Below are positions 1-34,482 of a DNA stretch of 34,482 nt, piece after piece. A model generated the notes under the pieces. That model ran no database searches and was not told where the DNA came from. It worked only from the letters and a program-made list of their open reading frames with translations. The translations under genes were made by a program, and so were the position numbers. Each line of letters starts with the position of its first letter. Position 1 is the stretch's first letter. The DNA is from Paludibacteraceae bacterium (GTDB lineage Bacteria; Bacteroidota; Bacteroidia; Bacteroidales; Paludibacteraceae), in contig JAFWXW010000004.1 in assembly GCA_017517845.1 (NCBI GenBank), forward strand, positions 1 through 34,482, given 5' to 3'.

Positions 1-1828
1 CCACAGGAGAGGTTTCTCCATAACCTTTGGCAGTAAGTCTAGCAGGGTCTATACCATGTTGAGTTAAATAATTTACCACAGACATGGCACGTTCTTGTGA
101 CAACTTAATGTTTGCCTCATCTGAACCTACAAAGTCTGTATGAGCACCTATTTCAATGGTGATATTAGGATTGTCGTTTAACAATTTCACCAAATCATTT
201 AAACCTGCAGTGGATTCGGCAGTAAGTTTTGCAGAACCAAACTCATAGAATATATTATTCATCTTCACAGGTTTACTAACAGAGTTTAGTGTAAAGTCCA
301 TTTTAAAATCCTTGCTGTCTTCCAGATTGGGAATCTCTAGTTCAGATTTATTATTTAGATAACCTCTACAAGTGCCTAAAATCACATAATTGGCATTTTT
401 GGGCAGGTTTATCTTATATGAACCATTCTTTTTGGTTTGGGTTGAGGTTATTACACCATTGTCACCTACTACTTTAATTATGGCTTCGCTCAATGCTTCT
501 CCTTTGTTGTCAAAAACAGTTCCGCTTATAGAAAATTCCAATTCTGGTTCATTAAAACTCCAGATATGGTCATAGAATTTCTTGTCATTTCTGTTGGAAG
601 AGAAGAAACCTTTGTTTTCTTTGCCTTGAAATGTTATTCCAAAATCATCTGCATTGGAGTTTAGTGGGGCAGGTAGGTGTAATACTCTCCATTTGTCTGG
701 CTCATTTGGTTTTTCTTTTTCTAGTAATGTGGCTTCATAAATGTCAAGTCCACCTAGACCAACTCTGCCGTCTGAGGAGAAATACAGTCTGCCGTCCTCC
801 CGAAAACTTGGGAACATTTCATCTGCAGGAGTGTTTATGGTCTCGCCCAAGTTTTCGGGAGGACCCCACCCAGCTCCATCTTTTGGAACTCTCCAGATGT
901 CCTTACCACCAAACCCGCCTGGCATATCAGAAACAAAATACAGATACTCTCCATCCAAAGATGGAGCTGGGTGCGCCACGTTAAGTGACGAGTCAGGCAG
1001 TATTTTTAGTTTCTGAGGCTCGCTCCACTCTCCGCCACTACGCTTGGAACTATAAACTGCAGTACCTAGTGTTTCTCCTTTTGAGGTAACACTCACTGTA
1101 TAAAATAATTCTTGTCCGTCTGCAGAAAGAGCACAAACTCCATCGTCATACTCTGTATTAATCTCACCTTCTAGTAGTTCTGGGTCTTCCCATTCGCCTT
1201 TGGCGTTGAGTCTAGAATAAAAAATATCATTATTTCTTTGACCAGTAATCTTACTAGTTTTTACTTTCTTACCACCTCTAGTGGAGTTAAAGTAAACCAT
1301 TGACCCATCTTTTGAAACAAATATAGGACAAAATTCTGAGAAACGAGAATTAAACTTCTTAAAAATCTGCACCTCATATCTACTCTTCTTTTTCCACGCA
1401 TTGAGTGCAGAATCACAAGAAGCAATACCAGCTAATGCTAGTTCGTTTCCTGGTGATAATTTTTCAAACTCTTCATATTGTTTTAGTGCCTCTTTGTACT
1501 TTCCATTATTTTTAAGGACTTCTGCATAATAATAATGTACTATGCTATCCTTATAATTGTAACGTACAGCATTTTTATAGGCACTTTCTGCTCTCTTATT
1601 GTTCTCTATTAGGCGATACGAATTACCCATTTTAAATGCCACCTCTGCCTTTTGTTTTTTATTCTTTTTGGCAGGAATACGTGGATAAATGGAACGATAC
1701 ATTTCTCCAGCGGAATAGTATTCACCTAAATCGAACTTTTTATCAGCCTTCTGAATACGAGAGTTGATGCTACACGAAGTTAGCATCAACCATATTGATA
1801 GTCCTATAAGTAATCTCTTATTTATCAT
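1..1828 (-). CDS. porE: PorE-like T9SS lipoprotein (TPR, PD40 propeller, CRD, OmpA domain), 3' end outside window
   Basis: I translated this gene by hand; it runs off the left edge after 609 codons. The ATG shares an ATGA overlap with the stop of the upstream response regulator, which fixes the start. Residues 1-19 form a lipoprotein signal ending LMLTSC, with Cys19 as the lipidated residue. Then follow TPR-like helices (about 25-140), PD40/WD40-like propeller repeats (about 150-400, with repeated LYFSSDG and VSDMPGGFGGKDIW), a carboxypeptidase-regulatory-like fold (about 425-500, ISGTVFDNKGEAL) and an OmpA_C peptidoglycan-binding domain (from about 520, HTDFVGSDEAN, LSQERA). This exact domain order is that of PorE of Porphyromonas gingivalis, which ties the T9SS to peptidoglycan. 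The family assignment comes from architecture, not a search. It is probably translationally coupled to rprY. Two long inverted repeats lie in the propeller codons. Confidence 0.88.
   Translation of the reverse strand, partial: MINKRLLIGLSIWLMLTSCSINSRIQKADKKFDLGEYYSAGEMYRSIYPRIPAKKNKKQKAEVAFKMGNSYRLIENNKRAESAYKNAVRYNYKDSIVHYYYAEVLKNNGKYKEALKQYEEFEKLSPGNELALAGIASCDSALNAWKKKSRYEVQIFKKFNSRFSEFCPIFVSKDGSMVYFNSTRGGKKVKTSKITGQRNNDIFYSRLNAKGEWEDPELLEGEINTEYDDGVCALSADGQELFYTVSVTSKGETLGTAVYSSKRSGGEWSEPQKLKILPDSSLNVAHPAPSLDGEYLYFVSDMPGGFGGKDIWRVPKDGAGWGPPENLGETINTPADEMFPSFREDGRLYFSSDGRVGLGGLDIYEATLLEKEKPNEPDKWRVLHLPAPLNSNADDFGITFQGKENKGFFSSNRNDKKFYDHIWSFNEPELEFSISGTVFDNKGEALSEAIIKVVGDNGVITSTQTKKNGSYKINLPKNANYVILGTCRGYLNNKSELEIPNLEDSKDFKMDFTLNSVSKPVKMNNIFYEFGSAKLTAESTAGLNDLVKLLNDNPNITIEIGAHTDFVGSDEANIKLSQERAMSVVNYLTQHGIDPARLTAKGYGETSPV
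794..864. repeat. Perfect 19-bp inverted repeat inside porE
   Basis: Arms 794-812 (GTCCTCCCGAAAACTTGGG) and 846-864 are exact reverse complements separated by 33 bases. In the coding strand they encode the GPPENLG and PSFREDG stretches of the propeller. The second arm uses CGG, GAG and GAC, codons that are uncommon in the surrounding AT-rich genes. Confidence 0.95.
867..973. repeat. Perfect 17-bp inverted repeat inside porE
   Basis: Arms 867-883 (CACCCAGCTCCATCTTT) and 957-973 are exact reverse complements separated by 73 bases. The left arm starts two bases after the end of the neighbouring 19-bp inverted repeat. The arms encode the KDGAGW and HPAPSLD stretches of the propeller. Confidence 0.93.
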
Positions 1829-2529
1829 TGAGCTTGGTTAGGAACTATAAGTTTATATCCTTTACCATGGATGTTAATGATTTGTACACCAGCGTCTTCG
1901 CGAAGTAGTTTACGAAGTTTGGTGATATAAACGTCCATACTACGTGCGTTGAAGTAATTGTCATCAATCCAGATGGTTTTAAGAGCGTAGTTACGTTCTA
2001 GGATATCGTTCATATTAGCACATAGAAGTGATAATAGTTCAGATTCTTTGGTTGTAAGTTTGGTTTGTTTGCCGTCTAGACTAAGGATTTGTTTTTGAGA
2101 ATCGAAAGTAAACTTACCTAGTGTGTAATAAGTTTTATCTTTCATTTTTTTACTTTTAACTCGGCGTAGAATAGCTTCTATACGGAAAAGAAGTTCTTCC
2201 ATAGAGAAAGGTTTTGTTAAGTAGTCATCACCACCAATTTTGAAACCTTCTATAATGTCTTCTTTTAAGTTCTTTGCAGTTAAAAAGATGATAGGAATTT
2301 CTGTATTAATGGCACGAATTTCTTTTGCTAATGTGAAGCCATCTTTTTTTGGCATCATCACGTCAAAAATACATACATCATATTCACTTTTTGTAAATGC
2401 TTTATAACCAGCGTCTCCGTCAGACATTAAATCTGTATCATAACCTTTTACTTGAAGGTACTCACGAAGTAGCATTCCTAAGTTTTCGTCATCCTCGCAA
2501 AGCAGGATTTTTACTTTTTCGTCATTCAT
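1825..2529 (-). CDS. rprY: RprY-like OmpR-family response regulator
   Basis: A 234-residue DNA-binding response regulator. The receiver domain (1-120) has the acidic pair in LLCEDDEN, phospho-acceptor Asp56 in CIFDVMMPKKDG, the conserved Thr in FLTAK and Lys106 in YLTKPFSMEE. A winged-helix OmpR/PhoB output domain follows (about 135-230, ending NIHGKGYKLIVP). The text closely resembles RprY of Bacteroides fragilis and P. gingivalis as I remember it, a regulator of envelope and stress genes. It is not PorX, which has a PglZ-type C-terminus. It sits 4 bases after its kinase gene, and its stop overlaps the start of porE, so kinase, regulator and T9SS lipoprotein should share one mRNA. Confidence 0.92.
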   Translation of the reverse strand: MNDEKVKILLCEDDENLGMLLREYLQVKGYDTDLMSDGDAGYKAFTKSEYDVCIFDVMMPKKDGFTLAKEIRAINTEIPIIFLTAKNLKEDIIEGFKIGGDDYLTKPFSMEELLFRIEAILRRVKSKKMKDKTYYTLGKFTFDSQKQILSLDGKQTKLTTKESELLSLLCANMNDILERNYALKTIWIDDNYFNARSMDVYITKLRKLLREDAGVQIINIHGKGYKLIVPNQAQ

Positions 2530-2533
2530 AATA

Positions 2534-4039
2534 TTATTTTTTAATAGTTGGTATTGTAATTGTAAAAATTGTTCCTATGTTTGGTTCACTTTCTGCTTTA
2601 ATTGTTCCATCATGCTTTTCCACCATCTTTTTAACATAAGCTAGGCCCAATCCAAATCCTTTTACATTGTGAACATTGCCTGTGGGCACACGATGAAATT
2701 TATCAAAAATACGTTTTAGATGTTCTTTTTTAATGCCTATACCATTATCCTCTACTGTAACATATAACGTTTCTTCGTTTTCATTATTGTATGTTCTCAC
2801 CTTTAATAATAAAGGTTCGTCTGGTTTAGAATATTTAACCGCATTATCCAATAGGTTAAAAATAATATTAGTAAAGTGTAGTTCATCAACAGTAGCCCAT
2901 GGACTAGTTGCTTTGAGGTCTGCAATAATTTCACCGCCTTTACTTTTTACTTTAATCTTGAAGTTATCCACTACATTACTAACTATCTGGTTTATATCGC
3001 AGTCGTTAAATTTCATAATGGATTTTTCATTTTCTAGTAGAGAAATTTGTAAAACTTTTTCTACTTGGAAACTTAATCTCTTTGTTTCATCTACTATAGT
3101 TTTACTAATTCTTTTCATCATTCCAGGATTCCCATTAATGCTATCATCACACAACATTTGAGCTGCAAGTGAGATACTAGATATAGGAGTCTTGAACTCA
3201 TGTGTCATATTATTCATAAAGTCTGTGCGAAGCTCGTTTACTTTCTTTTGGTGGAAAAGTAATAATATAGCAGCGACAAATGTTAGAAATAATATAATGG
3301 TAATAACTATTGATGTAACTGCAAATCTAGCTATGTGACCAATGATTACTGAATCACGTGTAGGGAAATACACCCTCATTATATTTAATTTAGGTGTGTA
3401 ATCATTAGGGAAAAGAATTTGAGAATAATAATCATGAATATCATTTATATACTCGAAACCTGCAGAAGTATATACCCTTTCACTTTTATGGTTGATTAGA
3501 CTAAATTCAAAAGGTATATTAATACCACATTTTTCTAATTCTTTTCTTAAAACTACTTCCAAACGTTCTGCGTTTATACGCTCTTCTATTGGTTTTTCTG
3601 GAGCTTCTTTTGACCAACGCATTGCTACGTCTGAAAATAGAATTTTTTGTTTATTGAAGTTGTTTTGATGTTCTTTATGAAGATTTTTAGAAATATCAGA
3701 AACAGAGTTAGTTCCTTTAACATTATTTTTTATAACTTTTTTGTTTTGAGTTAAAGGTTTAATATTAAGTGGGTTAATGTGTTTGTTAATAAACTCGTTA
3801 ACCTTTTCTATTTCTTTAGGTTCTTTTCCCTGTTTTATTAATTCTGCATTAATATATCTCTGCATCTCTTCTTCTTCCAAGATGCGACTTGTGCGATATA
3901 GTGCTTGTTTTACTGCGTCTTCAAAGAATTCGCGACGCATATCTACAAGCGTATTAAAGTAGTTAAACTGTACGAAAGCCAAACCTATAAAGGTAAGGCA
4001 CATTATAACAGCTAATATTATTATTTTTTGTTTTCTCAT
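2534..4039 (-). CDS. rprX: RprX-like membrane sensor histidine kinase
   Basis: A 501-residue sensor kinase. Two membrane segments (about 5-27 and 238-262) flank a periplasmic sensor region of about 210 residues. The cytoplasmic part has the H-box MTHEFKTPISS with His280, an N-box NIIFNLLDNAVKYS (391-404), G1 DNGIGI (431-436), an F-box IFDKFHRV and G2 GFGLGL (461-466), so all catalytic boxes look intact. It should phosphorylate the adjacent regulator. It is the first gene of rprX-rprY-porE. The AT-rich upstream region 4040-4146 must carry the operon promoter, but the only clear TAnnTTTG there lies very close to the start codon. The sensed signal cannot be read from the sequence. Confidence 0.9.
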   Translation of the reverse strand: MRKQKIIILAVIMCLTFIGLAFVQFNYFNTLVDMRREFFEDAVKQALYRTSRILEEEEMQRYINAELIKQGKEPKEIEKVNEFINKHINPLNIKPLTQNKKVIKNNVKGTNSVSDISKNLHKEHQNNFNKQKILFSDVAMRWSKEAPEKPIEERINAERLEVVLRKELEKCGINIPFEFSLINHKSERVYTSAGFEYINDIHDYYSQILFPNDYTPKLNIMRVYFPTRDSVIIGHIARFAVTSIVITIILFLTFVAAILLLFHQKKVNELRTDFMNNMTHEFKTPISSISLAAQMLCDDSINGNPGMMKRISKTIVDETKRLSFQVEKVLQISLLENEKSIMKFNDCDINQIVSNVVDNFKIKVKSKGGEIIADLKATSPWATVDELHFTNIIFNLLDNAVKYSKPDEPLLLKVRTYNNENEETLYVTVEDNGIGIKKEHLKRIFDKFHRVPTGNVHNVKGFGLGLAYVKKMVEKHDGTIKAESEPNIGTIFTITIPTIKK

Positions 4040-4146
4040 ACCGAAAACAAATATAACATTTTAACATTTTCGTTGTTATTTTTATTTGCTTTATTTAACA
4101 ATTTATTTTAACAATTCGCAAATGTTAAAATAAGACGTTTGTAGTG

Positions 4147-5292
4147 TTAATGACGCTTAAATTCCTTCATCTTGCCAGAGAAGATACTGTAACCTCTGAA
4201 GTCACATTTCAAATCTCCATTGATAAGACCTATTTTTTTTGTTGGTTTCAACCCAATATTATCAAATCCTAACATAGAAGAACTGATAATCCAGGCATTA
4301 GTTCCAGGGAATTTATGTTTTAAGGTAGTGCCTATTGAAGAATATAATTGTTTAATAGAGAAGTCGTTAAGTCTTTCTCCGTATGGAGGGTTGAATACGA
4401 TGTGGAAAGGCTTGTTCTGTGCAGGTAGTTCTGCCATGTCTATCACTTGAGTTTCTATATATTTAGTTAGACCTGCACTTTTTATATTAGCATTAGCTAT
4501 GGCAATGGCTTTGGCAGAAATATCAGAAGCATAAATTTTGTGTTTAAATTCTCTTTCTCTGCTATCGTCATTGTAGATTTCATCAAACATATCTCTGTCA
4601 AAGTCTGCCCATCTCTCAAATGCAAATTCTTTTCTAAACAGTCCAGGTGCCATGTTCATAGCTATCATAGCAGCCTCAATGGCAATGGTACCGCTACCGC
4701 ACATTGGGTCCATAAAATCTGATTGACCTCTCCAACCAGAAAGCAAAAGTAGGCCTGCAGCCAGCACCTCATTTATAGGGGCTTCTGTTTGTGCTACTCT
4801 ATAACCACGTTTGAAAAGTGGAGCACCAGAACTATCCAATGATAGGGTACAGGTGGTGTGTGAGATATGTAGATTGAAATAAATATCAGGATTGGCTACA
4901 CTTACAGAAGGGCGTTTACCATATTTTTCTGTGAAATAATCCACAATAGCATCTTTTGCCTTATATGTAACGTAGCGTGAGTTGTTAAACTGTTCAGAAT
5001 AAACAGTGGTATCTATAGAGAATGTTTTATCTGCTGTGATAAATTCTTCAAGTTTTATTTTTTTGATAGCAGAATAAACATCATCTGGAGACTTTACTTG
5101 AAAGACTGCAACTGGTTTTAGAATACGTAATGCAGTGCGAAGCCAAAAATTAGCCTTGTAAAGGCATTTTTTATCTCCTTTGAAACTTACTGCTCGGCGT
5201 TGGATTTCTATATCTTTTGCTCCTAATGCCTTTAGTTCGTCGGCTAATACCCCTTCTAGTCCTTGTAGGGTTTTGGCTATATATTCTTGCAT
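4147..5292 (-). CDS. THUMP-domain SAM-dependent rRNA guanine-N2 methyltransferase (RlmL/YpsC type)
   Basis: A 381-residue cytoplasmic RNA methyltransferase. The N-terminal third has a ferredoxin-like region (GLEGVLADELKALGAKDI) and a THUMP domain; the C-terminal part is a Rossmann methyltransferase with the SAM motif FMDPMCGSGTIAIEAA and the catalytic NPPY in VFNPPYGERL. Length and order match the single-domain RlmL N-half/YpsC family, which makes m2G2445-type modifications in 23S rRNA; the exact target here is inferred. It starts one base after the stop of the small membrane-protein gene and is the last gene of a tight three-gene run that begins with the short-chain dehydrogenase. Confidence 0.88.
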   Translation of the reverse strand: MQEYIAKTLQGLEGVLADELKALGAKDIEIQRRAVSFKGDKKCLYKANFWLRTALRILKPVAVFQVKSPDDVYSAIKKIKLEEFITADKTFSIDTTVYSEQFNNSRYVTYKAKDAIVDYFTEKYGKRPSVSVANPDIYFNLHISHTTCTLSLDSSGAPLFKRGYRVAQTEAPINEVLAAGLLLLSGWRGQSDFMDPMCGSGTIAIEAAMIAMNMAPGLFRKEFAFERWADFDRDMFDEIYNDDSREREFKHKIYASDISAKAIAIANANIKSAGLTKYIETQVIDMAELPAQNKPFHIVFNPPYGERLNDFSIKQLYSSIGTTLKHKFPGTNAWIISSSMLGFDNIGLKPTKKIGLINGDLKCDFRGYSIFSGKMKEFKRH

Positions 5293-5293
5293 A

Positions 5294-5749
5294 TTATTCT
5301 GTGACAGGGTTGTTTCTACGTTCAGATATAATCATTAATGCTTGTTCTTTTATACACTCAGGAAGTGGCACGTGTCTTAATTGGAGACTCTTAAGCCAAT
5401 CTACTAATTCGTTTTCTCTAAGTGTCATAAACACCTCATCAAACTGTGATATTTCTTCATCTGTATATGATTGAGGGTCTCTGTCTTTGAAAGCATCTAG
5501 TTCTTCATCATCAAAGTAGATAATCTTTGCATTCGTGGCTAGTAGGCTTTCGTTTTCACAAACCTCATGTGCACCACAGCAACCTTCTGGTCTTTCATAT
5601 TCTTCATTTGCTTGCTCCTTATTTTCAGAAGCAGCAGAATCTGATTGAACAGGTTTTTCTGTTTTCTTAGGAGAACGTGTATATTTATTTAGAAGGTAAA
5701 TAGTAACTCCTAAAAGTATAAATATTATTAATAGGATAATACCTCTCAT
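5294..5749 (-). CDS. Small membrane-anchored protein with GCCGxHxxC motif, function unknown
   Basis: A 151-residue protein with one N-terminal membrane segment (about 3-21, GIILLIIFILLGVTIYLL), a charged low-complexity linker (25-55), the Cys/His cluster GCCGAHEVC, then an acidic helical domain (YFDDEELDAF, YTDEEISQFDEVF) ending in IISERRNN. I recall close relatives next to this methyltransferase in Bacteroidales; some are labelled phospholipase, but I see no lipase catalytic motif and do not adopt that name. The Cys/His cluster could bind a metal. It lies 3 bases after the dehydrogenase gene and 1 base before the methyltransferase gene, so all three are probably cotranscribed. Confidence 0.75.
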   Translation of the reverse strand: MRGIILLIIFILLGVTIYLLNKYTRSPKKTEKPVQSDSAASENKEQANEEYERPEGCCGAHEVCENESLLATNAKIIYFDDEELDAFKDRDPQSYTDEEISQFDEVFMTLRENELVDWLKSLQLRHVPLPECIKEQALMIISERRNNPVTE

Positions 5750-5752
5750 ATC

Positions 5753-6532
5753 TTATTTTTGGAAACAATTAATACGTTTCATTGCAAAGAAAACAAACCA
5801 ATCTGGAAGATGCTTAATTAATGGCACAAATAGGTGATTTATTGTACCAGGCATGGCTTGTTTTTTACCTTTAAACATCTTCTTAAGAGCTTTTTGTGCC
5901 AATTTTTTAGGTGGAATACTCACATGAAGTGCCACTGCTAGTTTTCTTAAATTGTCACTTAAACCATATAGTCCTGTATCTACAGCTCCTGGGCAAATAG
6001 CAGAAACAATTACACCGTGAGGTTTCATTTCATACCACATAGAACGGCTAAAGTTCAAGATATATGCTTTAGAAGCGTTGTAGCATTGGATACCTGGCAT
6101 GGTCATCCAAGCACTCATAGAACTCATATTTAGGATATAACCTTTGCCACGTTTACGCATATCTTCACCAAAAAGTCTGCACATATTTGTTACGGTGCGT
6201 ATGTGTAGGTGAAGCATAAGATTTACACGTGCTTCTGAGGTTTTACATAGGTCGTTGAAATAGAATACACCAGCATTATTAATAAGAATTTCTATTTCTA
6301 GATTGTTTTCTTTACAGAAATCATAAACTTCTTGTGGTGCAGTTTCTGTAGCAAGGTCTTTGTATAATGTAATAACTTTTACACCATATTTTTCTTCTAT
6401 GTCTTTTGCTACTTCTACAAGTTCTTTTTCTTGGTTACTAACTAGAACCAAGTCTTTTTTATATTTTTCTGCAAGTACTGTGGCATATTGTAAACCAATG
6501 CCAGAACTTGCTCCCGTTACTAATGCGTACAT
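5753..6532 (-). CDS. Short-chain dehydrogenase/reductase, candidate hydroxysteroid dehydrogenase
   Basis: A 259-residue classical SDR of usual length. It has the nucleotide-binding TGASSGIG (residues 6-13), NNAG (85-88), catalytic Ser near 137-138 (NMSSMS) and YNASK with Tyr151 and Lys155, followed by CPGAVDTGL. The enzyme should oxidise or reduce an alcohol/ketone with NAD(P)H. Family membership is clear; substrate is inferred from context. It lies downstream of a steroid 5-alpha-reductase-like gene and an old-yellow-enzyme gene on the same strand, the gene set reported in gut Bacteroidales for interconversion of 3-oxo-delta4 bile acids and 3-beta-hydroxy (iso/isoallo) products. Against a pure steroid role, it is packed most tightly with the two downstream housekeeping-like genes. 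Confidence 0.85.
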   Translation of the reverse strand: MYALVTGASSGIGLQYATVLAEKYKKDLVLVSNQEKELVEVAKDIEEKYGVKVITLYKDLATETAPQEVYDFCKENNLEIEILINNAGVFYFNDLCKTSEARVNLMLHLHIRTVTNMCRLFGEDMRKRGKGYILNMSSMSAWMTMPGIQCYNASKAYILNFSRSMWYEMKPHGVIVSAICPGAVDTGLYGLSDNLRKLAVALHVSIPPKKLAQKALKKMFKGKKQAMPGTINHLFVPLIKHLPDWFVFFAMKRINCFQK

Positions 6533-6562
6533 AATTCTAATTTAGTGTTTTATTAAAAAATG

Positions 6563-6671
6563 ATTTTAAAGGAGGAATTTTTAGGCGTCGCGTAGTGTGA
6601 GGAACCGGAGTTTACTAATGGTAAATGAGGATTCTGAGCACAAGCGCAACGTGAAAATTACCCTTTAAAAT
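6563..6671. repeat. Long imperfect hairpin between the OYE and SDR genes
   Basis: An imperfect palindrome of about 109 bases. The outer stem is 6563-6572 (ATTTTAAAGG) with 6662-6671; further pairs are AATTTT/AAAATT, CGT/ACG, GCG/CGC, TGTG/CACA and an apical GTTTAC/GTAAAT around a TAATG loop. Its right arm includes the last codons and stop of the OYE gene, so it lies directly between the two cistrons of the minus-strand run. I recognise similar text (AGGAACCGGAGTTTAC and GTAAATGAGGATTC) as a recurrent intergenic hairpin of Bacteroidales genomes, without knowing a name for it. Confidence 0.8.
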
Positions 6672-7899
6672 TCTTTTTTTCGGCTTTTGCGATTTCCTTT
6701 TGAATTTTCTTAGGAAGATTTTCCACACATTTATGACATTTCATATCTAGTGTGTACATACGACCTACACAGTAATTGCTGCGTTTACATTGTGAACAAT
6801 AGTCGTCTCCACCTTCTTTCATGTGATTGACAAATGCAGGGTCTTCTATAAGAACGTGACCTATTTGAAATAGTTCAAATCCTTCGTTTAGCACAGTTTC
6901 TGCTGTTTGGCGAGATTCTACACCACCAACGTAGATGAAATTGGCCTCTGGAATAGCTTTCTTAAACTCTTTTGCCCAATCTAGGAAATAAAGTTTACGA
7001 TATTTGGTTGGAGGTATAACAATCTTTCCTGCTATGGCAAGTCCCATTTTTAGCCACCAAAATTTGCGAGCGTCCATATAGTGTGCCAAAGTTTTTAGAG
7101 GCATTGCACCGCCTAGAATTAACATCGGAGTGCGACTAACAGTTCCAGCAGATAGGATAATACCATGTACACCATGACTCCATATTGCTTTGGCTATTTC
7201 TATACCTTCTTCCATAGAAACACCGCTCTTGTAGCCGTCTGTCATATTGGTTTTAACAACCACAGCCATATCGTCTTTGGCGTGTTTCATTACTTCATCT
7301 AAAACTTCATTCATAAATCTCATTCTGTTTTCTAGACTTCCGCCATATTCGTCTCTACGGCGATTAAGACCTGGATTTAAGAATTGAGATATTAGGTAAG
7401 CGTGTCCTGCGTGTATTTCTACACAATCAAATCCACATTCTCTACAGAAATCTACAGCTTCACCAAATTTACGAACTATATCCTTAATCTCTTCTTTTTT
7501 CAGTTTACGATAAAAGGTAGGAGAGTATAGGTTAAAACCGAAAGTAGGACCCACAGGCATACATTTACAGGTGGCACGGTGTGTCATATTTCCACAGTGA
7601 CCAAGTTGAATGCTCACTTTACAACCCTCTGCGTGTATGGCATCTGTCAGTTTCTTAAGGTCTTCTTTGATTTCATCGTATATATAAAGTTGTCCATCAA
7701 AAGATACACCAGAACGATCTACTGCACAATATGCAATGGTTGTCATACCTACACCACCTTTTGCTACAGAAGTGTGATAGTCAAATAGGTCCTGTGAAGG
7801 TTTGTTACCATAACACATATTTTCAAATGCTGCAGAACGAATGGTTCTGTTTTTTAGTGTAATAGGACCCAATTTATACTCAGTAAATAATTTACTCAT
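6658..7899 (-). CDS. NADH:flavin oxidoreductase, old yellow enzyme family (candidate 5-beta/enone reductase)
   Basis: A 413-residue flavin enzyme with a TIM-barrel OYE fold: N-terminal LGPITLKNRTIRSAAFE, GHCGN (100-104), the substrate-binding HAGHAYLISQFLNP (163-176) with RRDEYGGSLENR, and phosphate-binding NFIYVGGV. The C-terminus carries a Cys cluster (CSQC, NYCVGRMY, CHKC) resembling the iron-sulfur region of the larger BaiCD/2,4-dienoyl-CoA reductase proteins, but the C-terminal NAD-binding half of those proteins is absent. It should reduce an activated C=C bond. Between a 5-alpha-reductase-like gene and an SDR, the likeliest role is the delta4 5-beta-reductase partner of a bile-acid/steroid cassette; this is inference from synteny. 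Confidence 0.85.
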   Translation of the reverse strand: MSKLFTEYKLGPITLKNRTIRSAAFENMCYGNKPSQDLFDYHTSVAKGGVGMTTIAYCAVDRSGVSFDGQLYIYDEIKEDLKKLTDAIHAEGCKVSIQLGHCGNMTHRATCKCMPVGPTFGFNLYSPTFYRKLKKEEIKDIVRKFGEAVDFCRECGFDCVEIHAGHAYLISQFLNPGLNRRRDEYGGSLENRMRFMNEVLDEVMKHAKDDMAVVVKTNMTDGYKSGVSMEEGIEIAKAIWSHGVHGIILSAGTVSRTPMLILGGAMPLKTLAHYMDARKFWWLKMGLAIAGKIVIPPTKYRKLYFLDWAKEFKKAIPEANFIYVGGVESRQTAETVLNEGFELFQIGHVLIEDPAFVNHMKEGGDDYCSQCKRSNYCVGRMYTLDMKCHKCVENLPKKIQKEIAKAEKKNFKG

Positions 7900-7956
7900 A
7901 TATTTTAATATTTATTCAAATTTTATGATGAGATTATTTTTAGAAGAAGGATTTAA

Positions 7957-7984
7957 CTCCTAACTCCTAATTCCTAACTCCTAA
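7957..7984 (-). repeat. Heptamer tandem array, 4 units of TTAGGAG
   Basis: Read on the minus strand, four 7-bp units (TTAGGAG, TTAGGAA, TTAGGAG, TTAGGAG) follow immediately after the TAG stop of the steroid reductase gene, with no intervening base. Confidence 0.95.
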
Positions 7985-8752
7985 CTAGTAAATGAATGGA
8001 AATACTCTCTTTAATTTCTTCTTATCAAACTCATCTGCAAACTCCACACTATAACGTTTATAAATGGAGTTGGCACGAGGAACTAGGTTTGCACATGTCC
8101 ACCAAAGGAAGATAGCACCTGCATATGACCAAGTAAGAACAGCAAAACCAGTCCATTCTAGGATTTCTCCAAAATAGTTGGCAGAGGTTACATATTTGTA
8201 CATACCTTTTTTAGGAAGGTAGTGTTTGGTATCACCAGGTTTACGTAAGTGACGAATTACATAATCAGAATGTAAATTGATGATGAAACCAATGATAAAT
8301 ATGCAAGTACCAATGATAAATTGAGGAGTGGTTAGCCAATCTGTAGTGTATAAATCTGCTGGTGAAAGATAAAAAATCCAATAACCTTGGATAATACCAT
8401 TTACTAGGTTAAAAATGAATCCCATCATCATTATGGTAATTGGCATTTTACTTTTACCTTTTAGTAGGAATGGGAAAATAAATGAACGTTGGAAATAGTG
8501 GGTTTGGAAGATTAGAAAAATAACTAGAGGTGCTATTTCAAGTGTTCTTTCACTCATTCCCCACAAATACAGCATTACGAAGAATACTGGGCATTCCATT
8601 ATAACCCAAGCCACCTTATTGTTGATAGCAGGTCCCCATTTGTCACTAATCATTTTTCCGTAACCCGCTTCTACAAAGTAAAGGCATACGAAAACTACTA
8701 GACCAGTGATGGCCATTATTAGTAGTAAAAAATTAAATTGTTCTAAAGACAT
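7985..8752 (-). CDS. 3-oxo-5-alpha-steroid 4-dehydrogenase-like membrane protein (steroid 5-alpha-reductase family)
   Basis: A 255-residue integral membrane protein with six or seven hydrophobic segments from residue 7 onward. The C-terminal half has the hallmarks of the steroid 5-alpha-reductase/DUF1295 family: NLHSDYVIRHLRKPGD, YLPKKGMYKYVTSANYFGE with the conserved Asn-Tyr-x-Gly-Glu, EWTGFAVLTW, and the final KRYSVEFADEFDKKK...FPFIY signature. The family reduces the C4-C5 double bond of 3-oxo-delta4 steroids with NADPH. It is encoded just upstream of an OYE-type reductase and an SDR, the composition of the bile-acid 5AR/5BR/HSDH cassette of gut Bacteroidales. Steroid activity here is inferred; a lipid or sterol-like substrate from another source is possible. 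Confidence 0.85.
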   Translation of the reverse strand: MSLEQFNFLLLIMAITGLVVFVCLYFVEAGYGKMISDKWGPAINNKVAWVIMECPVFFVMLYLWGMSERTLEIAPLVIFLIFQTHYFQRSFIFPFLLKGKSKMPITIMMMGFIFNLVNGIIQGYWIFYLSPADLYTTDWLTTPQFIIGTCIFIIGFIINLHSDYVIRHLRKPGDTKHYLPKKGMYKYVTSANYFGEILEWTGFAVLTWSYAGAIFLWWTCANLVPRANSIYKRYSVEFADEFDKKKLKRVFPFIY

Positions 8753-8780
8753 AATTATTTGGTATATGTTTGTTTAATTA

Positions 8781-8851
8781 TTCGCTATGCTTAAGCAAGC
8801 TTATCATTGCTCTCGCTTACTCGCAAAATTATTCCCTTCGGTCATCAACTC
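8781..8851 (-). repeat. Composite intergenic hairpin, copy 1
   Basis: Read on the minus strand: GAGTTGATGACC (8851-8840), then the hairpin core with TAAGC-TT-GCTTA at its tip, preceded by GCGAGTAAGCGAG. The same order of modules occurs at 29151-29234, and a variant at 19775-19836. It follows directly after the heptamer array and fills the gap before the steroid reductase gene. Confidence 0.9.
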
Positions 8852-8907
8852 GTCCTAACTCCTCACTCCTCACTCCTAACTCCTCACTCCCAACTCCTAA
8901 CTCCTCA
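8852..8907 (-). repeat. Heptamer tandem array, 8 units of T(T/G)(A/G)GGAG
   Basis: Eight consecutive 7-bp units on the minus strand start directly after the TAG stop of the PCMD-like gene: TGAGGAG, TTAGGAG, TTGGGAG, TGAGGAG, TTAGGAG, TGAGGAG, TGAGGAG, TTAGGAC. The register is perfect, and the variation is confined to positions 2, 3 and 7. Confidence 0.95.
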
Positions 8908-9867
8908 CTAGTACTCCAACTTAATATTATCAACCCAAACCGTATTCCCTACAGTGCCAATAAACGCTCCTTGATTACCAGATGTAATCATCAATATGAT
9001 ATGTGTAGGTTCTTCATCTTCTTCTGCCCAACCAATTTCACGGATAAGTTCCATTTTTCCTTTACTGTTCATAGCCTTGTATTGAAGACCATCTTCTCCA
9101 GTAAGTTGCATGAAATCTTTATAATATTCTGTACCAGAAATGTCGCCATAGTGAATAGGGAAGCGAGCGTTGTTTTGCCATTCTGGCACATTGTGGTCTA
9201 GTTGATAACGCATTGTACCCACGCGTTTTGCATAGATTCTACCTTTTTCGTCTTCCCATCGTTTTTGTAAATAGATTATAAACTCACCCTTGTCTTGGCG
9301 GTCCTTTAGTCTGTAAGAACCCACCCCAGGGTGTTTCATTACGTAGTTGTTAGAAGAAATTAGGCATTTATAGTCTAGAATTAATGCCTTAGGTTTACGA
9401 GTGAAAGGGATACCCATTTCTATTTTTGCGTATGGGTCATTGGTATTGGTAATAGGCTCGTATGTCTTTCCCAAAAAGAAACTTCCAGAAACGAGAACTT
9501 CTACATTTATAATGCCCAACACCTTAACACCTTCCATTTTGGTGTCCAATCTGGCACATCTGCCATTGTCACGCACTTCTGGTTCTACAGAGTTACTTCC
9601 TTTTACTATCCCTGCTACTTTTGCATATACATTGGAAGAACTCCAATTGGTTTCCTTACCATAAATATATGGTATATTACCATCTATATGGTTTTCTGGA
9701 CCAATAATATAAACTGTGCGATCTTGTCCACCTATAATCCCAGATTCATGAATGGTTCTAGATGTCCAAGTCTCAAAATCTCCAAATTTTATAGGTTCTA
9801 CCACTTGTGAAAATGCGGTACTTGATAATGCTATTAAAGTAAATGCAATGAATAAAAATTTCTTCAT
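8908..9867 (-). CDS. Secreted PCMD-like protein (putative carbohydrate metabolism domain)
   Basis: A 319-residue exported protein. I place the start at the internal ATG (9867-9865), because it is followed by a clean signal peptide MKKFLFIAFTLIALSSTAFS-Q; a start ten codons upstream would add a charged leader. The mature protein has the pattern of the Bacteroidetes PCMD family: PIKFGDFETW near the N-terminus, RCARLDTK, an FFLGK turn, GIPFTRKPKALILDYK, and a C-terminal HIILMITSGNQGAFIGTVGNTVWVD-type strand pair. Such proteins are found near glycan-use genes, but their activity is not established. A TATCTTTG element at 9895-9902 fits its promoter. It ends at an array of eight heptamers. Confidence 0.75.
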   Translation of the reverse strand: MKKFLFIAFTLIALSSTAFSQVVEPIKFGDFETWTSRTIHESGIIGGQDRTVYIIGPENHIDGNIPYIYGKETNWSSSNVYAKVAGIVKGSNSVEPEVRDNGRCARLDTKMEGVKVLGIINVEVLVSGSFFLGKTYEPITNTNDPYAKIEMGIPFTRKPKALILDYKCLISSNNYVMKHPGVGSYRLKDRQDKGEFIIYLQKRWEDEKGRIYAKRVGTMRYQLDHNVPEWQNNARFPIHYGDISGTEYYKDFMQLTGEDGLQYKAMNSKGKMELIREIGWAEEDEEPTHIILMITSGNQGAFIGTVGNTVWVDNIKLEY

Positions 9868-9894
9868 AGTGTTTTTTTCAAAGTATTCAATCTG

Positions 9895-9902
9895 CAAAGA
9901 TA
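9895..9902 (-). promoter_or_regulatory. Bacteroidetes -7 element TATCTTTG for the PCMD-like gene
   Basis: TATCTTTG followed by CA on the minus strand, 27 bases before the chosen ATG. It matches the TAnnTTTG consensus; no clear -33 TTTG at the expected spacing, where heptamer repeats lie instead. Confidence 0.65.
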
Positions 9903-9910
9903 GTAAAAAG

Positions 9911-9931
9911 TTAGGAGTTAGGAGTTAGGAG
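9911..9931 (+). repeat. Heptamer tandem array, 3 units of TTAGGAG
   Basis: Three exact TTAGGAG units on the plus strand, between the polA stop and the PCMD-like gene start. This copy is opposite in orientation to both neighbouring genes. Confidence 0.95.
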
Positions 9932-9942
9932 CGAGTAACTTT

Positions 9943-12723
9943 TTAATGAGCTTCCAACCAGTTGTTTCCTATTCCGTAGTCAGCGATAAGTGGAACTCGC
10001 AGAGTATAAGCACTTTGCATTTCCTCTATTACTATTTGTTTCACTTGTTCCAATTCTTCTTCTAATACATTAAAGTTTAGTTCGTCATGCACTTGAAGAA
10101 TCATTTGAGATTTTATATTTTCTTTTTCAAACCTACGGTCAATATTGACCATAGCAATTTTTATAATGTCAGCTGCACTGCCCTGAATAGGAGCATTTAC
10201 AGCATTTCTTTCTGCAAAAGACCTCACTACGCTATTGTGAGAATTAATATCTGGTAAATATCTTTTTCTGCCAAATATGGTTTCTACATAGCCTTTTTCT
10301 TTTGCATTGTTCACACTATCAGAAATGTATTTTTGTACTTGTGGATATGTTTTGAAATAACTCTCTATCAGATTTTTGGATTCTGTACGTGAGATTCCCA
10401 ATCTTTCGCTCAGACCGAACGCAGAGATACCATAAATAATTCCGAAATTGGCAGTTTTTGCATTTCTTCTCATATCTTTGGTTACCTCAGAAATTTCTAC
10501 ACCATAAATTTTGGCAGAAGTGGCAGTATGAATGTCTTCGCCTGCATTAAATGCGTTAATCATGTTTTCATCTTCGCTCAGGTGAGCCATAATTCTAAGC
10601 TCTATTTGAGAATAGTCTGCAGAGAAGAATACACAATTTTCGTCAGGAATAAAAGCACGTCTTATTTCCTTTCCCATTTCGTCGCGAATAGGAATATTCT
10701 GCAAGTTTGGATTGCTAGAACTCAATCTACCAGTCGCTGTAACTGTTTGATTATAAGAAGTATGTATTTTGCCAGTTTTGGGATTTATCATTTCGGGCAG
10801 AGCCTCCACGTATGTGCTGAGTAATTTTTTTATACCCCTATATTCCAATATCTTTTTCACAATAGGGTGTTTGCCCGATAGGCTTTCTAATACCTCTTCT
10901 GAGGTAACATATTGACCGGTTTTGGTCTTTTTTGCCTTTTCTACTATTTTAAGTTTATCAAAAAGTATTTCTCCCACTTGTTTGGCAGAACTTAGGTTAA
11001 ATTCCTCTCCTGCCATATCTGTAACCTCTTTTTGGATATTTAAAATTTCTTCTCTGAGTTTTTCTGCAGACGCATTAAGGGCAGCAGAATCTATTCTAAC
11101 GCCGTTTAGTTCCATTTTGGCTAAACATTCCATTAGAGGCATCTCTATATCATAAAATAGATGTTCTAGTTTTTCTTCTTTAATCTTTTCAGAAAGAATA
11201 TTCCACAATCTAAGTGTAATATCTGCATCTTCTGAGGCGTAGTCACATACTTTTTCTACTGGAATTTCTTTTAATGTTAGTTGTTTTTTTCCTTTGTTTC
11301 CAACTAAGTCTTCGTAATGAATGGTTTGGTAGTCTAGATAGACTTCTGCCAGATAATCCATTCCATGTTTCAACTCTGGCTGTAGAAGATAATGTGCTAT
11401 CATACAGTCACATAACTCTCCTTTTAGTTTTATTCCATTTATGGCCAATACCATAAGGTCAAATTTCATATTTTGACCTATTTTCTTCACATCTGAGTTT
11501 TCAAAAATTGGCTTAAGAGCATTTAGAATTTCTTCTTTGTTAGATTCATCTACAGGAATATAATATGCTTCGGATTCTGTCCAACAAAAAGATAGTCCCA
11601 AAAGTTTATCATTATGCACATCAAGTCCTGTGGTTTCTGTATCAAAACAAAAAGTTTTTTGTGTGCTTAAATTCTCGATGAAATGGGAGAAATTTGAGGA
11701 ATCTACCAAAGTGTATTTATGTGGGGTATTCAGAATAGATTTTCTAGAAGAAATGGCGGTTTCATCGGTGTTTTCTGCAACTTTTTCTGCTTCGTCAAAT
11801 AGGTCAAAAAGTGAAAGTTGCTGAGGTTCAGCAACTTTTTTTATTGTTGGAGCAGAAGTAGTATTACCATATTTGGAGATTAATGTTCTGAATTCTAGTT
11901 CTTGGAATATATTTAGAAGTTCTTTTACATTAGGTTCTTTTACTACCAATTCTTCTTCATTAAACTCTATAGGTGTATCTGTTTTGATGGTAGCAAGGAA
12001 ACGAGAAAATTTGATTTGTTCCACATTGCTTTCTATCTTTGTTTTTAATGCTCCTTTTAGTGAGTCTATATTGGCAAGAAGATTGTCTATATTACCAAAT
12101 TCTTGTAGTAGTTTAATGGCAGTTTTTTCTCCCACACCTGGGCAACCAGGTATATTGTCGCTACTATCACCCATTAGACCCAAGAGGTCTATGACTTGTT
12201 CTTGATTTTCTAAACTATATTTGGATTTTATCTCTTCTACGCCCAAAATTTCATAACCACCTGAGTGTCTTGGACGATACATAAATATGTGTTCTTCAAC
12301 CAATTGACCATAATCCTTGTCGGGAGTAAGCATATATACATTGAACCCATTTTTAGCAGCTTTTTTGGACAAAGTGCCTATAACATCGTCGGCTTCATAA
12401 CCACTAACCTCATAAATAGGAATATTATACGCTTTCAACAAATTTTTAATATAAGGAATTGCTATTTTTATATCTTCTGGAGTGGATTCTCGTTGTGCCT
12501 TATATGCCTCGAATGCTTCATGCCTAAAAGTAGGACCAGAAGGGTCAAACGCAACACCTAGGTGAGTAGGGGATTCTCTTTTAAGAACATCTTCTATGGT
12601 ATTCACAAAGCCCAATATTGCAGAAGTATTCAGCCCTGCAGAGTTAATTCTAGGGTTCTTGATGAATGCAAAATATGATCTATATATTAGTGCGTATGCG
12701 TCTATTAGAAAGAGTTTTTTCAT
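9943..12723 (-). CDS. polA: DNA polymerase I
   Basis: A 926-residue, full-length family A polymerase for Okazaki-fragment processing and repair. The 5' nuclease domain (1-290) has AFDPSGPTFRHEAF, YEADDVIGT and the helix-hairpin GCPGVGEKTA. The 3'-5' exonuclease domain starts near 356 with CFDTETTGLD (Asp361, Glu363) and contains CDYASEDADI, so proofreading residues look present. The polymerase domain has motif A SADYSQIELRIMAHLS, motif B RRNAKTANFGIIYG and motif C VHDEL. A linker rich in Glu (about 290-330) joins the first two domains; its codons include a perfect 11-bp hairpin (11814-11838). It is a single gene, divergent from the LytTR gene. Confidence 0.98.
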   Translation of the reverse strand: MKKLFLIDAYALIYRSYFAFIKNPRINSAGLNTSAILGFVNTIEDVLKRESPTHLGVAFDPSGPTFRHEAFEAYKAQRESTPEDIKIAIPYIKNLLKAYNIPIYEVSGYEADDVIGTLSKKAAKNGFNVYMLTPDKDYGQLVEEHIFMYRPRHSGGYEILGVEEIKSKYSLENQEQVIDLLGLMGDSSDNIPGCPGVGEKTAIKLLQEFGNIDNLLANIDSLKGALKTKIESNVEQIKFSRFLATIKTDTPIEFNEEELVVKEPNVKELLNIFQELEFRTLISKYGNTTSAPTIKKVAEPQQLSLFDLFDEAEKVAENTDETAISSRKSILNTPHKYTLVDSSNFSHFIENLSTQKTFCFDTETTGLDVHNDKLLGLSFCWTESEAYYIPVDESNKEEILNALKPIFENSDVKKIGQNMKFDLMVLAINGIKLKGELCDCMIAHYLLQPELKHGMDYLAEVYLDYQTIHYEDLVGNKGKKQLTLKEIPVEKVCDYASEDADITLRLWNILSEKIKEEKLEHLFYDIEMPLMECLAKMELNGVRIDSAALNASAEKLREEILNIQKEVTDMAGEEFNLSSAKQVGEILFDKLKIVEKAKKTKTGQYVTSEEVLESLSGKHPIVKKILEYRGIKKLLSTYVEALPEMINPKTGKIHTSYNQTVTATGRLSSSNPNLQNIPIRDEMGKEIRRAFIPDENCVFFSADYSQIELRIMAHLSEDENMINAFNAGEDIHTATSAKIYGVEISEVTKDMRRNAKTANFGIIYGISAFGLSERLGISRTESKNLIESYFKTYPQVQKYISDSVNNAKEKGYVETIFGRKRYLPDINSHNSVVRSFAERNAVNAPIQGSAADIIKIAMVNIDRRFEKENIKSQMILQVHDELNFNVLEEELEQVKQIVIEEMQSAYTLRVPLIADYGIGNNWLEAH
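11814..11838. repeat. Perfect 11-bp hairpin within polA
   Basis: AAAGTTGCTGA (11814-11824), a 3-base loop and the exact reverse complement (11828-11838). It lies in codons of the linker between the 5' nuclease and 3'-5' exonuclease domains (VAEPQQLS). Confidence 0.9.
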
Positions 12724-12757
12724 AAATTCTTATTTAAGGTATTTTACATATAAATAG

Positions 12758-12765
12758 CAAAAGTA
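12758..12765 (-). promoter_or_regulatory. Bacteroidetes -7 element TACTTTTG for polA
   Basis: TACTTTTG on the minus strand, 34 bases before the polA ATG. It matches TAnnTTTG. No clear -33 TTTG is visible. Confidence 0.5.
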
Positions 12766-12787
12766 ATGATTTTATTCATAATTTTAT

Positions 12788-12795
12788 TATTTTTG
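12788..12795 (+). promoter_or_regulatory. Bacteroidetes -7 element TATTTTTG for the LytTR gene
   Basis: TATTTTTG on the plus strand, 29 bases before the LytTR ATG and divergent from the polA element. It matches TAnnTTTG; the -33 box is not obvious in the AT-rich flank. Confidence 0.5.
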
Positions 12796-12824
12796 TCAGT
12801 CAATTAACCTAAAATCAGATACAG

Positions 12825-13712
12825 ATGTCAGAAAAATTGGATATAAAAACCACTAAAATAAAAGACTATTATACCGACAAGTGGAATATGATTAAATCTG
12901 TGTTATTCACAGCTATATTCTCACTAGCGTTTGTAAATTTGTATAGACCTTTTGATTCTGCTAGATGGGTAGATGTAACAGAGGTGGGATATTTCTTATA
13001 TTCTTGTCTTTTTGTTTTTGTTGGTATCTGCGTGATTGCTTTTAGCCGTCTTATAATGTATGTGTTCGTAAGAAGAGTTTCATTGAGTTATCTAGAATAC
13101 ATAATGTGGCTAATAATGGAATTAGTCATACTTTCTGGTTTTTATACATTATATGTTATTTGGATAAATCCAACACTTGAATTCTTTAAATACGATGACC
13201 TTGTTACTGTTTTTAAGGAGGTTAATATTAATACTTTCTTAGTGGTATTTATCCCATATCTGGTTTCTTGGTTGTATATAAACAATATTAGTTTAAGAAA
13301 AAGAGTTTCTGAATTAGAAAGTTTAGGATTCTCACAAGTGGGAGTAATAAATTTTACCGATGAAAAGGGCGAAAATAAGCTTTCACTTTCTTCTAATAGT
13401 TTAATATATATTGAGTCTGCAGACAATTATGTAGAGATAAATTATGTAAGCCAAAATAAGATAAATAAATTCTTACTTAGGAATTCTATGAAACGTATGG
13501 AGGAAGCATTGGTAGGAACCAATGTTTGCCGTTGTCATAGATCTTTTATAGTAAATATGGAGCATGTGACGGCTATGCGTAGAAATGCAGATGAACTAGA
13601 AATGGAGTTTAGGATTCCAGAGATTAAAAAAATACCTATATCCAAGACATACGCAGAAAAAGTAAGCGAGATGTTTATGCATCTCGCTCCTAAAACTTCT
13701 GAAGAAGCCTAG
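12825..13712 (+). CDS. Membrane-bound LytTR-type transcriptional regulator
   Basis: A 295-residue protein with four predicted membrane segments in its N-terminal half (about 23-42, 54-78, 86-109 and 130-150), a short linker, and a C-terminal LytTR DNA-binding domain (about 183-285: NSLIYIESADNYVEINY, CRCHRSFIVNMEHV, KIPISKTYAEKV). It has no receiver or kinase domain, so it is a one-component, membrane-tethered regulator; family members of this shape usually lack a known signal. It is monocistronic, divergent from polA and convergent with the acyl-CoA synthetase. Targets cannot be deduced. Confidence 0.85.
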   Translation: MSEKLDIKTTKIKDYYTDKWNMIKSVLFTAIFSLAFVNLYRPFDSARWVDVTEVGYFLYSCLFVFVGICVIAFSRLIMYVFVRRVSLSYLEYIMWLIMELVILSGFYTLYVIWINPTLEFFKYDDLVTVFKEVNINTFLVVFIPYLVSWLYINNISLRKRVSELESLGFSQVGVINFTDEKGENKLSLSSNSLIYIESADNYVEINYVSQNKINKFLLRNSMKRMEEALVGTNVCRCHRSFIVNMEHVTAMRRNADELEMEFRIPEIKKIPISKTYAEKVSEMFMHLAPKTSEEA

Positions 13713-13746
13713 TAATAGGTTTTCAGATAATTATTTGAGTTTTCTA

Positions 13747-15396
13747 TTATGAGTATAAGAATCTCTTAATGCTCTTTTTAGGTGTTTTGGCAAATTCACT
13801 TTCTACCAACTCAAAGTTATTAATCTTACAGAAACGTGGAATAAGTTTATTTACTTTTGCACAGTTCATTTCCATAATTTCTTCTGGAGTTTTATCTGTC
13901 TCTTTCTTTATGGCAGCGGTGTCTGCATACACTAGAGCAACTAATTTGTCTCCTCTGCTCACTACAACAGATTCTATAACGTATGGCATATTATTTACCT
14001 TGTCTTCTAGTTCTTCTGGGTAAATATTTTGGCCATTGCCACTTAGAATCATATTCTTGTTTCTACCTCTAATGAAAATATTGCCTTTGGCGTCTATTAC
14101 ACCTAGGTCACCAGTTTTCATCCAACCATCTTCTGTAAATACAGCTTCTGTAGCAGCTGGATTTTTATAGTACCCGTTCATAACACTATCGCCTTTTACC
14201 ATGATTTCACCAACCACTTTTTGAGGGTTTTCTGAATCTACCTTAATTTCCATTCTATCTACAATTCTACCGCAAGAACGTATTTTAAACTCGTTCCATG
14301 GAGTGTAAGCTATAAGAGGGGCACATTCTGTCATGCCATAACCTACGCAATATGGGAATTTAATCTGTTTTAGGCATTTTTCCACCTCGTGATTAAGGGC
14401 AGCTCCACCGATGATAAGATATTTAAGGCTACCACCGAATGCTTCCATAAGTTTATCATAAACTTTCTTTCTGATAATCTTATTTATACCAGGAATAAAC
14501 CATAATAGGCGAATGCCAGGTTTCATAATGGTAGGGAAGATAGATTTTTTAAATATTTTTTCTATAACCAATGGCACAGTGAGTATCATGTAGGGGTGCA
14601 CTTCTGATAATGCCTTAAGCAAAACTTGAGGAGAAGGGGTACGGTTTAAGAAGTAAACATGACACCCTCCTGCCAATTGATATAGAAATTCAAATGTTAA
14701 TCCGAACATGTGAGCAAGAGGAAGCATAGAAACCACGTTCCAACCTGCTTGATTAGGGATGCGATCTTGACCGAATGTAACATTTGAGCTAATGTTTCTG
14801 TGGGTAAGTACCACTCCTTTGGGGTCACCTGTACTACCAGAAGTATAGTTAATCATGGCAGGTTCGTCCATGTTATCTATGCTATATGTAGTTTTGGTAG
14901 GATCAAATCCATTAGGGTATTCTGCACTAAATAATTTATCCCATGAAGCATGAGCTTTTTTAATATCATCGTTCTTACCGTAGTAAAGTTCTAATGTATT
15001 TTGACAAATTATAGCATCTACTTGGTTTAATTGGTCTTCTTTTAAGTTTTTCCAAACTACATCACCCACCATAAAGATGCGAGCATCTGAGTGTTTTACA
15101 AGTGCATATATACTTTCTGGGGTAAAAGCATCCATAATAGATACTGCAACAGCTTCATAACTAACAGTAGCCAGCATTGCGATAGCCCAATGGCTACTAT
15201 TTCTGCCACATAGTGCTACTTTATCTCCTTTTTTAAGTCCAATTGCTTTGAATAAAACGTGAATACGAGCTATACGCTCTGCCATCTCACCGTATGTAAA
15301 CTCGCCACCATCATCATAGTCTGTCATTGCAGGCTCTTTCCAGTCGCGTCTGATGGTTGTTTGAATAAAGTCTAAAAAATGTCTATTTTCTTTCAT
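13747..15396 (-). CDS. Long-chain fatty acid-CoA ligase (AMP-binding)
   Basis: A 549-residue ANL-superfamily enzyme that activates a fatty acid to acyl-AMP and acyl-CoA. The P-loop-like motif YTSGSTGDPKGVVLTHRN is followed by LPLAHMFGL, the adenine-binding YGMTECAPL, the hinge KTGDLGVID and the C-terminal catalytic lysine region EFAKTPKKSIKR. The length is that of the Bacteroidetes long-chain type, shorter than E. coli FadD only in its N-terminus. It is transcribed alone; its end faces the LytTR gene 34 bases away. A TAAATTTG element lies 20 bases upstream of the start. Chain-length preference cannot be told from sequence. Confidence 0.9.
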   Translation of the reverse strand: MKENRHFLDFIQTTIRRDWKEPAMTDYDDGGEFTYGEMAERIARIHVLFKAIGLKKGDKVALCGRNSSHWAIAMLATVSYEAVAVSIMDAFTPESIYALVKHSDARIFMVGDVVWKNLKEDQLNQVDAIICQNTLELYYGKNDDIKKAHASWDKLFSAEYPNGFDPTKTTYSIDNMDEPAMINYTSGSTGDPKGVVLTHRNISSNVTFGQDRIPNQAGWNVVSMLPLAHMFGLTFEFLYQLAGGCHVYFLNRTPSPQVLLKALSEVHPYMILTVPLVIEKIFKKSIFPTIMKPGIRLLWFIPGINKIIRKKVYDKLMEAFGGSLKYLIIGGAALNHEVEKCLKQIKFPYCVGYGMTECAPLIAYTPWNEFKIRSCGRIVDRMEIKVDSENPQKVVGEIMVKGDSVMNGYYKNPAATEAVFTEDGWMKTGDLGVIDAKGNIFIRGRNKNMILSGNGQNIYPEELEDKVNNMPYVIESVVVSRGDKLVALVYADTAAIKKETDKTPEEIMEMNCAKVNKLIPRFCKINNFELVESEFAKTPKKSIKRFLYS

Positions 15397-15416
15397 GGTA
15401 TGAATTTTTAATCCTG

Positions 15417-15424
15417 CAAATTTA
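15417..15424 (-). promoter_or_regulatory. Bacteroidetes -7 element TAAATTTG for the acyl-CoA ligase
   Basis: TAAATTTG followed by CA on the minus strand, 20 bases upstream of the ATG. It fits TAnnTTTG; no -33 box is evident. Confidence 0.5.
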
Positions 15425-15518
15425 TGTATATTAAACCTCTATATCTAGTAATAATGCATAAAATGGGATATTTATGTGCTTTTTTGGGGTGAAATTCGCT
15501 ATAGAGGGGTAAAAATAG

Positions 15519-15546
15519 TTAGGAGTGTGCAGTTAGGAGTTAGGAG
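15519..15546 (+). repeat. Heptamer array, 4 register units
   Basis: TTAGGAG, a degenerate unit TGTGCAG, TTAGGAG and TTAGGAG in a perfect 7-bp register, leading straight into the AACCCGC hairpin. Confidence 0.9.
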
Positions 15547-15548
15547 TT

Positions 15549-15620
15549 AACCCGCAAGCGGGTTTATCTTTTGTTGTAGGCAGGTGTCAGAGTAATGCGA
15601 AGCATTACGGCGACGCCTGT
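15549..15620 (+). repeat. CAGGTGT hairpin element, copy A
   Basis: A small hairpin AACCCGC-AA-GCGGGTT (15549-15564), a spacer TATCTTTTGTTGTAGG, and a second hairpin with outer stem CAGGTGTC (15581-15588)/GACGCCTG (15612-15619) and inner stem GTAATGC/GCATTAC. Related copies lie at 18627-18675 and 19859-19980. Confidence 0.85.
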
Positions 15621-15645
15621 GTTTTGGAATTGTACCCAACCCATC

Positions 15646-15788
15646 GGGATTTTTAATGTGGGCGGTGCACATTGCGGAGCAATGCAGACCACTAGCATAA
15701 TCGCATTTTATATGAATTATCCAGCCAAACCCAAACTAGTGGTCCAAGTCGCCTTCCTTGCGACTGCACCGCCCACATTAATAATCCC
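15646..15788. repeat. 143-bp four-armed palindromic element
   Basis: The terminal inverted arms 15646-15669 and 15765-15788 match at 23 of 24 bases. Inside lie a hairpin CATTGC/GCAATG (15670-15684), a second inverted pair GACCACTAG (15687-15695)/CTAGTGGTC (15736-15744), and a hairpin AGTCGC/GCGACT (15747-15765). The whole can fold as two stacked stems with a side hairpin on each flank. It has no coding capacity of note, so it resembles a MITE-like or structured intergenic element. No target-site duplication is evident. Confidence 0.9.
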
Positions 15789-15841
15789 CTAAAAAAAGAA
15801 ATCGCAAACCTTTAAAGATTCGCGACCTAAATTTATATTAT

Positions 15842-16090
15842 TTATAAAGCACCCTCTCGTTCAATAAGAAACTCATCTACAATATATAAATCGCCGTATA
15901 GGTATAAACCTGTAGATTTATCATGCAGTTTTCGGCAAGTCTCGCTCTCATAGAATAATTTCAGTGCCTCTATATTCTCAATTCCCAATTTTTTGGCAAG
16001 TAAAATAGATATAGCACCAATTCTATTGCTCATAATAATTTCTTGTATTATAGGCGATTTAGTAGGGCTTTCATAATTCTTCTGTTCCAT
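15842..16090 (-). CDS. Small DUF3791-like protein, putative antitoxin partner
   Basis: An 82-residue protein, third gene of the DUF3791/DUF3990 module. Its ATG lies inside the end of the preceding gene (20-base overlap); a second ATG at codon 20 (MSNRIGAIS) is an alternative start that would remove the overlap. It has a helical region (ISILLAKKLGIENIEALKLFYES) and a C-terminal STGLYLYGDLYIVDEFL motif that I associate with small proteins accompanying DUF3990 genes; the family name is less certain than for its neighbours. The likely job is neutralising or assisting the DUF3990 protein. Confidence 0.65.
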   Translation of the reverse strand: MEQKNYESPTKSPIIQEIIMSNRIGAISILLAKKLGIENIEALKLFYESETCRKLHDKSTGLYLYGDLYIVDEFLIEREGAL

Positions 16091-16562
16091 CGTAAATAAG
16101 ATATTTGTTTATAACATCTTGATTTAATATACACATTTGGTTATTTGGTTGATGCTTAGATAGTTCTCTTAATGCACCATTTAGGTCAATCAAACCTGCA
16201 ATAAACAAGTTTACAGTATCAACTACACGATCATTAGCCACGCCACCTTCTACATAATCAAATTCATTTGCTACATTTAATCCTGCACGGTTTGCTATTA
16301 TAAATCTTAACCATTCCTCATTATATGCGTTGAAAATTTTGCATTTTGCTTCTTTTAGAAGGGCTTCTTTGTTAAGTTTATACCTATTTAATAAAGCAGG
16401 TTTATTTCTATTACGTGACATGTTGTTTGCCCATATAATAGCCTGCTCTCGTATATTTGTTACATAAAACCCTAGACCGAAATCTAAGTTCTTTCTACCA
16501 TAATTACATAATGGTTCTTTAACTACTTCAGTTCCACCGTGATATACTATAATGCTATTCAT
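16071..16562 (-). CDS. DUF3990 protein, putative ADP-ribosyltransferase-fold toxin
   Basis: A 163-residue protein with the start set at 16562, where ATG overlaps the upstream stop as ATGA; a start nine codons earlier is possible but ignores the overlap. The sequence opens IIVYHGGTEVV and has DFGLGFYVTNIREQAIIWA, the His...Gly-Phe-Tyr-x-Thr pattern of DUF3990, a family placed in the ADP-ribosyltransferase superfamily, plus EFDYVEGGVANDRV. It probably modifies a target in the host cell as the toxin of a toxin-antitoxin-like unit. It is flanked on both sides by small helical genes in the same operon. No activity is known from sequence alone. Confidence 0.75.
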   Translation of the reverse strand: MNSIIVYHGGTEVVKEPLCNYGRKNLDFGLGFYVTNIREQAIIWANNMSRNRNKPALLNRYKLNKEALLKEAKCKIFNAYNEEWLRFIIANRAGLNVANEFDYVEGGVANDRVVDTVNLFIAGLIDLNGALRELSKHQPNNQMCILNQDVINKYLIYDGTEEL

Positions 16563-16798
16563 AACTCTTTCTCCCAATTTTCTAGACATTCTATTAATCG
16601 TTCCGCTAAGATTTCACGACTTTCACTGTGCAGAGGCTCATAATTAGGTAAAATATAATTTTCTATCATACCTACCTTATTCATACGATTATACACCTCG
16701 CTATAATCTGTCCCTAAGTATCGTGCAGTGGTTTCTATGCAAGTAGCAACGAAAGCCATTATGATTTGCTCTTTGGAAATCTTTATAAATTCTTCCAT
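16559..16798 (-). CDS. DUF3791 protein, putative antitoxin
   Basis: A 79-residue all-helical protein, first gene of the three-gene module, ending in an ATGA overlap with the DUF3990 gene. The pattern FVATCIETTARYLGTDYSEVYNRM...GMIENYILPNYEPLHSESREILAERLIE matches the DUF3791 consensus (I/V-E-x-A-x-x-x...Y-x-x-LH-x-x-x-x-x-I...L) as I recall it. DUF3791 genes regularly precede DUF3990 genes, and an antitoxin or partner role is inferred. Confidence 0.72.
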   Translation of the reverse strand: MEEFIKISKEQIIMAFVATCIETTARYLGTDYSEVYNRMNKVGMIENYILPNYEPLHSESREILAERLIECLENWEKEL

Positions 16799-16951
16799 TT
16801 TTGGTTTCTATTTTCTGCAAACTTACAAAAAAAATTGAAATCGAGCAATGAATACTAATATTTGATATCTCTTCTTGTAAAACAACAAAAAAATAATGTT
16901 AGAATAAAAAATAAATACTAACTTTACCAAAATTTGTAAATCGTATTAAAT

Positions 16952-18565
16952 ATGGCAACAACATTTCATTATCAACATCCTTTCCCACTAGGAGAAGATA
17001 AGACCGAGTACTACTTATTAACTAAGGACTACGTGTCTGTGAGCGAGTTTGAAGGAACTCCTATTTTGAAAGTAGAAAAAGAAGGTTTAACCGCAATGGC
17101 AAACGCTGCTTTCCGCGATGTCTCTTTCCTACTTCGTCGTGCACACAACGAACAAGTGGCAAAAATCTTATCAGACCCAGAAGCATCAGAAAATGATAAA
17201 TATGTGGCTTTAACATTCCTTCGTAACGCAGAAGTAGCTGCAAAAGGTAAACTTCCACTTTGTCAAGACACAGGTACAGCTATTATTCACGGCGAAAAGG
17301 GCCAACAAGTTTGGACAGGATATTGTGATGAAGAAGCACTTTCTTTAGGTGTTTTCAAAACATATACAGAAGAAAACCTTCGTTATTCTCAAAATGCACC
17401 TCTTAATATGTATGATGAGGTAAATACAAAATGTAATCTTCCAGCACAAATAGACCTTGAAGCAACAGAAGGTATGGAATACAAATTCCTTTGTGTAACC
17501 AAGGGTGGGGGATCTGCAAATAAAACATATCTATATCAAGAAACAAAAGCACTTCTAAATCCTGCTACACTTGTTCCTTTCTTGGTAGAAAAAATGAAAT
17601 CTCTAGGCACAGCAGCCTGTCCTCCATATCACATTGCATTTGTTATTGGTGGCACTTCTGCAGAAAAGAACTTATTGACTGTGAAACTTGCTTCTACACA
17701 TTATTATGATGAATTACCAACCACAGGCAATGAATATGGTCGTGCATTCCGCGATGTAGAACTAGAAAAACAAGTATTAGCAGAAGCACATAAAATAGGT
17801 TTAGGTGCCCAATTTGGTGGTAAATATCTTGCACATGATGTTCGCATAGTTCGTCTTCCACGTCACGGAGCGTCTTGCCCTGTAGGTATGGGAGTTTCTT
17901 GCTCTGCAGACCGCAACATTAAATGTAAAATCAACAAAGACGGTATCTGGATTGAAAAACTAGACGATAAACCATACGAACTTATTCCAGAAGAACTTCG
18001 TAACGCAGGCGAAGGCGATGCAGTGAAAATCGACCTAAACCGCCCAATGAACGAAGTACTTGCTGAACTAAGCAAATATCCAGTTTCTACTCGTCTTTCA
18101 CTTAATGGTACTATCATTGTAGGTCGTGATATTGCTCACGCAAAACTAAAAGAACGCATCGACAATGGTGAAGACCTACCACAATACATCAAAGACCACC
18201 CAATCTACTACGCAGGTCCTGCTAAAACTCCTGCAGGTATGGCATGTGGCTCTATGGGACCTACCACAGCAGGTCGTATGGACTCATACGTTGGCCTATT
18301 CCAATCAAAAGGTGGTAGCATGGTGATGCTTGCAAAAGGCAACCGTAGTCAACAAGTAACAGACGCTTGCAAACAATATGGTGGTTTCTACCTAGGCTCT
18401 ATCGGTGGTCCTGCTGCTATCCTTGCTCAAAACAACATCAAGAGCATCGAATGCGTTGAATACCCAGAACTAGGCATGGAAGCAATCTGGAAAATCGAAG
18501 TTGAAGATTTCCCAGCATTTATCCTTGTAGATGACAAAGGCAACGACTTCTTCAAACAAATTTAA
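16952..18565 (+). CDS. fumA: Class I (iron-sulfur) fumarate hydratase
   Basis: A 537-residue fumarase of the oxygen-sensitive 4Fe-4S FumA/FumB type, which interconverts fumarate and malate in the reductive branch that Bacteroidales use for succinate and propionate. The alpha part includes [17 protein letters not shown] with a cluster Cys, [16 protein letters not shown], and [22 protein letters not shown]; the beta part follows (from about 340) with [42 protein letters not shown] and [16 protein letters not shown]. Both domains are fused in one chain, as in E. coli FumA and FumB. It stands alone and ends in a strong intrinsic terminator. Codons are C-rich at the 3' end, as expected for a highly expressed gene. 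Confidence 0.96.
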
Positions 18566-18587
18566 TTTTGTTTCAAAGAATACAATT

Positions 18588-18625
18588 AAGGTCTGACAAT
18601 TCTTCTTGTCAGACCTTTCTTATTT
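18588..18625 (+). terminator. Intrinsic terminator of the fumarase gene
   Basis: A perfect 12-bp stem AAGGTCTGACAA (18588-18599)/TTGTCAGACCTT (18606-18617) with a 6-base loop and a T-rich tail, 22 bases after the stop. Confidence 0.92.
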
Positions 18626-18626
18626 T

Positions 18627-18675
18627 AACCCTCGTAAAGGTTTTTTCTTTTGTTGTAGGGAGATGTTGAGACAAA
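18627..18675 (+). repeat. CAGGTGT element, truncated copy C
   Basis: AACCCTCGTAAAGGTT then TTTTCTTTTGTTGTAGGGAG and ATGTTGAGAC align with the first half of copies A and B. The right half of the hairpin is missing. Confidence 0.65.
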
Positions 18676-18755
18676 TATAAAATTCTAGATTTCAAAATAT
18701 TATTTTATTTTTAAAAATAACACATTTTATGAATGATGATTATTAGAAAATATTG

Positions 18756-18763
18756 TATATTTG
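18756..18763 (+). promoter_or_regulatory. Bacteroidetes -7 element TATATTTG for rhuM
   Basis: TATATTTG on the plus strand, 22 bases before the rhuM ATG; it matches TAnnTTTG. Confidence 0.55.
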
Positions 18764-18785
18764 TGAAAAGAAAATATTAGCTTAA

Positions 18786-19532
18786 ATGAAAGAAGAAAAC
18801 AAAATAATACTTTATCAAGATGACAATGAGATAACTCGTGTATCTGTTCGTTTTGCAGAAGAGGACCTGTGGCTCACACAAGGGCAATTAGTTGAAATAT
18901 ACCAAACAAGCAAATCAAATATTAGCGAGCATATTAAACATATACTTGAAGATGGGGAACTTGGTGAGATTTCAGTTGTTCGGAATTTCCGAACAACTGC
19001 ATCAGACGGGAAACAATATATGGTTGCTCACTACAACCTAGATATGATTATTGCCCTAGGATATAGAATACAATCACAAGTGGCAACAATTCAAAATAAG
19101 TTACACTATGCTGTTCACGAAAATACAGCTGCCGAAGTTATTTATAATCGTGTAGATAGTGAAAAACCTTTTGTTGGAATGACCAACTTTAAAGGCAATT
19201 ACATTACTAAAGATGACGTAAAAATTGCTAAAAATTACCTTTCTGAAATTGAACTACAACGTCTAAATTTACTTGTTTCTGGCTTTCTTGATTTTGCAGA
19301 GTTTCAGGCATTGGAAATGAATCCTATGACAATGAAGGATTGGATAGATGCCCTAGACAATCAAATCATAGCTCACAAAAGGAAAGTACTAATGGGTAAT
19401 GGCAATATATCACACAAACAAGCTATAGAAAAAGCTGAAAAAGAATTTGAAATTTATCGTAAACGCGAAATAGAACTTATGGAAAGTGATTTTGATAAAT
19501 TACTAAAAAACTACAAGACTATTAATAGCTAA
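18786..19532 (+). CDS. rhuM: RhuM-family protein with internal deletion
   Basis: A 248-residue member of the RhuM (virulence protein) family. The N-terminal part (KIILYQDDNE, LWLTQGQLVEIYQTSKSNISEHI, HYNLDMIIALGYRIQSQ) and the C-terminal part (IQNKLHYAVHENTAAEVIYNRVDSEKP, YLDFAEFQALE-like FLDFAEFQALEMNPMTMKDW) are both typical. Family members are usually about 330 residues, and the roughly 80 residues between GYRIQSQ and the ATIQNKLH region are absent, an in-frame internal loss. It may be a relic or a shortened form. RhuM genes travel with mobile and restriction-modification loci, but none is adjacent here. A 27-base palindrome lies in the SVVRNFRTTA codons. Confidence 0.82.
   Translation: MKEENKIILYQDDNEITRVSVRFAEEDLWLTQGQLVEIYQTSKSNISEHIKHILEDGELGEISVVRNFRTTASDGKQYMVAHYNLDMIIALGYRIQSQVATIQNKLHYAVHENTAAEVIYNRVDSEKPFVGMTNFKGNYITKDDVKIAKNYLSEIELQRLNLLVSGFLDFAEFQALEMNPMTMKDWIDALDNQIIAHKRKVLMGNGNISHKQAIEKAEKEFEIYRKREIELMESDFDKLLKNYKTINS
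18973..18999. repeat. 27-base perfect palindrome inside rhuM
   Basis: CAGTTGTTCGGAA (18973-18985), one central T, and its exact reverse complement (18987-18999). It encodes VVRNFRTT, a well conserved stretch of the RhuM family. Confidence 0.93.
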
Positions 19533-19612
19533 ATAAATTGTCTAATTAGAGAATTTCTAAATAAAGACAAGGGCTTGTTTCTTTTTAGAGATTTAAAATC
19601 TTAATATCTCAT

Positions 19613-19657
19613 ATAGCGTTATTTGTTAATTAATTTAATATTTAACGCTATTTTTTT
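19613..19657 (+). terminator. Terminator-like hairpin after rhuM
   Basis: ATAGCGTTA (19613-19621)/TAACGCTAT (19643-19651) with a 21-base AT-rich loop and a run of T residues. The stem is perfect but the loop is long, so efficiency is uncertain. Confidence 0.6.
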
Positions 19658-19761
19658 GTCCTTTTTCTTTTAACATTTCCCCTTTTTTATCCCTCTATTT
19701 TCCACCCAATTTTTTGTCCAAATCAATCGGTCGTTTGATTGGAACAACAGAGCTGTTTCAG

Positions 19762-19775
19762 TTAGGAGTTAGGAA
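19762..19775 (+). repeat. Heptamer pair TTAGGAG-TTAGGAA
   Basis: Two heptamer units directly joined to the left foot of the composite hairpin; a further single TTAGGAG at 19850-19856 joins the next hairpin element. Confidence 0.85.
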
Positions 19776-19836
19776 TTTTGCGAGTAAGCGAGAGCAGAGT
19801 CAAACTTGTTTGAACTATGCCGAGCGGGAGCAAAAT
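19775..19836 (+). repeat. Composite intergenic hairpin, copy 2
   Basis: Foot ATTTTGC (19775-19781)/GCAAAAT (19830-19836) and tip CAAAC-TT-GTTTG (19801-19812). Compared with copies 1 and 3 (TAAGC-TT-GCTTA), both sides of the tip stem changed together and pairing is kept. Confidence 0.9.
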
Positions 19837-19858
19837 CGCCGTTAGGCAATTAGGAGTT

Positions 19859-19980
19859 AACCCGCATCGCGGGTTTCTCTCAAGGTAATAGGCAGGTGTT
19901 GAGACGATTCGGTCACTGAGCTTGTCGACGTGTTGTTGACCGAAGGGAAAAAGTGCCCGAAATCGATGATAACGCCTGTG
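19859..19980 (+). repeat. CAGGTGT hairpin element, copy B
   Basis: A small hairpin AACCCGC-ATC-GCGGGTT, then outer stem CAGGTGTT (19893-19900)/AACGCCTG (19971-19978). It encloses CGGTCA/TGACCG and an ACTGAGCTTGTCGACGTG segment. The last base pair of the outer stem is T/A here and C/G in copy A, so pairing is kept. Confidence 0.82.
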
Positions 19981-20102
19981 TAGAGCGACACCCACCACCC
20001 ACCACGCCCTCTCACCCGAGCGAAGCGAGGGTGACAAAAACAGTAGCATAAATGAGTAACAACATAAAAACATAAACAAAACAAATTAAAAACAACATAC
20101 TT

Positions 20103-23100
20103 ATGAAAAATTTTACAAACAATTTTAAACAATTTACCTCGCGCCTAAGCGCAAGGTGGCTTATCATGGCCCTAATGCTACTGATGGGCACGAGTGCCAT
20201 GCTAGCGGCAAACACTACTCAATCGGACGGAAGTTACAGGTTGTATTTTAAATTCAGCGGGGGTTCGACATGGTGGAATAATAGTGGATGTTATCATTAT
20301 GCTTGGATTTGGGCAAATGGCGGTGCTGGTCAAGTTCAAAGAATCTGTAAAGTTGGAACTACAAACAATGCATCTACAAACAATACATCTGATGTGTTCT
20401 ACATGAATATTCCTAATGGCATGACACTACATGGAATGATTTTATTCAGAGGACAAAATGCAGGACCTGCAAATGGAAGTACTACATGGCCGGCAGATGC
20501 GGGTTATAGCTGGCATAATAAGACGGGAGATATCGTTTTACCTAATAATATCTCTACATACAATTTAGTAACAGCTGTTACAGATGGCTCTACAAGCGTT
20601 ACCCAGAATAGCAGATATACAACTGTTTCTTTGGCTACAACAACACTATCAGCTTCTGGTTTTAATAGTGGTTCTGGTACACAAGCAGATCCTTATGTAT
20701 ATGACGAAAATGGAACAATGGAATTGACTGCTTCAGCTACAATAGACGACCATAACTTTCAAATTCAATTGTCATATGGTTCGTCAACTGCTACAATTGC
20801 ATCTGGTTCTAGTAAATCTATAGACGTATCTCTTACTACAGCCCAATCAGCTACTGCATACACAGTTACTTACACTCCTCTTTTAGGAGGAAATGCAAAT
20901 TATAAGGGAACCGCAAAATCTAAAACTATATATTACAAAACAGCACCTACTTGCACCAATGTCGAGGCTCCCAACGTAACGGCAGATGCTATCTGTGCAG
21001 GTAGCACAGCTACGCTTAGATTGAACAATCCTCAAGATGGTGTTACTTATAGACTAAATAGTACAACTGGTGATATAATATTTAGCTCTGAGAACACTTA
21101 TACAACACCAACAACGTTAAATGCTAATACAACCTATACCATTTACGCCTCGCACGAGGATGCGTGCGACGGTACTAACAACGTATCGGATGAAGTTACT
21201 GTTACTGTTAATGCAATCCCTGCAACTCCTAACGTTATTACCACTGCAACAGTATGTCCTAATACATCCGTTACACTAAGCAGTTATAACAATGGAGTTG
21301 CTAATGTATTATGGTATACCAATTCGAACTGCTCACAAAGTGCATCCGCTACTGTAAGCATTGACGCCGAAACAAGATACTACGCACGTGTTAAGAATGG
21401 CAATTGCTACTCGGAGACGGAGTCCTTGACACTCTCTGTTTACGAAGCCCCTGCCGCACCAGACCTATCGCCAAGTGGTAAAATTAACGTGGGTCAAAAC
21501 AAATCGACCACCATTACGGTTAATAATATGGATGCGAATGCTACCTATGTTTGCTACAATGCAAACGACCAAGAGGTAGGCACATGGAATGGCAATAGCG
21601 TTACCTTTAACGTAGGCGATGCCACTGGCGAGTTTACCTATACGATTGTGGCTACGCATGGCACTTGTGCCAATTTAAGCACCCCAACTGAGTTTACCGT
21701 AAAAGTGGAAGAAGCAGGTGTTAAGATTGCTGCCTTGGGTAGCAAAGAACTTTACACCAACGACCCTACTCACTTTATCCCGATGTATGTGTCTAACGAA
21801 GACTTGGCAGGTGTAGATGCAACCTCTGTAAAAAAATACACTTGGCAATTCTCTGATGACGGCATCTCTGGATGGACAGATTGCACACGCAGTTACAGCA
21901 ATTTTAATGCTGCCAACAACCAATCCAACAGCAATGTAGTAGTAACCAACGGTAGCGGAAACTGCAACAACTGGCGTGCCAACCAAGTGGGCTACTATCG
22001 CTGTAAACTAATTTACGATAACGACGAAGAGCAAATATCGGGCAATATCCAAGTTACGGATGCTACCAATAACAATACAAACAAACAACACATTGGCATT
22101 ACTTACAATTTGCCCATTATTTCGGTTAATACGGGAGCAAAAAATTTTCCATCCGATCAAGATTTGACAACCGAATCTTCTAACTGCGGTAGCAGTAGAT
22201 ACCCTTCAATCCATGCCGACGATTTAAAAAAGAAACGTTCGGTCGACGTAATGATGTTTAATCCGGACGGTACCATTTGCTACGACCGCAAAGCAAGAAT
22301 GAACTATCGCGGTTCGTCCAGTTTGAACTTCAAAAAGAAATCGTATGCTTTCTGTCCCGGTAAAGAAAAATGCGGCGATGACGAAAAAGGTGCAGATTAC
22401 GTTAAAACCAACAAAGAGAACCTGTTTGGGCTTTCTGATGGTGCTGCAGACAAGGATTGGGTGCTTTATGCCGCTACTCCCGACCCTTCTATGATGCGTA
22501 ACCGTTTGGTATTTGACCTTTACAAAAAAATGCGTCCCGACGAATGGGGTGTTAACTCGATGTATGTAGAATTGGTAGTAAACGGCGAATACAGAGGCGT
22601 TTACGTACTTATGGATAAAATTACCAACAATGCAGACCGTGTTAATATTAAAAACGAAAACGGCTTTATTGTAAAATTCGATAAAACCGATGTGGTAGAT
22701 CGCGTTGAAAACACAGAAGGCGACCAAAAAACCTTTGCTACCAGCAGAACAGGTACAAAGAATAGCTCTAACGGCAACGAATCGTATGGAACTTGTATCG
22801 ACCAACGTTTTGAAATTGAATATCCAGAAAAAGAAGACATTCAACTTTGGGATGCTTTCTATGGAAACGTGCAACAACGCTTTGAAGACTTTGAAACCGC
22901 ATTGGCAAACAAAGATTATGCTACCGTGCGTACGCTTATCGACTATGATAGCTGGGCAGATTGGTTTATTATAACCGAGCTTGCCAAAAACCAAGACGGT
23001 TTCCGTGCCAGCTGCATCTTTGTGTATGACGGCGATAAAATCGAGGCTCGTCCACTTTGGGACCAAGAGTTAAGCTTTAACAACGGTACACGTGTTAAAC

Positions 23101-23936
23101 ATGGTATTGATAGTCCAGAAGGGTTACTTATTACAACATCAAGTGTTTATAATGACGCCTTCTATCCTCCTTTCTGGTTTACAGGACATAAAGGAACAAG
23201 CGTAACAGGTGGCTTACTTAATGACCCTTGCTTTGTAAGCCTTGTAAAACAAAAATGGGCAACCTATCAATCGGGAGTATGTTCTGCAGCTTCTATTGGC
23301 GACATGGTTGCAGACTACAACACCGAGTTGGGCAATGCCATAAACAGAGAAGCAGCACGTTGGCCCTATACCGAAGCGGCTCGTGGTACAACCACAGACG
23401 GCGATTATGTAGGCTATTATAATTTCACAGGAAATAATCCTGAAGGAAATTCTAGCACAGCCTCTTCTTTTGCTGCCTCTAAAAATGCCATTACAGCATG
23501 GATTGCAGACCGTTCTACAGCACTCACTGCGGGTAGCGGTTTGGGTAAAGCCATTAATGACCTTAACGGTGAGGCACTTATCTTTACTCTTTCGCCATCT
23601 AGCGTAGAAACTACTCCTTGGCAACAAGTAATGATAACAGTAAATGCTCCCGATGGCTATGAATACACCTTTGACGATAGCAGCATTAACAATGCTACCG
23701 TTAAAGCTACTGTGAAAAAATCTAACGATACTTATGCTATTAAGATACCACGTCCTTCTGCATGGGGTGTAGGTGGCAATGGCGATCCGGACACTCAGAC
23801 ACAGTATCAAGTAAGTGCCACTATCGAGGTATCGGGCGAAAACCAATGCGGAACTATTCAGAACGGCACTGCCACATCTACCATTATACTAAATGATGTT
23901 ACAGAAAATTGTAACCCCGAAATAGTTAAACCATAA
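20103..23936 (+). CDS. Secreted CotH-kinase-domain protein with N-terminal carbohydrate-binding-like and Ig-like modules
   Basis: A 1277-residue protein. The signal peptide (WLIMALMLLMGTSAMLA, about 19-35) is followed by an aromatic-rich module (about 38-160) like Bacteroidales starch-binding domains, then Ig-like beta-sandwich repeats (about 180-540). A CotH kinase domain spans about 665-1090: YNLPIISVNTG, MNYRGSSSLNFKKKSYAF (733-750), DKDWVLYAATPDPSMMRNRL, YRGVYVLMDKI, and WDQELSFNN (986-994). CotH proteins of spore coats are atypical secreted protein kinases, so the role could be modification of surface proteins; this is inference. In the metal-binding WDxD motif the second Asp is Glu (WDQE). 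Unlike its neighbours it shows no T9SS C-terminal domain. It lies 41 bases upstream of the T9SS cargo gene, probably in one operon. Confidence 0.85.
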   Translation: MKNFTNNFKQFTSRLSARWLIMALMLLMGTSAMLAANTTQSDGSYRLYFKFSGGSTWWNNSGCYHYAWIWANGGAGQVQRICKVGTTNNASTNNTSDVFYMNIPNGMTLHGMILFRGQNAGPANGSTTWPADAGYSWHNKTGDIVLPNNISTYNLVTAVTDGSTSVTQNSRYTTVSLATTTLSASGFNSGSGTQADPYVYDENGTMELTASATIDDHNFQIQLSYGSSTATIASGSSKSIDVSLTTAQSATAYTVTYTPLLGGNANYKGTAKSKTIYYKTAPTCTNVEAPNVTADAICAGSTATLRLNNPQDGVTYRLNSTTGDIIFSSENTYTTPTTLNANTTYTIYASHEDACDGTNNVSDEVTVTVNAIPATPNVITTATVCPNTSVTLSSYNNGVANVLWYTNSNCSQSASATVSIDAETRYYARVKNGNCYSETESLTLSVYEAPAAPDLSPSGKINVGQNKSTTITVNNMDANATYVCYNANDQEVGTWNGNSVTFNVGDATGEFTYTIVATHGTCANLSTPTEFTVKVEEAGVKIAALGSKELYTNDPTHFIPMYVSNEDLAGVDATSVKKYTWQFSDDGISGWTDCTRSYSNFNAANNQSNSNVVVTNGSGNCNNWRANQVGYYRCKLIYDNDEEQISGNIQVTDATNNNTNKQHIGITYNLPIISVNTGAKNFPSDQDLTTESSNCGSSRYPSIHADDLKKKRSVDVMMFNPDGTICYDRKARMNYRGSSSLNFKKKSYAFCPGKEKCGDDEKGADYVKTNKENLFGLSDGAADKDWVLYAATPDPSMMRNRLVFDLYKKMRPDEWGVNSMYVELVVNGEYRGVYVLMDKITNNADRVNIKNENGFIVKFDKTDVVDRVENTEGDQKTFATSRTGTKNSSNGNESYGTCIDQRFEIEYPEKEDIQLWDAFYGNVQQRFEDFETALANKDYATVRTLIDYDSWADWFIITELAKNQDGFRASCIFVYDGDKIEARPLWDQELSFNNGTRVKHGIDSPEGLLITTSSVYNDAFYPPFWFTGHKGTSVTGGLLNDPCFVSLVKQKWATYQSGVCSAASIGDMVADYNTELGNAINREAARWPYTEAARGTTTDGDYVGYYNFTGNNPEGNSSTASSFAASKNAITAWIADRSTALTAGSGLGKAINDLNGEALIFTLSPSSVETTPWQQVMITVNAPDGYEYTFDDSSINNATVKATVKKSNDTYAIKIPRPSAWGVGGNGDPDTQTQYQVSATIEVSGENQCGTIQNGTATSTIILNDVTENCNPEIVKP
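20136..20157 (+). promoter_or_regulatory. Hairpin in signal-peptide codons of the CotH gene
   Basis: ACCT-c-GCGC-ctaa-GCGC-a-AGGT, one mismatch, beginning at base 34 of the reading frame. A comparable hairpin begins at the same base of the next gene. A regulatory role is speculative. Confidence 0.4.
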
Positions 23937-23977
23937 TAAAAAGAACCTTAGTAAGAATAAAATAAAAAATACACGAT

Positions 23978-26900
23978 ATGAAAAAATTTTATAACAATAC
24001 AATTATGAGTGGGGCTTTAAGCAAAGCCCTACGAGTGCTTGCCTTACTTTGCGTTCTACTTGGTGTGAGCAGTAGTGCGTGGGGGGCTGCCACTGTTACA
24101 ATTTATTTTGATAATACCAATACACAGTGGCCTGAAAATAGCATCTACCTATATATGGGACATGGAAGCTATTCTCGTAGTGATTGGCAAATGACAAAAG
24201 TAAGTGGCAATATTTTTAAATGTGATAATGTTGCTTATTGGTCTTTAGCGAATGCTACACAAATAGCATTCGCTAAAGACCAATGGAGTAAATCTGGAGC
24301 AAATGAATCCCTAGATACACGTTTAGTTCATCAAGGTACCAACAATTATACAAAAGCTATAAATATAAGTAGAGATGATGCTACTGCCTATATTTATATC
24401 CCTACATTATCAAATGGCGTTTATAGCCTTACAAAACAAGATTACGCAAACTATACTCCAGCATGCAATACCAATGCTACCACCATTTACTTCAAAAACA
24501 CGGTAAATTGGTCAAGCGTTTATGTTTACCTATATAATGATGAGTATTGGGATGAACAAAATGGATCAGGTTCTAACGGCATTAAAGCAGGTCCACTTCC
24601 TATGACTTCATGTAGTGGAACTGGCAATAATGCTATTTATAAAGTTGAATATCCATCAGGTCACAGTGGCTATATCTCATTTACTAAAGATTCACAAAAA
24701 GATTATAATAATTTCCATAATACAAAAGCAGCTCACAGAGGTGATTTATGTGGAGACAAGCCAATGTATGTCCCAAGCACTACTTCAAATGGCACATGGA
24801 ATGGCACAACCTATTATAGCGAAGGTAGTTGGGAAACTCATTCAGGCGACTGCGACGGCGGTGGCTCTGGTGGCGATGACGACGACGATGACACTGCTGA
24901 TTGCGATGGCAACAACATTGAAATTTGGTGTAGAGGCGATGGAGCCTACACAGATATGTGGTGTTATGCTTGGAATCCAGATAATGATTCACAAAAACCT
25001 TTTGGAGGTTTTGCTGGTAGCCAAACACAAGATAAACGTATGTACGATGGGCATCAATGGGCAGTTTGGACAGCAGAAGATTATAATAAATTGTCTGTTA
25101 TATTCTCTGATGGCAGTAGCAACTGCCAAACACAAGATATGACTGGACTAACAAAAGGGAATAGATATTATTTTGTTCTTTCAAATTCATGGAAAGACTC
25201 AAAACCTTCTATGACCGCTAAAGCCTGCGGTAGTAGCGAAGAAATTATCATTACCAATGGTACTGTTTATTTAGATATTAGCAAACTTACAGATTGGGAC
25301 GATGCAGGAGCAGAACTTCAAGTCAAAGTTACCTATAAATCTGGCGAGAGTGAAACATTAGACTTAATCCAATGTGCATTGGATGCTAACATCTTCTATG
25401 TAGATCAAATTCTTAACCTTGCTAACATTAGTAAGGTACAAATGCTTAGAAATAATCCTGCAGACCATAATGAATGGAATCATACTAGTGAGTTAACATT
25501 CTCTGCATCTACTCCTTGTGTGCAACTAACTGGCTGGGTAGATGGACAAGGCAGTGCAACTCTTACTTCCTATAGTGGTGCTTGTGGTGTAGAAAGCACC
25601 TCACCTGTGTACATTACTTACGACCCAATGCTTAGTGCAGGCAATACTATTGTTACCATGTATGGTTACCTTTCTGAAACAAACTGTCAAGCAATTACTG
25701 AATATGGATTTGTATATTGTATGGGTACTGCTACATCTGGTTGTACTCCTACCAAGAATTCACCTCGATTAAAAGCTGATAATTTATCTCAATTGTATCG
25801 CGGTGAAACATTCCAACATACTGCCACCAACTTGGCAAAAGGATACACATACGGATATAAAGCTTATGCCATGATTGGCGATATGATGTATTTAAGTGAT
25901 CAAACAGGCTACTTTACAATGGCAGACTGTACTACACGTCCAGTAGCGGGTGGAGATCCTATTAACATTACAGTAAATGCGGCTCTAGGTGAAGATTATG
26001 TAGATGATTGTTCGCTTACTTATGGTTCTCTTAAAACTGCTATCCAAAAACTAAAAGAATCTACTGAAAACGAAACCGATTATCGTTATGTAGTAAAATC
26101 TAATAATAGCTACAACTTGCAACAGCCTGTAGTAATCAATGTTCATTACTATGACGACACCCCAGATGACAATAAGCTGGCTTATATCTACCGTGGTACT
26201 ACCAATGTAGGCAAGTATGCAGGAAACAACAAACCTGCCAACTCTAACCTATTGGACAACTTTAACTACGAGGGTGCCGACCCTGCCAATACCTTAACCA
26301 TTAAAGCTGGTACCACAGTGGCTAAACCTTGGGTGCACCACATTGTTATTCGTAAAAGTAAAAACATTGTGTTAGACTCGCTATGTATCTACTCCGATCC
26401 AAATAATGTAGGAGACAATGCCTTGGAAATGGACAAAGATATTGCATCTGGCGATGCAGGTTGGCATTCGCTTAATACAAACGGCTACGTAGGCGATGCC
26501 AATATTTTGGTGCAAAACTGTATGATTGGTTCGGACGGATTTACAGGTATGCACATTTCCAGCTACAATGGCGTTACCTTTAAATACAACGACTTTGAAT
26601 CTGTATTTGACGATGCGTCTTCTAACGCCATTGCTTGGGGTGCATCTGCCAAGTTTATGTGGTGTAAAAACATTAAGTTTATTCAAAACAACTTCCGTGG
26701 TGACCATGCTACACTTATGTGGGTGCAAGATGTTCAAGATATGTTGATTATGAACAATGTGTTCTGGAATACCAATAAGTTTACGGCAAGTGCAGGACAA
26801 CGTAACCCTTCTGCTATACGTCTTGTTACTCAATTTGGTAATAAAGTGACGAATATGGGTGCTTACTATAATACATTCTACTTTGCAAATAATGGCATAA

Positions 26901-29134
26901 CTTCTTCTTCTACATACGATTTTATGTCGTTTGCCGAAGAAGCCAATATAGAAGTTGCTAATGTATTCTTTAAATACAACAACTGCTACAGTTATGACGT
27001 AGATTGCCCAGGTAAGAGCAGCAATCCATTCTTGGGCAAGAGTGTAAGTGGTGAAAATTTCTGTCCAAACAACTTCTGGAGCGAATATGACCAAGCTATT
27101 TACGATGGTTTATCTGATGCAGAGAAAAATACTTATTTATCTGCCTTTGCGTTTGGTTGTAATAGCAACACCTTTATCAACGTAAAAGGTGAAGTATGTA
27201 GTACTTCTGCTGCAACTCCAGCTTCGCTTATAGTAAAAGGCTCCAATATGAACAATGGTAGCAAACCTACCGACGATGAGTTGTTAGACTTTGAATTAAC
27301 AGATGACGAATCATTTGCAGACCGTTATTACATAAACGTACGTCCCAAAGGTGAAGGTTGGACATACGGTGCTTATCAAAGCAAAGTAAGTGCTCCAACC
27401 GATACTATTTATTGGGTAGGTTTGACAGACGATTGGGACGACCGTAACAACTGGGAATATTATACTCGTAAAGACCCAAATGACAATACAAGCCCAAGGA
27501 TTCGTCAGCGTGTATCTTGTATTAATACCTTTAGCAATAATCTAACTGCTATTGTTGAAGAAATTGGTTCTGTTGAAGTCTCTGGTGGTAGAAAATGGCC
27601 TCGCATACCAGATCATTTTGATAGTGGTCGTAGTAACTATAGTTATAGGGAGCATGTTTCTGCAGGTTTAACCAATGAAAATAACGGTAGCATGTTTGCC
27701 AAAAAGATTATAATAGAATATGGTGCTGGTATTATGGGTGTAGAAAACCTAAAAGATGGTCAATCGCTTTACTATGGAGACGCCGAAGTAGGCTTTACAG
27801 CTCCTCGTAACCAATGGATTCTAGTTGGAACTGTGGTAAAACCTTATGATGAAAAATTAGCTGACTATCGCAACGTTAAATCTGGTGACTATTTTGTAAA
27901 AGATCATTTGCCACACGTATATATGCATCAAGCTGTATTAACAGATGGCATGGCAAGTTGGGCAGAGTCGTTTACATCGCTTGAACAAGAGGTTGAACCA
28001 ACTACCGTGTTTGCTATTCAAGTGCCAGACCAATATGGTAAATACAAATTGCCTGCTGCGTACTATAACAACTTATATAAAACTAACTATAATCCTGCAG
28101 ATCCTATCGAATACAACAATTTTGTAGGTCGATTTGTAAACGAAGAGGATATGCCTAACTATACAGGGCTAACAGAGGGTACACCTGTATTGCTTAACAA
28201 CAGCTATCCTGCTAATATAGATGCACGTGAATTGGAAGAAGAAACTGGTGGCACCATTCAGTACTACAACTACGATGCTGGTACCTTTATGAATACAAGT
28301 GCTACATCTGATAAAGTATTGTTACGTCCTCAACATGGTTTCATCTTTACTCCTGCCGCTGATAAATCAGAGTTAGAAATTACAACTAAAATGTTGACAG
28401 ATGGTAATACTAGGTCACGTTCTGCAGAAGCAGAAATGCCTACATTCTCACTTAATTTATTCAATGCTAATACAGGTAAAGGATATAGTAATGCTGTAAT
28501 TCGTTATGATGAATTCCAAGAAATAGGAGTTCCAGCTGCTTCTGATGTAGAAAAGGTATTCTCTCCAAATACAGACGTTCCTGAGTTATATATCGTTGCC
28601 AACGATAATAAATACTCTAGATTAAATATAGGTTCGTTGGAACAAACCATTCCACTAGGAGTAAGACTAAAACAAGATATGAACATTAAGTTTGAAAAGG
28701 CTTATTTCCAAGGATTTAATAATGTAACTCTTGTAGATACTTACACAGAAAAAGAAACAGACCTGCTACGTAATTCATACACTACAGAAGCATTAGTAGC
28801 TGGTGATATTGAAGGTAGATTCTACTTAAACCTAGAAGAATTTATACCTAACGAAGATATTCCAGAAGACGATACCACTACAAAAGTAGATGAAAATACT
28901 GAGGTAACAAGTTCTATTAACATATTCGTAGAAGAATCTGACAATACCATTCGTGTAATAACTAATGGTGTGGAACTAGAAACAATTTACGTAAGTGATA
29001 TGGCAGGTAAAACCATGAAATATAATGTTAATGGATATGCAGCAAGTCTAAATCTACCTATTCCAAAAGGTGTTTATTTAATCCAAGTAATAGGCGATAC
29101 TGCAAGTAGAACAGAGAAAGTGATACTTAAATAG
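23978..29134 (+). CDS. Large T9SS-exported protein with starch-binding-like modules and right-handed beta-helix
   Basis: A 1718-residue exported protein. The signal peptide ends SSAWGA (about 36). Three aromatic-rich modules at about 37-160, 160-280 and 308-415 (TVTIYFDN, TTIYFKNTVNWSSVYVYLYN, NIEIWCRGDGAYTDMWCYAW) resemble CBM25/26-type starch-binding domains. They are separated by the linker GGGSGGDDDDDD near 294. Residues about 690-1030 have short hydrophobic repeats with Asn ladders (NILVQNCMIGSD, NIKFIQNNFRGD, DMLIMNNVFWNTNKF), the pattern of a parallel beta-helix. The last 75 residues are a T9SS sorting domain (TIYVSDMAGKTM...GVYLIQV...KVILK). No catalytic motif is recognised, so binding or adhesion to a glycan is likely. 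A perfect 21-bp inverted repeat sits in the first module. Confidence 0.85.
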   Translation: MKKFYNNTIMSGALSKALRVLALLCVLLGVSSSAWGAATVTIYFDNTNTQWPENSIYLYMGHGSYSRSDWQMTKVSGNIFKCDNVAYWSLANATQIAFAKDQWSKSGANESLDTRLVHQGTNNYTKAINISRDDATAYIYIPTLSNGVYSLTKQDYANYTPACNTNATTIYFKNTVNWSSVYVYLYNDEYWDEQNGSGSNGIKAGPLPMTSCSGTGNNAIYKVEYPSGHSGYISFTKDSQKDYNNFHNTKAAHRGDLCGDKPMYVPSTTSNGTWNGTTYYSEGSWETHSGDCDGGGSGGDDDDDDTADCDGNNIEIWCRGDGAYTDMWCYAWNPDNDSQKPFGGFAGSQTQDKRMYDGHQWAVWTAEDYNKLSVIFSDGSSNCQTQDMTGLTKGNRYYFVLSNSWKDSKPSMTAKACGSSEEIIITNGTVYLDISKLTDWDDAGAELQVKVTYKSGESETLDLIQCALDANIFYVDQILNLANISKVQMLRNNPADHNEWNHTSELTFSASTPCVQLTGWVDGQGSATLTSYSGACGVESTSPVYITYDPMLSAGNTIVTMYGYLSETNCQAITEYGFVYCMGTATSGCTPTKNSPRLKADNLSQLYRGETFQHTATNLAKGYTYGYKAYAMIGDMMYLSDQTGYFTMADCTTRPVAGGDPINITVNAALGEDYVDDCSLTYGSLKTAIQKLKESTENETDYRYVVKSNNSYNLQQPVVINVHYYDDTPDDNKLAYIYRGTTNVGKYAGNNKPANSNLLDNFNYEGADPANTLTIKAGTTVAKPWVHHIVIRKSKNIVLDSLCIYSDPNNVGDNALEMDKDIASGDAGWHSLNTNGYVGDANILVQNCMIGSDGFTGMHISSYNGVTFKYNDFESVFDDASSNAIAWGASAKFMWCKNIKFIQNNFRGDHATLMWVQDVQDMLIMNNVFWNTNKFTASAGQRNPSAIRLVTQFGNKVTNMGAYYNTFYFANNGITSSSTYDFMSFAEEANIEVANVFFKYNNCYSYDVDCPGKSSNPFLGKSVSGENFCPNNFWSEYDQAIYDGLSDAEKNTYLSAFAFGCNSNTFINVKGEVCSTSAATPASLIVKGSNMNNGSKPTDDELLDFELTDDESFADRYYINVRPKGEGWTYGAYQSKVSAPTDTIYWVGLTDDWDDRNNWEYYTRKDPNDNTSPRIRQRVSCINTFSNNLTAIVEEIGSVEVSGGRKWPRIPDHFDSGRSNYSYREHVSAGLTNENNGSMFAKKIIIEYGAGIMGVENLKDGQSLYYGDAEVGFTAPRNQWILVGTVVKPYDEKLADYRNVKSGDYFVKDHLPHVYMHQAVLTDGMASWAESFTSLEQEVEPTTVFAIQVPDQYGKYKLPAAYYNNLYKTNYNPADPIEYNNFVGRFVNEEDMPNYTGLTEGTPVLLNNSYPANIDARELEEETGGTIQYYNYDAGTFMNTSATSDKVLLRPQHGFIFTPAADKSELEITTKMLTDGNTRSRSAEAEMPTFSLNLFNANTGKGYSNAVIRYDEFQEIGVPAASDVEKVFSPNTDVPELYIVANDNKYSRLNIGSLEQTIPLGVRLKQDMNIKFEKAYFQGFNNVTLVDTYTEKETDLLRNSYTTEALVAGDIEGRFYLNLEEFIPNEDIPEDDTTTKVDENTEVTSSINIFVEESDNTIRVITNGVELETIYVSDMAGKTMKYNVNGYAASLNLPIPKGVYLIQVIGDTASRTEKVILK
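24011..24028 (+). promoter_or_regulatory. Hairpin in signal-peptide codons of the T9SS cargo gene
   Basis: GGGCTTT-aagc-AAAGCCC, a perfect 7-bp stem beginning at base 34 of the reading frame, the same offset as in the upstream CotH gene. Its function is unproven. Confidence 0.45.
24237..24284. repeat. Perfect 21-bp inverted repeat with 6-base loop inside a coding sequence
   Basis: Arm 24237-24257 and arm 24264-24284 are exact reverse complements with the loop CACAAA between them. In frame they encode WSLANA and IAFAKDQW of the first binding module. It is the strongest hairpin in the window. Confidence 0.97.
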
Positions 29135-29136
29135 AG

Positions 29137-29150
29137 TTAGGAGTGAGGAC
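29137..29150 (+). repeat. Heptamer pair TTAGGAG-TGAGGAC
   Basis: Two heptamer units starting two bases after the TAG stop of the large T9SS gene, followed by GAGTTGATGACC, the same order as at 8851-8907. Confidence 0.88.
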
Positions 29151-29234
29151 GAGTTGATGACCGGAGGGAATAATTTTGCGAGTAAGCGAGGGCAGTGATA
29201 AGCTTGCTTAAGCACTGCCGAGCGAAAGCAAAAT
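29151..29234 (+). repeat. Composite intergenic hairpin, copy 3
   Basis: GAGTTGATGACC, then foot ATTTTGC (29173-29179)/GCAAAAT (29228-29234), stem GGCAGTG/CACTGCC and tip TAAGC-TT-GCTTA. A small extra hairpin ACGAGC-ACA-GCTCGT follows at 29236-29250. Confidence 0.92.
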
Positions 29235-29285
29235 CACGAGCACAGCTCGTAATTTCTATCCTAAGAAATAAAAAATTATAAAATT

Positions 29286-29681
29286 ATGAAATATAGAAAT
29301 TTAATTTTAAGTGTATTGTTTTGGGCGATAGCCTCAGTCTCTTTTGCACTAACATTGCCTAGTTCATCATATAGTTCATTCTCCGACTTAGGAAATGAAG
29401 AATATACATTAGATATAGGAACAAAATTTTTTAATACGGCACTTTTAAGTACGTACGAACCAGGAACCTGTGTGGTAGATAAACAAGACCCAAAAGCATT
29501 GCAATTGTGTCAAGACTGTTGTATAGGTGCAGTACTAGCAAATGGTGGTTCGGAGCAAGATTATGGTGTTTGTATGTCTGATTGTTTTGGTTACTCCCTT
29601 CCCCTAGGCTCTCCTCTTTTATTACTTCCTTTTGCATTGGTGTATGCCGTGATAAGGAGAAAACATAAAGTTACAGAATAG
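29286..29681 (+). CDS. Small secreted Cys-rich protein with Pro-Leu-Gly/hydrophobic/basic C-terminal tail
   Basis: A 131-residue protein not assigned to a known family. The signal peptide is NLILSVLFWAIASVSFA (about 5-21). The mature part is short and has six Cys residues (GTCVVD, LQLCQDCC, GVCMSDC), probably disulfide-bonded or metal-binding. The C-terminus is YSLPLGS, about 15 hydrophobic residues (PLLLLPFALVYAVI) and RRKHK, a tripartite tail like those cut by sortases or exosortases. I recall similar Pro-Leu/Ile-Gly tails on many Prevotella and Bacteroides proteins, without a named pathway. It follows the T9SS cargo gene by 151 bases that hold a composite repeat, so it may or may not share its transcript. 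Confidence 0.7.
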   Translation: MKYRNLILSVLFWAIASVSFALTLPSSSYSSFSDLGNEEYTLDIGTKFFNTALLSTYEPGTCVVDKQDPKALQLCQDCCIGAVLANGGSEQDYGVCMSDCFGYSLPLGSPLLLLPFALVYAVIRRKHKVTE

Positions 29682-29726
29682 GACTCTGTACAGTATTATT
29701 AAAGTTTTACAACATAGTATTCATTT

Positions 29727-29766
29727 CCCCTCCCTGCCTCGACTTCATAAGTCGGGGCAGGGGTGT
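29727..29766. repeat. 40-bp CTGCC hairpin repeat, copy 1
   Basis: A hairpin CTGCCTCGACTT-CAT-AAGTCGGGGCAG (29734-29760) inside a longer unit. An inverted, almost identical copy is at 34149-34190. Confidence 0.92.
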
Positions 29767-29797
29767 TTTTGAACTCATTGGTGCAATCCTGGATTAC

Positions 29798-29817
29798 GGA
29801 CACAGCACGCTGTGTCC
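29798..29817. repeat. Perfect 9-bp hairpin GGACACAGC-AC-GCTGTGTCC
   Basis: A perfect stem with a 2-base loop followed by CTACA. The GTAGGGACACAGC-type hairpin is a dispersed intergenic motif that I recall from many bacterial genomes. Confidence 0.85.
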
Positions 29818-29955
29818 CTACACAAAGTTTTTTGAGGCAGTGGTGTTTATTTTTTCTTTATAATGAATATTTTGGCAATTATACCATTATTTTTCATGAA
29901 AATTTTTTAATTTTACGGATTGAAAAAAATCAAATCAACCTAAAATACTAAATCA

Positions 29956-32478
29956 ATGAAAAAATTATTACTTCTTACTATTGCTGCTATGGTGGCTACA
30001 GTAACCTCTATGGCACAAATTACTACTAGCCCTGCTAATATTCCGTTAGGATATAAGGGTAAAATTGTGGTAACATTTGACCCTACTGGCACTCCGATGG
30101 CTGGAAAAACTACTTGCTATGCACATACAGGTGCAACAACAAAGGAAAAAGGGAACTGGACTTGTGCTCCCGAATGGAAAACCAACACAGAAAAGTATAA
30201 ACTTACTAAGTCTGGTACAAAATGGGTGCTTACCATAGATGACCTTTACACTTACTACGACTGTGCAAAGAATATGGAAATCACAGGGTTGAACTTTGTG
30301 TTCCGCACACAAACTGCAGATGCACAAACTGCAGATATTCTTTACCCATTTGGTTTTGAGGACAAAGCTCCTACCACCAAAACACGTCCTGCAGGTATCA
30401 CAGATGGTATCTTTTATGATGCAAATGATCCTACCAAGGTGACTGTTTCACTTTTGGTTAATCCAAGTAAAAGTGGAGTAAAAGCAAGTAATGTGTATAT
30501 TCTTTGCGATGCAAACAATTGGAACTTCAACAACAACTACCAATGCTACAAAGATGGTAACTACTTCTGGTACACATTTACAGGCTTAACTGCTGGAAAA
30601 GAATATGCATTCCAATATGGTGTAAAGATGTCTAATGGCTCTTTTGTACAAATTTCAGACCCATATTCTACAAAGGTGCTTCACGGCGATGACAAATGGG
30701 AACCAAAAACACAAGACCCAACTCTTATGGACTATCCAAATGGTGGTAGCGGTTATGTTACTGTTATTCAGCCTGGTAAAAAGGCGTTTGCTTGGAGTAA
30801 AGAAACCTTAAACTTCAAACGTCCAAACAGAAACAACCTTGTTATTTATGAAATTTGGCCTTATATTTTCTCTGAAGATCGTGGATTTAAAGGTATTCTT
30901 AATCGTTTAGACTATTTTGAAAACCTAGGTGTAAATGCCATAGAATTTATGCCACTTTGCGAATTTGATGGCAACTTAAGTTGGGGTTATGCTCCAAACC
31001 ACTACTTTGCATTAGACAAGGCATACGGCACAGAAAATGATTTCAAAACTATTGTTGACGAATGTCACAAACGTGGTATTGCTGTTATTGTAGATATGGT
31101 TTACAATCATGCAACTGGCAACTGTTCTCACGAAAAACTTTATGGTGGTTATAACAACCTAAAAGATAATCCATATTTCAATGTGTCTGCTCCTCATGGT
31201 GCAGCTGTGTTTGAAGATTGGAATCACGATTATGCAGCTACAAAAGATTACTTAACACGTGCTCTTAAATTTTGGCTTCAAGAGTATAAAGTAGATGGTT
31301 TCCGTATGGACCTTTCTCATGGTCTTTGTGGTCCAAATTGTACAAATCGTTCAAAGAATATAAATGATTATTACAACAATGGTGTAAAATCTGTGGTTTC
31401 TGATGGTTATTTCATTCTGGAACACTGGGAAGGTATGAACGAACGTGGTGGCTATGTAAACAATGGTATGATGTGTTGGGAAAACACCAACAATGCCTAT
31501 ATGCAAGTTGCTATGGGCTGGCTAAAAGATGGTGATGCTTTGGATAATGCTAATAGAGATGGTTATGTAAGTTATACTTCGTCTCACGACGAACAACGCC
31601 CATTCTGGAAAGCTAAAAAATATGGCAACGGTGCAATTGCTACAAATGAAGCTACTCGTATGAACCGTATCGCAGCTACAGTGGGTATGTGTGCTATGCT
31701 AAATGGTCCTCAAATGTTTTATATGTTTGACGAAATTGGTTACGACTATTCATTCTGTTCAAATGCTGCTGGCACTGCTGGCGACAAAGACAAACCTGCA
31801 TACGGAGAGCCTACAACAGGATGTTACGACCTAGATGCAAAACCTATTCCAGAGGTGAAAGGTTGGTACTCAAATACAAACCGTATGAACCAATACCAAA
31901 AACTTGGTCAGCTAATACAACTACGTACAAAACTTGCTCCTTCTGTGTTCTCTGGCAACCCGACGTCTTCAGATTTAGCCTCTGGCAAAGCACTTCGTAG
32001 TATTATTTATGGTAGTGGCAACTCTCGTATATTTATTATTGCCAACTTTGGTACTACTGCCCAATCATTTAAACTACCTACTGGTAATAATTGGTACGAC
32101 TATCTAGCAGGTAGCAGTGCTCAACTTGCAGGTGACAAATCTATGAGTATTGCAGCAGGAGACATTAAGGCTTATACAGCTACCAAATATACTCTTCCAG
32201 ATGTGCCAAACGGATATGTTTTCGTAGGCATCGAAGATGTTGAAGCAGAAAATGCACCAAAATCTTCTATTTATCCTTCTGTTACATCAGATTTTATCAA
32301 AATAGACTCAGAAGAAGCTATTTCTGATGTCAAGGTAGTGGCTCTTTCTGGTGCTATCTACTCTCCAAACTACACAGAAGAAGGTGTGGTAGATGTAACA
32401 ACACTAGAAGAAGGACTTTATTTATTAGTGGTTCGTTACCAAACCTACGAACAAGCATATAAATTTATAAAAGAGTAA
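29956..32478 (+). CDS. T9SS-exported GH13 alpha-amylase family enzyme
   Basis: An 840-residue secreted glycosidase. The signal peptide is KKLLLLTIAAMVATVTSMA (1-20). Two N-terminal beta-sandwich regions (about 25-130 and 155-265) include a CBM48/E-set-like domain (NVYILCDANNWNFNNNY). The GH13 barrel (about 290-680) has region I DMVYNHA, region II GFRMDLSH with nucleophile Asp452, region III FILEHWE with acid/base Glu489 and region IV SSHDEQ with Asp545, so it should be active on alpha-glucans. The last 80 residues form a T9SS sorting domain (YPSVTSDFIKI, DVKVVALSGAIY, GLYLLVVRYQTYEQAYKFIKE). No SusC/SusD pair is nearby. A 14-base repeat at period 15 encodes QTADAQTAD. Confidence 0.93.
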   Translation: MKKLLLLTIAAMVATVTSMAQITTSPANIPLGYKGKIVVTFDPTGTPMAGKTTCYAHTGATTKEKGNWTCAPEWKTNTEKYKLTKSGTKWVLTIDDLYTYYDCAKNMEITGLNFVFRTQTADAQTADILYPFGFEDKAPTTKTRPAGITDGIFYDANDPTKVTVSLLVNPSKSGVKASNVYILCDANNWNFNNNYQCYKDGNYFWYTFTGLTAGKEYAFQYGVKMSNGSFVQISDPYSTKVLHGDDKWEPKTQDPTLMDYPNGGSGYVTVIQPGKKAFAWSKETLNFKRPNRNNLVIYEIWPYIFSEDRGFKGILNRLDYFENLGVNAIEFMPLCEFDGNLSWGYAPNHYFALDKAYGTENDFKTIVDECHKRGIAVIVDMVYNHATGNCSHEKLYGGYNNLKDNPYFNVSAPHGAAVFEDWNHDYAATKDYLTRALKFWLQEYKVDGFRMDLSHGLCGPNCTNRSKNINDYYNNGVKSVVSDGYFILEHWEGMNERGGYVNNGMMCWENTNNAYMQVAMGWLKDGDALDNANRDGYVSYTSSHDEQRPFWKAKKYGNGAIATNEATRMNRIAATVGMCAMLNGPQMFYMFDEIGYDYSFCSNAAGTAGDKDKPAYGEPTTGCYDLDAKPIPEVKGWYSNTNRMNQYQKLGQLIQLRTKLAPSVFSGNPTSSDLASGKALRSIIYGSGNSRIFIIANFGTTAQSFKLPTGNNWYDYLAGSSAQLAGDKSMSIAAGDIKAYTATKYTLPDVPNGYVFVGIEDVEAENAPKSSIYPSVTSDFIKIDSEEAISDVKVVALSGAIYSPNYTEEGVVDVTTLEEGLYLLVVRYQTYEQAYKFIKE

Positions 32479-32484
32479 AAAAAG

Positions 32485-32518
32485 AAAGGAGTTGAATGTC
32501 AAAGTTCAACTCCTTTTT
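32485..32518. terminator. Bidirectional intrinsic terminator between the amylase gene and cysS
   Basis: AAAGGAGTTGAA (32485-32496)/TTCAACTCCTTT (32505-32516) with an 8-base loop. T-runs on the right and A-runs on the left allow use from both sides by the convergent genes. Confidence 0.88.
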
Positions 32519-32537
32519 ATATAACTTTTATATACCC

Positions 32538-34004
32538 TTATAAACTCCACTCAAAACCGTCTTTGGTATCTTTAATGGAGAAGCCAAGGGCTGTAAGTTC
32601 ATTACGAATCTTGTCTGATGTTCCCCAGTCTTTGTTGCGTTTGGCTTCTAGACGGATATTAAGAAGTAGGTCTATGGCTTTTTTGTAAGCATCTGTGCCT
32701 GCATCAGACTTGGCATCAGTTTTTAGACCAAAAATGTCTTCTATATAAAGTTTAAATACAGATTTAAGTTCTTCTAGATCTTCGGCAGAGATAGTTGCCT
32801 TACCATCACTTATGCTGTTGATAGACTTACAAGCATCAAACAGATGAGAAATAGCAATAGGAGAATTTAAGTCATCATTCATAGCTTCATCACATTTCTC
32901 TCTCAAGCCTTTTACATCTACTGTGCTCGCTGCAGAAGCAGTTAGTTTACCTAGACGTTCGTATGCTTCCATTAGTCGTTGTAAACCTTTTTCAGAAGCC
33001 TGTAGAGCCTCATTACTGAAATCTACAGTGCTACGATAGTGAGCTTGAAGTATAAAGAAACGAATAGTCATTGGACTATAGGCTTGTGCCAATAGTTTAT
33101 GATTTCCAGTAAATAATTCTTCAAGTGTGATGAAATTACCCAATGATTTTCCCATTTTTTGACCATTGATGGTAATCATATTGTTGTGCATCCAGTAATG
33201 AACGCTTTCTTTGCCAAGAGCGGCAGTAGATTGGGCTATTTCACATTCGTGGTGAGGGAACATTAGGTCCATACCACCTCCGTGAATATCAAACTCTTCA
33301 CCCAAGTATTTGCAACCCATAGCAGAGCATTCCATGTGCCAACCTGGGAAACCATCACTCCATGGAGAAGGCCAACGCATAATGTGTTCTGGCTGAGCCT
33401 TTTTCCATAATGCAAAGTCCATACTACGACGTTTTTCACTCTGACCGTCCAACTCACGAGTAGTCTCCAAAAGTTCGTCTATATTGCGTCCAGATAGTTT
33501 TCCGTAGTTAAAATCTTTGTTATATTTTTCTACATCAAAATAAACAGAACCCTCGCTCACGTATGCATAACCAGCATCTAGAATTTTTTGTGTAAACTCT
33601 ATTTGCTCTATAATATGACCAGAAGCATGAGGTTCAATGCTAGGAGGAAGCACATTTAAGTCTTCCATGTTTTTGTGATAACGGTTTAGGAAATATTGAA
33701 CCACTTCCATAGGTTCCTTTTGTTCCAAACGAGCTTTTTTTGCTATCTTATCTTCACCCTCATCTGCATCATGTTCCAAGTGACCCACATCTGTAATATT
33801 GCGTACATAACGCACTTTGTACCCCAATTTTTGTAGGTAACGGAATAGTAGGTCAAATGTGATAGCAGGACGAGCATGTCCCAAGTGTGCATCACCATAT
33901 ACTGTAGGTCCACATACATACATACCCACTAAGTTGTTATGCACTGGTATGAACTGTTCTTTCTTACGGCTTAGCGTGTTGTAAATGGTCAATTTGTGTT
34001 CCAT
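32538..34004 (-). CDS. cysS: Cysteinyl-tRNA synthetase
   Basis: A 488-residue class I aminoacyl-tRNA synthetase, full length. It has the zinc/cysteine-binding [16 protein letters not shown] with the HLGH form of the HIGH signature, [35 protein letters not shown], and KMGKSLGN in place of KMSKS. The helical tRNA-binding C-terminus ends [33 protein letters not shown], the usual ending. It charges tRNA-Cys in the cytoplasm. It is monocistronic, with a TATCTTTG promoter element 27 bases upstream and a shared terminator with the amylase gene. Confidence 0.98.
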
Positions 34005-34031
34005 GATAATAAATTATACTTTTTCAAACTG

Positions 34032-34039
34032 CAAAGATA
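34032..34039 (-). promoter_or_regulatory. Bacteroidetes -7 element TATCTTTG for cysS
   Basis: TATCTTTG followed by CAG on the minus strand, 27 bases before the cysS ATG; this is the classic form of the TAnnTTTG consensus. Confidence 0.7.
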
Positions 34040-34148
34040 ATAATTTTTATTTAAACCTTCGTTTATTATTTATCATTAGTCCCAACAAGCAACAAAAAAC
34101 TCGGTTATCTAGACAAAATCTCTAGTATTTTTCCCCCCCCTCTCTCAA

Positions 34149-34190
34149 AACACCCCTGCCCCGACTTATTGAGGTCGAGGCAGGGAGGGA
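34149..34190. repeat. 40-bp CTGCC hairpin repeat, copy 2 (inverted)
   Basis: A hairpin CTGCCCCGACTT (34156-34167)-ATT-GAGGTCGAGGCAG (34171-34183). It equals the reverse complement of 29727-29766 except in the loop and next to it. A run of eight C residues (34133-34140) lies just upstream. Confidence 0.9.
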
Positions 34191-34203
34191 GAAAGGGTAT
34201 GTA

Positions 34204-34482
34204 TTATCTTTCGTTGAAGATTAAATCTAAACCTTGTTTCTGGTAGTATGGAAATCTACGGTCACTAGAGATGAGTGGTATTTTCTCTGTTATCGAGTGT
34301 GCAATAATAAGATGATCAGATGGGTCTTTGTGATAATCATTATTCACGTGTAAATCTGCGTAAGTTAGTAGATGTTCTTTTTTAATATGTGATATTTTTA
34401 TGTTAAAATCATTTTCAATGGAGTTTACCATATCCTTTGCAGTTTTCCATCTTTTATTACATAATCCCTTATTATTATAAGC
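34204..34482 (-). CDS. PIN-domain (VapC-like) ribonuclease toxin, 5' end outside window
   Basis: The C-terminal 92 residues of a PIN-domain protein. The frame stays open from the internal ATG at 34431 to the right edge (translation begins AYNNKGLCNKRW), so the true start lies outside and the short 75-residue reading is not the whole gene. The C-terminus has the PIN pattern: HLLTYADLHVNNDYHKDPSDHLIIAHSI with the acidic DPSD, then IPLISSDRRF with another conserved Asp. VapC-type toxins cleave RNA and are paired with a small antitoxin gene, expected just beyond the edge. The first catalytic Asp would be in the missing N-terminal part. Confidence 0.78.
   Translation of the reverse strand, partial: AYNNKGLCNKRWKTAKDMVNSIENDFNIKISHIKKEHLLTYADLHVNNDYHKDPSDHLIIAHSITEKIPLISSDRRFPYYQKQGLDLIFNER

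Follow-up and report, generated by a model that had tools for sequence, protein, structure and literature searches.

In coding genes of Saccharomyces cerevisiae, the arms of inverted repeats (7–16 bp) are homogenized by template switching (PMC8604942), and in Escherichia coli lacZ reporters quasipalindromes are perfected by the same process (PMC7202029). Template switching also makes and keeps hairpins in RNA genes (PMC8794818), and perfect inverted repeats occur within translated mitochondrial genes of Nematomorpha (PMC6649704). We found nothing decisive on the question in passages of PMC10434271, PMC13155455, and PMC7999016.

Here we describe a perfect 21-bp inverted repeat in a protein-coding gene of a Paludibacteraceae-related genus. 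The stretch analyzed (the window) is one whole contig of 34,482 bases from a 1.68-Mb draft genome, G000, which is 81% complete and comprises 38 contigs. Like the yeast repeats, this one is perfect, lies in a coding frame, is imperfect in relatives, and appears to have had its arms equalized in place, with clustered amino acid replacements. However, strain-level ancestors could be reconstructed in yeast, whereas no close ancestor was found for the repeat described here, and no arm in the yeast survey table reaches its 21 bp (PMC8604942). The E. coli work concerns an engineered reporter (PMC7202029), whereas the window comes from a natural, draft-assembled gut genome. The Nematomorpha repeats are numerous, reach 284 bp, and encode conserved protein in both arms (PMC6649704), whereas ours stands alone, in a variable module. 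As in the RNA genes described in PMC8794818, a perfect stem may have been made or restored by one event, although here the host is a protein gene. Quasipalindrome correction is a known process, and the repeat is best explained as a fresh instance of it: we consider it, with a probability of about 0.7, to be the scar of at least one replication template-switch event rather than a conserved control element.

A perfect inverted repeat in the first module of a large reading frame

The repeat lies in an open reading frame at 23978–29134 (forward strand) that encodes a putative secreted protein of 1718 residues, for which a multimodular architecture is plausible. All Pfam matches to this protein are sub-threshold, including those to CBM26 (22.1 bits; cut-off 28.1) and to the type IX sorting domain PF18962 (10.6 bits; cut-off 27). 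The original prediction had called the product a T9SS cargo, a label that the PF18962 score does not confirm, although a diverged type IX sorting domain is possible. The first 37–51 residues resemble a signal peptide and are found again at the beginning of four further G000 genes and in three same-genus genomes. At the DNA level, the first ~107 bp (23978–24085) are 77–87% identical to these other copies, and a different sequence follows each one, as in a shared 5′ cassette.

The repeat-bearing N-terminal module (module 1; 24086–24454, forward strand) belongs to an FDNT...W...W family. Matches to it were found in 21 of 250 family genomes, G000 counted, the best outside G000 having an E value of 3.5e-6 and 37% identity. 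The nearest ortholog of the host protein, from genome G007, is 74% identical over residues 166–1718, and its first module is strongly diverged from, or different from, that of the window. Within module 2, about 124 of the 126 bases at 24560–24685 are the same as in G007, though the preceding module aligns poorly, which suggests recent recombination or module swapping.

The 5′ arm (24237–24257, encoding [Y]WSLANA[T]) and the 3′ arm (24264–24284, encoding [I]AFAKDQ[W]), both read on the forward strand, are exact reverse complements of 21 bp, separated by a 6-nt spacer, ACACAA (24258–24263). The repeat starts 259 bases past the ATG, after the presumed signal peptide, and spans the interval between two tryptophan codons: it begins 2 bases before the TGG codon of Trp88 (24239–24241), which lies within the 5′ arm, and the first base of the TGG codon of Trp103 (24284–24286) closes the 3′ arm. 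The geometry is exactly that originally predicted, as is the placement about 260 bases from the start codon.

That such a stem is far beyond chance, as had also been proposed, is borne out by several calculations. It is the longest perfect stem in the window (loop ≤150), and from base composition the whole window should contain about 7e-7 stems that are ≥21 bp with loops of ≤30. If the protein sequence is kept and its codons are sampled according to window usage, the probability of this perfect stem is 2.3e-4. When the host gene was recoded synonymously 200 times, the longest stem reached 16 bp once and did not exceed 12 otherwise. The repeat is thus beyond chance even when the encoded protein is taken as given. 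As RNA, the 48-mer folds into a single hairpin of −32.6 kcal/mol (z −12.4; local z −7.4).

Origin of the repeat and alternative readings

How did the repeat arise? The original prediction had proposed comparing the same codons in close relatives. In G007, the nearest ortholog begins with a strongly diverged or different module, so this comparison is limited to modules at 25–30% identity, in which the corresponding codons are imperfectly paired; a search of 250 family genomes for module 1 yielded no ortholog close enough to show the before-state. Alignment A1 comprises the window and the 11 best-fitting of 20 homologous module sequences (12 rows), with no close ortholog among them. A family profile built from 19 homologs, excluding the window and the G007 module, scores 47.6 bits against window residues 41–111; the alignment runs through both arms and has a single-residue gap where the 5′ arm begins.

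Both tryptophans are invariant throughout A1, and 14 residues lie between them in the window, as in 10 of the 11 homologs (15 in the remaining one). This constancy reflects the choice of subset, as the nine more distant homologs outside A1 (L008, L010, L034, L037, L045, L046, L049, L054, and the G007 module, L020) are missing the second tryptophan. Five of these nine (L008, L010, L045, L046, and L054) are from the same genus. Eight of the nine align without gaps over the 5′ arm columns, the exception being the G007 module. At the mapped codons, the 11 A1 homologs pair at 6, 6, 7, 6, 8, 9, 11, 8, 6, 7, and 5 of 21 positions, close to the ~5.6 expected from the window pairing probability of 0.267. 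A free inverted-repeat search returned nothing comparable in any of the 20 homologous module DNAs, whose best scores were 5–9, compared with 21 for the window.

Because the Trp-Trp spacing is kept in the best-fitting homologs while the same codons pair poorly there, it is most likely that nothing was inserted and that one arm was rewritten in place, in the G000 lineage. These comparisons, together with two additional window repeats in coding sequence that are imperfect in orthologs (see below), favor the template-switch origin that had been one of the two original proposals. The 5′ arm is slightly closer to the homologs (mean 8.8 of 21 bases, versus 6.7 of 21 for the 3′ arm), a weak hint that the 5′ arm would be the donor and the 3′ arm the rewritten copy.

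For quasipalindrome correction, we envision that the module DNA would first have held a partly self-complementary stretch between the two tryptophan codons. The nascent strand would pair with itself or with the sister template, extend by copying the other arm, and then return, so that one 21-base arm would become the exact reverse complement of the other with length and frame unchanged. A single event could suffice, and the direction of copying would be as suggested above.

The other original proposal was a regulatory mRNA structure, in which a selected hairpin would act by slowing ribosomes, by limiting or timing the synthesis of this very large exported protein, or by shielding the transcript from RNases or exposing it to them. 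The great stability of the stem and its placement 259 nt into the frame, past the presumed signal peptide, are compatible with such a role. However, the stem is absent from all 20 homologous modules, which, although only distant relatives, also show no sign of its being kept through compensatory changes. There is no terminator signature, as no site between 23700 and 24700 on either strand combines a GC-rich stem with a T-run, and no Rfam family matches anywhere in the window at gathering scores. The repeat also differs from the conserved coding palindrome at 18973–18999, described below, which models what constraint looks like. A selected hairpin is therefore unlikely and the proposal unsupported; under quasipalindrome correction, the mRNA hairpin is probably a by-product, most likely one tolerated in a variable module.

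It is also conceivable that template switching inserted a new reverse-complement arm, lengthening the module by about 6 residues. This idea comes from the pairwise alignment with the first module of G007, which has a 6-residue gap at the 5′ arm. The G007 module, however, fits the family profile weakly and in its first part only (21.1 bits, compared with 47.6 for the window module), and it also matches module 2 (41%). Because the 11 better-fitting homologs keep the Trp-Trp spacing, and their 5′ arm region holds the conserved tryptophan, we rank insertion behind rewriting in place; with the 5′ arm columns also ungapped in all modules outside A1 but that of G007, it appears quite improbable.

Could the repeat be an assembly or library artefact, such as a fold-back chimera? 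The incompleteness and fragmentation of the draft genome make the question a fair one. Nevertheless, the frame is intact, both flanks are family-like, and the spacing is kept, and a fold-back would be expected to flip direction instead of swapping 21 bases in place. We therefore regard an artefact as very unlikely, in agreement with the original prediction, which had argued from the intact frame that the repeat is not an assembly fold-back.

Rickettsia palindromic elements are compact palindromes in coding regions. An inserted REP- or RPE-like element or a recombinase site would likewise place a compact palindrome in a coding region, but this reading is extremely improbable, as the length is unchanged relative to the 11 homologs, apart from a single residue in one, and a dispersed element is largely refuted by a search of 16 genus genomes allowing ≤3 mismatches, which returned only the two arms themselves. 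No exact copy of the repeat was found in viral contigs.

Parallel repeats in envelope genes and constrained coding palindromes

A gene at 2–1828 (reverse strand) encodes TPR, PD40, carboxypeptidase-regulatory, and OmpA domains, an arrangement seen in PorE-type proteins. It contains two further perfect repeats, one of 19 bp with a 33-nt spacer (794–864) and one of 17 bp with a 73-nt spacer (867–973). In 14 orthologous loci of the same genus, 7–11 of the 19 positions of the first repeat are paired; for the second, 5–9 of 17 are paired in 13 orthologs, one partial locus being without the 5′ arm. These counts omit L115–L118, which are pieces or paralogs. Apart from the partial locus, the arms are ungapped. 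The arms are not significantly enriched in window-specific bases (5 of 72, versus 73 of 1731), and one relative, L106, has unique bases at 7 of the 72 arm positions yet has no repeat.

Outside the window, G000 carries a perfect 19-bp repeat with a spacer of 76 in a TonB-receptor-like gene (L071:9629–9742), named from its sequence and not from a family search. This repeat is also paired at 19 of 19 positions in G007 and G013, though two base pairs differ from G000, and these two compensated differences change amino acids in both arms. Pairing is 15 of 19 in G009 and 3–13 of 19 in nine further orthologs, a count that omits the partial hit L178. That the arms change together is what repeated template switching would predict; compensatory selection could also yield it. 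Since the arms are 16–17 of 19 identical to those of three relatives while the whole gene is 72–73% identical, constraint on the arms is possible too. With two parallel cases in the window and a third elsewhere in G000, the process can be traced by comparison.

What would a constrained coding palindrome look like? A RhuM-family gene (18786–19532) provides an example, a conserved and covarying palindrome of 13+1+13 at 18973–18999. We tested 20 loci: the window and one G000 paralog, the full set of 8 loci recovered from viral contigs, plus loci from 7 of 123 plasmid records and from 3 of 49 phage records. Protein-guided mapping at homologous codons succeeded for 18 loci (L185 and L200 were unmapped), 3 of which share one sequence. 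The mapped loci pair at 9–13 of 13 positions, whereas neighboring registers average near 3 and never exceed 8. A free scan found no palindrome of this type in L200, from a Gordonia phage.

Covariation over the 14 distinct rows scores 0.742, versus 0.284 (sd 0.036) in shuffled alignments and ≤0.158 with slid partners, and cells with changes on both sides number 50 versus 16.7 in the shuffles. The number of pairs with a double change (11 versus 8.7, reached in 35 of 500 shuffles) and the number of further pair types (20 versus 19.7) are unexceptional. The palindrome persists despite differences in the encoded residues and spans several phyla, with host lineages that include Bacteroidota, Bacillota, and Gammaproteobacteria. 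It may be an intragenic dyad operator, an RNA or DNA hairpin, or a product of repeated arm homogenization. On these comparisons, 18973–18999 behaves as a constrained coding palindrome, whereas the hairpin at 24237–24284 departs from that pattern. Among the literature matches listed, we found nothing relevant on RhuM palindromes.

Similar 27-bp coding palindromes with compensated differences occur in genes with an ORF6N domain, at L124:5160–6200 (reverse strand) and in the plasmid loci L194–L199. The encoded motif is LRSQ.VTS or a variant, and G000 has two copies 60 bp apart. Four of 6 mapped loci, one of them the query, pair at 11–13 of 13 positions in the mapped register; two loci mapped off-register and one was unmapped, and a free scan finds a palindrome in all three. 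Our literature search returned no relevant report on ORF6N palindromes or inverted repeats.

Rarity of such repeats and possible consequences

How common are repeats of this kind? Within frames of at least 200 codons, 825 kb of G000 (window included) contain 4 perfect stems of at least 16 bp, 3 of them in the window, and 760 kb of seven relatives contain none. For stems of at least 13 bp in G000 outside the window, we observed 14, against 1.5 expected under a synonymous-recoding null, or 2.5 by a second estimate; the relatives have 4, counted without the filtering applied to the 14 of G000. Six of the 14 lie no more than 68 nt from the start of a stop-to-stop frame, in what is likely upstream noncoding DNA, and 3 are the ORF6N and RhuM palindromes. 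Because part of the excess comes from these sources, we do not claim a raised rate for G000. We conclude that coding repeats of this kind are rare and non-random.

Scores above the cut-off for sbcC were obtained in none of 16 genus genomes (G006 and G009 have long sub-threshold matches) and for sbcD in 2 of 16 (G006 and G009, not G000), with only 1 of 14 and 8 of 14 control genomes, respectively, passing the same cut-offs. This pattern suggests loss of the hairpin nuclease SbcCD in the genus, subject to the weakness of these controls and the 81% completeness of G000. The large subunit of ExoVII is present in G000. It is possible that scarcity of SbcCD helps template switching.

The repeat at 24237–24284 provides a natural example, in a bacterium known here from a draft genome, of an apparent copying error that altered several adjacent residues at once. 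Such multi-residue, one-step changes can pass for positive selection. The repeat also serves as a warning that a striking hairpin in coding sequence need not be regulatory.

A broader and rather doubtful idea is that, in this ruminant-gut, Paludibacteraceae-related lineage, template switching repeatedly rewrites genes for envelope and secreted proteins in multi-residue blocks. By our searches, most genomes of the genus are without recognizable SbcCD, which would allow such stems to form and persist. The cases behind this idea are module 1, the OmpA-type protein (twice), and the TonB receptor with arms that change together between species. If it is correct, quasipalindrome correction would be a source of surface-protein variation.

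Finally, we note a stretch of about 142 bp at 15646–15788, outside long frames, with terminal inverted repeats of 23–24 bp. Its arms recur in nearly the same sequence at a second place in G000, L068:9286–9427, and the window copy has no Rfam match.
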